Assembly: GCA_026390595.1 (NCBI GenBank)
Contig: JAPLFQ010000033.1
Location: 90,574-154,573 of the forward strand
DNA from: Ignavibacteriales bacterium
Lineage (GTDB): Bacteria > Bacteroidota > Ignavibacteria > UBA10030
DNA length: 64,000 nt
Direction of reading: 5' to 3'
The notes beneath the pieces were generated by a model that saw nothing but the letters and a program-made list of their open reading frames with translations, ran no database searches and had not been told where the DNA came from. The translations under genes were made by a program, and so were the position numbers. Shown here one piece after another: positions 1 to 64,000 of this stretch. How positions within the stretch are numbered: the first letter of the stretch is position 1; every line of letters starts with the position of its first letter.

Positions 1-1597
1 TGAATTTGGCTACACGGTTGGCTTTGAGTCTGAATTCACGTCCGATGTCCTTTCCGATACCGACGATGATGTCGAAGACCTGAAACCCCGTGCTCCGGTC
101 GTCACGATCATGGGGCACGTCGATCACGGGAAAACGTCCCTGTTGGATTATATCAGAAGGGCAAACGTCGTTGCAGGCGAAGCTGGCGGAATCACGCAGC
201 ACATCGGCGCATATGAAGTAACACTTGATGGCGGGAAGCAAATTACGTTTCTTGACACACCCGGCCACGAAGCGTTTACAGCGATGCGTGCGCGTGGAGC
301 CCAGGTGACGGACATCGTCGTCCTCGTCGTTGCGGCAGATGACAATGTGATGCCTCAGACTGTTGAAGCTATCAGTCACGCTCAGGCGGCTGCTGTGCCA
401 ATCGTTATCGCGATCAACAAAACGGACAAGGGGGATGCCAACCCGGACCGGATTCGGCAGCAACTTTCGGAAAAGGGAGTCCTCGTCGAAGAATGGGGCG
501 GAAAACATCAGGCCGTCGAACTATCGGCGAAGACCGGCAAAAACGTCGATCAATTGCTTGAACGAATTCTCCTTGAAGCGGAAGTTCTTGAGCTCAAGGC
601 GAACCCGGACAGGCTCGCCCGTGGTGTTGTCGTGGAATCTGAACTCGACCGGGGGAAGGGTATCGTCGCAACTGTTCTCGTTCAGAAGGGATCTCTCCGC
701 ATCGGTGATTCGTTCATCTGTGGGATCTGGAGCGGCCGGGCCCGCGCAATGTTCGACGAACGGGGCAAACGTGTCGAAGTCGCTCATCCGTCGCAGCCCG
801 TCCAGCTCATTGGCTTTGACGGGATTCCGCAAGCGGGAGACGATCTTGTCGTTCTCGAGAACGATCGCGAGGCACGCGAAATCAGCAATAAGCGCCAGCA
901 GCTGAAGCGGGAACAGGACTTCCGCCAGCGGAGAATGATCACGTTGGATGACATCTCCAAGCAGATCAAGGAAGGTCAGGTCAAGGATCTCCCGATTATC
1001 GTCAAGGGCGACGTCGACGGCTCTGTTGAGGCCCTTTCTGATTCTCTCATGAAGCTCTCAACAGGCGAAGTGAAAGTGCAGGTTATTCACAAGGGAGTTG
1101 GCGGCATCTCTGAATCCGATGTCCTTCTTGCGGCAGCCTCGCGGGCGGTTATCATCGGTTTCCATGTTCGACCAAACCTGAATGCCCGTCGTCTGGCTGA
1201 GTCCGAAGAAGTAGACATTCGTCTTTACAGTATTATTTATGACGCTATCAATGAGGTCAAGAGCGCACTCGAAGGTATGCTTGCACCGTCACTGTCCGAG
1301 CAGGTGCTTGCGACGGTTGAGGTTCGGGATGTGTTCAAGATCTCGAAAATCGGCACCATCGCAGGATGCTACGTGCAGGATGGCAAAATCGTTCGTAATA
1401 ACAAAGTTCGCCTGGTTCGGGACGGTCTTGTGGTTTTCGACGGCGGTATTTCCTCGCTGAAGCGTTTCAAGGAAGACGTGAGGGAAGTCGAGCAGGGGTT
1501 CGAGTGCGGCATCGCTTTGGAAGGGTTCAATGACATCAAGGCGGGCGACACGGTCGAAGCGTACACGATCGTAGAAACAAAGCGGAAGTTGGCGTAA
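1..1597 (+). CDS. infB: Translation initiation factor IF-2, 5' end outside window
   Basis: GTPase that brings initiator tRNA to the 30S ribosomal subunit. The frame is open from base 2; 36 codons precede the first in-window ATG at 110, which is not the start but the methionine of the G1 motif (GHVDHGKT). The switch motif DTPGHE and the NKTD guanine-recognition motif follow, then domains II-IV, ending KRKLA. The N-terminal extension and start codon lie upstream of base 1. It stops at 1597, 14 bases before rbfA, and heads an rbfA-truB-ribF-rpsO-pnp gene order that is common in bacteria. Identification is secure; only the 5' end is missing. Confidence 0.97.
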
Positions 1598-1611
1598 CAA
1601 GGAGTGATGGC

Positions 1612-1974
1612 ATGTCGGTGCGAACTGAAAAGGTTGCTTCGCTCATCAAAGAAGTCATGAGCGAGATTATACAACAGAATTTTCGGATGGAGGAGTTCGG
1701 ACTCGTCACGGTGACGGAAGTCCGGATGAGCCAGGATCTGAAAATTGCGAAGGTGTTTGTGAGCGTATTCGGGGATGCCGAAAAGAAGAAGAACCTTCTC
1801 GCGCATCTCGCAGTGGAAAAGGGATCGATTCGTTCGGAACTTGGCCATAGTCTCAATCTCAAGTTTACGCCGACGCTCTCGTTTTATCTCGATGAATCAC
1901 TCGACTACGCGATGCGAATCGAAGATTTGCTCAACAAGATCCACAAGGATTCGCCCGGCACGAAGGAGGAATGA
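1612..1974 (+). CDS. rbfA: 30S ribosome-binding factor A
   Basis: Small KH-like ribosome assembly factor that acts on the 16S rRNA 5' helix during 30S maturation. The 120-residue length is normal for the family. The N-terminus (VRTEKVASLIKEVMSEI) and the motif VTVTEVRMSQDLKIAKVFVSVFG are typical, as is the C-terminal LDYAMRIEDLLNKI. The start ATG follows the AAGGAGTG just after the infB stop. It is followed 4 bases later by truB. Position between infB and truB supports the call. Confidence 0.95.
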   Translation: MSVRTEKVASLIKEVMSEIIQQNFRMEEFGLVTVTEVRMSQDLKIAKVFVSVFGDAEKKKNLLAHLAVEKGSIRSELGHSLNLKFTPTLSFYLDESLDYAMRIEDLLNKIHKDSPGTKEE

Positions 1975-1978
1975 AGGC

Positions 1979-2713
1979 ATGGCGGTCGCCTCTCATCACG
2001 CTCCGGAGGTCCAGGATGACGGAGAAATCCTTCTCTTGGACAAGCCGCTGGACTGGACTTCGTTTGACGTTGTACACAGGGTACGGCAGTGGCTGGGGAT
2101 TAAGAAGGTTGGACACGCGGGGACTCTGGATCCGAGGGCGACGGGGCTCTTGATCGTGTGTACGGGGCGGCAGACAAAGCAAATTGATTCGTTTGCGATC
2201 CTCGACAAAGAGTATACCGGGACATTCGAGCTTGGCATACGGACGCCAAGTTTTGATATGGAGACTGAAGTGACCGAGGGGGGTGAGTTTGCCGGGATAT
2301 CACTCGAAGGCCTCAAGACCGCCATCGAAGGATTCACAGGCCGGCAACTGCAGACCCCGCCAATGTATTCGGCGGTAAAGTACCATGGGAAACCACTTTA
2401 TAAGTACGCACGAAAAGGAAAGACAATCGAGCGGCAGGCGAAAGAAATCGATGTGAAGGAGTTCTCGGTGTTGTCCTTCGTTCCCCCGGTTGTCGCGTTT
2501 CGGGTTGCATGCTCCAAAGGGACTTACATCCGGTCACTTGTCAGTGACCTTGGAGAAAGACTCGGTTGCGGTGCCGCTTTGACCTCTCTCAGGCGAACCC
2601 GCATCGGGAAGTACTCAGTTGAAGACGCGATGACGATTGAACAGCTGGACAAGGTTCATGCGGAGAGAGTGAGCATGCAGAGTGTGAGTGATGGACATCG
2701 TATTCCAGCCTGA
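1979..2713 (+). CDS. truB: tRNA pseudouridine-55 synthase
   Basis: Isomerises U55 in the T-loop of tRNAs. The catalytic motif GHAGTLDPRATGLL (aspartate nucleophile) lies near residue 48; KEYTGTFELG and the later YIRSLVSDLGERLG motif are also family marks. The open frame extends upstream to 1775 through rbfA, but the ATG at 1979 is preceded by AAGGAGG at 1963-1969 and starts a protein of normal length (244 residues). The 3' end overlaps the ribF start by about 23 bases, which suggests coupled translation. Confidence 0.95.
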   Translation: MAVASHHAPEVQDDGEILLLDKPLDWTSFDVVHRVRQWLGIKKVGHAGTLDPRATGLLIVCTGRQTKQIDSFAILDKEYTGTFELGIRTPSFDMETEVTEGGEFAGISLEGLKTAIEGFTGRQLQTPPMYSAVKYHGKPLYKYARKGKTIERQAKEIDVKEFSVLSFVPPVVAFRVACSKGTYIRSLVSDLGERLGCGAALTSLRRTRIGKYSVEDAMTIEQLDKVHAERVSMQSVSDGHRIPA

Positions 2714-3523
2714 CGAAGTTGAATATCTCAAGAACTCCGTTGTAAGTGTTGGCACCTTTGACGGAGTCCACCTGGCTCACCAGCAGCTTCTTCGTGAAGT
2801 TGTGGAGCGCGCAAAGGCTCGAAAAGGGAGGAGCGTGGTCCTGACGTTTGACCCGCACCCGAAAGAAGTCCTGACAGGGAAGCCAATGCAGCTGCTGACA
2901 ACCATCGAGGAGCGGCAGCAGATCTGCGAAGGCCTGGGAATCGATATTTTCTACAGAATCGGCTTCACATTCGAGTTCTCCCGCCAGACTTCGCGAGATT
3001 TCTACTTGCGCTATGTCGTACAGGGTTCTGGAGTGAGTGAAGTGGTGGAAGGATACGACCACCATTTTGGCCGGGATAGAGAAGGCAGCGTTGAGGAATT
3101 GCTTAAGCTTGGCCGTGAATTTGAGTTTTCCGTGGCCGCTCTCAAACCTGTCTATGTCGACGAAGAGATAGTTAGCAGCAGTCAGATTCGACAGAACCTG
3201 CTGAACGGGAAAGTTGACCGCGCACAAAGGCTTCTGGGCCGTCCTTACACCGTGAGCGGAGTGGTGGTACGGGGAGACGCGAGGGGGCGGGAGCTTGGTT
3301 ATCCGACGGCGAACCTACAGCTTACGCACCACAAACTCGTTCCCCAGGACGGGATCTACTTGAGGGTGACCTCTACGGAAAGACGCTCGCCGTACAGTTC
3401 CTTAGGAGGCTCAGGGAGGAACGCAAGTTCGACGGTGCACACCAGTTGATCGATCAGATGCGCCGCGACGAGGCGCAGAGCAGATTGCTAGTGCTGGAGT
3501 ATAAGTCGAAGGTTGTGAGGTAA
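2691..3523 (+). pseudogene. ribF: Bifunctional FAD synthetase/riboflavin kinase, internally deleted and frameshifted
   Basis: The N-terminal FMN adenylyltransferase domain is intact (SVGTFDGVHLAHQQLL, then TFDPHPKEVL, SSQIRQNLLNGKV). The riboflavin kinase domain begins normally (VRGDARGRELGYPTANL, then DGIYL) but at about 3357-3365 jumps to EGDLYGKTLAVQFLRRLREE in another frame, which runs on to a stop at 3521-3523. The strand normally in between, with the conserved NIGxRPTF-type segment of roughly 35-40 residues, is missing. As read, the first frame ends in an unrelated tail at 3449. Either a real deletion has removed kinase activity or the assembly is wrong here. A GTG at 2688 is an alternative start. 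Confidence 0.85.
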
Positions 3524-3582
3524 AGTCTTACAGCGTTTAAAGTAACAATGCATTACTCATTAGCTCACTTTAAGGAGTCGCA

Positions 3583-3852
3583 ATGTCAATCACCAAGGAA
3601 CAAAAGGCGGAGCTCATCAAGAAGTTTGGAAAGAGCCCCACAGATACCGGAAACCCCGAGGTCCAGATTGCAATACTGACCTCTCATATTAACATGTTGT
3701 CACCTCACCTCGAGAGCCACAAAAAGGACCATCATGGCCGTGCCGGGCTGTTGAAGCTGGTGGGCAAGCGCAGAAGGCTTCTCGAATATCTCACAAAAAA
3801 AGACATTAATCGATATCGCAAGATCATCCAAGAGCTTGAAATCCGCAAATAG
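3583..3852 (+). CDS. rpsO: 30S ribosomal protein S15
   Basis: Primary 16S rRNA-binding protein of the 30S platform. The 89-residue protein matches the family throughout: [56 protein letters not shown] written here in parts, with the conserved DTGSPE-like turn (here DTGNPE) near residue 20. AAGGAG lies 8 bases before the ATG. The stop codon is the loop of a perfect hairpin (see 3841-3861), which links it to the downstream pnp gene. Confidence 0.96.
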
Positions 3853-3861
3853 TTTGCGGAT
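3841..3861 (+). promoter_or_regulatory. Hairpin enclosing the rpsO stop codon
   Basis: ATCCGCAAA and TTTGCGGAT form a perfect 9-bp stem with the rpsO stop codon TAG as the loop. No U-tract follows, so it is not a standard terminator. In other bacteria the rpsO-pnp junction carries RNase-cleaved hairpins that control pnp; the same role here is inference. Confidence 0.55.
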
Positions 3862-3878
3862 AGTCGAGTTCTCATCCC

Positions 3879-3896
3879 GAGCTGCATATGCAGCTC
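3879..3896. promoter_or_regulatory. 18-bp perfect palindrome in the rpsO-pnp spacer
   Basis: GAGCTGCATATGCAGCTC is fully self-complementary and lies 26 bases before the pnp start. It may be a second RNA processing hairpin or a protein site. No run of T follows it. Confidence 0.45.
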
Positions 3897-3921
3897 TCAT
3901 TGAAAGAAAGAAGCATGTACT

Positions 3922-6093
3922 ATGGTCGTGACTAAAGAAGTTGAAGTTGGCGGCAAGACGTTCTCATTCGAGACCGGCCGCTTCGCAAAGCAAGCCGACG
4001 GCGCCGTCATGGTCCGTTACGCCGACACAATGGTGTTGGCGACGGTTGTAAGTGCCAAGGAAATGAAAGAAGGGCAGGATTACTTCCCGCTCCAGGTGGA
4101 ATACCGCGAAAGGACATCCGCTGTGGGCAAGATCCCGGGAGGATTCTTTAAGCGCGAAGGACGCCCGACAGAAAAGGAAATCCTCTCTTCAAGGCTTATC
4201 GATCGGCCAATCCGGCCAATGTTCCCGGAGGGGTACTTCAACGAAACACAGATCCTCGTCACAGTCTATTCATCTGACTCCCAGCACGACGGCGATGTGC
4301 TCGGAGCCTGCGCTGCATCTGCGGCGCTGATGGTCTCAGATGCCCCGTTTGATGGGCCAATCGCGGAAGTCCGCATCGGACGGATCGACGGCAAGTTCGT
4401 GATCAATCCGACTCACGATGAGCTTGAGCACAGCGATCTTGATGCAACTGTCGCCGGAACTCTCTCCTCCATCGTGATGGTCGAGGGGGAATCGAAAGAG
4501 ATCTCCGAATCGGAAATGGTCGATGCTTTGCGCGTCGCTCATGAATCCATCAAGATCCTCTGTCAGGCTCAAGTTGATTTTGCGAAAGAGATCGCTAAAG
4601 CCAAGCGCGCTGTAGTCATAACGCAACATCCTGAAGCATTGCTTGCGGATGTAAAGCAGCTTGGTGGAGCAAGAATCAAGGAGCTTAGCCGGACAGTCCT
4701 CGCCAAGGAAGCCCGCTCGGAAGCCACGGGCAAGGTCTACGAGGAGGTCAACAAGGCCCTCGCAGAGAAGTATCCCGATCAGGAGGAAACCATCAACACG
4801 ATCCTGCACGATCTCGAGTATCATTCAATGCGATCGACGATTCTGGACGAGGGGAAACGGCTCGATGGCCGCGGACTTACAGATATTCGCAAGATCACCT
4901 GCGAAATTGGTGTTCTGCCGAGAACGCACGGATCGGCCCTTTTCACAAGGGGCGAGACGCAGAGTCTGACGACTGCTACCCTCGGAACGAAACTCGATGA
5001 GCAGAAACTTGAAGGTTTAAAGGCTGAAACGACCAAGAGGTTCATGCTGCACTATAACTTCCCGCCGTTCAGCGTCGGCGAAGTTGGTCGGTTCACAGGC
5101 CCGGGGCGCAGAGAAATCGGACACGGTAATCTGGCTGAACGCTCACTTAAGAACCTGCTTCCTGAGGAAGCCGAATTCCCGTACACTCTCCGCGTCGTAT
5201 CCGATATCCTCGAATCCAACGGCTCGTCTTCCATGGCGACCGTCTGTGCCGGCACTCTGGCGTTGTTTGATGCAGGCGTTCCGCTCAAGCGCCCTATCGC
5301 CGGTATCGCGATGGGACTTGTAAAGGAAGGGGACAAGATAGCGATCCTCAGCGATATTCTTGGCAACGAGGATCACCTGGGAGATATGGATTTTAAAGTT
5401 GCTGGAACTAAGGAAGGCATCACCGCATTCCAGATGGACATCAAGATTCAGGGCATTACCCTCGAGGTGATGGAGAAAGCTCTTGCACAGGCCAAGGCTG
5501 GTCGTTTCCACATACTTGATGTGATGAGTCAGTCGCTCGCGGGCCCGCGGCCCGAGCTTTCACAGTACGCGCCGCGTTTGCAGACCATCAAGATCCCCAT
5601 TGATATGATCGGTGCACTCATTGGTCCCGGCGGTAAGAACATCCGTCAGTTGGTTAAGGACAGCGGTGCTGTGATTAATGTCGAGGATGATGGTACAGTC
5701 ACCGTTGCGGCTGTCCAGAAAGAATCGGCCGACAAGGCCATGGACTACATTCGCAAGATGTCGGAAATGCCTGAGGTTGGCAAGGTGTATCAGGCGGTTG
5801 TGAAGAAGGTCATGGAATTCGGCGCCTTTGTAGAGATTCTTCCTGGCAAGGAAGGGTTGGTCCACATCTCGCAGCTCGACACGAACCGGGTTGAAAAGGT
5901 CGAAGACCTTTTCAAAGTGGGCGATTCGCTCGAAGTCAAGTTGATGCTGATTGACTCCGAGGGTCGACTCAACCTCAGTCGCAAGGCTACTCTTCCCGGC
6001 GGCGAAAACGCTGAAGAGGAGATGAAAAAGGCACGTGAACGTCGCTCGAGCGGACCGCGAGACAGCCATCGGTCGGATCGCAACCGGCGCTAA
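3922..6093 (+). CDS. pnp: Polyribonucleotide nucleotidyltransferase (PNPase)
   Basis: Phosphorolytic 3'-to-5' exoribonuclease of the mRNA decay machinery. Two RNase PH-like domains are visible: the first with VEYRERTSAVGKIPGGF and RPIRPMFP, the second with GVLPRTHGSALFTRGETQ and GDMDFKVAGTKEGITAFQMD. A KH domain follows (DMIGALIGPGGKNIRQL), then an S1 domain (GKVYQAVVKKVMEFGAFVEI) and a short basic tail. The 723-residue length is normal. The leader from rpsO carries two hairpins, as expected for an autoregulated pnp. The Shine-Dalgarno site is weak (GAAAGAAAGAAG). Confidence 0.96.
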   Translation: MVVTKEVEVGGKTFSFETGRFAKQADGAVMVRYADTMVLATVVSAKEMKEGQDYFPLQVEYRERTSAVGKIPGGFFKREGRPTEKEILSSRLIDRPIRPMFPEGYFNETQILVTVYSSDSQHDGDVLGACAASAALMVSDAPFDGPIAEVRIGRIDGKFVINPTHDELEHSDLDATVAGTLSSIVMVEGESKEISESEMVDALRVAHESIKILCQAQVDFAKEIAKAKRAVVITQHPEALLADVKQLGGARIKELSRTVLAKEARSEATGKVYEEVNKALAEKYPDQEETINTILHDLEYHSMRSTILDEGKRLDGRGLTDIRKITCEIGVLPRTHGSALFTRGETQSLTTATLGTKLDEQKLEGLKAETTKRFMLHYNFPPFSVGEVGRFTGPGRREIGHGNLAERSLKNLLPEEAEFPYTLRVVSDILESNGSSSMATVCAGTLALFDAGVPLKRPIAGIAMGLVKEGDKIAILSDILGNEDHLGDMDFKVAGTKEGITAFQMDIKIQGITLEVMEKALAQAKAGRFHILDVMSQSLAGPRPELSQYAPRLQTIKIPIDMIGALIGPGGKNIRQLVKDSGAVINVEDDGTVTVAAVQKESADKAMDYIRKMSEMPEVGKVYQAVVKKVMEFGAFVEILPGKEGLVHISQLDTNRVEKVEDLFKVGDSLEVKLMLIDSEGRLNLSRKATLPGGENAEEEMKKARERRSSGPRDSHRSDRNRR

Positions 6094-6117
6094 GCAACCA
6101 GTACGTGACGAGTCAAC

Positions 6118-6176
6118 AATCCTCACACCGACGAACCGCCTCAGCAGGCTGATCAACGTGTGAGGATTTCTTTTTT
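6118..6176 (+). terminator. Rho-independent type terminator after pnp
   Basis: AATCCTCACAC at 6118-6128 pairs perfectly with GTGTGAGGATT at 6158-6168, followed by TCTTTTTT. It would end the infB-pnp transcript. It stands only 8 bases before the aroA start codon, so it also occupies the place of an aroA leader. Confidence 0.75.
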
Positions 6177-6184
6177 GGATTGCT

Positions 6185-7471
6185 ATGGATAGAGTGATTT
6201 CACAATCCAGAGGTCTCCGCGGGACAGTCTCCGTTCCGGGCGACAAGTCGATCTCCCATCGGGCTCTGATGATCGGAGCGTTGGCGGAGGGATCGTCAGA
6301 AATCAGCGGTTTCCTCGACGCAGCTGACCCGCGCAGCACGCTCCATTGTCTGGCTTCGCTCGGCGCCAACTTCCAGATGGAAGGTTCTCTCATCAAGGTG
6401 CATGGAACGGGGCTCTCTGGCCTCCGCCCCCCAAAGGAAATCCTCGACGCCGGCAACTCCGGTACAACCATCAGGCTCCTGACGGGTATCCTTGCCGGCC
6501 AGCCATTTCGGTCCGCTATCACCGGGGACGATTCTCTTCGGCAGCGCCCGATGAAACGCATCATTGAACCGCTCTCACGGATGGGCGCGAAGATACAGGG
6601 ATCTGAACTCCAGACGGCTCCGCTGATTATCGAGGGCGTCTCCCCGCTTCACGCGATGGAGTATGCGATGCCGATGTCAAGCGCACAGGTGAAATCGGCA
6701 GTCTTGTTGGCGGGCCTTTTCGCCGAGGGTACTACCCGCGTTGTAGAGAAAACCCAAACACGAGATCACACAGAACGAATGCTCGGACTCAAGACGGTGC
6801 CTTCCGCCGGGGCCTTCGTTGTTGAAGTGAACGGTGGCATGCAAGTCCCCGCGCAACGATTCCATGTTCCCGGTGATGTATCCTCGGCTGCATTCCTCAT
6901 TTCGGCAGCACTTCTTGTTCCGAATTCCGAACTTCGCATCCTTAATGTCGGCCTCAACCCAACGAGAACGCGCATCATCGATTTCTTCCGCTCTGTTGGG
7001 GGTTCGATCGAGACCGAACGCGAGTCGATCGTGGCGGGAGAACCAATTGGCGATCTTCTTGTCAGGACTTCTCCTCTTCAGGGAAGCGTTGAGCTGCAGG
7101 GGAGGCACGTTGCGGAGCTCATTGACGAAATCCCGATACTGTCCGTAACGCTTGCCCTTTCGGGATGCAGCCTCGTCGTCAGGGGAGCCGCGGATCTTCG
7201 GCACAAAGAATCCGACAGGATTCGCGCACTTGTTCTGAACCTCCGGAAGACCGGCCTTGAGGTCGAAGAGTATCCGGATGGGTTTGCATTTCAGCCCAAA
7301 AACACATTAATTGCGGCCGCATGCGACAGCTTTTCTGACCACCGTATCGCAATGGCGTTTGGTGTGGCCGGACTCGTGCTGAAGGGCAAGACAATGATCA
7401 AAGAGTCGGAGTGTGTTGACATCTCTTTTCCATCGTTCTGGCAGCTGCTCGGCAGCCTTGAGCGTCGATAG
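6185..7471 (+). CDS. aroA: 3-phosphoshikimate 1-carboxyvinyltransferase (EPSP synthase)
   Basis: Sixth step of the shikimate pathway, joining PEP to shikimate-3-phosphate. Motifs: PGDKSISHRALMIGALAEG near the N-terminus, the PEP-binding LDAGNSGTTIRLLTGIL, DDSLRQRPMKRI, SAQVKSAVLLAGLFAEG, and the C-terminal RHKESDRIRAL and DHRIAMAFGVAGL. Length 428 is normal. The start ATG follows directly on the terminator hairpin, and no good Shine-Dalgarno site is seen, so how it is transcribed is unclear. Confidence 0.96.
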   Translation: MDRVISQSRGLRGTVSVPGDKSISHRALMIGALAEGSSEISGFLDAADPRSTLHCLASLGANFQMEGSLIKVHGTGLSGLRPPKEILDAGNSGTTIRLLTGILAGQPFRSAITGDDSLRQRPMKRIIEPLSRMGAKIQGSELQTAPLIIEGVSPLHAMEYAMPMSSAQVKSAVLLAGLFAEGTTRVVEKTQTRDHTERMLGLKTVPSAGAFVVEVNGGMQVPAQRFHVPGDVSSAAFLISAALLVPNSELRILNVGLNPTRTRIIDFFRSVGGSIETERESIVAGEPIGDLLVRTSPLQGSVELQGRHVAELIDEIPILSVTLALSGCSLVVRGAADLRHKESDRIRALVLNLRKTGLEVEEYPDGFAFQPKNTLIAAACDSFSDHRIAMAFGVAGLVLKGKTMIKESECVDISFPSFWQLLGSLERR

Positions 7472-7489
7472 TATTGGGAGGATCTCAAA

Positions 7490-8602
7490 GTGGCAAGTGT
7501 ACGTCTGGAAAACATAAAGAAGGTCTATGAAGGAAATGTCGTCGCGGTGCACGAAATGGACCTTGAGGTCAAGGACAAGGAATTTGTTGTGCTTGTAGGA
7601 CCATCGGGATGCGGAAAATCGACAACGTTGCGTATGATCGCCGGACTTGAAGAGATTACCGCGGGCGATCTCTTTATCGACGGTCAACGCGTCAATGACG
7701 TCGCACCAAAAGATAGAGACATCGCAATGGTGTTCCAGAACTATGCGCTCTATCCCCATATGTCCGTCTACGAAAACATGGCTTTCGGGTTGAAACTTCG
7801 CAAGCTCCCGAAGCAGGAGATTGACGAACGTGTGCGTGAAGCCGCGGCAATCCTCGGTATCGGAGACTACCTCGACCGAAAACCAAAGGCCCTCTCCGGT
7901 GGACAGCGGCAGCGCGTCGCTGTCGGCAGAGCGATTGTCCGCAAACCCAAAGTGTTCCTCTTCGATGAACCGCTGAGCAACCTGGACGCGAAGCTGCGCG
8001 TGCAGATGCGCACCGAGATCTCAAAACTCCATGTGAAGCTGGGCGCAACGATGATCTACGTGACCCACGACCAGACCGAAGCGATGACAATGGGGGATAA
8101 GATCGTCTTGATGAAAGACGGATTTGTGCAGCAGATTGAGTCTCCTATGAAGATTTATGCGAATCCGGTGAACAAATTCGTTGCCGGGTTCATCGGGAGC
8201 CCTGCCATGAATTTCTTTGAGGGATCGATTGAGAAGGGAACATCTCTCACCTTCATCGAGAAGCCGGGGGGACTCAGAGTACCCATTCAGAAGAAGGACC
8301 AGGGACATCTGAAGGCATACATTGGGAAGGATTTGATACTCGGGCTCCGACCGGAACAAATATCCATCGCGGGTTCTGCCGCAGCAAGTGGATCACGGAC
8401 GAAGGCAAAGGTAACCGTTGAGGTGGTGGAGCCGATGGGGAATGAGACGTACGTGTATTTTTCAACTCGGAAAGACGGTCCGCAATTCGTCGCGCGTGTT
8501 ACGACTACGAAGGAACCTGCCGTGGGCAAACCTCTGGATCTCTTCTTCGATATGGGTCGTGCCCATTTCTTTGATCGGGAAACAGAGAAGACCATCCAAT
8601 AG
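7490..8602 (+). CDS. ugpC: ABC transporter ATP-binding protein, UgpC/MalK/MsmX type
   Basis: ATPase subunit of the carbohydrate-uptake type. Walker [11 protein letters not shown]-loop FQNYALYPHMSV, signature LSGGQRQRVAVGRAI, Walker B VFLFDEPLSNLD and switch THDQTEAMTM are all intact. The C-terminal third is the regulatory TOBE/OB-fold domain (NFFEGSIEKG, LGLRPEQI). It starts at a GTG preceded by GGGAGGA. No permease or binding protein is nearby, so it may energise several sugar importers, as MsmX does in Bacillus. The substrate cannot be told from sequence. Confidence 0.9.
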   Translation: MASVRLENIKKVYEGNVVAVHEMDLEVKDKEFVVLVGPSGCGKSTTLRMIAGLEEITAGDLFIDGQRVNDVAPKDRDIAMVFQNYALYPHMSVYENMAFGLKLRKLPKQEIDERVREAAAILGIGDYLDRKPKALSGGQRQRVAVGRAIVRKPKVFLFDEPLSNLDAKLRVQMRTEISKLHVKLGATMIYVTHDQTEAMTMGDKIVLMKDGFVQQIESPMKIYANPVNKFVAGFIGSPAMNFFEGSIEKGTSLTFIEKPGGLRVPIQKKDQGHLKAYIGKDLILGLRPEQISIAGSAAASGSRTKAKVTVEVVEPMGNETYVYFSTRKDGPQFVARVTTTKEPAVGKPLDLFFDMGRAHFFDRETEKTIQ

Positions 8603-8625
8603 GGACTTTCTACTCGGGACGGTCT

Positions 8626-10281
8626 CTACAGGCGAATCACCTGGTGCTTGAATAGATCGATCTTGAGCTCTCCGTAGAGCCAGCGCAGGAACTCTGGTCC
8701 GTATTTATTCAGGAAATAGACTACGTTGAGTTCACGCTCCTGGTAGTTTCCTTGCGGGAAAACCAGGTTTGATACTTTGTCGATTTGCCGCAAGGATACT
8801 TCGTGCTGCCGCTTCTGTGCGGCAACTGCACGTTCTTTGAGTCCTTCGATATTCACGGTTGTCTTTCGACTGACATTCTCAAGCGCCCCGTTGAGTGTCG
8901 GATCAATTCTCTGCAGGACCTGCGCTATCCCCTCAAACGCCTCCTGAACCGAGGCAAACGTACCTCCAAATACCTCGTCCAGATTCAAATCCGATACCTG
9001 AGCTGCAACTTTTTCCTTCACGATCTCAACATCACGGTAGATGTCCACGAGAGAGATTGAAAATCGCTCGAGGACCTTGTCTGCTTTTTCCTCAAGGATC
9101 GTGGCGCTCGCCCGCGGGTAAATGATCGGCATGGGAATGTTGACGGCTTCGTAGAGTGACCTAAGTTGGCCGAAATACGCGACTTCTGCCGGACCTGCGA
9201 CGTACGCAAGCGTTGGGAGAAGCCAGTCCTGGCAAATGGGGCGAAGGACCACGTTAGGACTGAAAAGCTGCGGGGTTTGTTTCGCAGCCTCAGTCACGAA
9301 CTCTTTCGTCAGATGTTGGCGTGTTCCTTTCAAGGAGTATCCGTCAGGTCGCGGCTCAAGCAAATACCGGCCGCCATGATGGAAGAAGAACAGGTTCAGA
9401 GATTTTGGCTTGATCTGGGCATGGTACTGCTTCTCAAGTTCCGCACTTTGATCTATGACGAGTTGGCAGAACTTCGGTGTCTCGGCAAGCTCGCGCTGGA
9501 AAAGGGGAGCGAGCAGTTTCTTGACTTCATTGTCGTTCGGATCGAGGAACACCAGTCCGGAATTTTCCAGAAGAACATTCATAAGGTGGACGAAGGCCCT
9601 GTTGAATGTCATGCCCTTTTGATAAGCCATTCGAAAGAGCTCGAGGACTTTAGATTTAAACTCAGTCTGTATCAGTGATTGCTCGAGATTATCGAAGATG
9701 GAATCTATGGATTCGTCAAACTCAATCTTGCCCACCGCGCCCAGGTTTTGATCGTCGGAGGCTCGCTTCATCTCGTATCGAAATTCCTGGATGTCATTCG
9801 AGACGGAGAGCACTTTGATCGAATTCACCTCTGCGATATCGTGATCTTCACCCTCAAGCCAAAACACCGGCACAAAGTTGTATTCAGGATATTGCTGAGA
9901 CAGGCTTTCGACAAGCTTCAGTGTGGTGAGCGTCTTCAGTATGGTGTAGACGGGGCCAGTAAATAGACCGACTTGCTGTCCGGTCACGACTGCCACGGTG
10001 TTGTCATTCAAAAGGGCATCGATGTTTGCGAGCGTTCGAACGCCGCAATGGAAATTGCGGTTCTGCGTTCCCAGGATCTGGACGAGAGAGGACCTATCGA
10101 TGGGACGTTCGGAGACCTTTCGAAGAAGAGTCTTCCAGTGAGCTTCATTCCGGAAATCTCCACCGTAGAATTTCTCCACACTTCGAAAATCGCCGAGATA
10201 ATCGACGAACAGGGAGGAGAAAGCGCCTCCGCCGGATTGCATTTCCCGGAATTCTATACCGTTACTGTGATCGTAGGCCAT
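8626..10281 (-). CDS. bshC: Bacillithiol synthase, cysteine-adding enzyme
   Basis: Adds cysteine to GlcN-malate in the last step of bacillithiol synthesis. Family marks are VVTGQQVGLFTGPVYTILKTLT near residue 95, PVFWLEGEDHDIAEV near 140, the central RPICQDWLLPTLAYVAGPAEVAYFGQL, and a long C-terminal coiled region ending in RELNVVYFLNKYGPEFLRWL. Length 551 is near the usual 530-540. It lies 14 bases after punA and is probably the last gene of the cdd-tdk-punA operon. Presence of BshC implies a bacillithiol-using Gram-negative lineage; bshA and bshB are not in this window. Confidence 0.92.
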   Translation of the reverse strand: MAYDHSNGIEFREMQSGGGAFSSLFVDYLGDFRSVEKFYGGDFRNEAHWKTLLRKVSERPIDRSSLVQILGTQNRNFHCGVRTLANIDALLNDNTVAVVTGQQVGLFTGPVYTILKTLTTLKLVESLSQQYPEYNFVPVFWLEGEDHDIAEVNSIKVLSVSNDIQEFRYEMKRASDDQNLGAVGKIEFDESIDSIFDNLEQSLIQTEFKSKVLELFRMAYQKGMTFNRAFVHLMNVLLENSGLVFLDPNDNEVKKLLAPLFQRELAETPKFCQLVIDQSAELEKQYHAQIKPKSLNLFFFHHGGRYLLEPRPDGYSLKGTRQHLTKEFVTEAAKQTPQLFSPNVVLRPICQDWLLPTLAYVAGPAEVAYFGQLRSLYEAVNIPMPIIYPRASATILEEKADKVLERFSISLVDIYRDVEIVKEKVAAQVSDLNLDEVFGGTFASVQEAFEGIAQVLQRIDPTLNGALENVSRKTTVNIEGLKERAVAAQKRQHEVSLRQIDKVSNLVFPQGNYQERELNVVYFLNKYGPEFLRWLYGELKIDLFKHQVIRL

Positions 10282-10295
10282 GGTCGTTGGGGCTA

Positions 10296-11144
10296 TCAGT
10301 CCTTTATTCGGAAAATTGTTTCTTCGAGAAGCGATTTAAACACTCCCTTTACCCTTGCTCCAGTTTCTGCAACTTCTTCGTGAGACAGGCGGCCAACTGC
10401 TAATCCAGCCGCCATGTTCGAAATCAGCGAAATCGCGCCAACTTTCATCCCCAGCTCAGATGCGAGTACCATTTCCGGGACTGTCGACATACCTACAGCA
10501 TCCGCCCCTAGTCGATGCAGCATCTCAATCTCGGCTTTCGTCTCATAGGACGGCCCCTGTAACCAACAATATGTACCACGACGCAGCAGGATGTTCAAGG
10601 CTGAAGCGGCGCCCAGAATGCACTCGGATACATGTTTATCCAATAGGAGGGAAGGCTTTGTATGAAAAGGAGTTGAGAGCGATGTTTGATTTGAATGATG
10701 AGGATCGAGAAAAGAGAAATTGATGTAATCCTCGATGAGCATCAAGTCCCCCTCTGAAAACTCGGGGTTGATCCCGCCGGCTGCATTCGTAGCCAGGAGG
10801 TATCGCGCGCCGAGTGCGGCCGCCACGGAAATTGGAAATGTCGTCGTTTTGAGATCTCCCGACTCGTAGAAATGAACTCGGCCTTTGAAAATGAGCAAGG
10901 GAGGGGATTCTTCTGAATTGCTCCTGAGTTTTCCGAATACAAGGCTGCCATCATGGCCTGAGACGCTCGAAGTGGGATAGGCAGGAATGGAGCTGGATTT
11001 GAATTCGATCGGATCGACAACGTTTTCGGCGAAGTCACCCAACCCGGATCCTAGTACAACTGCAACAGCAGGCCTTTGCGTGATACGCGAGGTCAAGTAG
11101 TCGACAGCTTTATCCAGCTTTGAGTTATCTGTCAATCCCACCAT
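10296..11144 (-). CDS. punA: Purine-nucleoside phosphorylase
   Basis: Trimeric type PNP that splits purine nucleosides with phosphate. Motifs: AVVLGSGLGDFAENV (phosphate site), GHDGSLVFGKL, ATNAAGGINPEF, the purine-site GPSYETKAEIEMLHRLGADAVGMSTVPE, and SLISNMAAGL near the C-terminus, where the family usually has SxxTNxAAG. The open frame reaches 11243, but the methionine at 11144 (MVGLTDNSKLD) gives the usual 282 residues and avoids overlap with tdk. Part of a nucleoside salvage operon. Confidence 0.92.
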   Translation of the reverse strand: MVGLTDNSKLDKAVDYLTSRITQRPAVAVVLGSGLGDFAENVVDPIEFKSSSIPAYPTSSVSGHDGSLVFGKLRSNSEESPPLLIFKGRVHFYESGDLKTTTFPISVAAALGARYLLATNAAGGINPEFSEGDLMLIEDYINFSFLDPHHSNQTSLSTPFHTKPSLLLDKHVSECILGAASALNILLRRGTYCWLQGPSYETKAEIEMLHRLGADAVGMSTVPEMVLASELGMKVGAISLISNMAAGLAVGRLSHEEVAETGARVKGVFKSLLEETIFRIKD

Positions 11145-11218
11145 CCTCTCATACTGACCTGCATCTCTTGCTTGCACAGATTCTTCTCTGCTGTCCGGAC
11201 CATGTGCGGAATATCGAA

Positions 11219-11794
11219 TCAGTCGATGGGTGGCTCGAAACAATGGCGGCAGCGCGCCTCATAGATGTCTTTGGCGCCGACCACAACCCGGTCTGCCTGT
11301 TGCGTCTTGCGCTGAGTTCGATCCGCCGGATTTCCGCAAACGACGCATATGGCCAGCGTCTTTGTGATGTACTCAGCGACAGCGAGGAGTTGCGGCATAG
11401 GTTCAAACGGTTTCCCTCTGTAATCCTGATCGAGTCCGGCGACGATGACCCGCTTCCCCTGATTTGCCAGAGTTTCGCACACCTCTACAAGGTTCAACTT
11501 GAAAAACTGACCCTCATCGATACCAATAACCTGTGCATCTTTGCTTTGTTCGAGAATCTCCGAGGCATCGTCCACGACGATTGAAGTCAGCGATTGTTCA
11601 CTATGAGAGACAATGTGCTGTGCGCTGTAACGATTGTCGATCCTTGGTTTGAAGATGGCCACTCGTTGCTTCGCAATTTCTGCCCTCCTCGAACGGCGAA
11701 TCAACTCCTCAGTCTTCCCGCTGAACATACAGCCGCAGACCACTTCGATCCAGCCAGTATTGCGTGGGACGCTGTGAAGCTCCGACGTATCCAT
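11219..11794 (-). CDS. tdk: Thymidine kinase
   Basis: Type II thymidine kinase. The P-loop GCMFSGKT is at residues 21-28, followed by KPRIDNRYS, the Walker B-like IGIDEGQFF, the lasso [20 protein letters not shown], and a zinc site made of CVVCG and CRHC. Length 191 is normal. It begins 4 bases after cdd ends, so the two are co-transcribed. Confidence 0.95.
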
Positions 11795-11797
11795 AGA

Positions 11798-12217
11798 CTA
11801 CCTGCTCTTTTTTCTTGTTCGATCGAGGTTCTTTTTGCCGAATGCATGGGGAAGGAGCTCTCGCATTTTCAACACTTTCACACTGCCTTTTCCGTTTACC
11901 ATCAGAAAGTCGATGTTGCCGGCGAGATCCATCAAAACTTGCCGGCATGCTCCGCATGGGGGAGTATAGCCCGGATCATCAGATACGACCGCGATCGCCT
12001 TGAAATGCACATCTCCTTCTGATATCGCCTTGAAGATCGCTGTACGCTCGGCGCAGATTGTCAACGCGTATGTACTGATCTCAACATTGCAGCCGCTGTA
12101 GATCTTGCCGCTCGAAGAGAGGAGTGCTGCTCCCACGTGAAATCGGGAATATGGAGCGTGCGCCCTTTTCTTGGCCGCGAGCGCTATCTGTACGAGCTTT
12201 TTGTGTTCAGTTCGCAC
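11798..12217 (-). CDS. cdd: Cytidine deaminase
   Basis: Homotetrameric zinc-dependent cytidine deaminase. The zinc/catalytic motif CAERTAIF (Cys-Ala-Glu) lies near residue 54, and the second zinc motif PPCGACRQVL near residue 87. SRFHVGAALLSSSGKIYSGCNVE is the usual substrate-binding strand. Length 139 fits, though the final basic tail (KKNLDRTRKKSR) is unusual. First gene of the minus-strand salvage operon. Confidence 0.94.
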   Translation of the reverse strand: MRTEHKKLVQIALAAKKRAHAPYSRFHVGAALLSSSGKIYSGCNVEISTYALTICAERTAIFKAISEGDVHFKAIAVVSDDPGYTPPCGACRQVLMDLAGNIDFLMVNGKGSVKVLKMRELLPHAFGKKNLDRTRKKSR

Positions 12218-12705
12218 GTTTCTTTACTCGCCTCGTCGTTGTGTTGAGCGATAACTATGAATTTTCCCACACTCAGGAAAGCCGAGAAAATATAGACAAG
12301 ATTGGAGTGAAATGCAATTGATCGAATGGCGGTGGAACGATTCTTCTACTGCCGGAAAGCAAGATCCGGGTTGGCTGCCCGAGAAACGGGTGCGCACGAT
12401 GTGAGGTCAGACTTGCAGCAGTTCAATGATGATGAGCGTCTCGAAAAGAAGTTTCTTTTTCTTTACCGCTCTCGCTGTGAAACCAGTTTCGAGAAATGGG
12501 CGGAGACAAGCATGAACGTCTGCGTCGGAAGATAGAACCAGGACTGCCGATCCTTACTGGCAAAAGTAGGGGAGGAGCAGGAGTGGAAGAATCTGGACAG
12601 AACCACGCCGGGGGATTGGCTGGGAGTACATCGCCTTATCCTGAAGGAGTACAAGACCGCGTTTGGGCCGTTCTTTCCTGTGCCAGATCGTCGAGTCATG
12701 GTGTC
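12218..12705 (+). other. Spacer of about 490 bases, possibly holding a decayed gene
   Basis: No intact gene is recognisable. One plus-strand frame opens at 12326, runs 69 codons to a TAG at 12533-12535, then continues in the same frame without another stop until a TGA at about 12739, with protein-like composition (for example TTPGDWLGVHRLILKEYKTA). A different frame contains a signal-peptide-like start (MMMSVSKRSFFFFTALAV). This may be a broken coding sequence; I do not recognise a family. Confidence 0.3.
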
Positions 12706-12734
12706 TTGTAACTCTGACGAAGATTCTCTATATT
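12706..12734 (+). promoter_or_regulatory. Sigma70-like promoter for the PASTA gene and rpe
   Basis: TTGTAA at 12706-12711 and TATATT at 12729-12734 are separated by 17 bases. The ATG at 12750 follows closely, with GAGG at 12741. The short leader makes the assignment tentative. Confidence 0.45.
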
Positions 12735-12749
12735 TTTGATGAGGATAAT

Positions 12750-13517
12750 ATGAAATCCTGGAAGAGACTAAAACCAAAAGACTTTCGGACTCCCGCCCTC
12801 GCAATTGCGGTGTTTCTGATCGTATTCTATATTTTCAACAACATCGTAATGCCTTCGTACGTTCAACGGGGCAAAATGACGACGGTCCCGAATGTCGTGG
12901 GCCAGACGGTGGATGAGGCTCTCAAGCTGTTGACCGAGGCAGGGTTGCCAGGGAAGAAGGCGGGCGTTCGAACCGACAAGCAATATCCTGAAGGGATTGT
13001 GGTTGTTCAGAACCCCGCTTCAGGAGTGGAAGTGAAGTTCGGGCGAGGAGTGTATCTGACGGTGAGCGGAGGGGAGCCCCTTGTTGTAGTTCCTTCCTTG
13101 CGAGGCCAGAGCCTTCGAGACGCGACATTTTCGCTCGAGCGGGTGAGTTTGGTGATGGGCTCTACTGCATATCAGGTTTCTGAAGAATACCCTCAGGGGA
13201 CCATTATCGATCAGGACACGCCGCAAAGCTCAAAGGTGCCCAGCGGAAAAGTCATCAATGTTACAGTCAGCCAGGGAAAGAACGCTGATCAGGTACCGGT
13301 ACCTGACATTCTCAAAAAGACATTTTCTGAAGCCGAGCGAATCGTCATCCAGGCCGGTCTACGCGTGGGCAATATCACATATCAAGTAAACGCCGATCTT
13401 CTCCCCAACACCGTCATTGAGCAGTTCCCCAAAGCAGGGCAATTGGTGCCGGCAGGACAGGCCATCGATCTTGTCGTTGCCCAAAAAGGCGAAAAGTCCA
13501 GCGATCTCCAAAACTGA
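12750..13517 (+). CDS. Membrane-anchored protein with three PASTA domains
   Basis: A short basic N-terminus is followed by one membrane segment (TPALAIAVFLIVFYIFNNIVM, residues about 13-33), then three PASTA repeats beginning TVPNVVGQTVDEA, VVPSLRGQSLRDA and PVPDILKKTFSEA, each ending with a TVSGG/TVSQG-like strand. PASTA domains bind peptidoglycan fragments in kinases and penicillin-binding proteins; here there is no kinase or transpeptidase domain. The ATG at 12750 is used rather than the upstream open frame because it begins the membrane anchor. It lies directly before rpe, likely in one transcript. Confidence 0.85.
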   Translation: MKSWKRLKPKDFRTPALAIAVFLIVFYIFNNIVMPSYVQRGKMTTVPNVVGQTVDEALKLLTEAGLPGKKAGVRTDKQYPEGIVVVQNPASGVEVKFGRGVYLTVSGGEPLVVVPSLRGQSLRDATFSLERVSLVMGSTAYQVSEEYPQGTIIDQDTPQSSKVPSGKVINVTVSQGKNADQVPVPDILKKTFSEAERIVIQAGLRVGNITYQVNADLLPNTVIEQFPKAGQLVPAGQAIDLVVAQKGEKSSDLQN

Positions 13518-13526
13518 TTGGAACAC

Positions 13527-14201
13527 ATGCTCAGAATTGCACCGTCAGTACTAGCCGCCGATTTTTCCCGCCTAGGTGATCAAGTTCGACAGGCCGAGAC
13601 AGGCGGCGCCGACTGGATACACCTTGATGTGATGGATGGTCGCTTCGTTCCTAACATCACTATTGGCCCGTTTATCGTTGAGGCAGTTCGCCGATCAACA
13701 ACGCTCCCTCTCGACACGCATTTAATGATCGTTGACCCTGACAAGCATGTCGAGGCCTTCCGCAAAGCCGGATCCGACCACATTACGGTACACCAGGAAG
13801 GCTGCGCGCACCTGCACCGCACGATAGCGCATATCAAATCGCTCGGTGCCAAAGCCGGTGTCTCGATTAACCCTGCTACTCCGTGTTCAACGCTTGAGGA
13901 AATCATGGGGGACGTGGACCTTATCCTTATCATGTCCGTGAATCCAGGGTACGGCGGACAGGCATTTATCAAGGGAACATTGCGGAAACTACGTGAAACC
14001 AGCGATATGATCCGCGAGTCAGGCAGAGATATCAGGTTGGAAGTCGATGGCGGAATCGATCTAACCACCGGCCCTCTCGTCACCGAAGCCGGGGCCGACG
14101 TCCTTGTCGCCGGCACCTCAATCTTCCGTGCCCCGGACATCAAGAACGCAATCACAGATCTTCGCTCCGCCTGCCAGGCAGGTCCCAAGAAAAGGACCTG
14201 A
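13527..14201 (+). CDS. rpe: Ribulose-phosphate 3-epimerase
   Basis: Interconverts ribulose-5-phosphate and xylulose-5-phosphate in the pentose phosphate pathway. TIM-barrel motifs: IAPSVLAADFSRL, HLDVMDGRFVPNITIG, LDTHLMI (metal His), ILIMSVNPGYGGQAFI and LEVDGGID with the catalytic Asp, then ADVLVAGTSIF at the phosphate site. Length about 224. A TTG at 13518, directly after the previous stop, is an alternative start. A terminator follows. Confidence 0.95.
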   Translation: MLRIAPSVLAADFSRLGDQVRQAETGGADWIHLDVMDGRFVPNITIGPFIVEAVRRSTTLPLDTHLMIVDPDKHVEAFRKAGSDHITVHQEGCAHLHRTIAHIKSLGAKAGVSINPATPCSTLEEIMGDVDLILIMSVNPGYGGQAFIKGTLRKLRETSDMIRESGRDIRLEVDGGIDLTTGPLVTEAGADVLVAGTSIFRAPDIKNAITDLRSACQAGPKKRT

Positions 14202-14242
14202 AGCCCCCCGACCTTGTTCCTCACCGACCTATTCATTCTTCC

Positions 14243-14276
14243 AAAGCCCAGTCACGAATGTGGCTGGGCTTTTTCT
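14243..14276 (+). terminator. Rho-independent terminator after rpe
   Basis: AAGCCCAGTCAC pairs with GTGGCTGGGCTT (one G-U pair) across a 5-base loop, followed by TTTTTC. Strong and well placed 40 bases after the rpe stop. Confidence 0.85.
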
Positions 14277-14288
14277 TTGTGAAAAGGC

Positions 14289-14317
14289 TTGACTTGGAGG
14301 AAGCGGTACCTTATATT
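14289..14317 (+). promoter_or_regulatory. Strong sigma70-like promoter for the AsnC regulator-glnA operon
   Basis: TTGACT at 14289-14294, 17-base spacer, TATATT at 14312-14317 (also reads TATATTTG). About 68 bases of leader separate it from the ATG at 14392. Confidence 0.65.
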
Positions 14318-14391
14318 TGTAGGCAAGACCGCTATTTGATCTTATTTAGTAAAGCCAATCCCGTCTATTCCTAAATAACTACGGTTCTGAT

Positions 14392-14850
14392 ATGCTCGAC
14401 GATATCGATCAAAAAATCCTCGAAATCATTCAGAAACAGGGGCGGATGAGAAGAAATGATCTCGCAGAACGCGTGGGTCTTTCGCTTCCGTCGGTCAGCG
14501 AGCGCCTCCGGAAACTGGAGGAGGCAGGCATCATTAGCGGCTACTTCGCCAAGTTGGACTATCAAATGCTCGGCAAAGACATTACTGCGTTTGTTCTCGC
14601 GACAGTAGACTCATCAAAGCACTACAACTCGTTTGTCGACCATATCAGCTCGGTGGACGACATCCTCGAGTGTCATGCCATAACGGGAGAGGGAACCCAT
14701 CTTCTTAAAATCCGTACCGAAAACACCACCAGTCTGGAAAAACTTCTTGCGAAGATCCAATCCTGGTCAGGAGTCGTGAAAACGACAACGAGCGTTGTTC
14801 TGTCAACTCCAAAGGAAACGAGTGCCATCAAAATTCATCTAAACAAATAA
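14392..14850 (+). CDS. Lrp/AsnC family transcriptional regulator
   Basis: Feast/famine regulator of 152 residues. The N-terminal winged helix-turn-helix is clear (LDDIDQKILEIIQKQGRMRRNDLAERVGLSLPSVSERLRKLEEAGIISGY in parts). The C-terminal half is the RAM ligand-binding domain (DDILECHAITGEGTHLLKIRTENTTSLEKLL). It lies 27 bases before glnA under a shared promoter, so it probably senses an amino acid and tunes glutamine synthesis; this role is inference from position. Confidence 0.93.
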   Translation: MLDDIDQKILEIIQKQGRMRRNDLAERVGLSLPSVSERLRKLEEAGIISGYFAKLDYQMLGKDITAFVLATVDSSKHYNSFVDHISSVDDILECHAITGEGTHLLKIRTENTTSLEKLLAKIQSWSGVVKTTTSVVLSTPKETSAIKIHLNK

Positions 14851-14877
14851 CAAAACATCTAACCCACTAGGAGTCTT

Positions 14878-16314
14878 ATGGCCACAAAGGCAAAAGCGAT
14901 CTCAGGCGTGGACAAGGTCTTGAAGATGATCAAGGACAATGGTGTCAGGATCATCGATCTGAAATTCACCGACCTGATAGGGCAATGGCAACACTTCTCA
15001 GTCACAGCCAGAGAGTTTTCCGGCGAGATCTTTGAACAAGGGATTGGCTTCGATGGATCCAGCATCCGGGGATTCCAGAAGATTCACGAGAGCGACATGC
15101 TGCTCTTTCCAGATCCTACATCAGCTTTCCTCGACCCGTTCAACACGGTGCCGACACTAAGCCTCGTTTGCGATATTGCTGATCCGATCACGCACGAGAG
15201 CTATTCACGAGATCCTCGCCACATTGCCAAGAAGGCTGAGGCGTATCTCAAAACCACTGGCCTCGCGGATACGGCATTGTTCGGACCTGAACCGGAGTTC
15301 TTCATTCTGGACCATGTCCGTTTCGATCAATCTCATAACTTTGGGTACTACTATCTCGATTCGGAGGAGGGGTTCTGGAACAGCGGATCGAACGAAGAAC
15401 AGAATCTCGGCCACAAGCCTCGCTTCAAGGAAGGATATTTCCCGGCTGCTCCCATTGACAGCTTGCAGGACATCAGGTCCGAGATGGCGCTGACGCTCGA
15501 AGGGGTGGGAATACCGATTGAGGTACATCATCACGAAGTTGCGACGGCAGGACAGACTGAAATTGACATGCGTCGCGACACGCTCACGAAAATGGCAGAC
15601 AACTACCTCTTGTTCAAATACGTGACGAAAAACGTTGCCAAGAAGCACGGGAAAACCGTCACCTTCATGCCGAAGCCGATCTTTGGAGACAATGGTTCGG
15701 GCATGCACGTCCACCAGAGCCTCTGGAAAGCCGGAAAACCACTCTTCGCTGGCAATGGGTATGCCGGTCTCAGCGAAATGGCAATGTACTACATCGGGGG
15801 GCTTCTCAAGCATGCACCCGCGCTCTGCGCCTTCACCAACCCGACGACGAATTCATATAAGCGTCTCGTGCCCGGTTTTGAAGCACCGGTGAACCTGGCC
15901 TATTCGCAGCGCAATCGCTCTGCTTCCGTCCGCATCCCAATGTACTCTACCAATCCGAAGGCGAAGCGGGTCGAGTTTCGCTGCCCGGACCCCACGTGCA
16001 ATCCCTACATCGGTTTTGCGGCCCTGCTGATGGCAGGACTGGATGGCATCATTAACAAAATCGATCCGGGAAAGCCGTTGGACAAGGACATCTATGACAT
16101 GACGCGGGAACAGTTGCGCGACGTCCCCTCGACACCCGGCTCGCTGGCGGAATCTCTCGAGGCGCTCCGCAATGATCACGAGTTCCTCCTGCGCGGCGAC
16201 GTGTTCTCCGAAGACGTCATCGATACATGGGTTGACTACAAGACGGAGAAGGAAATCGAACCCATGGCTCTCCGACCTCATCCCTATGAGTTTCTTCTCT
16301 ACTACGACGCGTAG
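14878..16314 (+). CDS. glnA: Glutamine synthetase, type I
   Basis: ATP-dependent ammonia assimilation to glutamine. Signatures: [54 protein letters not shown], the ATP motif [35 protein letters not shown] and [10 protein letters not shown]. The adenylylation-loop tyrosine is kept (KDIYDM) and the beta-type insert region ([22 protein letters not shown] in parts) is present, so control by adenylylation is possible. Length 478 fits GSI-beta. Co-transcribed with the AsnC-type regulator; a hairpin follows. Confidence 0.96.
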
Positions 16315-16343
16315 TTATCGGTTGATGTCGCTTGCCGTACTTC

Positions 16344-16383
16344 TCGAAGGTCCCGGATCGTTCGCCGGGACCTTCGACGTTTC
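16344..16383 (+). terminator. Terminator-like hairpin after glnA
   Basis: TCGAAGGTCCCGG at 16344-16356 pairs perfectly over 13 bp with CCGGGACCTTCGA at 16365-16377. The T-run after it (CGTTTCTCC) is weak, so termination may be partial. Confidence 0.6.
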
Positions 16384-16441
16384 TCCGGGTTTCCTTGCAT
16401 TTCAGACGCCTTCTTGGTAATTTCATCTCAAGGCAAACACC

Positions 16442-17224
16442 ATGGACTACACCCGTATCAAATACCGTAATGACCAGCGTGTCTGCACAATTACGCTGAG
16501 CAGACCTGACAAGCACAATGCACTCGATGACCTGATGATCACCGAGCTCATTTCCGCGTTTCAAACTGCCCAACGCGATGCGGAGGTCAAGGTCATCCTT
16601 CTGAAGGGTGAGGGGGAGTCCTTCTGTGCCGGAGCTGACCTGGCCTATATGCAGCGCATCATGAAATACGATTTCAATCAGAACCAGGAAGACTCTAACA
16701 ATCTGATGAAGCTGTTCCTGCAGATTTATACTCAGCGGAAACCGGTCGTCGCCGTCGTGCAGGGGCACGCCGTCGCTGGTGGCTGCGGACTGGCTACTGT
16801 TTGTGATCTCGTCGTCGCGTCGAAAGAAACCGCACGTTTCGGATACACCGAAGTCAAAACAGGTTTCATACCCGCGATCGTTCTCTTCTTTCTCGTTCGA
16901 AGGGTAGGAGAGGGGAGGGCGCGCGAGCTCACGCTTCGGGGCAATGTCATCCCGGCTGAAGAAGCGTACCGGATGGGTCTCGTGAACTACGTCGTGCCCG
17001 AGACGGACATCGACCATTTTGGGGAAAACCTCGCCCTGGAACTCGCGAAGAACTGCAGCTCTTCCTCTCTTGGCCTGATCAAGGAATTGTTTTCCCGAAT
17101 TCATGGAATGTCCGTTTCCGACGCCCTCAGCTATGCAGCGAATCTGAATGCCCTGACACGGATGACTGAGGACTGCAAGAAGGGTATCGATGCGTTTCTG
17201 AAAAAAGAACCGGTCAAGTGGTAA
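16442..17224 (+). CDS. Enoyl-CoA hydratase/isomerase family protein
   Basis: Crotonase-fold protein of 260 residues. The CoA-binding oxyanion motifs are seen: SRPDKHNALDD, GEGESFCAGADL, and VVQGHAVAGGCGLATVCDLVVAS, then GFIPA and the A-x-R-x-L-x-L-R-G region. Glutamate and the surrounding residues suggest a hydratase acting in acyl-CoA or branched-chain amino acid breakdown (methylglutaconyl-CoA hydratase is one possibility). No other fatty acid or amino acid degradation genes adjoin it, so the substrate is open. Confidence 0.88.
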   Translation: MDYTRIKYRNDQRVCTITLSRPDKHNALDDLMITELISAFQTAQRDAEVKVILLKGEGESFCAGADLAYMQRIMKYDFNQNQEDSNNLMKLFLQIYTQRKPVVAVVQGHAVAGGCGLATVCDLVVASKETARFGYTEVKTGFIPAIVLFFLVRRVGEGRARELTLRGNVIPAEEAYRMGLVNYVVPETDIDHFGENLALELAKNCSSSSLGLIKELFSRIHGMSVSDALSYAANLNALTRMTEDCKKGIDAFLKKEPVKW

Positions 17225-17251
17225 TCCTTTCACATCGCGTAGTGCTCCGCC

Positions 17252-17788
17252 ATGAAATCTGACTTGCGCACCCTCGCTTCCTGCATTCGCACTGTGCCCG
17301 ATTTTCCCAAGCCCGGGATCATGTTTCGTGATATCACCACACTGCTCAAAGATGCAGAGGCCTTTCAGCGGGCCGTCGACGTGCTCCACTCCCGTTACAA
17401 GGAAGACAAGATCTCAAAAGTTGTCTGCATCGAATCCCGTGGATTCATCCTGGGGGCGGCGCTCGCGCTCAGGTTGAAGGCAGGATTTGTCCCAATCAGA
17501 AAAAAGGGGAAGCTCCCTGCCCCGACCATCGGACAAAGTTATGCACTGGAGTACGGAACCGATATAATCGAAATTCATCAGGATGCGATCACCCCGGGCG
17601 AGCGGGTTCTGATTCATGATGATTTGCTTGCAACGGGGGGGACAGTCGCTGCGGCCTGTAAGCTTGTCGAAAAACTCGAGGGTTCTATTGCTGGCCTCTC
17701 GTTTCTCATCGAACTGGGATTTCTCAAGGGACGGGCGCAGCTTGGGTCGTATGATGTGTTCTCAATCATTCAATACGACGCAGAATAG
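17252..17788 (+). CDS. apt: Adenine phosphoribosyltransferase
   Basis: Salvages adenine to AMP with PRPP. Type I phosphoribosyltransferase motifs: PDFPKPGIMFRDITTLL at the N-terminus, CIESRGFILGAALALRL, the hood FVPIRKKGKLPAPT, and the PRPP loop RVLIHDDLLATGGTVAA. Length 178 is normal. It stands 27 bases after the enoyl-CoA hydratase gene, but no shared function is evident. Confidence 0.95.
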   Translation: MKSDLRTLASCIRTVPDFPKPGIMFRDITTLLKDAEAFQRAVDVLHSRYKEDKISKVVCIESRGFILGAALALRLKAGFVPIRKKGKLPAPTIGQSYALEYGTDIIEIHQDAITPGERVLIHDDLLATGGTVAAACKLVEKLEGSIAGLSFLIELGFLKGRAQLGSYDVFSIIQYDAE

Positions 17789-17838
17789 AATCTCTGTGAT
17801 GGTGCCTCGCGTACAAGAGTCACACTGTTTCAGCGCGT

Positions 17839-18090
17839 ATGCGCCTCTTACCCAGGGATGCCCGCATCCGTATTCTCGTCACCGTCAGCTGCATCATTTC
17901 CTTCGCGCACGCAGATAAACCGACCTCGAAGTTTCCAGGCTGTATGACATCGTCGGTGTTGAGGAACCCGCGTCGCGTGGTCGACCAGACGGGCATCACG
18001 AGAGCGGCTGTACGTGGGATTGTCGAAGCCACTCAGAGGTATCACACGCTGGATATTATTGTTGAGAGATTGAACGGAACCTCGCCATGA
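17839..18090 (+). CDS. Possible small protein directly upstream of tnaA
   Basis: An 83-codon frame with a basic N-terminus and a moderately hydrophobic stretch (ILVTVSCIISFAHA) that could be a signal peptide. Its stop overlaps the tnaA start as ATGA, the usual sign of translational coupling. The product has no Trp codon, so it is not a TnaC-type leader peptide. No family is recognised, and a minus-strand frame of similar length overlaps it. It may not be a gene. Confidence 0.35.
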   Translation: MRLLPRDARIRILVTVSCIISFAHADKPTSKFPGCMTSSVLRNPRRVVDQTGITRAAVRGIVEATQRYHTLDIIVERLNGTSP

Positions 18091-19460
18091 AAACGATTAT
18101 CGAACCCTTCAAGATCAAGTCCGTCGAACCCATCCGCTTCACAACTCCGGCAGAGCGGGAGAAGATTCTCCGCGATGCGTTTTACAACCCATTTCTTATT
18201 CGCGCTGACGATGTCCTCATCGACTTGCTGACGGACAGCGGGACGTCCGCGATGAGCGCGAAACAATGGGCCGGTATCATGGATGGTGACGAAGCGTATG
18301 CCGGGTCCAGAAGTTTCTTCCGTTTTGAAGCAACAGTGAAGAAGCTCACCGGATTCAAGCACGTCATGCCGACGCACCAGGGGAGAGCTGCGGAGAAGAT
18401 TCTGTTCACGATCGTCGGGAAGCAGGGAAAGTATATTCCCAACAATACGCATTTTGACACGACGCGCGCCAATGTTGAGTTCTCAGGTGCCGAAGCGGTG
18501 GATCTTCCGACGGAAGAGGGGAAGAAACCAGGCCTCATCGCTGACTTCAAGGGAAACATGAACATACCGGCTCTGGAAGCGTTTATTCGAACCACGGGGG
18601 CAGAGAACATTCCCCTTTGCATGATAACGATCACGAACAACTCAGGAAGCGGACAACCGGTTTCCATGGCCAACATTCGGGAGACGAAGCAGCTGCTTCT
18701 GAAGTTCGGAATTCCACTCTTCCTCGACGCGTGTAGGTTCGCTGAGAATGCATTCTTCATCAAGAAGCGTGAGCCCGGTTATGCCGGGAAGACAGCCGAA
18801 GAAATAGCCCGGGAGATGTTCTCCTATGCTGACGGATGCACGATGAGCGCGAAGAAGGATGCATTCGTGAACATGGGTGGGTTTCTGGCACTCAATGACG
18901 ACGTGCTTGCAATGAATGCACGAAATCTCCTCATCGTCACGGAAGGTTTCACGACCTATGGAGGCCTCGCGGGCCGTGACCTCGAAGCTATTGCGCAGGG
19001 TCTTGAAGAAATTCTCGATGAGCATTATCTGACGTATCGCCTCCGATCTGTCGAATACCTGGGGGAGAGAATCGTCAAAGGAGGCGTCCCGATCGTCGAA
19101 CCTCCCGGCGGACATGCCATCTATCTCGATGCGAAGCGATTTGCTCCGCACATTCCACCCAGCCAGTACCCTGGTCAGGCTATCGTGTGTGAACTGTATC
19201 GGGCAGGGGGGATTCGCTCCGTGGAGATTGGAAGCGTGATGTTCGGAAAATATGATGCACAGGGGGCGTTGTTGTCCCCTCCTATGGAACTCGTTCGCCT
19301 GGCGATCCCGAGGAGGGTCTATACACAGAGCCACATCGACTATGTCATAGAGGTTGTGCTCGATGTCTTTGAACGACGGAAATCGCTTCGGGGGCTTCGA
19401 ATCACTGAGGAGGCACCTGCCCTTCGACATTTCACGGCGAAGTTCGAGCCGATCGCCTGA
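18087..19460 (+). CDS. tnaA: Tryptophanase (tryptophan indole-lyase)
   Basis: PLP enzyme that splits tryptophan into indole, pyruvate and ammonia. Family marks: EPFKIKSVEPI, LIDLLTDSGTSAMSAKQWAGIMDGDEAYAG in parts, THQGRAAEK, FLDACRFAENAFFIK, and the PLP lysine in DGCTMSAKKDA. Related tyrosine phenol-lyases have MSGKKD and an arginine in VRSMERG; this protein has MSAKKD and IRSVEIGSVMFG, with isoleucine in place of that arginine, which points to tryptophanase. Length 457 fits. No tnaB-type permease or tnaC leader is adjacent. Confidence 0.9.
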   Translation: MKTIIEPFKIKSVEPIRFTTPAEREKILRDAFYNPFLIRADDVLIDLLTDSGTSAMSAKQWAGIMDGDEAYAGSRSFFRFEATVKKLTGFKHVMPTHQGRAAEKILFTIVGKQGKYIPNNTHFDTTRANVEFSGAEAVDLPTEEGKKPGLIADFKGNMNIPALEAFIRTTGAENIPLCMITITNNSGSGQPVSMANIRETKQLLLKFGIPLFLDACRFAENAFFIKKREPGYAGKTAEEIAREMFSYADGCTMSAKKDAFVNMGGFLALNDDVLAMNARNLLIVTEGFTTYGGLAGRDLEAIAQGLEEILDEHYLTYRLRSVEYLGERIVKGGVPIVEPPGGHAIYLDAKRFAPHIPPSQYPGQAIVCELYRAGGIRSVEIGSVMFGKYDAQGALLSPPMELVRLAIPRRVYTQSHIDYVIEVVLDVFERRKSLRGLRITEEAPALRHFTAKFEPIA

Positions 19461-19539
19461 AGAGAATTCCAGTACCTGGACGCGAAAAACCCAGAAAAGC
19501 GTTGCTTCCTAGGACCAATCTTCATAAATTCTTCAAGAA

Positions 19540-20268
19540 ATGAGCCAGGTTGAAATGTTGAAATGCACTGTCTGTCTTGAGGAAAACGACGATTTTGCGA
19601 TCACTTGCGCAAAATGTAAGGCTTTTCTCCAGAACCGCGTGCCAAACCTGGATCTCTTTGATATCGGCTGGAAGGTTCTCGAATCCCCCCGAAAGGCATT
19701 TCGGACCATCACGATCGCAGATCACAAGAATTACGCCCTGTTTCTTTTCTCGCTCTTTGGCATCAGCCTCTCCTTTACGGCCTTCTGGTTCTTCCGGCTC
19801 GGGACCCGATTCATTTCGCTCATCGACCTTATCCCTGCTGCTGTTGGGATCGGAATAATCCTCGGGCTGGCATCGGCCTTCATCGTCACGGGTATTTACT
19901 TTGCATTTGTTACTATTCTTGGGGGAACGACAGGCTTTCGAACGTCCCTCGGAGTAATCGGGTATTCTCTTACTCCCATCGCACTTTCTCTGTTCCTTGT
20001 GCTCCCGATTGAATTGTTGACGTTCGGCATGTATCTCTTCACGTCAAACCCTCATCCGTACACCCTCAAACCCGTTTCCTTCATGATCCTGATCGGGTTT
20101 GACGGCCTGGTTTGCGTTTGGAGTATCGCGCTGGCAGTTCTCGGCACGCACGTATCACAGAGAATCAACGTATTCAAATCAGTCATTGCGGTCCTGGGAG
20201 CGTTCGTCGTGTTTCTTGGCGGACTCTTGCTGCTCGCTCAACAGTTTGGCCTCATTGATCTCGTGTGA
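19540..20268 (+). CDS. Zinc-ribbon plus Yip1-like membrane protein
   Basis: The N-terminus carries a four-cysteine ribbon (CTVC...CAKC, residues about 8-25). After a linker with VLESPRKAFRTI, typical of Yip1/DUF1282-like proteins, five or so hydrophobic segments follow (FLFSLFGISLSFTAFWFF, AAVGIGIILGLASAFIVTG, IALSLFLVLPIELLTFG, FMILIGFDGLVCVWSIAL, VIAVLGAFVVFLGGLLLLA). The function is unknown. It precedes two small genes on the same strand with a 19-base gap to the first. An ATG at 19555 is a second possible start. Confidence 0.75.
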   Translation: MSQVEMLKCTVCLEENDDFAITCAKCKAFLQNRVPNLDLFDIGWKVLESPRKAFRTITIADHKNYALFLFSLFGISLSFTAFWFFRLGTRFISLIDLIPAAVGIGIILGLASAFIVTGIYFAFVTILGGTTGFRTSLGVIGYSLTPIALSLFLVLPIELLTFGMYLFTSNPHPYTLKPVSFMILIGFDGLVCVWSIALAVLGTHVSQRINVFKSVIAVLGAFVVFLGGLLLLAQQFGLIDLV

Positions 20269-20286
20269 CGGAGAGGAAGGGGATGG

Positions 20287-20664
20287 GTGACGAGAGAGCA
20301 GTTTGAGGAGATTGCCCAGCATGCATTCGACAGTCTTCCGGATGCATTCAAGCACAAAATCGAAAATGTTCAGATCGTCGTCGAGGATTATCCTTCCGGC
20401 GACGCGTTGGCGAGGACACGGGCTGGGAAGTTCACCTTGCTCGGCCTCTACCAGGGTGTACCGCTTCCGCATCGGGGCACTTCATATGGAATGTACCCGG
20501 TTGGGCCGGACAAAATAAGCCTGTACCAGAAGAACATCGAGCAAACGTGTTCGACCGAGCAGGAGATTGAACGACGCATCGTTGAGGTGCTGTTTCATGA
20601 ACTCGGTCACTATTTTGGTATGAACGAGCAGGAAGTGCGGGACGCCTTGAGAGATTTCGAGTAA
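20287..20664 (+). CDS. Zincin-like metallopeptidase family protein
   Basis: A 125-residue protein with the motif HELGHYFGMNEQEVRDAL near the C-terminus, the HExxH zinc site of the small minigluzincin/zincin-1 family. Earlier conserved parts are VEDYPSGDAL, LLGLYQGVPLPHRG and PDKISLYQKNIEQ. It starts at a GTG preceded by GGAGAGGAAGGGG. Whether these proteins cleave peptides in cells is not settled. It probably forms an operon with its two neighbours. Confidence 0.82.
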   Translation: MTREQFEEIAQHAFDSLPDAFKHKIENVQIVVEDYPSGDALARTRAGKFTLLGLYQGVPLPHRGTSYGMYPVGPDKISLYQKNIEQTCSTEQEIERRIVEVLFHELGHYFGMNEQEVRDALRDFE

Positions 20665-20697
20665 GAGACCACGTATCATATTACGGAGAGCGCAGCT

Positions 20698-20997
20698 ATG
20701 CCGAAAGTCTTGTTACAGATATCCTACGACATCGATCCTGAGAAGCGTGACCAATACCTTGCCTTGATGAAGGAGCTGAAGGCTCACTTCTCTGTAGTGA
20801 GAAAGAAGAATTACTCGGTGTTTGAGCAAAAAGGGAAGAAGAACTCCTTCGTTGAGGAGTTTGTTTGCAGTTCACTTGAGGAATACGACGCTCTGGACAA
20901 TGATCTCGACGAAAAAAGCGAGGAATTGGTGAGCCGGCTCGAGAGTTTTCTGAAAGAGGGAAAAGCAAAGTACACGACACTCACCGAAGTTGACTAA
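20698..20997 (+). CDS. Small conserved-looking protein, possible dimeric alpha/beta-barrel fold
   Basis: 99 residues beginning MPKVLLQISYDIDPEKRDQYLALMKELK, a beta-alpha pattern that recalls the antibiotic monooxygenase/ferredoxin-like barrel fold, then KKNSFVEEFVCSSLEEYDALD. GGAGAG precedes the ATG. I do not recognise a named family, and the fold is a guess from the pattern. It is the last gene before a convergent junction. Confidence 0.65.
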   Translation: MPKVLLQISYDIDPEKRDQYLALMKELKAHFSVVRKKNYSVFEQKGKKNSFVEEFVCSSLEEYDALDNDLDEKSEELVSRLESFLKEGKAKYTTLTEVD

Positions 20998-21004
20998 AGC
21001 AAGA

Positions 21005-21051
21005 GTGACCGCCACATCGATTCTGCCGAGGAGCAGCGGTGCAGCGGTCAC
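21005..21051. terminator. Weak hairpin between convergent genes
   Basis: GTGACCGC at 21005-21012 pairs with GCGGTCAC at 21044-21051 across a 31-base loop. T-runs are poor on both sides. It separates the plus-strand gene ending at 20997 from the minus-strand gene ending at 21079. Confidence 0.4.
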
Positions 21052-21078
21052 GCATTCTCTTGTGACGTTCCCGCCTTC

Positions 21079-22887
21079 CTAGTTTCGTTTTTCCAGCTTG
21101 ACCTTCACAGACTTGGTTTCGGCACCCCGTTTGATCACGACATCTACTTCGTCTCCCGGTTTGTACTCGCCAAGAGCGTAGGTGAAGTCGTAGAGGCTCT
21201 TGACGTCGACTTTGCCGAACTTGATGATGATATCCCCGCCGGTCATGCCGGCTTTGGCTGCGGGGCTCCCTTCACGCACTCCGGAAATCTTCATACCCTG
21301 CACCTGCTCGCCAAAATCCGGGATAGTACCCATATACACTCGTGTGCTCCTGCCAGCAGTGGCTTGACGAGGAGCCTCCACAGCAATATATCGTGGGCGA
21401 TCGACAGATTGATCGAGTTCTTCGGCTATCCGCTCGATATATCGTACCACCTTCTCTTCACCCTGATAATTCAACTTGTCAAAGGTATCAGAGGGGCGGT
21501 GATAATCGGAATGAATGTCAGTAAAGAAATGGAACACAGGGATTTGTTTTCCATAGAACGAAGCGTGGTCGCTGGGACCGTAGCCGTCCTTGTTCAATTT
21601 CAACACGAACGCTGAGTCCTGGTTGTGCTTCTTCACCAGATCTTCAAACCCCGCTGAAGTGCCTACCCCGTAAACAATCAATACGCGGTTATTCAGTCGG
21701 CCAATCATATCCATGTTGATCATTGCCACCGCTCGATCCAACGGAAGCAGGGGATGGTTGGCGTAATAGGCTGATCCGAGCAGTCCAAGCTCCTCGCCGG
21801 CGAATGAGATAAAGAGCATGCTTCTCTTCAGTGAAGTCTTCATTGCTGAGAATGCCTGGGCAAGCTCCAGCACTCCTGCCGTACCCGAGGCGTTGTCATC
21901 AGCTCCGTGATGGATTGCCACGGTGTCAATTTTGAGCGAACCAGAGCCCTCGCCTCCCATACCAAGGTGATCATAATGTGCGCCAATGATAATCATCTGA
22001 TTCTTTAGCTCTGGGTCACTTCCCTCAAGATATCCAACGACATTACGAGCGGTTTCTCGAATTTCCTTGATATCCGTTTTGGCGCGCACGAAGACGTGAG
22101 GAAGGTCAACTGACTTCGGTGCCTTCGATTGATGGATCGCCTTCTGCAAATCCTTGATCGTCTTGCCGGCATCGGCCAGCATGAGGTCGGCAGTTTTCCT
22201 GGTTATGTTTATAGCAGGAAGGCCAGCATTCCCAGACGCATTGTCGTAACTCAGCTTTATCAGGTCGTCTGTCTCCGAATCCTCGGGCCCGGTTACCACG
22301 AAAAGGACTCTGGCACCCAGCTCCCGCGCCTTCGATGCTTTGTAGCGCAGGCTGGCATATTGACCCAAATCGCGCGTGGAATCAGCCGGCGGGGCGTTTC
22401 GGAGCACCATGACAGCCTTCCCCTTAATATCGAGACTGGCGTAGTCATCATACTTTTTTGCTGTATCCGAAATACCGTAACCGAGGAAGACAACAGGACC
22501 TGCGAACGTTTCGCTCGAGGAAAACCCTAGCGGGCGAAACTCCTTGTCGAGCAGTAATGAGGTAGCTTTGCCTGAGATCTCGAACGCCAGACTGTTGCCA
22601 TCACCAAGCTTCACTCCAGAAACAAACTCGAAATCCTGAAAGAATGAGCCGTTTGGCCCGACCGGCTTGAGGCCGTAAGATTGAAACTCCCGTGCGATGT
22701 ATTGTGCTGCAGCTTCGGCTCCCTTCGAGCCGGTCTTGCGTCCCTGGAGATCATCAGATGAAAGAAACTTGACGTGCTTTGTAAGCTCGGCGGCTGTAAT
22801 CTCTTTACTTGTTTGCGCTAAGACTCCAACCTTAAACCCGAATAGAAGAATCAACGCGAGGGAAGTTACTCGAAGCAATAGTTTCAT
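21079..22887 (-). CDS. Secreted M28 family aminopeptidase with PA and PDZ domains
   Basis: 602 residues. The signal peptide (LLLRVTSLALILLFGFKVGVLAQ) is followed by a protease-associated insert, then the M28 zinc peptidase core: IIIGAHYDHLGMGG (metal His and Asp), HHGADDNASGTAGVLELAQ (bridging Asp), ISFAGEELGLLGS (catalytic Glu and metal Glu), MINMDMIGR, and FFTDIHSDYHRPSDT (final His). A C-terminal PDZ domain (GVREGSPAAKAGMTGGDIIIKFG) ends the protein. It likely releases amino acids from peptides in the periplasm or outside. Its ATG overlaps the stop of the SDR gene by 4 bases, so the two are coupled. Confidence 0.92.
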   Translation of the reverse strand: MKLLLRVTSLALILLFGFKVGVLAQTSKEITAAELTKHVKFLSSDDLQGRKTGSKGAEAAAQYIAREFQSYGLKPVGPNGSFFQDFEFVSGVKLGDGNSLAFEISGKATSLLLDKEFRPLGFSSSETFAGPVVFLGYGISDTAKKYDDYASLDIKGKAVMVLRNAPPADSTRDLGQYASLRYKASKARELGARVLFVVTGPEDSETDDLIKLSYDNASGNAGLPAINITRKTADLMLADAGKTIKDLQKAIHQSKAPKSVDLPHVFVRAKTDIKEIRETARNVVGYLEGSDPELKNQMIIIGAHYDHLGMGGEGSGSLKIDTVAIHHGADDNASGTAGVLELAQAFSAMKTSLKRSMLFISFAGEELGLLGSAYYANHPLLPLDRAVAMINMDMIGRLNNRVLIVYGVGTSAGFEDLVKKHNQDSAFVLKLNKDGYGPSDHASFYGKQIPVFHFFTDIHSDYHRPSDTFDKLNYQGEEKVVRYIERIAEELDQSVDRPRYIAVEAPRQATAGRSTRVYMGTIPDFGEQVQGMKISGVREGSPAAKAGMTGGDIIIKFGKVDVKSLYDFTYALGEYKPGDEVDVVIKRGAETKSVKVKLEKRN

Positions 22888-23618
22888 GAAGACTCCTTTT
22901 TGTTTTTGTTAAAGTCCTGTGCATCAAAATACTGCCCGGTTACACTCCGGGACTCATCGGAGGCCAGGTAGACGAATGCCTCGAGAACTTCCGAAGGCGG
23001 CTTGAGTCTGGATCGGTCCTCGTCAGGGTACGCCGCGTGGCGCATATCGGTGTCCATCGGTCCGGGATTGACCGAGTTCACTCGAATGCGGCTGGTCCTG
23101 ACCTCGTCTGCAAGCGTTTGCGTGAACCCCTCGAGAGCGAACTTCGATGCTGCATAGGCTCCCCAACGTTGACGCCCTTTTTTCCCGACCGACGAACTCA
23201 CGTTGATAATGGAGCCAGATCCCTGTTTCAGCATTGATGGCAGAAAGGCCCTTGTGACAGAAAAGAGTCCGTTGACGTTGACGTCGATAATTCGATTCCA
23301 CGTTGCGGGTGTCCATTCCGAGAGATCGATTCGTGGACCCAGCTGAGCAGCGTTATTCACGAGTACGTCAATCGACCCAAATGTTTCCAGAACCACTGAA
23401 GCAAAACGTTCCACCTGCTCGTGGTCGGTGATGTCGCAGCCCAAGGCGATTGGGGGAGGTCCTATCAAGGATAGTTCGAGTTCAGCTCTCTGGAGCAAGT
23501 CGGTCGATCTGGCGCAGAGTGCCAGACGGGCTCCCTCTGCAGCAAATCTGAACGCTAGTGCGCGGCCAAGCCCTTTCGAACCACCTGTAATGACTATTTT
23601 CTTGTTCTTGAGCCTCAT
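22884..23618 (-). CDS. Short-chain dehydrogenase/reductase
   Basis: Classical SDR of about 244 residues with the Rossmann motif TGGSKGLGRALA, the DI..HEQVERF cofactor region, NNAAQLG, the catalytic Ser in INVSSSVG, and YAASK with the active Tyr and Lys; NPGPMDTDM follows. The substrate is unknown. The open frame begins at 23642, but MRLKNKKIVITGG at 23618 is the natural start. The stop overlaps the M28 peptidase ATG (ATGA). Confidence 0.88.
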   Translation of the reverse strand: MRLKNKKIVITGGSKGLGRALAFRFAAEGARLALCARSTDLLQRAELELSLIGPPPIALGCDITDHEQVERFASVVLETFGSIDVLVNNAAQLGPRIDLSEWTPATWNRIIDVNVNGLFSVTRAFLPSMLKQGSGSIINVSSSVGKKGRQRWGAYAASKFALEGFTQTLADEVRTSRIRVNSVNPGPMDTDMRHAAYPDEDRSRLKPPSEVLEAFVYLASDESRSVTGQYFDAQDFNKNKKESS

Positions 23619-23705
23619 GTCCGCGCTGCATTCCTCTGTCAACGGCCCGGATTGGTGGAGATTACAGAATCAATCTACCACCCAGCCGCAATGCCCGAAA
23701 CTGCC

Positions 23706-24749
23706 TCAATCAACCCAGTCGGCGACAAAAACATTAAACTCATAGCGCCCCGTCGCGTTCCGATCCGACACAAACGCGACCTTCTTTCCGTCCCTTGAGA
23801 AAACTGAGAACGCATTGAAATGACCTTCGGATGTAACCTGCTCCAGTCCGGATCCATCGGCATTCATGACGAACAGATCGAAGAACCTTCCTCCCGGATC
23901 CTTCATATTGGAGGCGAAGATAATTCGTTTGTCACCAGGTAGGAAGAAAGGGGCGAAATTTGCGGCGTTGTTGTGCGTCAACTGCTTGCGGTTTTTCCCG
24001 TCAGCTGCGCACACAAAGATCTCCATTTTTCCGGGCTTCACAAGCTGTTCTGCGAGAAGTGATTTATACTCAGCGATTTCTTTTACCTTGGTTGGATGAT
24101 TGCCGCGATAGACGATCTTCTTGCCATCCCAGGAGAAAAACGCCCCTCCGTCGTATCCAATGTCGTGAGTGATCCGCTTCAAGTGCGAACCGTCAAGGTT
24201 CATCGTGTACAATTCCAGGTCCCCAACGCGTGAAGATGTGAACACGATCTTGTCTCCCGTGGGCGAGACCGTCGCTTCAGCGTCGTATCCAGGGCTGGCA
24301 AAAAGGGTTTTCAATCCGGAGCCATCGGCGTTCGCCACATAGATGTCGTAATCGTTGAAGACCCCCCAGACATATCCTTTTGACTTGTCCGGAGAGGGGG
24401 GACAATTGGCGCTTGCCCCGTGCGTTGAAGCATACAGGATTGTTTCGTCACCAGGGAGAAAATACCCGCACGTCGTTCTGCCCTTGCCCGTGCTCACAAG
24501 TTGCTGAGATGATCCATCGATCTTCATCGTAAACATTTGATCGCAAGTGTAGGGGGGACGCGTTGATTGAAAGATCAACTTCTGACCGTCGAAGGAGAAG
24601 TACGCTTCAGCGTTGGTTCCGCCGAATGTGAGCTGACGTATGTTGCGAAGGTGTTTTTCGTTCGAAGGACGCAGTGAATCGGGACCCGAGGCAATCGCCA
24701 CAGACACAATAGAAAGTGCTGCAATACAGTACATCCCAAATCGTGACAT
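23706..24749 (-). CDS. Exported TolB-like beta-propeller protein (PD40 repeats)
   Basis: 347 residues with an N-terminal signal sequence (MYCIAALSIVSVAIASG). Repeats with the WD40-like PD40 pattern follow, for example AEAYFSFDGQKLIFQSTR, EATVSPTGDKIVFTSSR, GAFFSWDGKKIVYRG, APFFLPGDKRIIFAS and NAFSVFSRDGKKVAFVSDR, each with IYVANADGSG-like blades between. Such proteins form six-bladed propellers in the periplasm or at the surface. The partner is unknown; it is not next to tolA, tolQ, tolR or pal. Confidence 0.85.
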   Translation of the reverse strand: MSRFGMYCIAALSIVSVAIASGPDSLRPSNEKHLRNIRQLTFGGTNAEAYFSFDGQKLIFQSTRPPYTCDQMFTMKIDGSSQQLVSTGKGRTTCGYFLPGDETILYASTHGASANCPPSPDKSKGYVWGVFNDYDIYVANADGSGLKTLFASPGYDAEATVSPTGDKIVFTSSRVGDLELYTMNLDGSHLKRITHDIGYDGGAFFSWDGKKIVYRGNHPTKVKEIAEYKSLLAEQLVKPGKMEIFVCAADGKNRKQLTHNNAANFAPFFLPGDKRIIFASNMKDPGGRFFDLFVMNADGSGLEQVTSEGHFNAFSVFSRDGKKVAFVSDRNATGRYEFNVFVADWVD

Positions 24750-24864
24750 ATCCGTTACCTGAGCCTTATGAACTACGTGAAAGAGACACCCTTACAGGCA
24801 GGAGGTACTCTCTTGGGTCTCATGCAGAGATTGTATCCATGAGTTGAAACCAGCGGGGAGGCGA

Positions 24865-25401
24865 CTATTTGATCGCAACAAGAGCAGACTTTAGTTTTTC
24901 AAAATCCTGGAGGTCGGCAACGCTGTACTTCAAGTTCTCGTACACGATAGTCCCTTCTTTATCCACCACGAAAACCGTACGCCGATTATAGTATGTCTTA
25001 TCGTTGAAACTACCATAGAGTTTCGCCACAGCGTGCGAATGGTCGCTGAGAAGTCTGAACGGCAGGTTGTGGAACTTCGCCCATTCGTGATGAGACCACA
25101 CGTAGTCTCCGCTGATGGCGAGGACTTCAGCGTCAAGGCCGGCAAGTGCATCGAAGTTGTCTCTCATGGTGCAGACCTCCTTCGTGCACCCCGTGCTCCA
25201 GTCAGCCGGATAGAAGGCCAGGATAACCGCTCTCTTGCCGGCAAAGTCAGAAAGCTTCAAAGAGTCCTTTGCAATGGAGTCCCTAGTTGCATAGGGAAGT
25301 GCGAATTCAGGTGCTTTCGATCCCTCAGCCGGTGCAGAGCTCTGAGCTTGAAGTTGAGTTCCAAGAATGAGGAACCATACAGCCAGGAGAATGGTTTGCA
25401 T
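24865..25401 (-). CDS. Exported peroxiredoxin, BCP/AhpC-TSA family
   Basis: Thiol peroxidase with an N-terminal signal peptide (QTILLAVWFLILGTQLQAQ). The peroxidatic cysteine lies in FYPADWSTGCTKEVCTMRDN; a second cysteine five residues on matches the resolving position of many BCP-type enzymes. GSKAPEFALP and VFVVDKEGTIVYENL are the usual flanks. The start MQTILL at 25401 is favoured over 25416. It is transcribed away from the metal-uptake cluster, and its -10 (ATTATA read in reverse as TATAAT, 25429-25434) lies next to the palindrome at 25456-25480. Confidence 0.88.
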   Translation of the reverse strand: MQTILLAVWFLILGTQLQAQSSAPAEGSKAPEFALPYATRDSIAKDSLKLSDFAGKRAVILAFYPADWSTGCTKEVCTMRDNFDALAGLDAEVLAISGDYVWSHHEWAKFHNLPFRLLSDHSHAVAKLYGSFNDKTYYNRRTVFVVDKEGTIVYENLKYSVADLQDFEKLKSALVAIK

Positions 25402-25455
25402 GGAGTAACCCGCCAATTTGTTGAACTATTATAAGATAGCGGTTGCCTGCCAAAA

Positions 25456-25480
25456 ATGCAATAATTGAGAATTCTTGCAT
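25456..25480. promoter_or_regulatory. 25-bp palindrome between the peroxiredoxin and metal-uptake genes, candidate metalloregulator operator
   Basis: ATGCAATAATT, then GAG, then AATTCTTGCAT: two 11-base arms with one mismatch. On the plus strand the right arm ends in TTGCAT, which is 17 bases before TAGATT (25498-25503), a plausible promoter for the metal genes. On the minus strand the element abuts the -35 position of a TATAAT promoter for the peroxiredoxin gene. Size and layout resemble Fur/Zur family operators; the identity of the binder is inference. Confidence 0.5.
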
Positions 25481-25513
25481 CTCTCTCGCGAGGTGGCTAG
25501 ATTGAGTTGGAGA

Positions 25514-25861
25514 ATGAAGACCTTACGTCGGCAATGCGCAGTAGTCTTGATAGTCGCCGTCCATTTATGGGCATCGCTCTCCATGCAGTATTCTCATCAG
25601 CATGTTCTCACGAGTTCCGATGGGCACCAGACTCTTCGATCTCACGACTGCGGCTCGATTGAGAATCACAAACCTCTTGAAGACTGCCGGCAGTGTTTAT
25701 TGTGCCTCCGCGTCTTGTCAACGCTTGCCATTTTTGAATTTTCCTCATCAGTGCCTGAAGCTTGCGCCCAGCGCGTCAGCGACATCGACTGCAATAGAAT
25801 CCCTGTGTTGGCGATGCAATTCTCCGAACCTGACAGGGGACCTCCGCCGCTTTCTGTGTAA
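25514..25861 (+). CDS. Small exported His/Cys-rich protein ahead of a metal-uptake cluster
   Basis: 115 residues. A basic N-terminus and hydrophobic segment (CAVVLIVAVHLWASLSM) are followed by histidine and cysteine pairs: YSHQHVL, RSHDCG, DCRQCLLCLR, ACAQ, DCN. The end (DRGPPPLSV) resembles the RAPP-type tails of small exported proteins found near copper, zinc or iron uptake genes in Bacteroidota. The frame is open from 25475, but that would start inside the palindrome; ATG 25514 has GGAGA before it. A role in metal binding at the membrane is inferred from residues and neighbours. Confidence 0.6.
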   Translation: MKTLRRQCAVVLIVAVHLWASLSMQYSHQHVLTSSDGHQTLRSHDCGSIENHKPLEDCRQCLLCLRVLSTLAIFEFSSSVPEACAQRVSDIDCNRIPVLAMQFSEPDRGPPPLSV

Positions 25862-25926
25862 CAAAGCCTCGTCGTTTCAACTCTTGCACAACGAATTCAC
25901 CGGATCATCCCTCGTCAGGTGTGACT

Positions 25927-27084
25927 ATGAGATCTTGCCGTAAAATCACCATTGTTCTGTCTGCGTCTTGTATTGCATTCGTCAGCTCAATCGCACAGCA
26001 GACGGATTCAAGTGCGGTTGCAGATTCGCTTCTGCTCACACAAATCCAACGGTCGATGCAGCCGGTCGGCCCCGTGGTTCAGCAAGCTCCGTCGGCTCCC
26101 CGATCATCATTGAGCACGAATCCTGATCTCAGCGCAATAGGTGATTTCCGGTCGGCCTATGTAACGATGGGGAAGCGGAAAATCGATATGTACCTCAATC
26201 AACTTGAAATCCAGGTATCTTCCGTCGTGGATCCATATGCCCGTGCAGACATCATGTTCTCGTACGGAAAGGACCTGGAAACTGGCGAGCTCGCCCCTGG
26301 ACTCGAAATCGCAACTCTGACATCGCTCTCGTTGCCGTACCAGATGCAGGTTACGCTTGGGAAATTCAAGCCTGCATTCGGGAAGATAAATATTCTTCAT
26401 CCGCATGCATATAGTTTTATTGATTTCCCCAAAGTCACTGAGAAGTTCTTTAGCTCGGAGGGAATGTTCATGGAAGGAGCGTCGCTGAGCTGGCTCGTTC
26501 CAAATCCTTATGACTTCTTTCAGGAGCTGACGCTCGAAACAGGACGGGTTGAGACAAACGCAATACTCGCCCGCGGGGAAGACAGCCAACTCTCGTATTT
26601 CGGACATCTCAAGAACTTTTTCGACCTGACCCTGAATTCGACCCTCGAAATAGGATTCTCCGGGGCAAGCGGCCCGAATCAATTTGGTTTGACAAGCACA
26701 TTTGGGGGCATAGATGTAACGTACAAATGGAAGCCTGTGCAGTTCAACGTGTTGCAATCTTTCTCATGGCAAACCGAATTACTGCTCGCAAACATGCAAC
26801 TGGATGAGACCACGCGGGCCCGGACGCACGGACTGTATTCGATGGCGGAGTACCAGTTCGCTCAACGGTGGTTTGTCGGTGCCCGGTATGATTACACGCA
26901 GTCTCCCGATGACGAAGGGAAGAGGGATGTGGCTGGAACTCTCTTGTTCCGCTTCCAGCCAACTGAATTCCAGATCGTGGCACTCGAATATCAGTATACT
27001 GACCGCAACTACGAACGATCTACGCACGGAGTTACTCTCAGGGTAATCTTTGGAATCGGATCGCACGCCGCTCACCAATACTAA
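25927..27084 (+). CDS. Outer-membrane beta-barrel protein of the metal-uptake cluster
   Basis: About 385 residues with a signal peptide (ITIVLSASCIAFVSSIAQQ), a low-complexity linker (QQAPSAPRSS) and then alternating beta-strands typical of an outer-membrane barrel, ending in aromatic-rich strands (EYQYTDRNYERSTHGVTLRVIFGIG). No TonB box or plug domain is seen. Placed directly before a metal-binding protein and an ABC permease, it is probably the outer-membrane pore for the metal or metal complex. GTG 25921 is another possible start. Confidence 0.75.
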   Translation: MRSCRKITIVLSASCIAFVSSIAQQTDSSAVADSLLLTQIQRSMQPVGPVVQQAPSAPRSSLSTNPDLSAIGDFRSAYVTMGKRKIDMYLNQLEIQVSSVVDPYARADIMFSYGKDLETGELAPGLEIATLTSLSLPYQMQVTLGKFKPAFGKINILHPHAYSFIDFPKVTEKFFSSEGMFMEGASLSWLVPNPYDFFQELTLETGRVETNAILARGEDSQLSYFGHLKNFFDLTLNSTLEIGFSGASGPNQFGLTSTFGGIDVTYKWKPVQFNVLQSFSWQTELLLANMQLDETTRARTHGLYSMAEYQFAQRWFVGARYDYTQSPDDEGKRDVAGTLLFRFQPTEFQIVALEYQYTDRNYERSTHGVTLRVIFGIGSHAAHQY

Positions 27085-27126
27085 GGACACTACTGCGTTC
27101 ATTTCACATTGTGGAGATATACTCAA

Positions 27127-28041
27127 ATGATGAATAAACGAATTATGATTTTCCTCGTCCTCCTGATCTCATGCCTGTCCTGGAGCTCAACAGTCGTTGG
27201 ACAAATCAAGGTCGTATCGACGCTGACTGATATGCAGAGTATTGCGCGCCTCATCGGGGGCGACAAGGTCGATGTATTTGCGATCGCAACGGGGTTTCAG
27301 AATCCTCATTTCGTTGATCCCAAGCCAAGTTACATTCTGAAGCTGTCTCGAGCAGACATGTTTGTGACGGTTGGATTGGATCTGGAAATCGGCTGGGTCC
27401 CCCCGCTGCTCAATAGCGCGAGGAATTCGAAGATCCAGAAGGGGGGAGAAGGATATGTTGACGCTTCCATGAATGTGCCTCTGCTCCAGATACCGACGAG
27501 TGCTAGCCGAGGTCAGGGAGACATCCACGTCTTTGGTAATCCGCACTACTGGCTCGATCCCGTTAACGGCAAAGCTATTGCGAAAAACATCTTCGACGGC
27601 CTCGTGAGGGTCGATCCTGACCATAGGTCGCTCTTTGAGGCGAATCTGAACAAGTTCAATCAGACTATCGACGCGAAGATAAAAGAGTGGACTGAGAAGA
27701 TGCGCCCCTACGCAGGCACGAAGATCATTGCCTATCACAATGAATGGCCGTATTTCGAGCAGCGCTTTGGCCTGCAGATTGTCGATTTCCTCGAACCGAA
27801 GCCGGGGATTCCACCATCCCCTTCGCAACTTCTCAAAGTCATCAACGAAATGAAGCGTGACCACATCAAGATTATTATTATTTCGCCGTACTTCACGACA
27901 GAGTCAGCCGACCTCGTCGCCCGCAGCACGGGCGGAAAGGTTGTTACGCTGGCGACCTCCGTCGGTGCGAACGACAAAATCCAATCATACATCGATCTTT
28001 TTGACTACAACGTATCACAACTTCTTGATGCGTTGCGCTAG
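27127..28041 (+). CDS. Metal ABC transporter substrate-binding protein (ZnuA/TroA family)
   Basis: Cluster A-1 binding protein with a signal peptide (MIFLVLLISCLSWSSTVVG). Expected metal ligands are present: His in GFQNPHFVDPKPSYI, His in NPHYWLDPVNGK, and His in IIAYHNEWPYFEQRFGL, plus the C-terminal ISPYFTTESADLVARSTGGKVV where an Asp/Glu ligand usually sits. The long His-rich loop of many ZnuA proteins is absent. Zinc or manganese cannot be told apart by reading. It is followed 36 bases later by its permease. Confidence 0.85.
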   Translation: MMNKRIMIFLVLLISCLSWSSTVVGQIKVVSTLTDMQSIARLIGGDKVDVFAIATGFQNPHFVDPKPSYILKLSRADMFVTVGLDLEIGWVPPLLNSARNSKIQKGGEGYVDASMNVPLLQIPTSASRGQGDIHVFGNPHYWLDPVNGKAIAKNIFDGLVRVDPDHRSLFEANLNKFNQTIDAKIKEWTEKMRPYAGTKIIAYHNEWPYFEQRFGLQIVDFLEPKPGIPPSPSQLLKVINEMKRDHIKIIIISPYFTTESADLVARSTGGKVVTLATSVGANDKIQSYIDLFDYNVSQLLDALR

Positions 28042-28076
28042 ATCCCTCAATCAATATTATTGTGGAGAGAAGAATC

Positions 28077-28946
28077 ATGGGTGAAATGTTAAGCCAGAGT
28101 TTCGTAGTGAACGCACTGATCGTGAGTACTGTTCTAGGATTGCTGCTCTCTTACATGGGAGTCCACGTCGTGGGGAGAGGAATTGTGTTCGTCGATTTGG
28201 CCCTTGGACAGATTTCGATGTTAGGTGTGGCTTTCGCGGGTTTCAACGGCGGTGGGCAAGAGACTCTTATTTCGATTGTCTTCACTATGCTTGGAGCGTT
28301 CCTGCTATCCTTCATCAAAGTGAAAGACAAACGCCTTAAGCACGAGGCCATTATCGGCATCGTCTATGCGGTTGCCTCAGCAGGGACGGTCCTCCTCATC
28401 TCGAAAACACCGCATGGTGAATCGGACATCTCAGAGGTTCTGTTTGGCAGCCTTTTCACGGTAACGACGGAACAGATCATTACGCTCTCCATCGTATTCG
28501 CCATCATCGGTATCGTTCAGCTCGTTTTTCGAAAAAAGTTCTTTGAGCTCACCGAACAGTTCGAGAACCGGCAGGTCGAGCATATGCGCGTCTTCGACCT
28601 GTGGAATTTTCTCTTCTACCTCTGCATTGGTCTCTGCATTGTGTTCGCCGTTCGAGTCGCAGGAGTCATCCCTGTCTTCTCCTACTTGATCGTGCCGCCG
28701 GTGGCAGCTGTGCTGTTCTCTCAATCCAGGAATGTGGTTGTCGGGATAGCGATGTTGATCAGCGTGCTTGGAGGATTCCTGGGCATTTATTCTTCAGTCA
28801 GTTTCGATTTCCCTGCAGGATCATCAGTCGTCGCGGCGCTGGGGGCGTTGTTCGTCGCTGTTGCGCTTCTCAAGTTCAGCAGGTTCATGAGACTCCGGTT
28901 TTTCAACGACAACACTCCGCCTGACGTCTCTGAGACGTCCGAGTGA
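28077..28946 (+). CDS. Metal ABC transporter permease (ABC-3/ZnuB family)
   Basis: 289 residues with about eight membrane segments, starting SFVVNALIVSTVLGLLLSYMGVHVVGRGIVFVDLALGQISMLGVAFAGF in parts. The cytoplasmic coupling segment HEAIIGIVYAVASAGTVLL and GVIPVFSYLIVPPVAAVLF are typical of ABC-3. The stretch FDLWNFLFYLCIGLCIVFAVRVAG lies between. The ATG at 28077 is preceded by GTGGAGAG. No ATPase gene of the ZnuC type is in the cluster, so that subunit must be encoded elsewhere. Confidence 0.88.
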   Translation: MGEMLSQSFVVNALIVSTVLGLLLSYMGVHVVGRGIVFVDLALGQISMLGVAFAGFNGGGQETLISIVFTMLGAFLLSFIKVKDKRLKHEAIIGIVYAVASAGTVLLISKTPHGESDISEVLFGSLFTVTTEQIITLSIVFAIIGIVQLVFRKKFFELTEQFENRQVEHMRVFDLWNFLFYLCIGLCIVFAVRVAGVIPVFSYLIVPPVAAVLFSQSRNVVVGIAMLISVLGGFLGIYSSVSFDFPAGSSVVAALGALFVAVALLKFSRFMRLRFFNDNTPPDVSETSE

Positions 28947-29245
28947 GACGATTGCATGCCTGCCGTGCTTTCGGATCAGCTAGCGCCAGGCGCACGTGAC
29001 AATGCTATTGTGGAGACGAATACAGGATACATGAATGCCACAAAGGCGATTCTTGACCGAAGAGCTGGAGACGACGTTCTAACAACCAACTGACCAGATG
29101 GTCGACCTCGGAAGCTTTCAGTGGCCAGCTTCGGCAGGGGGTGATGTCCGTGGTTGATTTTCTTGAACAATTTGAATACTTTGAAAAGGACCGAACAGGG
29201 GAGATACCACAATCCAAATGGTGACGTACACAGCATAACCATGAC
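28947..29245 (+). other. Gene-poor spacer before yqeY
   Basis: About 300 bases with no recognised gene. A frame ending at 29224 reads as protein-like for roughly 55 codons (including ATG 29144, MSVVDFLEQFEYFEKDRTGE) without a convincing start for the longer form. It ends at a strong terminator (29246-29281), so a small RNA or short ORF is possible. Nothing further can be supported. Confidence 0.3.
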
Positions 29246-29281
29246 AAGGCAAGCCGGACGACCGCTTGCCTTTTTCATTTT
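29246..29281 (+). terminator. Rho-independent terminator
   Basis: AAGGCAAGC and GCTTGCCTT form a 9-bp stem with a 9-base loop, followed by TTTCATTTTTT. It lies just 19 bases before the yqeY start. Confidence 0.8.
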
Positions 29282-29299
29282 TTGAGAAGAGCGACAACT

Positions 29300-29749
29300 A
29301 TGAGCTTGAACGACCAAATCAACAGCGACCTCAAGGCAGCGATGAAATCGGGGGACAAACCCCGTCTCGATACGCTTCGATTGTTGCGCGCGTCGATGAT
29401 CGATCTGACAAAAAGGGGGGGCGACGCGGGTATCACACCGGATGAGGAACTCGCCGTCCTGATGGCTGCAATGAAGAAGCGGAAGGAAGCAATCGAGGTC
29501 TACGAAAAAGCAGGCAGATTGGAGCTGGCTCAGCAGGAACGAATCGAGCTTGACATCATCTCTTCGTATCTTCCGAAGCAGCTTACAGCCGAAGAGGCAG
29601 CCGGCATCATCCAGCGGATCATCAACGAGACCGGCGCAAGTTCGGCGAAAGAGTTCGGAAAGGTCATGCCGCTGGCCATGAAGGAGCTGAAAGGCAAGTT
29701 GGACGGAAAACTCGTACAGGAGCTGGTGAAAGCAAAACTGGGGGGCTGA
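29300..29749 (+). CDS. GatB/YqeY domain protein
   Basis: 149 residues matching the YqeY family of free-standing GatB tail-domain proteins: LNDQINSDLKAAMKSGDKPRLDTLRLLRASMIDL in parts, then ELAVLMAAMKKRKEAIEVYEKAGR, ISSYLPKQLTAEE and SAKEFGKVMPLAMKELKGKLDGKLV. The exact function is not settled; the domain binds tRNA in the amidotransferase GatCAB. The start MSLNDQ at 29300 is favoured over 29282. The next gene begins 2 bases after its stop. Confidence 0.92.
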   Translation: MSLNDQINSDLKAAMKSGDKPRLDTLRLLRASMIDLTKRGGDAGITPDEELAVLMAAMKKRKEAIEVYEKAGRLELAQQERIELDIISSYLPKQLTAEEAAGIIQRIINETGASSAKEFGKVMPLAMKELKGKLDGKLVQELVKAKLGG

Positions 29750-29751
29750 CC

Positions 29752-30354
29752 ATGATTATTGACGTAGTTCTGCTGCTGCCTTGGGTGGCTTTTGGTGCGC
29801 TCGGATTTCGGGATGCATCGGCGCGAAAACTCGTTGCGATTGTTATGGCAATCGCGGGAATGTTCCTCGGACAGTGGCTCATGCATGATGTCGGGATGAT
29901 CTTCCGTGAACAGCTTCATGTTCAACCCGAGAACGCTCCCATGACCGCCTTCCTTTTCATTTTCACCTTCACCATGTTCCTCCAGTCAATACTGTACCGC
30001 TTTCTTACAGGAAACTACAAATTTGGCGGCATCATCGATCGTATCATTGGCGTCCCCCTTGGCCTGGTTGAGGGTGCGATTGTGATCAGCGTGATGATTT
30101 TCATTCTCACGCTCAACGGCCCTCCGTCGCGCAAGACCATCTGGGATTCACGCCTGTATCATACGGCAGCTTCCATCGCTCCTCGCATTCTGGACATGTT
30201 TTCGACCGCTGTGACATCCGCGAACGAAACCATGCGCGATGTGACGGGCGCGGGCACGAAAGACCTCGATTCCCTCAAGAAAAGCGACGTCGAGTCGCTT
30301 GTCTCTCCTGAGGCCGCAAAAATAGATTCCACACTTCGCTCGCAGCGGCGGTGA
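29752..30354 (+). CDS. CvpA family membrane protein
   Basis: 200 residues with four hydrophobic segments (IIDVVLLLPWVAFGALGFRD; LVAIVMAIAGMFLGQWLM; MTAFLFIFTFTMFLQSILY; IGVPLGLVEGAIVISVMIFIL) and GIIDRIIGVPLGLVEG, the hallmark of CvpA/colicin V production proteins, followed by a soluble C-terminal tail. The role is unsettled; in several phyla the gene lies before mutS2, as here. It is in an operon with yqeY and mutS2. Confidence 0.82.
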   Translation: MIIDVVLLLPWVAFGALGFRDASARKLVAIVMAIAGMFLGQWLMHDVGMIFREQLHVQPENAPMTAFLFIFTFTMFLQSILYRFLTGNYKFGGIIDRIIGVPLGLVEGAIVISVMIFILTLNGPPSRKTIWDSRLYHTAASIAPRILDMFSTAVTSANETMRDVTGAGTKDLDSLKKSDVESLVSPEAAKIDSTLRSQRR

Positions 30355-30370
30355 GGACTGAGATCCCCTC

Positions 30371-32713
30371 ATGGCTGAATTCTCAACTGCCCTCCTCAAA
30401 CTCGAATTCGATAGAATACTCGATCGCCTTCAGCAGCTGACGGCCTCAGATCCCGGGCGCGCGCTCGCGGCACGTGTTGTGCCGATGATTGACGCGTCTC
30501 TCGTTCGTCAGTCCTTGAACAGAGTCTCTGAGGCGAAAGGAATTCTCATTGTCGAAGGGATGGCCCCGCTCGATGGCATAAAGAACGTGGTCACCGCACT
30601 CAAGCATGCGGGGATTGAGAACCATATTCTCAGCAGCCGTGAACTCCTCGACATTGCCTCAACCCTTCGTGCCTCACGAACGCTCTCGCTGTTCATCGCG
30701 AAACGGCACACCGAGTGCCCGCTCCTCGGAGAACTCGCAGCTGACCTGTTTGCCGACAAGGTTGTTGAATACAACATCACCGAGTGCATTGACGAAGAGG
30801 GTCGTATGCGCGATTCCGCCAGCAAGGACCTCCGCCGCATTCGACAGGACATGATCTCCACAGCGGAGACTCTGCGCAAGCGGCTCTCATCGATCTTGAA
30901 GCGCGTCTCTGAAAAAGACTTCCTTCAGGAGGAGATCATCACGACCCGCGACGGGAGAATGGTGGTGCCGGTGAAAACGGAGCACAAGAACCATGTTCCC
31001 GGCTTCATTCATTCGAGCTCCGCGAGCGGAGCTACTGTCTTCATCGAACCTGCCGAAACGCTGGATCTCAACAACTCGTTGACAGAGCTGCAACTGAGCG
31101 AGCAGCGCGAGATCGGCCGCATCCTTGGCATGCTGACTGCTCAGGTCCGTGAGATTCGCCCACAGCTTGAGCCATCACTCGCCGTGCTTGCAGTGCTCGA
31201 CCTGATTTTTGCCAAAGCGAAGTACTCTATCGAAGTCCAGGGCAATCCGCCTGCAATTTCTGATGAGAGCCGTATCCGACTGTTTCAAGCCCGTCATCCC
31301 GTTCTTTTGCAGCGCCACAAACGGGAGGAGGTCGTGCCGCTCGACCTTGAACTCGGTGGCGACATACGGACGCTCGTGATCACCGGGCCCAACGCAGGGG
31401 GGAAGAGTGTTGCGATGAAGAGCATAGGACTTCTCGCAGCCTGCGCACAATCTGGATTGCATATCCCCGCAGCGCCAGAATCCGAACTCTGTGTTTTTCA
31501 CAGCATGTTCGTCGACATCGGTGACGAGCAATCGATAGAAAACGATCTCAGCACCTACAGCTCACATCTTCTCCGAATGCGGGACATTCTCGTTGGAGCG
31601 GACGAAAGAAGTCTGGTGCTTGTCGACGAGATCGGAGCTGGGACGGACCCCGCAGAGGGAGGCGCACTGGCTGCTTCCATCCTCACGGAGCTCACGAAGA
31701 AAGGATCAATCACTGTAGCGACCACACATCATGGGATGTTGAAGGCTTTCGCCCACGAGACTGATGGAGTTTCCAACGCGTCCATGGAGTTCGATCAGGA
31801 AACCCTGACGCCGACATATCGCTTCCGGTTCGGGATTCCAGGAAGCAGCTACGCCCTCGAGCTTGCGAAACGTCTCGACCTCCCCATTTCTGTGGTTAAC
31901 CTGGCGCGCGAATTCGTTGGAGATCAGAAAATCAAGCTTGAGAACCTGATCACCGAACTGGAAAAGCAGTCGCAGGAGTATCGGGCGCAGGTACAACAGG
32001 TTTCATCGGAACGCGACCGGCTCAACGGGCTGGTCGGGGCCTACGAGAAGAAGACCAAGGACCTTCGCACGGAACTGCAATCGATGAAGAAGCAGGCCCT
32101 CGATGAGGCCAAGGAAATCGTCGGCGGAGCCCAGTCGCTTATCGAGCGGGCCGTGAAAGAAATCCGGGAATCTTCCGCGGAAAAGACTGTTGTCCAGTCT
32201 GCGCGCGAGAGTGTCCAGCAGATGAAAAGGAAGATTGAGGAATTGACGGTCGAAGAGCCGCGTGCAGTCTCACAAGAGTTTCAGATCGGCGATGCTGTGC
32301 GGGCGAAAGATGCTTCGCAAGAAGGAGAAATCGTCGAACTAAAGCCTCCGTTTGCGACCGTGCTCATTGGAACTACAAAGTTGAAAGTTCGAATCGACAC
32401 GTTGCAGCGGGTCAAATCCACGCAAGCCACTGCATCGACGGAATCGGGACATTCCCTTTACACGCCGGAGGGCAAAAACGAAATCGATCTACGGGGAATG
32501 CTCGGCGATGAGGCTATTGCCCACGTGGAGCGGTTCCTCGACGATGCCTTGGTCGCCGGATTACATCGGGTGGACATCATACACGGAAAAGGGACAGGCG
32601 CTCTTCGGAAGCGGATAGGCGAGTTTCTGAAAACGTGCCCGCACATCAAGGCCTACCGGCTCGGAGAGTGGAATGAGGGAGGCTCAGGTGTCACAGTCGT
32701 AGAACTCGAATGA
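30371..32713 (+). CDS. mutS2: MutS2 family ATPase/endonuclease
   Basis: 780 residues. An N-terminal core/clamp region (LKLEFDRILDRLQQL) leads to the ABC-type ATPase with Walker A TGPNAGGKSVAMKS, FVDIGDEQSIENDLSTYSSHLLRM and LVLVDEIGAGTDPAEG. A coiled coil follows (about residues 520-620), then a KOW-like segment and a C-terminal Smr nuclease domain (IDLRGMLGDEAIAHVERFL, HGKGTGALRKRI). The MutS mismatch-recognition domain is absent. MutS2 acts in recombination control or in rescue of collided ribosomes in various bacteria. Its stop overlaps the accC start (ATGA). Confidence 0.94.
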   Translation: MAEFSTALLKLEFDRILDRLQQLTASDPGRALAARVVPMIDASLVRQSLNRVSEAKGILIVEGMAPLDGIKNVVTALKHAGIENHILSSRELLDIASTLRASRTLSLFIAKRHTECPLLGELAADLFADKVVEYNITECIDEEGRMRDSASKDLRRIRQDMISTAETLRKRLSSILKRVSEKDFLQEEIITTRDGRMVVPVKTEHKNHVPGFIHSSSASGATVFIEPAETLDLNNSLTELQLSEQREIGRILGMLTAQVREIRPQLEPSLAVLAVLDLIFAKAKYSIEVQGNPPAISDESRIRLFQARHPVLLQRHKREEVVPLDLELGGDIRTLVITGPNAGGKSVAMKSIGLLAACAQSGLHIPAAPESELCVFHSMFVDIGDEQSIENDLSTYSSHLLRMRDILVGADERSLVLVDEIGAGTDPAEGGALAASILTELTKKGSITVATTHHGMLKAFAHETDGVSNASMEFDQETLTPTYRFRFGIPGSSYALELAKRLDLPISVVNLAREFVGDQKIKLENLITELEKQSQEYRAQVQQVSSERDRLNGLVGAYEKKTKDLRTELQSMKKQALDEAKEIVGGAQSLIERAVKEIRESSAEKTVVQSARESVQQMKRKIEELTVEEPRAVSQEFQIGDAVRAKDASQEGEIVELKPPFATVLIGTTKLKVRIDTLQRVKSTQATASTESGHSLYTPEGKNEIDLRGMLGDEAIAHVERFLDDALVAGLHRVDIIHGKGTGALRKRIGEFLKTCPHIKAYRLGEWNEGGSGVTVVELE

Positions 32714-34218
32714 CAAACAAACGCCCCATACAGCGCCTCCTCATCGCAAACCGGGGAGAAATCGCCCTTCGGGTCATCCGCGCCTGCAAGGAATTGGATA
32801 TTACGTCGGTCTCCGTCTTTTCCGACATTGATCGGAAATCCTTGCATGTGCTTCTTGCGGATGAAGCCTACCCTCTGGGAGGATCCACACCCCGGGAAGG
32901 TTATCTCCATCAATCGAGGATCATCGAGGTCGCCAGGAATTCGGGAGTCGATGCCATACACCCCGGTTATGGTTTTCTGGCGGAAAACCCCGACTTCGCT
33001 GATGCGGTTCGGTCTGCGGGATTGATCTTTATTGGACCATCGGGAGCGGCCATTCGAATGCTGGGGGACAAAACCAGTGCCCGCAAGATGGCTCGTCGGC
33101 TGGGAATACCGACCATCAGCGGGACTGTCGAGCCGATTCTTGATGTGAGCGAAGCTTCAAGGCTTGCTCAGACCCTTGGATTCCCAATTCTCCTCAAAGC
33201 AGCGGCGGGCGGAGGCGGAAAAGGGATGCGTGTTGTTCGTTCGGATAGTGAGTTTGAATCCGCTTTTCGGATGGCCCAGTCAGAAGCGAAAGGGGCATTC
33301 GGTGACGACCGCGTCTATATGGAAAAGTATCTCGATGGTCCACGCCACATCGAAATGCAGATCCTGGCAGACGAGCACGGCAATGTAGTATATCTGGGTG
33401 AACGCGAATGCTCCATCCAGCGCCGTCACCAGAAAGTGATCGAGGAATCCCCTTCGACAGTCGTAACTGACGAACTCCGAACGCAGCTGGGATCAGCTGC
33501 CGTCGGTTTGGCTAAAGCAGCGGGCTATTCCAACGCGGGCACCATGGAGTTCTTGCTTGATTCCGAAGGTCATTTCTATTTCCTTGAAATGAATACCCGA
33601 CTTCAGGTCGAGCACCCGGTGACCGAAGAAATCACGGGAATAGACCTCGTAATACAGCAAATAAGAATAGCAGAAGGTGAACCGCTGTCCGTCCGGCAGG
33701 ATGAAATCAGAAGAGTAGGGCATTCGATCGAATGCCGCATCTGCGCGGAGGATCCGGCGGAGAATTTCATGCCCTCCACCGGAAAACTCACCCGGTACCG
33801 GTTGCCGGAAGGGCGAATCCGCGTTGAAAACGGCTTTCGGCAGGGAGACGAAGTCTCTGTGTTCTATGATTCCCTGATGGCGAAGGTCGTTTCCTGGGGA
33901 GAGACAAGGGATGACGCCATCAGATCGATGCGAAGAGCACTTTCAGATTTTTCAATCGGGGGAGTCAAGACCACTATTCCGTTCTGCTTGCATGTGTTGA
34001 AATCTAAGGCTTTCCTCGAGGGAAAGGCTGATACTTCTTTTGTGGAAAAGCACTTTGACCCATCTGATCTCATGCGCTCTGCGAAGGATCAACGGAGGGC
34101 TGCAGCGATTGCCGCGGTGCTAATCTTGCAGCGTGAGAAATCGCACCGCTCCGGTCTGACAGTTGTGATCGGAGAATCAAACCGATGGAAGGCGAGCAGG
34201 GGGGAGGCTCACCGCTGA
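32710..34218 (+). CDS. accC: Biotin carboxylase subunit of an acyl-CoA carboxylase
   Basis: 502 residues of the ATP-grasp biotin carboxylase family. Motifs: RLLIANRGEIALRVIRACKEL, HPGYGFLAENPDF, KAAAGGGGKGMRVV (ATP), RHIEMQILADEHGNVVYLGERECSIQRRHQKVIEESPS in parts, TMEFLLDSEGHFYFLEMNTRLQVEHPVTE in parts, and CRICAEDP. It overlaps mutS2 before it and its biotin carrier after it (TGATG). The carrier has an extended form, which suits a propionyl- or acetyl-CoA carboxylase; no carboxyltransferase gene is in the window. Confidence 0.92.
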   Translation: MTNKRPIQRLLIANRGEIALRVIRACKELDITSVSVFSDIDRKSLHVLLADEAYPLGGSTPREGYLHQSRIIEVARNSGVDAIHPGYGFLAENPDFADAVRSAGLIFIGPSGAAIRMLGDKTSARKMARRLGIPTISGTVEPILDVSEASRLAQTLGFPILLKAAAGGGGKGMRVVRSDSEFESAFRMAQSEAKGAFGDDRVYMEKYLDGPRHIEMQILADEHGNVVYLGERECSIQRRHQKVIEESPSTVVTDELRTQLGSAAVGLAKAAGYSNAGTMEFLLDSEGHFYFLEMNTRLQVEHPVTEEITGIDLVIQQIRIAEGEPLSVRQDEIRRVGHSIECRICAEDPAENFMPSTGKLTRYRLPEGRIRVENGFRQGDEVSVFYDSLMAKVVSWGETRDDAIRSMRRALSDFSIGGVKTTIPFCLHVLKSKAFLEGKADTSFVEKHFDPSDLMRSAKDQRRAAAIAAVLILQREKSHRSGLTVVIGESNRWKASRGEAHR

Positions 34219-34766
34219 TGTCAGAGACATTCACGGCTACCGTAGAGGGGACGAGCTACCAGATCCGCAGCGAATCGGAGCATAAGGTTATTGTGGATGG
34301 ATCTGTTCATGAATGTAATTTCGTTGCGCTGGATGATCGATCCTATTCGCTTGTTCTGGACGGAAAGACATATCTCGTTGACCAATTAGCAGCTCGTTCG
34401 GTTGAAGAGGAGAGGAAAAGCGACAGTGGCGACCCTGGCAACACGGTTGGCATAGGGATCTGCGGGAAATCGTACATCGCACGAGTCGATGACCAGCGCT
34501 CTCTGCTACTCCGGTCACTCTTGGTAGAACCACCGGCCCCTGTGGGTCCGAAGGTCATCAAAGCACCGATGCCTGGTCTGATATCACGGATTGAAGTACA
34601 GATTGGTGAGGAAGTGACCTCTGGCAAAGGACTTCTCGTGCTTGAAGCGATGAAGATGGAGAATGAAATTCGTTCGGTCAAGCACGGACGCGTACAACTC
34701 ATTCACGTCACGATAGGGACGGTTGTCGAAAAGGACGACCCGCTGGTTACTGTCGAAGAGCTCTAA
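34218..34766 (+). CDS. Biotin carboxyl carrier protein
   Basis: 182 residues. The C-terminal biotinyl domain has the biotinylation motif EAMKMENEI, preceded by [22 protein letters not shown]. The N-terminal half ([23 protein letters not shown], then [15 protein letters not shown]) resembles the BT-type domain that joins carrier and carboxylase in propionyl-CoA carboxylase alpha chains. The ATG overlaps the accC stop by one base, so the pair looks like a split version of a single-chain subunit. Confidence 0.88.
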
Positions 34767-34824
34767 GGCATTTTTCCTAATTGCATTCGTTACAACAACA
34801 AATACCACTCGGATAAATCGACCT

Positions 34825-37056
34825 ATGAAGGACTTGGAACCGGCTGTCAATCTCGCCCTGGCTCTTGAACATGGACTTACTGAAGACGAATACGGGATGA
34901 TCCTCAAAATCCTTGGTCGGACTCCCACATATACTGAACTTGGCATATACAGCGTGATGTGGAGCGAGCACTGCAGCTACAAGAACTCGATTGCAGTCCT
35001 AAAGACACTCCCACGCAGCGGAGCCAGGCTTCTCGTAAGCGCTGGAGAAGAAAACGCGGGCCTGGTTGATATCGGGGATGACCTAGCAGTCGCTTTCAAA
35101 ATAGAAAGCCACAATCATCCTTCGGCTGTCGAACCGTACCAGGGAGCCGCTACGGGCGTGGGCGGAATTCTCCGCGACATCTTCACGATGGGAGCTCGAC
35201 CAATAGCAGCTCTGAACTCACTAAGGTTCGGAGAACTCACGAACGATCGTGTCCGATATCTCTTCAAGGGAGTTGTGAAGGGCATCGGAGATTACGGTAA
35301 TAGCTTTGGTGTTCCAACCGTTGCTGGTGAAGTGTACTTCGATCCATCGTACGCATCCAATCCGCTCGTTAATGCCATGGCAGTTGGAATCGTTCGGCAC
35401 GGCGATGTGGCCAAGGCCATTGCGAAAGGGGCTGGCAACCTGGTGATGATTGTCGGGTCGTCGACAGGAAGAGACGGAATTCATGGCGCGACCTTCGCTT
35501 CGGAGGAAATCTCGGAGAAATCAGAGGCGAAACGTCCATCTGTCCAGGTTGGGGATCCATTCACAGAGAAACTGCTGCTTGAGGCCACGCTTGAAGCGAT
35601 ACAAGCGGGATTGATCGTAGGTATCCAGGACATGGGAGCTGCCGGGCTGACATGTTCCAGCATGGAGATGAGCGCCAAGGGGAACAGCGGCATGGAGATC
35701 AACCTCGACGTGGTGCCCTTGAGAGAAGAAAGCATGACAAGCTACGAGATCATGCTCTCAGAGTCTCAGGAGAGGATGCTCCTGGTGGTTAAGCCGGAAG
35801 ATGAAGCGGCGACTAAGAAGATATTTGAGAAGTGGGACTTACATGCGGTCGTTATAGGGACCGTGATAGACCAAGACCGCGTGCGGATTTTCCACCATGG
35901 CGAGCTGAAGGCGGACGTACCTGCTGAAACCCTGGTACTAGGCGGCGGAGCGCCAGTGTACACGCGTGAGGCAAAGGAACCTGAATATCTTGCAGGCGTG
36001 AGGGCTTTTGATGTTTCGTCGATTCCTCAGCCGAAAAACTACAACGAAGTCCTTCTGCGCCTGCTTTCTTCGTCGACGGTAGCATCGAAGCAGTGGGTCT
36101 TCGACCAGTACGATTCAATGGTGCGTACAAATAGCATACCAGCGAGCTTTGATGCGGCCATAGTACGTATCAAGGGAACAAAGAAGGCGCTCGCGTTAAA
36201 GACCGACTGCAATGGAAGATACGTGTACTTGAATCCCAAGCGCGGCGCTCAAATCGCCGTGGCTGAATCAGCTCGAAATGTCGCTTGCACAGGTGCGCTG
36301 CCCGTAGCGATTACGAACTGCCTTAACTTCGGCAATCCGTACGATCCTGAGGTGTTCTGGCAGTTCAAGGAGGCTGCTGCTGGAATCAAGGACGCGTGCA
36401 TCATCCTTGACACGCCCGTTACTGGCGGCAACGTGAGTTTCTACAACGAAAGCCCTGACGCTGCCGTGCTCCCGACTCCGGTGATCGGAATGCTCGGAGT
36501 CCTTGACGACGTCGACAAGGCCGTTCCGTCGTCGTTTCAGACTCCAGGAGATTCAATTCTGCTACTGGGGCAAGAACTCGGAGAGATTGGTGGATCAGAG
36601 TATCTGTTCCAACAGACGGGCAAAGTGCTTGGCGATGCACCACTTATCGACCTGCAGGCTGAGAAATCACTTCAGGCACTTTGTATCTCCCTGGCAGCCA
36701 AATGCTTGATTGAATCGGCACACGATTGCGCGGAAGGCGGTCTCGCTGTTGCCGCGGCTGAAGCGCTGTTTGGAAGCAGCAATGGCCTGGGGGCCACGAT
36801 GTCATATCCGAGACCCGAGCTTCGTCCGGACTTCAGCCTTTTTGGTGAGACGCAGTCCCGAATACTTGTGACAGTCCGAAGGGAGAAACTCGAATTGGCG
36901 TTGGGCGAGGCGCTGAAGCAAAACGTTCCGGCCAAAGTCATCGGGGAAGTCACCAAGAATCAGGAGTTGAGGATCGGAGCAGAAATCGCGTTGCGTGTGG
37001 AAACAGCGGAGGAAGCTTACAGGTGTGCGATCCCTAAGGCGATGGGAGAGAAGTGA
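34825..37056 (+). CDS. purL: Phosphoribosylformylglycinamidine synthase II
   Basis: 743-residue small-form PurL, the amidotransferase-dependent synthetase of de novo purine synthesis; it needs PurS and PurQ, not seen here. Motifs: [14 protein letters not shown] near the N-terminus, [63 protein letters not shown], and [16 protein letters not shown]. The open frame reaches back to 34723 within the previous gene, but MKDLEPAVN at 34825 is the family-like start. No good Shine-Dalgarno site is seen. Confidence 0.95.
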
Positions 37057-37149
37057 TTCTAATGCATTGGTTTGTCTTTGTTCGCGTGTTCATGATTGAC
37101 TTTACATAATACATATTATATAACAAGAGGGAAAGCGAGAACATCACCG

Positions 37150-37599
37150 TTAGGTGCCAGCGGGACAAGCGCTCTTCAGAAGCCTCAACTCCTTTCCGCT
37201 CGCCTCCACATCAAACCGCATCAGCGGACTCGGCGCAGGACCAGAAAGATTGATTCCATCAAGATCAAACCGACTATCGTGACAATTGCATGCAAACTCA
37301 GGTTTATCAGCCGATTGCTCAAACCGTATCGAACATCCCATATGCGTACAGACGCCGCTCACAGCGTGAAACGTGCCATCCGCAGATCGCGCAACGATAA
37401 CCCTCTCACTTCCGAACGACACCAGTCGGCTCGACGATACCCTGAAATCTTCCACTGAACCGAGCGTCACTGCTTCCAAACCACTCTCACTGTTGCGTGG
37501 TGTCCATCGACGAGCCAAAGCGTAGCCGACTGGTGCCAGGACCAGGGCAAGCCATCCGGCAATCGTTTCCCTCAGGAATACTCTTCGTGTCCAGGTCAT
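37150..37599 (-). CDS. Rieske [2Fe-2S] protein with Tat-like leader
   Basis: 149 residues. The N-terminus RRVFLRETIAGWLALVLAPVGYAL resembles a twin-arginine signal or anchor. The Rieske cluster sites are CTHMGC (residues about 93-98) and CNCHDSRFD (about 112-120), where CxH and CxxH supply the four ligands. The P-loop (SGPAPSPLMRF) is present. It could be a subunit of a cytochrome bc complex or a free electron carrier; no cytochrome b gene adjoins it. It converges with purL. Confidence 0.85.
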   Translation of the reverse strand: MTWTRRVFLRETIAGWLALVLAPVGYALARRWTPRNSESGLEAVTLGSVEDFRVSSSRLVSFGSERVIVARSADGTFHAVSGVCTHMGCSIRFEQSADKPEFACNCHDSRFDLDGINLSGPAPSPLMRFDVEASGKELRLLKSACPAGT

Positions 37600-37638
37600 C
37601 TGGCCGACAATTCATTCAAGTTAAAAGAATACCGATCC

Positions 37639-38460
37639 CTATAGGTCAATAGTACCTGTATAGACTATTGCGGCCGGTCCAGCAAGCCGAACTTGACTGA
37701 TTAACCCAGCCTTGTCGTCGAATGCGATCCTAAGCGGCATGTCGCTCTTCGGAATGACTTCTATCGGCGACTTGATGTTCCACAGACGAGCAGCAACGAT
37801 TGCTGAAGCAATCGAGCCGGTCCCACATGCTAATGTCTCGTCTTCGACTCCACGCTCGTAAGTTCGAATTTTTATGGAGTTACGTCCAGCCCGCTCAATA
37901 AAATTCACATTGGTCCCAGTTGGAGAGAAATGAGCATCGAAGCGCAACTTCCGTCCCACACCCAACACATCAACATCACCGAGTTGAACCTTTTCTGGCA
38001 GACTCTCCACCGGCACCACTACGTGCGGTGATCCAGTGTCAACAAAGTTCACCTTCAATTCGCCGGATCCGAACAGGATTGCATCCCCGATCCTGATGCT
38101 GCGAGGGTCCTTCATACTCAGGACGACCTCATTCTTCCCGATCTTCGCCCCATAAACGTGGTCTAGTGCCTCAAATTCGTGTTGCCTGGCAGCGATCTTG
38201 TTCCTAAAGGCAAACCATGCGATACATCGCCCCCCATTTCCGCACATTCCCCCGTAACTGCCATCAGCGTTGTAGTACATCATTTTGTAGCCCGCACGCC
38301 GGCTTTTCTCCAGAAGAAGCACCCCATCAGCCCCTATTCCCCATCTCCGGTCACAAAGAACCTTGGCTGCTTTTGCACCAGCTTTTATCCGCTTTGAGCG
38401 ATTGTCAATGACCACAAAATCATTCCCCGCACCGGTCATTTTCGCAAAATCCATGCGCAT
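37639..38460 (-). CDS. dapF: Diaminopimelate epimerase
   Basis: Converts LL- to meso-diaminopimelate for lysine and peptidoglycan. Both active cysteines are in place: MCGNGGRC and LACGTGS. Other marks are FAKMTGAGNDFVVIDNR at the N-terminus, GADGVLLLEKS, MYYNADGS, GTNVNFIE and RTYERGVEDETLACG. Length 273. ATG 38460 is preceded by AAGGA at a good distance; the frame could begin at TTG 38475. Confidence 0.95.
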   Translation of the reverse strand: MRMDFAKMTGAGNDFVVIDNRSKRIKAGAKAAKVLCDRRWGIGADGVLLLEKSRRAGYKMMYYNADGSYGGMCGNGGRCIAWFAFRNKIAARQHEFEALDHVYGAKIGKNEVVLSMKDPRSIRIGDAILFGSGELKVNFVDTGSPHVVVPVESLPEKVQLGDVDVLGVGRKLRFDAHFSPTGTNVNFIERAGRNSIKIRTYERGVEDETLACGTGSIASAIVAARLWNIKSPIEVIPKSDMPLRIAFDDKAGLISQVRLAGPAAIVYTGTIDL

Positions 38461-38600
38461 ACGATTGTCCTTCAATGTAATCTACCGGACAAATTACAAC
38501 AATTAGGCAAAATTGCAAATGCCGGGGATTGCAGGATGCCAGGATTTCGGGCGGGTTTCAGTACACTGACGGGGATCTCATTCCAGCGTGAGGATTCTCT

Positions 38601-39272
38601 CTACTCGGCCTCTCGATCGTAAGCGTGGTGTTTGATGATCTTCGCGTTCACCAGGAAGATTACGTCCTCCGCAATGTTGGTGGCGTGGTCGGCGAGACGC
38701 TCGATGTGCCTTGAGACGATCATAAGGTGTGATGCCGGAGCGATGTTCTCCGGCGACTCCTTCATTCTTGCTATCATCGCAGAGAATATCTCGCGATCGA
38801 AGCAGTCGACGACGTCGTCCGACGTCAGAACCATCTTTGCCAGCTCCGGGTCATTGTTCACGAACGAATCGATCGCGTGTTTCACCATTTCGCGGGCCGC
38901 GTCTGCCATTTGCCGCAGCGGCGTGGCCTTGACAAAGTTCGAATATGGCATCAACGCAGAAACGCGTTCCCCTAAATTTGCCGCGATGTCTCCGATCCGC
39001 TCCAGCTCATTGTTGATCTTCAGGGCCGCCATCAAGAGCCGCAGGTCGATCGCGACGGGTTGGGACAATGCGAAAATAGCCATGCATCGTTGATCGATCG
39101 CAATGTCGAATTCATCCACCTTCTTGTCTCGTTCAATGACGAGGTTGGCAAGTGAGACGTCAGCTTCGGTAATTGCTTTGACGGCATAGTCTATCTGCTC
39201 TTCCACGAGGCTCCCCATGCGAATAAGCATGGTTCGAAGTTGATCCAGCTCCTGTTCATAATGTCTCGTCAA
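38601..39272 (-). CDS. phoU: Phosphate signalling protein PhoU
   Basis: 223-residue all-helical protein with two PhoU repeats: HYEQELDQLRTMLIRMGSLVEEQID with DKKVDEFDIAIDQRCM and LALSQPVA-like segment (FALSQPVAIDLRLLMAALKINNELERIGD in parts), and the second with LTSDDVVDCFDREIFSAM, and SRHIERLADHATNIAEDVIFLV. It restrains the PhoR-PhoB response through the Pst transporter. It is the last gene of the pst operon, 68 bases after pstB. Confidence 0.94.
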   Translation of the reverse strand: MTRHYEQELDQLRTMLIRMGSLVEEQIDYAVKAITEADVSLANLVIERDKKVDEFDIAIDQRCMAIFALSQPVAIDLRLLMAALKINNELERIGDIAANLGERVSALMPYSNFVKATPLRQMADAAREMVKHAIDSFVNNDPELAKMVLTSDDVVDCFDREIFSAMIARMKESPENIAPASHLMIVSRHIERLADHATNIAEDVIFLVNAKIIKHHAYDREAE

Positions 39273-39340
39273 TGTCTGCTCCCTTCAATGTGATCTCTGT
39301 TCCCGTCAGTCGACATCCTGTGGCTCGACACATCAAGCGA

Positions 39341-40105
39341 TTACCCGAATCTTCCGGTGATGTAGTCTTCAGTCTGCTTGATCGATGGATTCGTGAAGAT
39401 CAGCTTCGTATCGTCGTATTCAATAAGTTCCCCAAGATAGAAGAACGCCGTCCGGTCACTGACACGGGCCGCTTGCTGCATATTGTGAGTCACAATGACG
39501 ATCGTGTACTTCTCTTTGAGCTCATAAATGAGTTCTTCTATTTTCGCGGTCGCAATGGGATCCAAAGCGCTCGCCGGCTCGTCCATCAGAAGCACTTCGG
39601 GATCAACCGCGAGGGCTCGCGCTATGCAGAGACGCTGCTGCTGCCCACCCGACAAGGCCAACCCGCTTTTGCCGAGATCATCTTTCACCTCATCCCACAA
39701 GGCAGCCTGCTTCAGGCTCCTTTCAACTGTCTCGTCGAGCGTTTTCTTGTCGTGAACGCTGTTGATTCGTGGACCATATGCGACATTATCGTAAATTGAT
39801 TTTGGGAAGGGATTCGACTTCTGGAAGATCATTCCGACCTTCTTCCGCAATTCCACAACATCGACATCATCCCGATAAACGTCCACGTCATCGACAATTA
39901 CTTCACCCGTCGTTCGAACCCCGTCGATCAAGTCGTTCATGCGATTCAACGATCGCAGGAATGTCGATTTGCCGCAGCCCGAAGGACCTATCAAGGCGGT
40001 TACCTGATTCGTCTTGATGTCCATGGAGATTTCCTTCAGAGCCAGCTTGGGCCCATAGGAAAGTGAGAGCTTCTTTGTTTTTATCTTGTAACCATTGTTG
40101 TTCAT
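39341..40105 (-). CDS. pstB: Phosphate ABC transporter ATP-binding protein
   Basis: 254 residues, high-affinity phosphate import ATPase. Walker [49 protein letters not shown]-like Q-loop region ([11 protein letters not shown] here), signature [15 protein letters not shown], Walker [17 protein letters not shown], and switch [13 protein letters not shown]. The stretch RMNDLID and [10 protein letters not shown] are specific for PstB. Follows pstA by 19 bases. Confidence 0.96.
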
Positions 40106-40124
40106 AGAATCTGAGAGCTCCCCA

Positions 40125-41033
40125 TTACCGGTTCGTGCGAGTGCGAATTCTGTATCGCAGGAAGATCGCCGAGAAATTCAACGTAAATGTCAATACCAGC
40201 AGCACGAGGGTCGTTGCGTATTGGATCCCCCTTGTGGCCTCGACATCAGGCGATTGCGTCGACATGATATACACGTGGTAGCCGAGTTCCATAAATTGAT
40301 CCGTCAACGCTCCCGGAAGATGAGGAAGGAAATACGCCGCACCTGTAAAGAGAATGGGGGCTACCTCCCCCGCCCCGCGGCTGACTGCAAGTATCCCGCC
40401 CGTAAGAATTCCTGTGATTGAATTTGGGAGCACGACTTTCCAGATGGTTTCCAGTTTCGTCGCACCCAGCGCGAGACTAGCCTCACGGAGTTCCCGGGGA
40501 ACAGCTTTGATCGCTTCCTCGACGGACACGATAACGACGGGCAGCGTAAGCAGCGCCATCGTGAGGCTTGCCCATAGGATGTTCGGTTGCCCCCATTTTA
40601 ATTGAGATCCGCCGCTCAGGACGTTATCCATTCCCGTACCTACAAATTGTATGAAGAAACCGAGTCCGAAAAGTCCGAAAACAATTGCCGGAACACCCGC
40701 AAGCGTGTTCACAGCAAATCGGATTGTCCTGGCGAGGAGCGAGCGGTGGCTTGCATATTCACTCAGATAGATAGCCGTGATGGTCCCTATCGGAACGCCC
40801 GCAACCGACATGATGACAACGAGCAGGAATGTTCCGACGATCGCCGGATAGATGCCACCTTCTGTCATTCCCCCTTTCGGACTCGTCGACAGGAATTCCC
40901 AGCTGAGCGTGCTCCATCCACCGGCGATGATATCGATCATCACAAGAAGGACGATCACCACGATGGAGAACGCACACAATCCGGTCAGGAAAGGTATCGA
41001 GAGGCCGAGGAATTTGCGCTTCAGAGTTCTCAT
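40125..41033 (-). CDS. pstA: Phosphate ABC transporter permease PstA
   Basis: 302 residues with six membrane segments, beginning [22 protein letters not shown]. The coupling motif [66 protein letters not shown] (in parts) and the charged residues in it are typical of PstA. The ATG overlaps the pstC stop by 4 bases, so the two permeases are coupled. Confidence 0.94.
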
Positions 41034-42175
41034 TGGCCCTCAAACCTCTTCATCAACTTCTGACGGATGAAAAGCTCTGCAATAGCATTGAGGCAAAAGG
41101 TAAATAGGAACAGTACCGTACCGATAAAGAACAGGACGGTGTAGTGGGTGTCGCCAAAAACAACTTCTCCCATTTCGGCTCCAATCGTGGCCGACATGGT
41201 TCGGACCGGTTCAAACAAATCTCCTGACAACATCGACGCATTGCCGGTTGCCATGAGGACGATCATCGTTTCGCCGAAGGCGCGGCCTATCCCGAGCAAG
41301 ATGCCAGCAAAAATCCCCGGAGACGCTGCCGGGAGAACAACGAACAGAGCCGTCTGCCATTTCGACGCTCCAAGAGCCAGGCTGGCTTCGGTCATAACTT
41401 TCGGAACACGGGAAAGCGAATCCTCTGTGATCGTGTAGATAATCGGTATGACGGCAAGCGAGAGCGCTATGCCGCCCACGAATGCGTTGAGACGGTACTG
41501 GAATCCGAAAGTCTTCTGAAGAAACGTTGCCATTGCAATGAGCGCGAAGAAGCCGATAACTACGGAAGGAATTCCTGCGAGAACCTCAATGGCCGGTTTC
41601 AGGATTTCTTTGGACCATTTCGGTGCAAATGCAGCAGTGAACAAAGCTGCCAGAATGGCGATGGGTGCAGCGAACAAGAGAGCAACAGTTGTGACTTTCA
41701 GGCTTCCGACCACAAGCGGCAGCATCCCGTACTTTGGTGCGGACGACACCGGCTGCCAGTTCTTCCCCGTGAGATTCGACGCTGACGCGCCCTTGTCTTC
41801 AAGGCTCTCGACAGACGCTTTTCTCTGGTCTACCTGTTTTTGCAGTTCAGACGCGGATGATTCATCTCCGTAGGATTCTTGCGGGGCCTGTTTCGCCTCC
41901 ACCGATGTCTTCGCTGATGTGGAAGAGAAGATCGGCAGGGATTCGCGAAACACGAAAATAAATATCAGCGTGATGAAGGCGAAGGAAAGAAACGAAATCG
42001 CAGTGATGGATTTCTCGATCAGAAATTCACCGAGCCGAAACCTCTTCTTCCACCAGAGCTTCGTAGATTGGGTATTCTTCGATCTAGGAGGAATCGGCGG
42101 GTCGATTGCATTGGACGTAGCTGCCGGTTGCTGTGGCTGCGTATCGATCTTTGTCGACAAACGGGGAAACTGCAT
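41030..42175 (-). CDS. pstC: Phosphate ABC transporter permease PstC
   Basis: 381 residues, longer than usual because of a Pro/Gln-rich cytoplasmic N-terminus and a periplasmic loop of about 60 residues between the first and second membrane segments (TSVEAKQAPQESYGDESS onward, with a coiled QKQVDQRK-like part). The core has [95 protein letters not shown] in parts. A TTG at 42199 is another start, but ATG 42175 leaves room for the promoter at 42215-42222. Confidence 0.93.
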   Translation of the reverse strand: MQFPRLSTKIDTQPQQPAATSNAIDPPIPPRSKNTQSTKLWWKKRFRLGEFLIEKSITAISFLSFAFITLIFIFVFRESLPIFSSTSAKTSVEAKQAPQESYGDESSASELQKQVDQRKASVESLEDKGASASNLTGKNWQPVSSAPKYGMLPLVVGSLKVTTVALLFAAPIAILAALFTAAFAPKWSKEILKPAIEVLAGIPSVVIGFFALIAMATFLQKTFGFQYRLNAFVGGIALSLAVIPIIYTITEDSLSRVPKVMTEASLALGASKWQTALFVVLPAASPGIFAGILLGIGRAFGETMIVLMATGNASMLSGDLFEPVRTMSATIGAEMGEVVFGDTHYTVLFFIGTVLFLFTFCLNAIAELFIRQKLMKRFEGQ

Positions 42176-42214
42176 CAAGGTCAGATGTTGATTGTGCAAA
42201 TGTAGAATAGTGAT

Positions 42215-42270
42215 TCAATATATGGATTTCGTATTATTCGCCTATTATGGGGATGTTACCGAATTGTTAA
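42215..42270 (-). promoter_or_regulatory. Pho box and promoter of pstC
   Basis: Reading the minus strand: TTAACA (42270-42265), GTAACA (42259-42254), ATAATA (42248-42243), ATAATA (42237-42232), each 11 bp apart, then 9 bases and TATATTGA (42222-42215). Tandem TTAACA-like hexamers at 11 bp are the known form of PhoB/PhoP binding sites. A TACATTTG at 42204-42197 could be a second, closer -7 element. Confidence 0.7.
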
Positions 42271-42304
42271 GCCCTCCCGGGACTCACAGCACAATGAAAC
42301 AGAT

Positions 42305-42334
42305 GCGCCGGCTACGAAATACCATAGCCGGCGC
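42305..42334. promoter_or_regulatory. Stem-loop between pstS and pstC
   Basis: GCGCCGGCTA and TAGCCGGCGC form a perfect 10-bp GC-rich stem with a 10-base loop. There is no T-run in the direction of transcription, so it may stabilise the 3' end of the pstS message or cause partial termination rather than full stop. Confidence 0.6.
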
Positions 42335-42367
42335 CGTGATCTAACCGCACCTCTACCCACACCGCAC

Positions 42368-43195
42368 CTACTTCACCGGAAAGTAACCAACTTTTGTGAC
42401 GATCTGCTGCCCCTCTGCGCTCAGAATCCAATCGATATACTCTTTCAGGGCTCCGGTGGGACGGTTGCGCGTATACATGTACAAGAACCGTGAGATCGGG
42501 TACTTCCCGCTTTTCACATTCTCTTCGGTGGGTTCGTACCCTGGAGAGCTAGCGTCCTTCTTCACTTTTGCATATTTGATGCCTTTGCCGTATGCGGCTC
42601 CGCCATATCCGATACCAAACTTGTCCTTGGCAACTGCATTGACAACGGCGCCTGTTCCGGGCATAGTTTGCGTCATCGGCGAAAAGTCGGCCCCTCCAAG
42701 CACGTTGTCCTTGAAATAGACGTAGGTTCCTGAGCTGTTCTCACGCCCGTAGAGGATGATCTTAGCATCCGGTCCGCCAACGTCTTTCCAGTTCATGATC
42801 CCACCGGTATAGATCTTCTTCAGCTGGTCAAGCGACAGTTCCTGCACCGGGTTCGATTCGTTTACGTAGATGGACAAACCGTCCTTCGCCGTTTTGATTT
42901 CGACGCCGAGGACGTTGAACCGTGCTTTCAGCTTGTCGATTTCAGACTGCTTCATCGGACGTGAGGCATTGCAGATATCTGTTGTTCCATTGATGAGAGC
43001 CGAGATACCGACACCTGACCCGCCACCGGTGACCTGGACAGTCACTCCGGGGTGCTTTGCCATGTAGAGTTCTGCCCATCGCTGGGCCAGGATCACCATG
43101 GTGTCCGAACCTTTGACGGTGATAACTTCCGCAGGCTTCATCGCGAAGCCGAGGAACAGAGCTGCGGCGACAACGAGCGTGGTGATAATCTTCAT
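42368..43195 (-). CDS. pstS: Periplasmic phosphate-binding protein
   Basis: 275 residues with a signal peptide (MKIITTLVVAAALFLGFAM). Phosphate-site segments are visible: VKGSDTMVILAQRWAE, TGGGSGVGISALINGTTDICNASRPMK in parts, YGRENSSGTYVYFKDNVL, and MPGTGAVVNAVAKDKFGIGYGG. It belongs to the short PstS group rather than the E. coli type. It lies 33 bases after the porin gene and before the stem-loop and pstC promoter. Confidence 0.94.
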   Translation of the reverse strand: MKIITTLVVAAALFLGFAMKPAEVITVKGSDTMVILAQRWAELYMAKHPGVTVQVTGGGSGVGISALINGTTDICNASRPMKQSEIDKLKARFNVLGVEIKTAKDGLSIYVNESNPVQELSLDQLKKIYTGGIMNWKDVGGPDAKIILYGRENSSGTYVYFKDNVLGGADFSPMTQTMPGTGAVVNAVAKDKFGIGYGGAAYGKGIKYAKVKKDASSPGYEPTEENVKSGKYPISRFLYMYTRNRPTGALKEYIDWILSAEGQQIVTKVGYFPVK

Positions 43196-43228
43196 TCTGT
43201 ACTCCTTCGAATTAATCAGGTAGTGAAC

Positions 43229-44575
43229 TTAGAATTTGTACTGCATTCGAACTGTGAACACGTTGTCCTTGATGTCATCTTTGAATGCAGCCAGGGCTGC
43301 GGGTGCGTTCGCGTTCACCTTTTCATTTGTGACCATGTCGTAATAGAAGGTGAACTTCACGTTAGTGTCCCAATGATAGACCCAGCCGATTCCCAGAGTT
43401 GTAAATTGAATGTCACCGGCGTTGAGTCCGACCTTCCCTGTTGGGGTAGCGGCGCCTATGTCATTGCCTGTGATGTCAGAATTCGGCGTGAAGACGTCAT
43501 ACTTCAGGATGAACTGGTGATTCAAGCCGAGGTTCTGAACATAGTTGACGTAGTAACCGGAGAAATTTCTCTGGTACAGTGCGGTCCCTGCAGCGTTGTA
43601 GAAGGCGCTGTAGTTTGAAGTCGCGCTGGTACCTCCGGTGCCGGGCTGCTTGCCGCTGATGTACTCGCCGCGTAGCGTCATCCCTCCTAACACCGGCATT
43701 TCATAATAGAGCTGAACATCTGCGCCGATGTAGGTCCGATCGAAGTATGCACCATTGTTGGATGCAGAGGAATCATAGGCGAACGCCTTGGAGCCGCCAT
43801 CGAGTGTGTAGATCGCACGTTGATTGCTCCTTACTTTGCCCATATAGAACGACACGCCGCCGTCAATTTCCAGGCCGGCATCGCGCATGGGAAGCGTGAA
43901 TCCGCCACGCCCTATGAGGTCTTTGTAGTTGTCGTTTTCCTGCGCTGTGGGGCCCATACCGGTGAAGAGGCCAGCCTTGAAATTAAACCAGCTCATTGCC
44001 GATCCTTCCGGCGGCATGATTTCGATTTTCGCGCCCATATCGCGCTCACCCGGGAAGAGTGTTTGATACATTCTGGTACGTTCCGGGGCTTCACGATTGC
44101 TGGATGAATAGGAAATCTCGAAGCCAAAAGGCCGATCGAAAACGCCTGCCGTAAGCCCGAACGTCTTCATCCAGGGCTCCCTGATGCTGGCGTATGCGTC
44201 TTTGATCGCAACACCGCCCGGGGTAACATCGATCTGCAGCACGTACTGTGTGAGGTCGTTGTCATAGTTGAATTTTACACGTCCCCGACGAACCAGGTAC
44301 CGGGAGTGCACACCAGCTGCGAAATTGCCGCCAGCGAATGAGCCAACGCCATCGCCATCAGCAACCTGAAATTGTGATTGAATGTACCCTGTGATCTTGA
44401 TCTTCTTCAGAGCATCGACCACTGGGGTCAACGCCATGAGTTGCTCGTTCAAACCGTCCACCTGCTCTTTGACGTCGGTCATTTTCTGCTGAAGACTTGC
44501 GAGCGTCGTATCCTTCTCTTGAGCGCGAAGGGTGAACCCGAGCAAGACCAAACAAGTGAGGAACAGTTTTTTCAT
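43229..44575 (-). CDS. Phosphate-selective porin O/P family protein
   Basis: 448 residues. Signal peptide (LFLTCLVLLGFTLRAQ), a short coiled coil (TLASLQQKMTDVKEQVDGLNEQL), then a beta-barrel that begins KITGYIQSQFQVADG and contains YLVRRGRVKFNYDNDLTQYVLQIDV, GVFDRPFGFEISYSSSNREAPERTRM and FPGERDMGAKIEI, all typical of OprP/OprO-like porins. The final strand ends in the aromatic MQYKF. It heads the pstS genes and follows a Pho-boxed small gene, so phosphate or polyphosphate passage is likely. Confidence 0.92.
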   Translation of the reverse strand: MKKLFLTCLVLLGFTLRAQEKDTTLASLQQKMTDVKEQVDGLNEQLMALTPVVDALKKIKITGYIQSQFQVADGDGVGSFAGGNFAAGVHSRYLVRRGRVKFNYDNDLTQYVLQIDVTPGGVAIKDAYASIREPWMKTFGLTAGVFDRPFGFEISYSSSNREAPERTRMYQTLFPGERDMGAKIEIMPPEGSAMSWFNFKAGLFTGMGPTAQENDNYKDLIGRGGFTLPMRDAGLEIDGGVSFYMGKVRSNQRAIYTLDGGSKAFAYDSSASNNGAYFDRTYIGADVQLYYEMPVLGGMTLRGEYISGKQPGTGGTSATSNYSAFYNAAGTALYQRNFSGYYVNYVQNLGLNHQFILKYDVFTPNSDITGNDIGAATPTGKVGLNAGDIQFTTLGIGWVYHWDTNVKFTFYYDMVTNEKVNANAPAALAAFKDDIKDNVFTVRMQYKF

Positions 44576-44589
44576 CTAAAGCTCCCTAT

Positions 44590-44634
44590 GTGGTTGAGAT
44601 GGGAAAAGTGAGTTGAGATAGCTGAGTTGAGAAA
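44590..44634 (-). repeat. Three short direct repeats in the porin leader
   Basis: Read on the minus strand, TCTCAACTCA occurs twice and TCTCAACCAC once within about 45 bases just before the porin start. They do not match the Pho hexamer pattern, and no Pho box was found directly before the porin. The function is unknown. Confidence 0.4.
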
Positions 44635-44700
44635 GTCGATTGGATGTTAGGCAGGCTGCTGTGCAGAATTCAGGAAATAGTGACTTTGCAGACTTCGTTT

Positions 44701-44910
44701 TCAGATTAACCATCCGTTTACGATGCTTCCAAATGCAAGTGCAGAAATTGCGATAATCCCCATGAGAAGTCTGAATTCACGATCGCTGACAGGCTCGCAC
44801 TCCTCCGGATCAAATCCACCGCCTATGAAGTGGCCCGCCAGTAACCGTGCTATGCTTGTCTTTCCACTCTCTTCTGCAGCGAATACCGTACTTGATGTCT
44901 GAGGCGTCAT
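44701..44910 (-). CDS. Small single-pass membrane protein A, Pho-boxed
   Basis: 69 residues, no known family. It has a polar N-terminus, the motif E37-x-E-P40-V-S-D43-x-E-F46, then a C-terminal membrane segment (LLMGIIAISALAFGSIVNGWLI). A paralogue with the same motif and layout lies at 45052-45237. The ATG at 44910 has AAAGGAG 9 bases upstream and a Pho box with TACCTTTG about 31-86 bases upstream. The frame continues to 44967, but that would run through the promoter. It precedes the porin-pst operon and may share its transcript. Confidence 0.7.
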   Translation of the reverse strand: MTPQTSSTVFAAEESGKTSIARLLAGHFIGGGFDPEECEPVSDREFRLLMGIIAISALAFGSIVNGWLI

Positions 44911-44940
44911 TTGTCTGCGCTCCTTTGGTTGTTTACGCCA

Positions 44941-44996
44941 CAAAGGTAGCGAACAGCCATTAGGCAAATGTTAGGAGCGTACTAAGAAATTGTTAA
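44941..44996 (-). promoter_or_regulatory. Pho box and promoter of small membrane protein A
   Basis: On the minus strand: TTAACA (44996-44991), TTAGTA (44985-44980), CTAACA (44974-44969), CTAATG (44963-44958), exactly 11 bp apart, then 9 bases, then TACCTTTG (44948-44941), which fits the TAnnTTTG -7 element of Bacteroidota. It may also drive the porin and pstS. Confidence 0.75.
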
Positions 44997-45051
44997 CAGA
45001 GACTCCCGGAGTCTGCTGCTCCGAGCGGCCGAAGACCTGCAATGACCGCGA

Positions 45052-45237
45052 TCAGACGGAACACCCGCGGATGAGCATCCCCGCGCCAACGACCATAGCC
45101 AAACTTAGAACCAGGCCAACGTAGAATTGGCTATCGGTCAACGGTTTAGTTTCGCCGGTTTCGTCATCATGGGGAAGAAACCTTTCGACGAGCCAAAACG
45201 CGAACGGTTTCTCGTTATTCTTCTTAGGTTCGGGCAT
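45052..45237 (-). CDS. Small single-pass membrane protein B, Pho-boxed
   Basis: 61 residues, no known family. A short charged N-terminus (PEPKKNNEKPFAFWLVERFLPHDD in parts) leads to E29-x-K-P32-L-T-D35-x-Q-F38 and a C-terminal membrane segment (VGLVLSLAMVVGAGMLI), ending RGCSV. It shares the E-x-x-P-[LV]-[ST]-D-x-[EQ]-F motif and order with protein A. The ATG at 45237 follows GGAGGAG. The upstream frame to 45558 is not used, because it passes through a fold-back repeat and a Pho promoter that both lie in the leader. Confidence 0.7.
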   Translation of the reverse strand: MPEPKKNNEKPFAFWLVERFLPHDDETGETKPLTDSQFYVGLVLSLAMVVGAGMLIRGCSV

Positions 45238-45289
45238 ATCTCCTCCTTCCATAGACGCGATACCAAGTGCACTTTTGTTACTAGAACTC

Positions 45290-45428
45290 ATCTCAAAAAC
45301 GCCAACTACGTCATTGCGAGGCGTTTCTTGCCGAAGCAATCTCTCTTTTGTCTCGATGTACGTTGGTGAGATTGCTTCGCTCGCCCCTACGGGGCGTCGC
45401 TCGCAATGACTTTGAGGGTTTTTGAGAT
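45290..45428. repeat. 139-bp fold-back (MITE/REP-like) element in the leader of gene B
   Basis: The ends are perfect inverted repeats, ATCTCAAAAAC (45290-45300) and GTTTTTGAGAT (45418-45428). Inside, GTCATTGCGAGGCG and GAAGCAATCTC on the left are answered by GAGATTGCTTC and GCTCGCAATGAC on the right, with a small CCCCTACGGGG hairpin. This GCAATGAC/GTCATTGCGAG motif is a common dispersed palindrome in environmental bacteria. It contains no gene and lies just downstream of the TACCTTTG element, so it would be transcribed as a long hairpin. Confidence 0.75.
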
Positions 45429-45437
45429 AGCCTCTAA

Positions 45438-45493
45438 CAAAGGTAGTCCTTTGGCATTGTCCAGGTATTAGTTTAATGTTAAGGAACTGTGAA
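45438..45493 (-). promoter_or_regulatory. Pho box and promoter of small membrane protein B
   Basis: On the minus strand: TTCACA (45493-45488), TTAACA (45482-45477), CTAATA (45471-45466), ACAATG (45460-45455), 11 bp apart, 9 bases, then TACCTTTG (45445-45438). Spacing and the -7 sequence equal those of gene A. Transcription would begin about where the fold-back element begins. Confidence 0.72.
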
Positions 45494-45648
45494 GCCATCG
45501 ACGCGGCGGCGGTGGCGTGGCCTTCAACGATGAAACACGGTACGGAAGCAGTTGCCACACCCTCCCTTCTTCAGCAATTGCAGATTCTTGCACGGTTGAA
45601 TTGATTGAATTTGTAAAGCAATGGTTGCAATGGCAGAACCGACGAGAG

Positions 45649-45701
45649 TTTACAGTATCATAACAACCCAATCACATTTGGATAAAGCATCCTTCTATAT
45701 T
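45649..45701 (+). promoter_or_regulatory. Pho box and promoter of the glycosyltransferase operon
   Basis: TTTACA (45649-45654), ATAACA (45660-45665), ATCACA (45671-45676), ATAAAG (45682-45687), each 11 bp apart, then 8 bases and TATATT (45696-45701). The last hexamer is weak. The start codon is 28 bases further on. The geometry matches the other three Pho promoters. Confidence 0.65.
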
Positions 45702-45729
45702 GCGTCATCATTTTGATTAAGGGTCTTCA

Positions 45730-46872
45730 ATGCGAATCGCTTACTTCAACGCCAATCTTTGCCGCGGGCAGGATGGCGTAACGAGAGTCATGTACAAGAT
45801 GTTCGAGGCCGCACTCGCACGACATCACGAGCCGATAGCATTCACATCGACGCGGCCTGATCCGGAGGATCGGATCGTGCCGATGCACAAAGTCCGCTCT
45901 GTTGTTCTCCCCCTCCAGAAAAGCTACCGGATCGCTTTCCCAGGATACCAGATGTTTGCAAAATCCCTGGATGCTTTTGCACCTGATATTATGCACATCA
46001 ACAGTCCCTGCACGCTTGGCTTTGCGGCTATGAAGTATGCCCGGCAGTTCAGTATTCCCGTCGTCGCGACATATCATACTCACTTCCCCACCTATCCAAG
46101 ATACTACGGGCTCACGGCGTTGGAAGAGCTGGCGTGGAAAGTCTCGCGATATCTCTACAACAAGATGGATCGCACGTTCGTCCCCACGACGCCGATTCTC
46201 GATGAGCTCAGAGAACACAGCATCGACAGGTTGGAGTACCTCCCGAATGGTGTCGATCTCAATCTGTTCAATCCATCTCGATGGTCTTTGCTCTGGCGCG
46301 AGAATATCTCTCCGGACAACAAGCCCGTGGTCCTCTTCGTGAGCAGGCTCGTTTGGGAGAAGGATTTGGCCGTCCTGGCGCAGGCGTACCAAATCCTGCG
46401 TCAGAAACGAACGGATTTCGAAATGGTGATCGTGGGCGATGGCCACGCAAGGAAGGAATTCCAGGACTTGATGCCGGGCGCTCATTTCCTTGGCTACCAG
46501 TCAGGCCTCACACTCGCGGAAAGCTACGCTTCTTCAGACATATTTGTTTTCCCATCGACAACCGAAACCTTCGGCCTCGTGACGATCGAAGCAATGGCTT
46601 CAGGCCTTGCCCCCATAGCGGCAAAGGTCGGAGGTGCTACAGGTATCATCCAGGAAGGCAAATCCGGTCTGTTCGCGAAACCATTAAGCGGAGAAGATTT
46701 GGCGCACGGCGTGGATGGGCTGCTTGATGAAAAACGGATGAGGCAGCAATTGGCAGAAGGTGCTTTGCAGCGAGCCCAGGAATTCTCGTGGGAGAAAATA
46801 CTCTCTCAACTATTCGACAGCTATCAGTCGGTGATCAATGAACACAAACGACAACATGCTCGAGCTGCTTAG
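45730..46872 (+). CDS. GT4 family glycosyltransferase, probably glycolipid-forming
   Basis: 380 residues, GT-B fold. The acceptor half has GVTRVMYKMFEAALARHH, HINSPCTLGFAAMKYARQ and VVATYHTHFPTYPRYYGL; the donor half has the ATP-like nucleotide-sugar motif FVSRLVWEKDLAVLAQAY, VIVGDGHARKEF, and the E-x7-E motif in FPSTTETFGLVTIEAMASGLAPIA. The N-terminal pattern is like that of MgtA/SQD2-type enzymes that glycosylate diacylglycerol. It has a Pho box and overlaps a metallophosphoesterase gene by 35 bases. Glycolipid synthesis in phosphate starvation is inferred. Confidence 0.82.
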   Translation: MRIAYFNANLCRGQDGVTRVMYKMFEAALARHHEPIAFTSTRPDPEDRIVPMHKVRSVVLPLQKSYRIAFPGYQMFAKSLDAFAPDIMHINSPCTLGFAAMKYARQFSIPVVATYHTHFPTYPRYYGLTALEELAWKVSRYLYNKMDRTFVPTTPILDELREHSIDRLEYLPNGVDLNLFNPSRWSLLWRENISPDNKPVVLFVSRLVWEKDLAVLAQAYQILRQKRTDFEMVIVGDGHARKEFQDLMPGAHFLGYQSGLTLAESYASSDIFVFPSTTETFGLVTIEAMASGLAPIAAKVGGATGIIQEGKSGLFAKPLSGEDLAHGVDGLLDEKRMRQQLAEGALQRAQEFSWEKILSQLFDSYQSVINEHKRQHARAA

Positions 46873-47893
46873 CCCGGAAGAAATCGGCACGGGTTCCGGA
46901 TTCCTGCAGGGAGTCCCGCCAAGGGGGGAGTCTCCTCCCAGTGACTTCCGGCTGGTCCATATTTCTGACCCCCATCTGAGCCGTCAGTTCTATCGCGAAC
47001 ACCTCAAGTCTTTCAAACTCCTTCTCAAGTCCATCCTCGCCGCCGGTTGCGACCATCTCGTCATCACTGGTGACATCGTAAGCACCGGTGAGGAAGATGA
47101 CTACTATCTCGCCAGGGAGATTCTTGGGACTCTGGATTTGCTCGACTCTACACGCCTCACGGTCGTTCCAGGCAACCACGATATCTTCGGCGGCCCGCAT
47201 CGGGCGGTAGACGTTCTGAGTTTTCCACAGTACATACGCAATGTGGATTACGCCAGGCATCTCGACCTTTTTCAGATCGTATTCGGAGAAACGCTCGAAA
47301 ATGTCGTATCGTATGGGAGTGATTCCATTTTTCCGTTCGTGAAAAAGGTTGGACCCTATTCGATCATCGGATTGAATTCCATACCTCCCTGGTCTTTGCG
47401 AAGGAATCCGTTGGGCACCAACGGCAAACTGGACGACGCTCAGCGAAATGCCCTTCTTCGCATTCATGAGGAAGGGGAGCTTGATAGGACCCTCCCGCTC
47501 GTGGCAGTTCACCACCACTTCAATGACCTCCAGGATGAATCTGCGGGAGGCAGCTTCTGGAAGCGAGTCGAATCGAACACCATGAGAATGAGGGGCCGGA
47601 CGAAGACGCTGCGATTGTTCGAATCTCTTGGGATTCGCTATGTTCTCTATGGTCATATCCATCGAAATGAGATTTACCAGAACAATGCGATTACCCTTCT
47701 GAACGGCGCCGGCGCTGTGTGCGACGACCCTATCAGATTCCTGAAGTATAACCAGATTCTCCATTCCAACGGCATTGACCATCTCCAAACAGTCACGCTT
47801 CCGATTCCATTTCAGGTTCCTTCGTTCGCGCTCCCGAAACATCGACTTCACTTTCCGGTCGCGACTCCCCCCGTACCCTCAACCGCAGAGTGA
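46838..47893 (+). CDS. Calcineurin-like metallophosphoesterase of the Pho-boxed operon
   Basis: 351 residues with complete metal motifs: HISDPHLS (DxH), HLVITGDIVSTG (GDxx), VVPGNHD (GNHD), LVAVHHHF and VLYGHIHRNEI (GHxH). A soluble cytoplasmic enzyme is suggested, as no signal or membrane segment is seen. In other bacteria a PhoB-controlled enzyme of this superfamily (PlcP) cleaves phospholipids to diacylglycerol next to a glycosyltransferase; the same pairing here suggests that role. Nucleotide or other phosphodiester substrates remain possible. The start overlaps the glycosyltransferase. Confidence 0.82.
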   Translation: MNTNDNMLELLSPEEIGTGSGFLQGVPPRGESPPSDFRLVHISDPHLSRQFYREHLKSFKLLLKSILAAGCDHLVITGDIVSTGEEDDYYLAREILGTLDLLDSTRLTVVPGNHDIFGGPHRAVDVLSFPQYIRNVDYARHLDLFQIVFGETLENVVSYGSDSIFPFVKKVGPYSIIGLNSIPPWSLRRNPLGTNGKLDDAQRNALLRIHEEGELDRTLPLVAVHHHFNDLQDESAGGSFWKRVESNTMRMRGRTKTLRLFESLGIRYVLYGHIHRNEIYQNNAITLLNGAGAVCDDPIRFLKYNQILHSNGIDHLQTVTLPIPFQVPSFALPKHRLHFPVATPPVPSTAE

Positions 47894-47899
47894 AGGTAC

Positions 47900-48682
47900 G
47901 TGATAGATCTTTTGAAATGGCAGTTGGTGGAAGCTGAGAATCGGGTAATGCGTGCGTCCGATCAGGCAATTGAACGTGTTGCAGTTTTCGACCTCGATGG
48001 AACGCTCCTTATCGGAGATATCGGGGATGCTGTTTTCGCCTATCTCATTCTCGAAGGTCACCGCCTCACATTGAGCTGGGGAGAGTATCAACACCTTCTC
48101 CGAACCCACAAAAGCAAGGCCTACCGCACGGTAGTCGAAGCGATGGCGGGACTGGAACCTGATACTATTGTGCGGGCAACATCGGCGGTGATGAATGCTG
48201 CAAAGGAGTACCTCACTCTTGGATCAGACCGTGTGAGGAAACCCAAACCCCGACCTTTGCTTTCCCAGTTCGTTTCCCTGCTCCACCAACTTCAGTATCA
48301 AGTCTTCGTGATATCCGCGAGTAACCATGTTTCGGTTCAGCACGTTTCGCAAGCGTGGTTCAACGTCCCCCCATCGCATGCCTTCGGCATCCAGAGTCGA
48401 ACGTTTGAAGGCCGTTTGACGGCTGAACTCCTCTCCCCTGTCCCCATTGGCCCGGGAAAGGCTGAGCTCTTCAGGCTTGCTGCGGGTTCGGCCGTCCCTT
48501 TGATTACTGGTACCGACAGCGCACTGGATATTCCTCTGCTTCGGATAACACATCCCATGGGCTTCACTGTTTGGCTCGGTGACAATCCCAGTGACTATAA
48601 CGCTGCCATGGCTACTGTCAAGGGTGGGCAGAAGATCTTCTTTGCAGGATCGGACGAAGAGCCAGAATCGGATGACTACTAA
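47900..48682 (+). CDS. HAD-family phosphatase
   Basis: 260 residues. Motif I is VAVFDLDGTLLIGD near residue 28 with the nucleophile Asp, motif II VFVISASNH, and motif III/IV KAELF and LITGTDSALDIPLL, with the helical cap between, as in phosphoserine-phosphatase-like HADs. It starts at a GTG 6 bases after the phosphoesterase stop, so it is the third gene of the Pho-boxed operon. It could remove phosphate from phosphatidate or a sugar phosphate; this is inference. Its end overlaps the convergent glycosidase-like gene by 4 bases. Confidence 0.8.
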   Translation: MIDLLKWQLVEAENRVMRASDQAIERVAVFDLDGTLLIGDIGDAVFAYLILEGHRLTLSWGEYQHLLRTHKSKAYRTVVEAMAGLEPDTIVRATSAVMNAAKEYLTLGSDRVRKPKPRPLLSQFVSLLHQLQYQVFVISASNHVSVQHVSQAWFNVPPSHAFGIQSRTFEGRLTAELLSPVPIGPGKAELFRLAAGSAVPLITGTDSALDIPLLRITHPMGFTVWLGDNPSDYNAAMATVKGGQKIFFAGSDEEPESDDY

Positions 48683-51066
48683 GCTTCGAGCTGAATGAGG
48701 GCAGTGGAGACGTGCGGGGAAAACCTGATCTTCATCCCCCGAGGTAAGTTTTCTGATGCGATGAGGTGATGAGGGGACGACGGACTGATCTTCCTTGCCC
48801 TCCATGGCAGAAGAACATCGATCGAGCTTGGAGAGGATTTTGGAAGAAACCGTGACGCAAAAGAAAGGTTGAAGGAGTTATCCGTTTGAAATTCCAGTGC
48901 GAGGCTGATCTTGCCGAACCCGGTAGGAGCGTCGGTGATTCTGAGATTCCTCCCCTTTTTCATCAGGTGGGGCGCCGCACCGGCAAAGAACTCCAATCTT
49001 CCCTCTTGTTCTCTCAAGAGACAATCACGCAGAAAGAGAACTACTTCGGCAGCCGCCCAACCATGATGACCGTCCCCCATCGCCCCACCCTCCGTTTTCG
49101 GGTGAATTGCTTCAGGAAACGTGTAGCTTGCGGTCGCTTGCCGAAAGATCGAAGCAGCAATCCTCCATGCGTCATCACTTTCTCCTTGATTCAGAAGAGA
49201 ATGTGCTACCTGCAAGGTGAGATATGCATTGTATCCTGAATGAATAATGGGATGATAGAAGCCCCGCTCGTCGATGAACCTCTCAACAATCGCTTTGAGG
49301 GTCTCCCTTGGATGTGGGATGGTCGGTTCGAAAAGACTCAACGGATAGATACTGCTCACCGAACCAATGGCACTCTCGTCGAAGGGCCTGGACGGCGTCG
49401 ACGGTATGAGGGGTACGCCCAATCTCTGTTCGACCGACCGGAAAGACTCCAGCAGATCGCTCTCGAACTCCGAGGCCTCGGTCTCGAAAAGCGTCGCTGC
49501 GCTTTCATGCCGAAGCTCCCTAGCAATCTCAGAGAGAGCCTTCAATCCAGCCAGGCTCCAGAATGAATCCCAGTAGTATTGATCGACGGTACCTAGGTGC
49601 TCTGCACTCAGACTCTCGGGCATCAATCTTTTGTGCGTTGAGCCCGTGTTTCCCGTCTTCCTTCGCATGCGAATGATCCAGCGTCCAGCTTTGGCGAGCG
49701 CCGGATACAATTCCTTCAGCCACAGCAACGAACGGGTAAATCGATAGTGTTCGTAGACCGTCCAGAGCACGGCACCATTCGAGTCCCACTCTCCCCCAGG
49801 CGCACGGAAAAACCCATCTGACATCAGTCGTGTTGGGAACCCATCGATAACCTGACGGACACGTTTGGGAAAGCCGAGCACGTCCAGCGCTTTCAGCATC
49901 GGAGCGGCATCGCGAAACCAGAAATGGTGATAGAGATATGGGCCGGGAGAGATGAAATCTCCATCCTGGAACTGCAGGAGAGCATTCCGGGAGGCCTCGA
50001 AGAGTTCCTGCAATGAATCGTCGCCGAAATCAATAGCCGCGGAACCTTCAAGCTCTTTCGCCCACGCTGCTTGTTGCTCGCCTCTCCGTTTCTCAAAGGA
50101 CACTCTCCAGGTTCGCTTAATCGGGCTCGCCTTGAGCTCCGCCCTGGTTCCGAGAGCCATGCTGTAGCAAATGGATTGCTCGGCCGAGGGACTGAGAGTC
50201 AGATCAAAAAGAGCAACGGCGTTGGCCAGCCCTTTTGCGCAGGCAATTGTGTCCCTGTGTTCAGCTGTTTGTTCCGACTTGATGCTCCTTGCAGCGTCCC
50301 CGAGGCTGGCACTGCCGAACACGACTGCTCTCGGTTCCTGAGCGAATACCATCCCGACGATCCCGTCGACGGAAGCAACGCGCGGCGATTCAAAGTCGAT
50401 CTTCTTGATGGGTGCGACACCCTCCACTCCGAAAGGCCTGATGGCAACGCCGACCTGCATGTGGCGGGGAACTGATGACTGATTCAGCACTGTTGCCCGA
50501 CAAAACATGATATCCTTGCCGCCGCGCACACAACCTACAAAAGCCTCTGTCTGCAGTCGCAATCCTCGCCAGGTGAATGCGGTGGTGATGCGAGGTGCGT
50601 CTGTGTCGAGTTGTTGGTCGACGCTAGAAGACAGGCTGGGGAAGAATATCTCTCCGTTTTCAACCAGCCAGACATCGATAGACCATTCCCGCGGCAAGGG
50701 AGTAACGAGACCACGGGGATCAATGATTGCCTCATGAAAGCCTGTCGGAGACCCGAGTGCGGTCCAATCACGATGAGTGATGTTGATGAGAAGCGGGTTC
50801 TGAGAGCGGGGAATGAAGCTGGCGCTTCCTGGCTCAAGCTGCCGGTGAACCCAGTATGGATAAATCCATGAGCGGTTCATCTGCAACACGCTGAAGTTCA
50901 GCAGACCGCGGATGAGCATGGGGGCGCTCAGTTCAAAGAGCTCACGCGGGAAGCCCGTTCCGTCAACGTCACCTGCGGCGCTGACGAGACGGAATTGGGA
51001 GAGAGATTCTTCGGAGAGATTGAGCTTCTTGAGAGCCTGCTCAAGCAGGAACGAATTCAGGTTCAC
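48679..51066 (-). CDS. Six-hairpin glycosidase-like protein (glycogen debranching/glucoamylase type)
   Basis: 795 residues. The N-terminal half is beta-rich (super-sandwich-like, for example WSIDVWLVENGEIFFPSL and TTAFTWRGLRLQTEAFVGCVRGG). From about residue 370 an (alpha/alpha)6 barrel is suggested by YLYHHFWFRDAAPMLKALDVLGF, DGFFRAPGGEWDSNGAVLWTVYEHYRFT, DQYYWDSFWSLAGLKAL and the C-terminal FPEAIHPKTEGGAMGDGHHGWAAAEVV. The probable acids are in the FRD and GEWDSNG parts. No signal peptide is seen. It follows phoR by 15 bases on the same strand. The substrate is not known. Confidence 0.7.
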   Translation of the reverse strand: MNLNSFLLEQALKKLNLSEESLSQFRLVSAAGDVDGTGFPRELFELSAPMLIRGLLNFSVLQMNRSWIYPYWVHRQLEPGSASFIPRSQNPLLINITHRDWTALGSPTGFHEAIIDPRGLVTPLPREWSIDVWLVENGEIFFPSLSSSVDQQLDTDAPRITTAFTWRGLRLQTEAFVGCVRGGKDIMFCRATVLNQSSVPRHMQVGVAIRPFGVEGVAPIKKIDFESPRVASVDGIVGMVFAQEPRAVVFGSASLGDAARSIKSEQTAEHRDTIACAKGLANAVALFDLTLSPSAEQSICYSMALGTRAELKASPIKRTWRVSFEKRRGEQQAAWAKELEGSAAIDFGDDSLQELFEASRNALLQFQDGDFISPGPYLYHHFWFRDAAPMLKALDVLGFPKRVRQVIDGFPTRLMSDGFFRAPGGEWDSNGAVLWTVYEHYRFTRSLLWLKELYPALAKAGRWIIRMRRKTGNTGSTHKRLMPESLSAEHLGTVDQYYWDSFWSLAGLKALSEIARELRHESAATLFETEASEFESDLLESFRSVEQRLGVPLIPSTPSRPFDESAIGSVSSIYPLSLFEPTIPHPRETLKAIVERFIDERGFYHPIIHSGYNAYLTLQVAHSLLNQGESDDAWRIAASIFRQATASYTFPEAIHPKTEGGAMGDGHHGWAAAEVVLFLRDCLLREQEGRLEFFAGAAPHLMKKGRNLRITDAPTGFGKISLALEFQTDNSFNLSFASRFLPKSSPSSIDVLLPWRARKISPSSPHHLIASENLPRGMKIRFSPHVSTALIQLEA

Positions 51067-51081
51067 TGTCAGGCACCGGCG

Positions 51082-52524
51082 CTACTTATTCAGGTCGAAT
51101 GCGAACGTGGTGCCTTTGCCTACCTCGCTTGTCACTGAGATCTTGCTGCTGTGTGCTTCGATGATGTGTTTGACGATGGCAAGTCCGAGGCCTGTCCCCC
51201 CCACATCCCGGGAACGGGTCTTGTCTACCCTGTAGAACCTCTCGAAGATCCTTGGAAGGTGTACAGACTCGATACCCGGGCCGCTGTCGGCGATCGAGAT
51301 CGTCACAGAACGCTCGGATTCCATGAGGCGTACAGTGGTTGTGGCCCCTTCCGGACTGTACTTGATGGCATTGTCCACGAGATTTCCAAGAGCCTGGCGC
51401 AAACGATCTTTGTCGCCGAGCACCAGCACGTCGTGGTCAGGCGCATCGATAAGGAGATTCTGCTTTCTTTTGGCTGCAGCGTCCGAAAAGTCTGCAATAA
51501 GGTTCTTCAGTATCGACACAGCGTCGACGTACCGGAAACTCATTTTCATTTCGCCTGACTCGATGCGTGAAATCTCGATGAGGTCAGTCAGGAGTATATC
51601 CAGGCGGTTTGCGTGATGATAGGCCTTTTCGACGAATCTTCGGTTCACTGCCGCGTCATCCAGTGCCCCTTCGAGAAGCGTCTCAAGAAAGCCTTTCAAC
51701 GAGAAGATCGGTGTTCGGAGCTCGTGGGACACATTACCCAGAAATTCACTTCGAACGCGCTCGAGTTTCTTCAGCTGCTCAATATCTGCCTTGAGCTTGT
51801 CCGTCATTTCGTTGATCAGTTCCGCCAGCCGGCCAATCTCATCATTCGAGCGAACGGGGAGCTTCTGGTCGAGGTTGCCCGCCTTGATCTCCTTGACCAT
51901 TTCAGCGATCTCCGTGAGGGAACTCGTCAATCGCCTGGAGACAATCCGACTTGCCATCAGCACGACAAGAAGGATGACAATCGACCCGACAACGATTTTG
52001 AAGCGAATCTCGTACATCACGCGATTGACCTCTGTCAGTTCGACGGAAACCCGGACGAACTGAAGATTTCGAAACACGGCCGCGGACGGGACGGCGACCT
52101 TCTGTGCAACGTACACAAGGTCTTGATTAATCGATTTGCTGGTTCTGACGTTTGAACCGGTTCCCTTCTGGCGGGCTTCGACAACTTCCGGTCGCTGAGA
52201 GTGATTTTCGAGACCTCCAAGCAGAGAATCAGGAACGGATGAGTCATAGACAACCACCCCCGAAGAATCAATAAGCGTGATACGCATACGCGCCGCCAGG
52301 GACATTACTGTGAGATCTTTCTCCACGTTGTCACGCGATTCCCCCCGCACCGTCCAATCCTGTAAGAGCGAGTGTATCACGTTGGTTTCAGTGCGAAGGC
52401 CTGAGAGCAACCGGTCGAAGAAATACCTCTCAATCTCGTAGCTCAGCAGCACTCCCAGAAGAGCAATGACGAGAACCGAGATGGCAATGAATGTGACAGC
52501 TATCCGTGTACGTATGCTGCGCAT
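51082..52524 (-). CDS. phoR: Phosphate-regulon sensor histidine kinase PhoR
   Basis: 480 residues. Two membrane segments (IAVTFIAISVLVIALLGVLLSY and IVVGSIVILLVVLMASRIVS) flank a sensor region of about 150 residues. A HAMP domain follows, then the phosphoacceptor motif FLGNVSHELRTPIFSLKGFLETLLEGALDD, which is typical of PhoR, and the ATPase boxes NLVDNAIKYSPEG, DSGPGIE, RFYRVDKTRSRDVGGTGLGLAIVKHI in parts. Its start overlaps the phoB stop by one base. Four Pho boxes lie in the same island. Confidence 0.92.
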   Translation of the reverse strand: MRSIRTRIAVTFIAISVLVIALLGVLLSYEIERYFFDRLLSGLRTETNVIHSLLQDWTVRGESRDNVEKDLTVMSLAARMRITLIDSSGVVVYDSSVPDSLLGGLENHSQRPEVVEARQKGTGSNVRTSKSINQDLVYVAQKVAVPSAAVFRNLQFVRVSVELTEVNRVMYEIRFKIVVGSIVILLVVLMASRIVSRRLTSSLTEIAEMVKEIKAGNLDQKLPVRSNDEIGRLAELINEMTDKLKADIEQLKKLERVRSEFLGNVSHELRTPIFSLKGFLETLLEGALDDAAVNRRFVEKAYHHANRLDILLTDLIEISRIESGEMKMSFRYVDAVSILKNLIADFSDAAAKRKQNLLIDAPDHDVLVLGDKDRLRQALGNLVDNAIKYSPEGATTTVRLMESERSVTISIADSGPGIESVHLPRIFERFYRVDKTRSRDVGGTGLGLAIVKHIIEAHSSKISVTSEVGKGTTFAFDLNK

Positions 52525-53213
52525 CAGAGATCCTTTCGAAAGCGATAGCCAACGCCTTTTACTGTTTCGATGTGGTGTGCGTGTTTGCCCAGCTTCTCCC
52601 GAATCTTCCGGATGTGAACATCGATCGTCCGGTCAATGACATACACGTCGTGGCCCCAGATTTCGTTGAGCAACGTCTGGCGAGAGACCACGCGCTCGGG
52701 ATGTCGGGCAAGGAAGAGGAGCAATTCGAATTCTTTCTTAGGCAAATGAATGTCGTTCTTGCCAATGGAGACGACGTAGTTGTTCATCTGAATGTCCAGT
52801 TCACCAACTCTCAGAACGTCCGACTCGTCGGCCTCCTCCCCTTCCTCCCGCGCTTTCAATACACGCTTCACGCGAGCCAGAAACGTGCGTACTTTCACCG
52901 GCTTTGCGATGTAGTCGTCAGCGCCCAGCTCCAGACCTACGACCTCATCGGCCTCGCTATCCCGCGCTGTCAGGAAAATAATCGGCGTCTTGGCCGTCCC
53001 TGGATCCTTCCGTATCGCTTTGCACACCTCCAGGCCGTCCAGTTCAGGCATCATGACATCCAAGACGACGAGGTTCGGACGCTGCTTGACATACCTCAGT
53101 GCCTCTTTGCCATTCCCGGCCGTAAGGACGCGATAGCCTTCTTTCTCGAGGTTATACTTCAGCAATTCCAGGATGTCTTTTTCGTCATCAACGACAAGTA
53201 TGGTGGAAACCAT
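52524..53213 (-). CDS. phoB: Phosphate-regulon response regulator PhoB
   Basis: 229 residues, OmpR/PhoB family. Receiver domain with VVDDEKDILELLKYNLEKEG, phospho-accepting Asp in LVVLDVMMPELDGLEV, and Lys in DDYIAKPVKVR; then a winged helix with HLPKKEFELLLFLARHPERVVSRQTLLNEIWGHDVYVIDRTIDVHIRKIREKLG in parts. It probably binds the 11-bp spaced hexamers seen at four promoters between 42215 and 45701. No Pho box was found before phoB itself. Confidence 0.92.
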   Translation of the reverse strand: MVSTILVVDDEKDILELLKYNLEKEGYRVLTAGNGKEALRYVKQRPNLVVLDVMMPELDGLEVCKAIRKDPGTAKTPIIFLTARDSEADEVVGLELGADDYIAKPVKVRTFLARVKRVLKAREEGEEADESDVLRVGELDIQMNNYVVSIGKNDIHLPKKEFELLLFLARHPERVVSRQTLLNEIWGHDVYVIDRTIDVHIRKIREKLGKHAHHIETVKGVGYRFRKDL

Positions 53214-53766
53214 TGGCCTCTCGAGACAAACACTGAAGGAAACTCTGGCACGGGTTCATGAATCCCCCACGAGGGAGGATGACAATACGCTAATACCTCT
53301 CGAAGAAACGAACCGAGGGAAGGTGAAAATGCACGTGGGTTCAATGCGGAGAAATGTACGAACAAGATTAGTCAGACTCAAATAAAAGCACGGATGAGGT
53401 GCCCTCCTGTGAAATGCGCGAGTCGAAAGCCAAAGAGTAATAGGAGCATAATTCATAGGCGGTACCAGCGGAGGAACCTTGTTCAGGTCCAACGACACAG
53501 GGGAATGTAGATACGCGCAGCCTTCACAGGAAAGCAAAATGGGGAATCAAGACCGCTGATCCCCCACGCTCTCGTTTGCACCAACTGAGAGTCCTGGCGG
53601 TCCTCTCAGTCCTTTTCCTCTTGTTCATTCACGCCCCTAGGTATGCGAAAGTTGGACAATCTAGGGTCTTGAATCTCCCATCAAGATACGAGAAACGAAT
53701 CTCTTCTAGATCCAAACACAAAGCCGGCACCGATGGAACCCGATCCCACGATGGAACTGGCGGAGC
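53214..53766. other. Spacer without a recognised gene
   Basis: About 550 bases between phoB and the next two-component kinase. Short frames exist on both strands, but none has a convincing start, length or composition. A plus-strand frame near 53576 starts with a hydrophobic stretch (VLAVLSVLFLLFIHA) but has no Shine-Dalgarno site and runs into the antisense of the kinase gene. The phoB promoter should lie here; I could not place it. Confidence 0.4.
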
Positions 53767-55158
53767 TTACGCAGGTGAGCCCCCGAGCGGCAATTCTACC
53801 GTAAACGTGCTCCCTTTCCCCTCCTGGCTTTTCACAGAGATCGATCCTCCGTGCAATGCGACAAAACGTTGGGAAATCGCGAGTCCGAGGCCGCTCCCGT
53901 CCGTGGTCGACCGTGGTTTCGCACCGCGGTAGAACCGCCTGAACACCTTCGCCTGTTCCGATTCGGGAATTCCGATTCCATGATCACTGATGACGATCGA
54001 CGCCATACCGGGAGTTTGGTTGAGAATCAACGACACCGTAACTGAGCTCTTCTTCCCTGAGTACTTGATGGCATTATCGAGAAGGTTAAGAATCACGCTC
54101 TTGAGTTTCTCGTGGTCACCGGAAACCTCCGCCGCGTCCCCAATAAAGACCTTTAGTTTCACATCTCTCTTCTTTGCTATCCCGCGAGCCGTCTGCACAC
54201 ATTCTATAACCAGTTCATCCAACCTGACCGCCGCCGTTTCCAATTTCATACGTGCAGCATCGAGTTTCGCGAGAACCAGGAGATCGCCGATCATGACAGA
54301 CATTCGGTCAAGTTCAGCGAGAGATGCAGACAAGCTTTCCTTCACTCCCCGACTCCGGGCGGCGCGCGCGGCAGATTCCAATTCGCTCCGAATGATCGTG
54401 AGCGGCGTGCGAAGTTCGTGTGAGGCGTCTGCGACGAATTGCCTCTGCCCCTTGAATGTGTTGTCGATCCTCTCAATCATATCGTTCAACGCCTTCCCCA
54501 GTTGCCGCACTTCGTCATCGGCTGAAGGGAGAGCAAGCCGTGCGTCAAGGTTCGAGGCACTGATCTTCTCTGCGGTGCGAACCATGTTCATCATGGGTCT
54601 GAAGGCCATGCTTGTAATGAAGTACGCCGCACAACCGGCCAGCAACAGCCCTCCTGGAATGACTATGAAGAAGAGCAGTCTGAGGCGCTCCATCGTTTCT
54701 TCAATGTCGTGCATCGGTGCGGCCACCTGGACCAGGTATTGTATGCGGTTTTCTATCTCCACCGGCCATTGCAGCACCCGGTACTTGCGATGATTCCATT
54801 TTGCCATACCCTTTCGTGCCACTCCGGATGGGCCGGACTTCCAATCCACGTGCGCGTCGATTTCAAAACCGGAGTCGGTGAACACAACGTTGTTTCCGAG
54901 CGTGAGAAGTCTGATCCTTGTCCCCCTCAGACCCTCGGTCGTTATTGAATCCAACTCCGAGCGGTTGGGGAAACCTGGTTGCAGATGTTCTTCTTCCAGC
55001 TCCGTTTGGAGCTTATCCGCATGGCTCTCAAGCCGAGCATCGAGTTTCGCGATCTCGGCATCCGAGATGCTTTCGTGAATGATCATTGCGAATGCGGTCA
55101 CGAGAAGACCGAACGCAACTGTATACGCAACAATAAGTTTTGACTTGATGGTGAGCAT
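53767..55158 (-). CDS. Two-component sensor histidine kinase (CusS/heavy-metal type layout)
   Basis: 463 residues. Membrane segments are KLIVAYTVAFGLLVTAFAMII and LRLLFFIVIPGGLLLAGCAAYFIT, with a periplasmic sensor of about 130 residues between. A HAMP domain with AFRPMMNMVRTAEKISASNLDARLALP in parts is followed by QRQFVADASHELRTPLTIIRSELE (H-box), NLLDNAIKYSGKK, DHGIGIPE and DGSGLGLAISQRFVALHGGS. The layout resembles CusS and related sensors; the signal is unknown. It is 15 bases after its response regulator. Confidence 0.9.
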   Translation of the reverse strand: MLTIKSKLIVAYTVAFGLLVTAFAMIIHESISDAEIAKLDARLESHADKLQTELEEEHLQPGFPNRSELDSITTEGLRGTRIRLLTLGNNVVFTDSGFEIDAHVDWKSGPSGVARKGMAKWNHRKYRVLQWPVEIENRIQYLVQVAAPMHDIEETMERLRLLFFIVIPGGLLLAGCAAYFITSMAFRPMMNMVRTAEKISASNLDARLALPSADDEVRQLGKALNDMIERIDNTFKGQRQFVADASHELRTPLTIIRSELESAARAARSRGVKESLSASLAELDRMSVMIGDLLVLAKLDAARMKLETAAVRLDELVIECVQTARGIAKKRDVKLKVFIGDAAEVSGDHEKLKSVILNLLDNAIKYSGKKSSVTVSLILNQTPGMASIVISDHGIGIPESEQAKVFRRFYRGAKPRSTTDGSGLGLAISQRFVALHGGSISVKSQEGKGSTFTVELPLGGSPA

Positions 55159-55172
55159 GTGATCTGGAGTGT

Positions 55173-55850
55173 TCAGGGCTTTCGATCAGAGAACACATAG
55201 CCGCTTCCCCGGCTGGTATGAATCAAGGGAGCCGCATGGCCTTTGTCCACTTTCTGCCTCAGGAACTTGACGAAGGATTCAATCACATTGCTTCGGGGTT
55301 CGAAGTTCATATCCCAGAGATGCTCTGATATCCTCTGGCGTGAAATAATCTCGTGTGGATGCATCATGAACAGCTCGAGCAGAGCGAATTCCTTCGCCGA
55401 CAGCGAGATCTCCTTCCCTTCGCGGAAGGCTTTGTGCGTCTTTACTTCAAGCCGAAGCCCAAACATCTCGATATCGGTGGACCGGACTTCAGTCCTTCGT
55501 CTCGCAAGCGATCGAATGCGCGCGAGGAGCTCTCCGGTGTGGAATGGTTTGGCCAGGTAATCATCTGCGCCGCTATCAAGCCCTTTGATCTTGTCTTCGA
55601 CGTCATCAAGCGCTGTCAACATCAGTATTGGGGTCAGCACCTTCTGCTCACGAATCCTGCGGCATGTCGTCCATCCATCCTGTTTTGGGAGGAGAACATC
55701 CAGGAGAATGACGTCATTCTCATTGATGACAGCGAGTTCCTCTCCAGCCACGCCATCGTACGCGACGTCGACGGCGAACCCCTCGGCCTTCAAACTCTTC
55801 TTCAACACAGCAGCGATTTTCTTGTCGTCTTCGATGAGCAGGATTCTCAT
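55173..55850 (-). CDS. OmpR-family response regulator
   Basis: 225 residues. The receiver has IEDDKKIAAVLKKSLKAEGF, the Asp in VILLDVLLPKQDGWTTC, and Lys in DDYLAKPFHTGELLARI; the winged helix has SLSAKEFALLELFMMHPHEIISRQRISEHLWD and SNVIESFVKFLRQKVDKG. It forms a pair with the downstream kinase and lies 114 bases after the outer-membrane receptor gene on the same strand, suggesting that the three belong together. Confidence 0.92.
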   Translation of the reverse strand: MRILLIEDDKKIAAVLKKSLKAEGFAVDVAYDGVAGEELAVINENDVILLDVLLPKQDGWTTCRRIREQKVLTPILMLTALDDVEDKIKGLDSGADDYLAKPFHTGELLARIRSLARRRTEVRSTDIEMFGLRLEVKTHKAFREGKEISLSAKEFALLELFMMHPHEIISRQRISEHLWDMNFEPRSNVIESFVKFLRQKVDKGHAAPLIHTSRGSGYVFSDRKP

Positions 55851-55964
55851 GTGAAATTCAGCGTGTCATTATTTGTAGACGGTAAACGCACGTGTAACAA
55901 CGTATAGCTTTTTGTCTGATTTTGCATTCGCCGGAACAAGACGGGTTGCTCTCCAAGCAGTATC

Positions 55965-58391
55965 TCAGATACTGTCGTCATATCGCAACGATTCTTCCTT
56001 CTGCTTCTTTGGCGGTGCGCCAAAGTTATAGGTGATACCAACATAGACAATGCGGGAATCCCGCCTGTTAACAAGGTTTTGATGGAGCAATGGAGTATCC
56101 AGGAAGCTCTCGCGCCTCAACGACTTGAAAACGTCGGCCACGGTGGCAGTTATGCTGAGCTTGCCTGCGATCAGTTCCTGCCGCATACCCATATTCACGA
56201 CGTAACTGGGCAGGGATTCACCCTGCGGAGTAAGCCTCCGAGAACTGTAATTGGAGTTCACTTGCATCATCGAAGACCTGGTTACATTTACGCTGACCGT
56301 GAGTGCGCCGCTCCAGGTAGTGACAGATTTGTTCTGTCCGTAACCCAGGTTGGATGCGTCTATTTGATTGAAGAAAACGTTCGTGCTCCCGTGCACGGAA
56401 GCTATGTCTCCCAGGTCGGCCGAGAGTATGACCTCAATGCCGGTAGACCGGTCGTTGGAGAGATTTGTGCGCGTTGTCAGGAGCGTCGTGTCATTGATGA
56501 GCTGCGTGATCGAGGTGAAACGGTCATATGTGTATCGATAGTACAGGCTCGGAAGAACGGAAAACAAATCCGTTTCAAACTTGCACCCAAATTCGAGTGA
56601 ATGAACATACTCGGGTTTGAGCTTCGGGTTCCCTGAGCTGATGTTCCTCGGGTCGCGATATTCGGGGAACGGATTGAGATCATCTCCTTCCGGCCTGCGC
56701 ACCCGCTTGCTGTAGCTGAGCCGGAGTTCACTCGCGGGGCTTAGTGCATACGTCAGGTGAACTGTCGGAAACACGCTGAAGTAGCTGTTTGTGATTGTGG
56801 AATCCAATGTGACCAGGTTGGACTTGATGAATGACCCTTCCGCCCGAAGTCCCGCCATGAAACCGAAGTCACCAAACGACCGTTCATACGTAGCGTAGAA
56901 CGCATGCACCGCCTCATCATAGATGAACCGGTTCGACTTTGAGTTGTCCTTCAGAAATCGCTGAAGCGATGCGCTGTAGTTCTCAAAGTAGAAATCCATG
57001 TCCCTGCGATTCATCTCTCCCGCATATCCCGTCTCAAACGTTGCATCCTCCGAGAGCGGATCTGAGTAGTCCAACGTCGTCTCGAATTTTCGCTCAGTTT
57101 GCTTGATCAGGCTGTTGTCGTGTTGATCCGGGGCAGGAGGAAACGTAGAAATATCAGTGTAGTGATTGTCTTCCTGCTCAGGGGCGTTTGAACCGTTTAT
57201 CTCTAGCCGAAGCTTCTGATTCTTCTTCTTGAACTTGTGTTCCGCGAACATCTTGAAACCATATTCGTCTTCATACTCATAATCCACCCTGTTTCGTCCA
57301 AACACTTGGATGTTTCTTCCAAGCAGATCCTGAACGACTTTTGACGCGTTTTCGAGCCTGGTGAACCCGTTGTAGAAGTAGTTGCCTGAAATTCCAGCGC
57401 TCGTGGAAGCATCGAGCGCATAATCCAGCCCGAGTGCTGCCATATGGGAAAGAGGTGTGGCATCTGACAAGAGGTCTTCCTGGTAGTATGTCGATCCGCC
57501 ACTTACGTCTTTCTGCAACCGAGTGTCCATGGTGATACGGTTCCGGCTGTCCTGGCGTAGGCTGTAGCTTCCGAACAGGTTCAAATCGCCTGGGTTGTAA
57601 TTCAGCCGGACGTTTCCGTTGTACCGGCTGTTGTTGCCGATGTTCGCTGTGATAGCGCCGTTTGTTCCCAGGCTGACATTCTTTTTCAGAACGATGTTGA
57701 TGATGCCGGACGTCCCGTCGGGCTTGTACTTCGCAGACGGATTGGTGATCAGCTCAATTCTCTCGATGGAACTTGCCGGCATCTGCTGCAGGACCGTGGC
57801 GCTGCTCTTCGCCATCAGGGGCGAGCTCTTACCGTTGATCAGAATCAGCACGCTCGAAGAACCCCTGAGGCTGACGTTGCCGTCAATGTCCACTTCGACG
57901 GAGGGAATGCTCTGGAGCAATTCGCTTGTGGAGCCGGACTTGCTCATGATATCCTGACCGATGTTGTACACTTTTCGATCAATCGAATTCGTGAAGAGGG
58001 CCTTCTGTGCTGTGATGAGCACTTCGTCGAGCTTCACCGATCCTTCCTTCAGTGGAACGACCCCGAGATTCCATGTGCTGGTTTGGGCGCCTATTCTGTG
58101 AGTCGGCGTGACGTTCTCCTGGTAGCCGACAAAACTCATCCTCAAGAAATACTCACCTTCAGGGATATTTTGAAAGACAAAGGTTCCTTTGCTGTCAGTC
58201 TCCGTTCCTGCCGCGACGGTACTGTCGGCAGCGTTGCGGACCACAACGTTCACAAACTCCATGGGCCGGCCGCTCACTTCATCAACCACCTTGCCGGAAA
58301 TGGTTGTACCACGCTGGTTCTGAGGAAACAAACAGGCAGTGAACAACAGAAAGCAACAGATCAGATACAGGATTCGCACCGGGTATGGCAT
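55965..58391 (-). CDS. Outer-membrane beta-barrel receptor with carboxypeptidase-D-like domain
   Basis: 808 residues from ATG 58391 (signal peptide RILYLICCFLLFTACLFPQ). A carboxypeptidase regulatory-like domain follows (TISGKVVDEVSGRPMEFVNVVV, GEYFLRMSFVGYQ), then a plug (SGSTSELLQSIPSVEVDIDGNVSLRGSSSVLILINGKSSPL in parts, and ASSIERIELITNPSAKYKPDGTSGIINIVLKKN) and a large barrel of the OMP_b-brl_3 type with a C-terminal YVGITYNFG. No clear TonB box is seen. The cargo is unknown. The gene is followed by a two-component system. The frame extends to 58520, but that part is not signal-like. Confidence 0.88.
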   Translation of the reverse strand: MPYPVRILYLICCFLLFTACLFPQNQRGTTISGKVVDEVSGRPMEFVNVVVRNAADSTVAAGTETDSKGTFVFQNIPEGEYFLRMSFVGYQENVTPTHRIGAQTSTWNLGVVPLKEGSVKLDEVLITAQKALFTNSIDRKVYNIGQDIMSKSGSTSELLQSIPSVEVDIDGNVSLRGSSSVLILINGKSSPLMAKSSATVLQQMPASSIERIELITNPSAKYKPDGTSGIINIVLKKNVSLGTNGAITANIGNNSRYNGNVRLNYNPGDLNLFGSYSLRQDSRNRITMDTRLQKDVSGGSTYYQEDLLSDATPLSHMAALGLDYALDASTSAGISGNYFYNGFTRLENASKVVQDLLGRNIQVFGRNRVDYEYEDEYGFKMFAEHKFKKKNQKLRLEINGSNAPEQEDNHYTDISTFPPAPDQHDNSLIKQTERKFETTLDYSDPLSEDATFETGYAGEMNRRDMDFYFENYSASLQRFLKDNSKSNRFIYDEAVHAFYATYERSFGDFGFMAGLRAEGSFIKSNLVTLDSTITNSYFSVFPTVHLTYALSPASELRLSYSKRVRRPEGDDLNPFPEYRDPRNISSGNPKLKPEYVHSLEFGCKFETDLFSVLPSLYYRYTYDRFTSITQLINDTTLLTTRTNLSNDRSTGIEVILSADLGDIASVHGSTNVFFNQIDASNLGYGQNKSVTTWSGALTVSVNVTRSSMMQVNSNYSSRRLTPQGESLPSYVVNMGMRQELIAGKLSITATVADVFKSLRRESFLDTPLLHQNLVNRRDSRIVYVGITYNFGAPPKKQKEESLRYDDSI

Positions 58392-58520
58392 ATTGGTCCG
58401 TGAAAACAAGTGAAAGGTCGAGAATCTACTTGGGAAGAATATAACCATCGGAAATGAAAGGAAGATGAAAAAGACCTTGGGATTCAATTCACCAGAGAGC
58501 GGATCATCCTCCCCGCTCAT

Positions 58521-58553
58521 AAAAAAAAGGCCTTCGCTTTCGAGGCGAAGGCC
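58521..58553 (-). terminator. Rho-independent terminator of tmRNA
   Basis: On the minus strand GGCCTTCGC and GCGAAGGCC pair around a short loop, followed by eight T. It lies 8 bases past the mature tmRNA 3' end. Confidence 0.9.
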
Positions 58554-58560
58554 GAGATCG

Positions 58561-58934
58561 TGGAGGTGCGGGGAGTCGAACCCCGGTCCGAAGCGAAGAC
58601 TCTCAAAACTTCTACGTACATAGCCTGCCTTTTAAGGTTCGCACAAGGAAACTCCGGCAGACAGGATTGGCCACGTGCTATCCTAAGTAGATCCCGCTTG
58701 TGGCAGGATTTCGCGCGATTCCCTTCGAAACAGAATCACGCTAGCCCATCTTATTCGACGTTCTCCCCGCCCCCAATGGGCGAGAAACGGGGGAACGGGT
58801 TGCCTAATTTAATTAAGCAGCCAGTGCGTAGTTGTAGTTGGCACTTGAGTGTTTACCGCTTCTTTAGCGTGGACACGGAGACCACGATACGCAGTTCTGA
58901 GCTTCCTCATCCCCGTCGAATCCAGGTCACCCCC
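58561..58934 (-). ncRNA. ssrA: Transfer-messenger RNA
   Basis: 374-base tmRNA that rescues stalled ribosomes. The 5' end reads GGGGGTGACCTGGATTCGAC, with the conserved GATTCGAC; the 3' end has the T-arm GGTTCGACTCCCCGC and acceptor CACCTCC A, which pairs with the 5' GGGGGTG. CCA is not encoded (the genome continues CGA). The tag frame ends with codons for NYNYALAA and a TAA at 58815-58813; codons for GKHSSA lie just before, so the resume codon could be GGT at 58857 or one nearer. Pseudoknot-rich 3' half assumed, not checked. Confidence 0.94.
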
Positions 58935-58977
58935 AGGATATGCAGGTGAGGAGTTGATTGTCGGTTGAGGCTCCAAC

Positions 58978-59006
58978 AATATACGATTTTATCGGCAGAT
59001 ACTCAA
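58978..59006 (-). promoter_or_regulatory. tmRNA promoter
   Basis: On the minus strand TTGAGT (59006-59001), 17-base spacer, TATATT (58983-58978). The tmRNA 5' end is 44 bases downstream, leaving a short precursor leader for processing. Confidence 0.6.
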
Positions 59007-59019
59007 TTGACGGCAAAGC

Positions 59020-59862
59020 CTAAGGCATTTCGCTGGTTTCGCCGGGATAGTTCTTCCTGATTTCCCTGACGAGATGCTCATATGCTTCCTCAGGGGTGTC
59101 GGCAAACCGGAAGAGCTTCAAGTCATCGGCACTGATCAGCTTCAAGCGAACGAGGTTCTCGAAATTGATGGTCTTTTGCCAGTATTCCCTGCCATACAGA
59201 ATCACGGTGACTTTCTTCTTGAGCTTGTGTGTTTGAAGCAGCGTCAGCACTTCAAACGCTTCGTCGAATGTCCCAAATCCTCCTGGAAACATCACCATCG
59301 CCTTCGAGAGATACACAAACCAGAGCTTTCGCATGAAGAAATAGTGGAACTCGAAGTTCAGTTCGTCAGGAATGTAAGGGTTTGAGTTCTGCTCAAACGG
59401 AAGGCTGATATTAAGTCCAACGGAGCGACCTCCAGCCAGTTTCGCCCCTTTGTTCGCAGCTTCCATGATTCCGGGTCCGCCACCGGAGCTGATCATGAAC
59501 CTGTTCTTCTGATGAAGCCGCTTTGTCCATTTGGTCAGCAGCTGGGCCAGTTTCACTGCGTCCTCGTAATAGCGGGACATATCCAGATCTACTTTCGCAG
59601 ATTCGATATCCTTTTTGACCTTCGCTGTCAGTGGACGGCCTTTGTGAACGTTCCTGGATACTTCCTTGAAGCGATGGATCGCTTTTGAGCGCGGGAGAAC
59701 ACGCGCTGAGCCGAAGAATACGATCGTGTCGCGAATTCCCTCATACTTGAATCGTCTCGCAGGTTCGAGAAACTCGGAGATAAGCCGTATGACTCTCGCG
59801 TCCGGGCTATTCAGAAAGTCCGGATTATTGTATGCTTTTACAGGTTTATGTTTTTGATTTGG
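59020..59862 (-). CDS. LOG family protein (TIGR00730-like)
   Basis: 280 residues from MPNQKHKP. The family marks are FFGSARV, MISSGGGPGIMEAANKGAKLAGGRSVGLNISLP in parts, and MFPGGFGTFDEAFEVLTLLQT with the PGGxGTxxE motif. LOG proteins are nucleotide phosphoribohydrolases; in plants they release cytokinin, in bacteria the natural substrate is uncertain. The upstream methionine at 59901 is an alternative start. Ends 14 bases before the tmRNA promoter. Confidence 0.88.
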   Translation of the reverse strand, partial: PNQKHKPVKAYNNPDFLNSPDARVIRLISEFLEPARRFKYEGIRDTIVFFGSARVLPRSKAIHRFKEVSRNVHKGRPLTAKVKKDIESAKVDLDMSRYYEDAVKLAQLLTKWTKRLHQKNRFMISSGGGPGIMEAANKGAKLAGGRSVGLNISLPFEQNSNPYIPDELNFEFHYFFMRKLWFVYLSKAMVMFPGGFGTFDEAFEVLTLLQTHKLKKKVTVILYGREYWQKTINFENLVRLKLISADDLKLFRFADTPEEAYEHLVREIRKNYPGETSEMP

Positions 59863-59948
59863 CATCAGAGTTTTGATCCTTTGGTGTAAAGGTGTTAGCA
59901 TAATCTCATGATAATTCCACTCTAAGCATAACCATGGCCCTATCTTGT

Positions 59949-60836
59949 CTAATTGTCGACAATTTGGAGCGAAACCTTGAGCCCATCTTTCAAAAAAAAG
60001 TAATCTCTCTGTGGGTTGTGACCCGCCAGCTTCAGGTAGCCAATCCCGCGCTTCTCACCCGTGGATCCAATACTGACCGTGCTGGTAATGACACCCGCCT
60101 CATCCTGCTCATGGAAAAAGGACACGGGAAGTTCGGCTGGCATATCTGAAATGCGCAATTTGACAATTCGCCGCTGAACTTTCTTGTAAGTATCGAGCCT
60201 GGCAATCACTTCCTGGCCGATGTAACACCCTTTCGTCCATGAGATCAGAGAGCCAAGCCCGGCCTCGAGCGGATTATACTGAAGTGTAAGTTCTGCGCCT
60301 GCAGCGGGGATCGCGTTAAGAACGCGGAATTCGCTGAACGCCTGTGGCGTTCTTCGGACCAGACCGCCTGCATTGAGAATTTGTTCGGTAGACTCCCGTG
60401 CAGACAACGGACTCATAACCCGACCCAGCCTGTTGTTGCCCCAGGACTCCATCGCTACAATGCAACCTGCTGACAAAGTTGAAGTCAGGTGAGCATAATC
60501 TATGTTGTCACTATCATGCAATACAAACTGTGCAAATGAAGGAGTTAGATCATCAACTTTGATGTCTTCCATTACAATGTATTTCTCAAGCCAGGAGATT
60601 AGGGGGGCAGGAGGCTGCACTTGTCCAAACAACTGCAAGGTTGCTTCGTCTGGCCTATGAATGTTCAGAACATCGACGATCTTTCCCTTCTCATTGGTAA
60701 GGACTGTCTGGATGCACTGACCAACCTTGAGCGATGAAACATCATTCGTGGAGATTCTCTGGATAAGGTCGAGGCTCTCTGAACCTGTCAGAGAGATGAC
60801 CGATCTTTCGCTCACATCGACAAATGAAGCCATCAT
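59949..60836 (-). CDS. ygfZ: Folate-binding YgfZ/GcvT-like protein
   Basis: 295 residues. The signature K-G-C-Y-x-G-Q-E is present as WTKGCYIGQEVIARL near residue 208. The N-terminal part resembles the aminomethyltransferase fold (RSVISLTGSESLDLIQRISTNDVSSLKVGQCIQTVLTNEKGKIVDVL in parts). The family helps to keep Fe-S enzymes in repair with tetrahydrofolate. The start could be either of two adjacent methionines. It is transcribed just upstream of the LOG gene. Confidence 0.9.
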   Translation of the reverse strand: MMASFVDVSERSVISLTGSESLDLIQRISTNDVSSLKVGQCIQTVLTNEKGKIVDVLNIHRPDEATLQLFGQVQPPAPLISWLEKYIVMEDIKVDDLTPSFAQFVLHDSDNIDYAHLTSTLSAGCIVAMESWGNNRLGRVMSPLSARESTEQILNAGGLVRRTPQAFSEFRVLNAIPAAGAELTLQYNPLEAGLGSLISWTKGCYIGQEVIARLDTYKKVQRRIVKLRISDMPAELPVSFFHEQDEAGVITSTVSIGSTGEKRGIGYLKLAGHNPQRDYFFLKDGLKVSLQIVDN

Positions 60837-60975
60837 ACCCTTCTTCCCTGCAGGAGCAAATACTACTCAAGTATCACGACAGACTATTGCGTATATCTAA
60901 CACGATGACAAAGACTAATGGTCATACTTCCAAACTGAAAAGTCTGGCCTGCCAATGCGACAATTCTGGAGATAG

Positions 60976-62178
60976 CTATCTCAGCGTAATCAGGACTATC
61001 TCGGCCAGTGCGTGAAATCGGATTGGAGCGAGTGTCAAGCCCAGTCCGTTTGTGACAATCAGGTTCATACTACCAAGCAAGAACAGGCCGCTTACGAACC
61101 TCGATTCCAATTGTGCGGGAGCCAGCAAGAACAAACCGGGAACTCCGAACGCGATCCCTCCTCCATGAGTATGTCCTGCCACCATGAGATTGAAGCCGTT
61201 ACGAGTGGCAAGATCAACCAGTTCCTCGGCTGGCTGATGTGCCAGCATTATTCGGTATTCCCCTCTCTTTTCACTTGAATTCCCTTCAAGTCGCTTTCTT
61301 TCGGGCTTTTTCAGGTAGGTATAGGTGAATACCGATAGCGCAATACGACAGGAATCGGAATCTATGGTCACCGTGCTATCCTCGATGACGTTTACACCTG
61401 CCCTGGTGAGAGCTTCGACCACCATGGACTTGTCGGAAAAGAGATCATGATCTCCAACCGCGGCAAACGTACCGAACCTCGATTTCAGTCCGGCCATGAT
61501 CCTGGCCGTGGATTCGATATAACGCGTCCCAGATGTGACGAGATCGCCCCCAAAGAGAACGAGATCCGGATTCAGAGAGTTCACTCTCCCCACATAGCGT
61601 TGCAGGTCATTCTTGGTGGTTCTCCCATCCCCCTGCACATCGGAAATTGCCGCTATCCGGAAACCAGTCAGATTTTTCAATGCTGCCGGCAACGCGATCT
61701 CCTGGTGCACGATCCTGACCGTCCAGGTATCTCGAACAATCACTACAAGAGAGTACACTGAAACCAAAGCGGTCATCCCGATGACGGCTACCGGCTTCCG
61801 CCTGATCCACCAATTCGCCAGAGACGGGACCAGTCTAACGAGTGAGGAACCGATGATAGCGAGGAGAGCGAACAAGATCATCAACTGGAACATGACTACC
61901 AAGCCGATCCAGAAGGGATAGCTCAATAGAATGTCGAGGAAGATGCTGTCACCCGAGAACGCTGGGACAGATCTTCTGCCCATGACGAGAAATGCGACAA
62001 AGAATGCGGCTGGCAGGGCATTGAGAAAGACATGAATACCCACAATCGCCCGCTTCAAATGACCGCGGTTCCATGTCGTCAGCTGGACCAACGCACCGAA
62101 GATCCCCTTGCCGACGAAGTAGTTGATTGCTGCAAGAGGCAGAGATATGACAAGTACTGCGACGAGTGTCCAAGGCAT
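60976..62178 (-). CDS. Membrane-bound metallophosphoesterase (YkuE-like layout) with altered metal ligands
   Basis: 400 residues. About five membrane segments fill the first 170 residues (LVAVLVISLPLAAINYFV; IVGIHVFLNALPAAFFVAFLVMG; LVVMFQLMILFALLAIIGSSL; AVIGMTALVSVYSLVVIV). The C-terminal domain has ISDVQGDG where DxH is usual, FGGDLV, VGDHDLF where GNHD/E is usual, LAHQP and VAGHTHGGG. So one His is Gln and one Asn is Asp. Related YkuE enzymes hydrolyse UDP-lipid A type phosphodiesters; activity here is unsure. The ATG is 8 bases after the upstream gene's stop. Confidence 0.8.
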   Translation of the reverse strand: MPWTLVAVLVISLPLAAINYFVGKGIFGALVQLTTWNRGHLKRAIVGIHVFLNALPAAFFVAFLVMGRRSVPAFSGDSIFLDILLSYPFWIGLVVMFQLMILFALLAIIGSSLVRLVPSLANWWIRRKPVAVIGMTALVSVYSLVVIVRDTWTVRIVHQEIALPAALKNLTGFRIAAISDVQGDGRTTKNDLQRYVGRVNSLNPDLVLFGGDLVTSGTRYIESTARIMAGLKSRFGTFAAVGDHDLFSDKSMVVEALTRAGVNVIEDSTVTIDSDSCRIALSVFTYTYLKKPERKRLEGNSSEKRGEYRIMLAHQPAEELVDLATRNGFNLMVAGHTHGGGIAFGVPGLFLLAPAQLESRFVSGLFLLGSMNLIVTNGLGLTLAPIRFHALAEIVLITLR

Positions 62179-62186
62179 GTTGGGGG

Positions 62187-63254
62187 CTACTTCTTCTCCC
62201 TCGTGTAGAGATAAGCGCAATTCTCCAATCGGCTCTCCTTCTCTCCGGTGTTCACTGCGAATTTCGGGCCGCTCCAAATAGCCGCGGACCCGTATGAACC
62301 ATTCTTGCTAATAGCGTAGAAATTGACATTGAAATTCGGGCGCCCCTTTGCATCGAGCAGCCGCCTCTCTTTGGTCTGGCTTGCGATACGTTTACACGCC
62401 ATCAGACATGCTTCTTCAGGCGACTTGCCTTGTCGCATGAATTCGACGATCATCACGCTGCTGCACGCAAGGAGGTTAGCTTCGCCTCTGCCTGTGGAAC
62501 CGGCCGCCCCAACCTCGTTGTCTACGTACAAGCCTGCGCCAAGGATCGGTGAATCTCCCACTCTCCCAGGGATCTTGAAGGCGAGCCCGCTCGTCGTTGT
62601 CACGCCAGAGACATTTCCCTTCAAATCCACGGCATCGCAATTAATCGTGCCGGTAATACGCTCGTACTTCCTGGGTCCTTCGCCGATATCAATCGTATTG
62701 ATGTCGTGCGGTGGCAACCAGTCATCCTGATTGCTCAACGTCTCCTTCCACTTGAGCCAGATTTCCCTCGACTCGTCCGTCAGCAGGTTTTCCTCCTTGA
62801 ACCCATGAGCTACGGCAAACTTGCGGGCTCCTTCTCCCACCAACAGCACATGGTCGCTCCGTTCCATCACCAACTTCGCCACCTTAGATGGATTCTTGAT
62901 ATTACGAATGGATGCGACCGCACCACCGCGCCCCGAGGGACCATGCATCACTGAAGAGTCCAATTCCACAATTCCCTCTTCATTTGGCAATCCGCCCAAG
63001 CCTACACTGTTATCATTTGGGTCATCTTCCACGATATTGACGCCCGCAATGACTGCATCAAGGGCGTCGGCACCTTGATGGATGAGTTCCATAGCCCGCG
63101 CAGTCGCCTGCAGGCCGTTTGCGCTTGAAATGACAACAGGCCGAACGGGTGATTTGCTTTGAGCATGAATCTCGCCAACGGCGGAGACAGAATTTGCCAC
63201 AAGTGCGGCAGCACTTGCCATCGTTGCCGACTTCAAGAATTCTCTGCGTTTCAT
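62187..63254 (-). CDS. Tat-exported N4-(beta-N-acetylglucosaminyl)-L-asparaginase family hydrolase
   Basis: 355 residues of the Ntn-hydrolase aspartylglucosaminidase family. The N-terminus MKRREFLKSATMASAAALVANS is a twin-arginine signal. The precursor is cleaved before a threonine; by alignment with the family this is Thr203 in ITG-TINCDAVDLKGN, followed by GVTTTSGLAFKIPGRVGDSPILGAGLY and GAAGSTGRGEA. It would trim glycoprotein Asn-GlcNAc or similar amides in the periplasm. Coupled closely to the membrane phosphoesterase after it. Start MDSAMKRRE at 63266 is the longer option. Confidence 0.88.
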   Translation of the reverse strand: MKRREFLKSATMASAAALVANSVSAVGEIHAQSKSPVRPVVISSANGLQATARAMELIHQGADALDAVIAGVNIVEDDPNDNSVGLGGLPNEEGIVELDSSVMHGPSGRGGAVASIRNIKNPSKVAKLVMERSDHVLLVGEGARKFAVAHGFKEENLLTDESREIWLKWKETLSNQDDWLPPHDINTIDIGEGPRKYERITGTINCDAVDLKGNVSGVTTTSGLAFKIPGRVGDSPILGAGLYVDNEVGAAGSTGRGEANLLACSSVMIVEFMRQGKSPEEACLMACKRIASQTKERRLLDAKGRPNFNVNFYAISKNGSYGSAAIWSGPKFAVNTGEKESRLENCAYLYTREKK

Positions 63255-63330
63255 TGCACTATCCATCGTTTGTCCTCCCTGTCATGTATCGATACATCGT
63301 GGAGTCGTTGTAGAATCGCTATAGAAATCG

Positions 63331-63816
63331 TTAGCTGGCCGTGCGGGCGGCAGTATGTTTGACCAGCAGAAAGACCTTCAGGTCATCGAACGACCCGAAC
63401 ACTTTGGTAGTGCAGCCAAGCACCCACCCCGGAATTTCCGCAAGGGGCATCCTGGTGACCATGTAAACGGGCTTGCTTGTGAATCGGCACAGCGTTACTT
63501 CACCGGTAGTGCCTGCCCCGCGCTGTGCACTCTCGTCCCAGTAGCAAACTACATAATCGGTCTTCTCCGCAATTTCGTAGCTGTCCATGTCCACGAGCTC
63601 GCGGATAAGATCCATGTAGACATCGATGTTTTGGAGCTTCAAGTCGCGAAACTTGCCTTTGGGCAACTTCCGGGATAGAAATGCCTCGCTCGTGACATTT
63701 GGATTGTAGACCGTGTGCTGCAGGTTCTTTTGGATCCAGCCATCCATGTCCATTCTCCAATCGATCCCCTCCCCCTTCGCAAACTCCATTCCTCCAGAAA
63801 GATATGCTCTGAGCAC
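63331..63816 (-). CDS. Nucleoside 2-deoxyribosyltransferase-like protein
   Basis: About 161 residues. VLRAYLSGGMEFAK at the N-terminus and DYVVCYWDESAQRGAGTTGEVTLCRFTSKPVYMV in the second half (written in part) fit the NDT/Toll-like fold, in which YLSGPM and GTxxE segments line the nucleoside site. True enzymatic activity is not shown by sequence alone. A GTG at 63816 starts one base after the upstream stop; a TTG at 63864 would overlap that gene by 47 bases. Confidence 0.65.
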   Translation of the reverse strand: MLRAYLSGGMEFAKGEGIDWRMDMDGWIQKNLQHTVYNPNVTSEAFLSRKLPKGKFRDLKLQNIDVYMDLIRELVDMDSYEIAEKTDYVVCYWDESAQRGAGTTGEVTLCRFTSKPVYMVTRMPLAEIPGWVLGCTTKVFGSFDDLKVFLLVKHTAARTAS

Positions 63817-63817
63817 C

Positions 63818-64000
63818 TTAGGAGAGTTCACAGGCCCTCCAGAGAAACGTGGCGGTATGAACAAGTTGAACGTTCATCCCTTTCTGACGCAGCCCATGCT
63901 GAATCTGAAGCATGCAGCCGGGATTGCCGGTCACTATGATATCGGGATGAACCGTTGCGATGTTGGCGATTTTGCGATCAAGCATTTTCATTGAGTCTTC
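63818..64000 (-). CDS. GlcF-like iron-sulfur protein, C-terminal end only
   Basis: The last 60 codons of a minus-strand gene whose start lies beyond base 64000. It reads KMLDRKIANIATVHPDIIVTGNPGCMLQIQHGLRQKGMNVQLVHTATFLWRA in parts. The GNPGCxxQI motif is the second CCG cysteine-rich box of glycolate oxidase GlcF/LutA-like subunits, which bind an iron-sulfur cluster and pass electrons from a flavin subunit. The rest of the protein is outside the window, so the exact subunit cannot be named. Confidence 0.75.
   Translation of the reverse strand, partial: EDSMKMLDRKIANIATVHPDIIVTGNPGCMLQIQHGLRQKGMNVQLVHTATFLWRACELS

Follow-up and report, generated by a model that had tools for sequence, protein, structure and literature searches.

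Between a porin-pstSCAB-phoU operon (38601-44575) and a divergent glycosyltransferase operon lie two small open reading frames, A and B, in what we call the window, the whole 64,000-nt stretch of Ignavibacteriales DNA analyzed here. A preliminary description had taken them for paralogous small membrane proteins of an undescribed family, set under matching Pho promoters and sharing a conserved job in phosphate starvation. Are the two genuine genes, are they related to each other, and what might such proteins do in a phosphate-starved cell? We found that A and B are genuine coding genes and paralogues of one undescribed family, and we consider it almost certain that both the family and its placement at Pho promoters are real.

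Two Paralogous Genes of an Undescribed Family

Protein A (69 aa; 44701-44910) and protein B (61 aa; 45052-45237) are encoded on the minus strand, where the preliminary description had placed them, each behind a strong Shine-Dalgarno sequence (AAAGGAG 5′ of A and AAGGAGGAG 5′ of B). A is predicted to consist of a short helix at about residues 20-29, an acidic linker, a helix cap (PVSDREF) and a membrane helix at about residues 46-64, and B of the amphipathic stretch KPFAFWLVERFL, an acidic linker, a cap (PLTDSQF) and a membrane helix at about residues 38-56. A six-frame search of the 64-kb window for the pattern E..P[LV][ST]D.[EQ]F returned exactly two matches, one in each protein, against 0.0009 expected from composition, a count that is indicative only, as the pattern was drawn up after both proteins had been seen. 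Direct comparison of A with B by BLASTP gave no match, and their kinship therefore rests on bridging homologues and on the family profile.

Single-sequence searches of 100 relatives identified orthologues of A in the same genus with 65, 50, and 48% identity, and in two genomes from another family of the order (G040 and G082) one ORF matched A and B alike. Alignment-based expansion of these first homologues yielded approximately 34 family genes in 22 of the 98 genomes of the order, a figure that leaves out the doubtful cases G071, G017, and G083 and includes a few genes counted by hand. When the window's genome was left out of training, the profile recovered A with an E-value of 1.6e-16 and B with 1.8e-10, and when the whole genus was left out it recovered them with 1e-6 and 7e-11, respectively; shuffled versions of A and B scored at most 5 bits against the family profile. 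It is through this profile, and not through direct BLASTP, that the proposed paralogy of A and B is borne out. Orthologous pairs had pN/pS ratios of 0.31-0.61 and in-frame gaps only, which indicates purifying selection. The preliminary description had held that a lack of homologues, homologues away from pst/pho genes, or a non-coding substitution pattern would count against it; the profile search that it proposed returned instead the homologues in 22 of 98 genomes, with porin-pst genes adjoining them in 15 loci, and the substitution pattern is that of coding sequence.

That the family is undescribed was confirmed by profile searches of Pfam, NCBIfam, and PDB, which gave no family match beyond chance; a query of Pfam-A and NCBIfam with 12 members (E ≤ 1) gave a single chance Pfam match and nothing else. 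No members outside the order were found in a phylum-wide search of 395 genomes, and the family is, as far as searched, confined to one order. With no Pfam or NCBIfam model it is invisible to current annotation, yet it lies behind the strongest Pho promoters in part of an uncultured order, and its members make up a defined group of small proteins whose part in phosphate control can be tested. Weak matches in G238 and G244 were not counted, being larger proteins in which only the span was matched, nor were those in G061, G008, G043, G095, G021, G092, and G022 and a second match in G005, which lay within other ORFs or lacked family features. One family gene, beside phoB in G025 (L032:2557-2728), is disrupted by a single base in a nine-A homopolymer, which may be an assembly error, a real frameshift, or slippage.

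Predicted Anatomy and the Shared Motif

Across 31 proteins of the family, the N-terminal part is short and net acidic (211 D/E vs. 106 K/R) and the C-terminal hydrophobic span is followed by a tail of mostly seven residues or fewer, longer in two members, in which 9 K/R stand against 1 D/E. By the positive-inside rule, this charge pattern suggests an N-out, C-in topology. An AlphaFold model of A (pLDDT 62, two sequences) has a helix at residues 20-29 and a long helix at residues 43-68, and hydropathy and AlphaFold agree in predicting a single membrane span in proteins of less than about 70 aa. Single-span inner-membrane proteins are therefore what these predictions point to, their topology being uncertain. 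The family is thus predicted to comprise proteins of 40-70 residues in which a short amphipathic helix at the N terminus is joined by an acidic linker to a capped membrane helix at the C terminus.

The motif on which the preliminary description had relied held in part. Its exact form is found in A and B and is absent from the other members, and what is kept family-wide is a relaxed version, P-x-[STNDG]-[DN]-x-[EQ]-[FLY], from which some members depart. In the AlphaFold model, P-[LVIM]-[ST]-[DN]-x-[EQ]-[FY] falls where the long helix of A begins. A capping box together with a hydrophobic staple is a general pattern at helix starts in proteins, and the shared motif most plausibly represents such a start before the membrane helix. 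Read in this way, it would mark a structural feature and would not on its own constitute a binding site.

Promoter Architecture

The promoters of A (44941-44996, minus strand; TTAACA/TTAGTA/CTAACA/CTAATG, 9 nt, and TACCTTTG as the -7 element at 44941-44948) and B (45438-45493, minus strand; TTCACA/TTAACA/CTAATA/ACAATG, 9 nt, and TACCTTTG at 45438-45445) follow a common plan of four TTAACA-like hexamers spaced by 11 bp, 9 nt, and then TAnnTTTG. The matching plan claimed for the two genes, down to the identical final element, is exact at both. In Bacteroides, TAnnTTTG is documented as the consensus of the -7 element (PMC4747536). When the whole 4.77-Mb genome was searched for the full pattern with up to three mismatches, the sites of A and B were the only two found and the reversed control gave none. 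The hexamer array alone occurred three times, the third strong array lying before pstC (42215-42270, minus strand) with a weaker -7 element. A weak Pho-like site precedes the glycosyltransferase gene (45649-45703, plus strand; score 22.8), and the porin of the window has no Pho site of its own scoring above background.

Of 28 upstream regions taken from outside the window, 24 scored above their shuffled versions at the 1% level or better; G030, G029_A, and G031_A have weaker sites, and the upstream DNA in G001 was masked. The spacing between the fourth hexamer and TAnnTTTG is nearly always exactly 9 nt, and the promoter usually lies 20-60 nt 5′ of the start codon. Scanning 513 kb gave 36 promoter matches, compared with two in the reversed controls. 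A blind scan of the 98 genomes of the order gave 30 sites and no sites in reversed controls, of which 12 lie before family genes, 17 before porin/pst genes, and one before a TonB-receptor-like gene. Because pst genes follow the same motif in this blind scan, we take it to be a Pho promoter, as had been proposed. It has the direct-repeat Pho box at a fixed distance from the core promoter by which a Pho regulon is recognized, and relatives (loci L093-L117) have separate Pho sites before pstC, pstS, the porin, and pstB. Judged by sequence, the genome's strongest Pho promoters are probably those of A and B, at which PhoB would be expected to bind. The architecture (four 11-bp repeats, 9 nt, TAnnTTTG) makes the Pho regulons of the order readable from MAGs. 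At L093 (G042), a strong Pho promoter lies directly before the gene of a TonB-receptor-like protein whose start is carboxypeptidase-regulatory-like, a possible phosphate-related outer-membrane transporter.

Genomic Context of the Family

In the window, A is followed after a gap of 125 nt by the gene of an outer-membrane porin-like protein (43229-44575), the first large gene, and further by pstS (42368-43195; TIGR02136) and by pstC, pstA, pstB, and phoU (38601-42199), all on the minus strand. Among named sequences, those closest to this porin come from Bacteroidota, Ignavibacteriae, and Ignavibacteriales MAGs. Divergent from B, the plus-strand genes at 45730-48682 encode a GT4 glycosyltransferase, a calcineurin-like phosphoesterase, and a HAD phosphatase, and form a candidate phosphorus-sparing glycolipid operon. 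The phoR and phoB genes (51082-53213, minus strand) lie beyond, with 6 kb between A and phoR.

The location before porin-pst, noted in this one genome, proved to be conserved: 17 of the 32 mapped family genes, in 15 loci, lie directly before a porin-pst operon on the same strand. It also proved to be one of several contexts. Five family genes lead a glycosyltransferase-phosphoesterase operon (G028, G029, G030, G031, and G009), one precedes a Pit/PHO4 transporter (G002), and phoB or phoR adjoins 11; tandem pairs are present in G013 and G031. Three members (G025, G012_1, and B of the window, where the following gene is A under its own promoter) have no same-strand phosphate gene downstream within their own unit and are apparently monocistronic, each with its own Pho promoter. 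For the members in G040, G065, and G087, all of which have the promoter, no pst/pho gene lies within 1 kb. Many related genomes with pst genes and Pho promoters are without the family, which is therefore dispensable for Pho signaling. In G087 (L038:752-940) and G065 (L073:9122-9295), family genes with Pho promoters precede genes for proteins of 1289 and 1122 aa, respectively.

Possible Roles of the Family

What these differing contexts share is Pho control and phosphate-sensing genes (phoB/phoR, Pst), and for this reason we prefer to read the family as a PhoB-induced, MgrB-like modulator of PhoR/Pst that would act in trans within the membrane, a reading to which we assign a probability of roughly 0.4. 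In phosphate starvation, PhoB would switch the family genes on from the strongest Pho promoters, and once PhoB is active the small proteins would be made in large amounts. Helix-helix contact could then occur in trans with an inner-membrane component of the phosphate-sensing apparatus, the likeliest being PhoR or else the Pst-PhoU complex that PhoR reads, and this contact may damp or retune the phosphate response, as MgrB does for PhoQ. A would couple the modulation to uptake (porin-pst), and B to genes for phosphorus-sparing lipids or low-affinity uptake. PhoB binding, the partner, and the direction of the effect are those that we infer, and action as proteins in trans is suggested by the apparently monocistronic members with their own Pho promoters. 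More tentatively, and with some doubt on our part, lineage-specific duplicated PhoB-induced micro-proteins might form a feedback layer on PhoR/Pst, by which each Pho operon (uptake, lipid remodeling, Pit) reports to one sensor. If true, Bacteroidota would have in the family their own, independent equivalent of MgrB for the phosphate pathway.

Tight operon placement before porin-pst, the glycosyltransferase operon, and Pit, together with an N-terminal part that varies among paralogues with context, would also be expected of an accessory subunit or stabilizer, with A binding the Pst permease and B binding the glycosyltransferase/lipid enzymes or Pit, so as to protect or adjust their activity. 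However, the same fold and cap would then have to serve unrelated machines, the members in G025, G012_1, and window B are solitary or beside phoB only, and many pst operons of the order have no family gene; we consider such a role somewhat unlikely. The proteins might instead aid membrane or lipid adaptation, with the bilayer itself or an envelope protease as their target (as FtsH adaptors, for instance) while phospholipids are replaced by glycolipids. A predicted amphipathic helix with one span would suit this task, B-type genes lead the GT4 glycosyltransferase-phosphoesterase-HAD operon in five genomes, and the family is present in 10 of the 14 genomes with a close phosphoesterase orthologue, a raw count that ignores phylogeny. 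Yet about half of the family-bearing genomes, all same-genus relatives included, are without such an orthologue, and A-type genes lead porin-pst, which leaves this role improbable.

The proteins themselves could also be irrelevant, if translation of a cis-acting leader ORF set porin-pst expression through attenuation or coupling and the peptide were functionless. The small ORF is indeed usually the first after the Pho promoter, and in the window the porin is without a detectable Pho site; at L031, L074, L075, and L078, by contrast, a Pho site belonging to the porin lies 3′ of the small gene. The conserved amino-acid sequence with its in-frame indels and the existence of monocistronic and divergent members also count against a leader, and a purely cis-acting one is disfavored because G025, G012_1, and window B have no downstream phosphate gene in the unit. 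We regard it as very improbable. Chance resemblance, with ORFs that are non-coding or unrelated and a motif that is a convergent helix cap, would explain why direct A-B alignment fails and why the motif is a generic helix-start pattern, but it is scarcely credible in view of the leave-genus-out E-values, the purifying selection, and the promoter and neighbors common to members.

Small single-span partners of transporters are known in MgtS and KdpF, which resemble the family in size, in the single span (predicted here), and in having a gene beside a transporter gene; they differ in that no family match was found and that the A/B family goes with several different operons. For modulation of PhoR/Pst, the preferred reading, MgrB and DUF1127-PhoR may serve as working precedents and are not relatives of the family. 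MgrB is a 47-aa PhoP-induced inhibitor of PhoQ (PMC2789325), and the likeness would lie in a small single-span inner-membrane protein (predicted here) whose induction depends on the response regulator of the very pathway that it tunes (proposed here). MgrB acts in a pathway other than phosphate, whereas the paralogues of this family sit inside phosphate operons, and none of the 12 members queried matched the MgrB family model (Pfam-A and NCBIfam, E ≤ 1). Small DUF1127 proteins/YjiS contact PhoR and thereby modulate the phosphate response (PMC12501420), as is proposed for the family. The family differs from them in its hydrophobic span toward the C terminus and in having its genes at Pho promoters, and the DUF1127 model had no Pfam match among the 12 members (E ≤ 1).

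Another comparison concerns the neighbors rather than A and B. The neighboring pair of glycosyltransferase and calcineurin-like phosphoesterase genes with Pho-like promoters resembles the two-gene scheme of PlcP-Agt lipid renovation (PMC4796936), orthology to PlcP/Agt being putative; searched against NCBIfam, these neighbors reached no cut-off. The glycosyltransferase-phosphoesterase-HAD operon is conserved, and in several relatives (L179, L180, and L185) it has Pho-like sites.

A Palindromic Element in the Leader of B

The promoter of B is separated from its start codon by 200 nt, because a palindromic repeat of approximately 139 bp (45290-45428) sits between them in the 5′ leader. The element has perfect terminal inverted repeats of 11 bp (ATCTCAAAAAC) and a core of GTCATTGCGAG...GAAGCAATC, and the leader RNA of B has a predicted fold of -74.5 kcal/mol (z -6.2).
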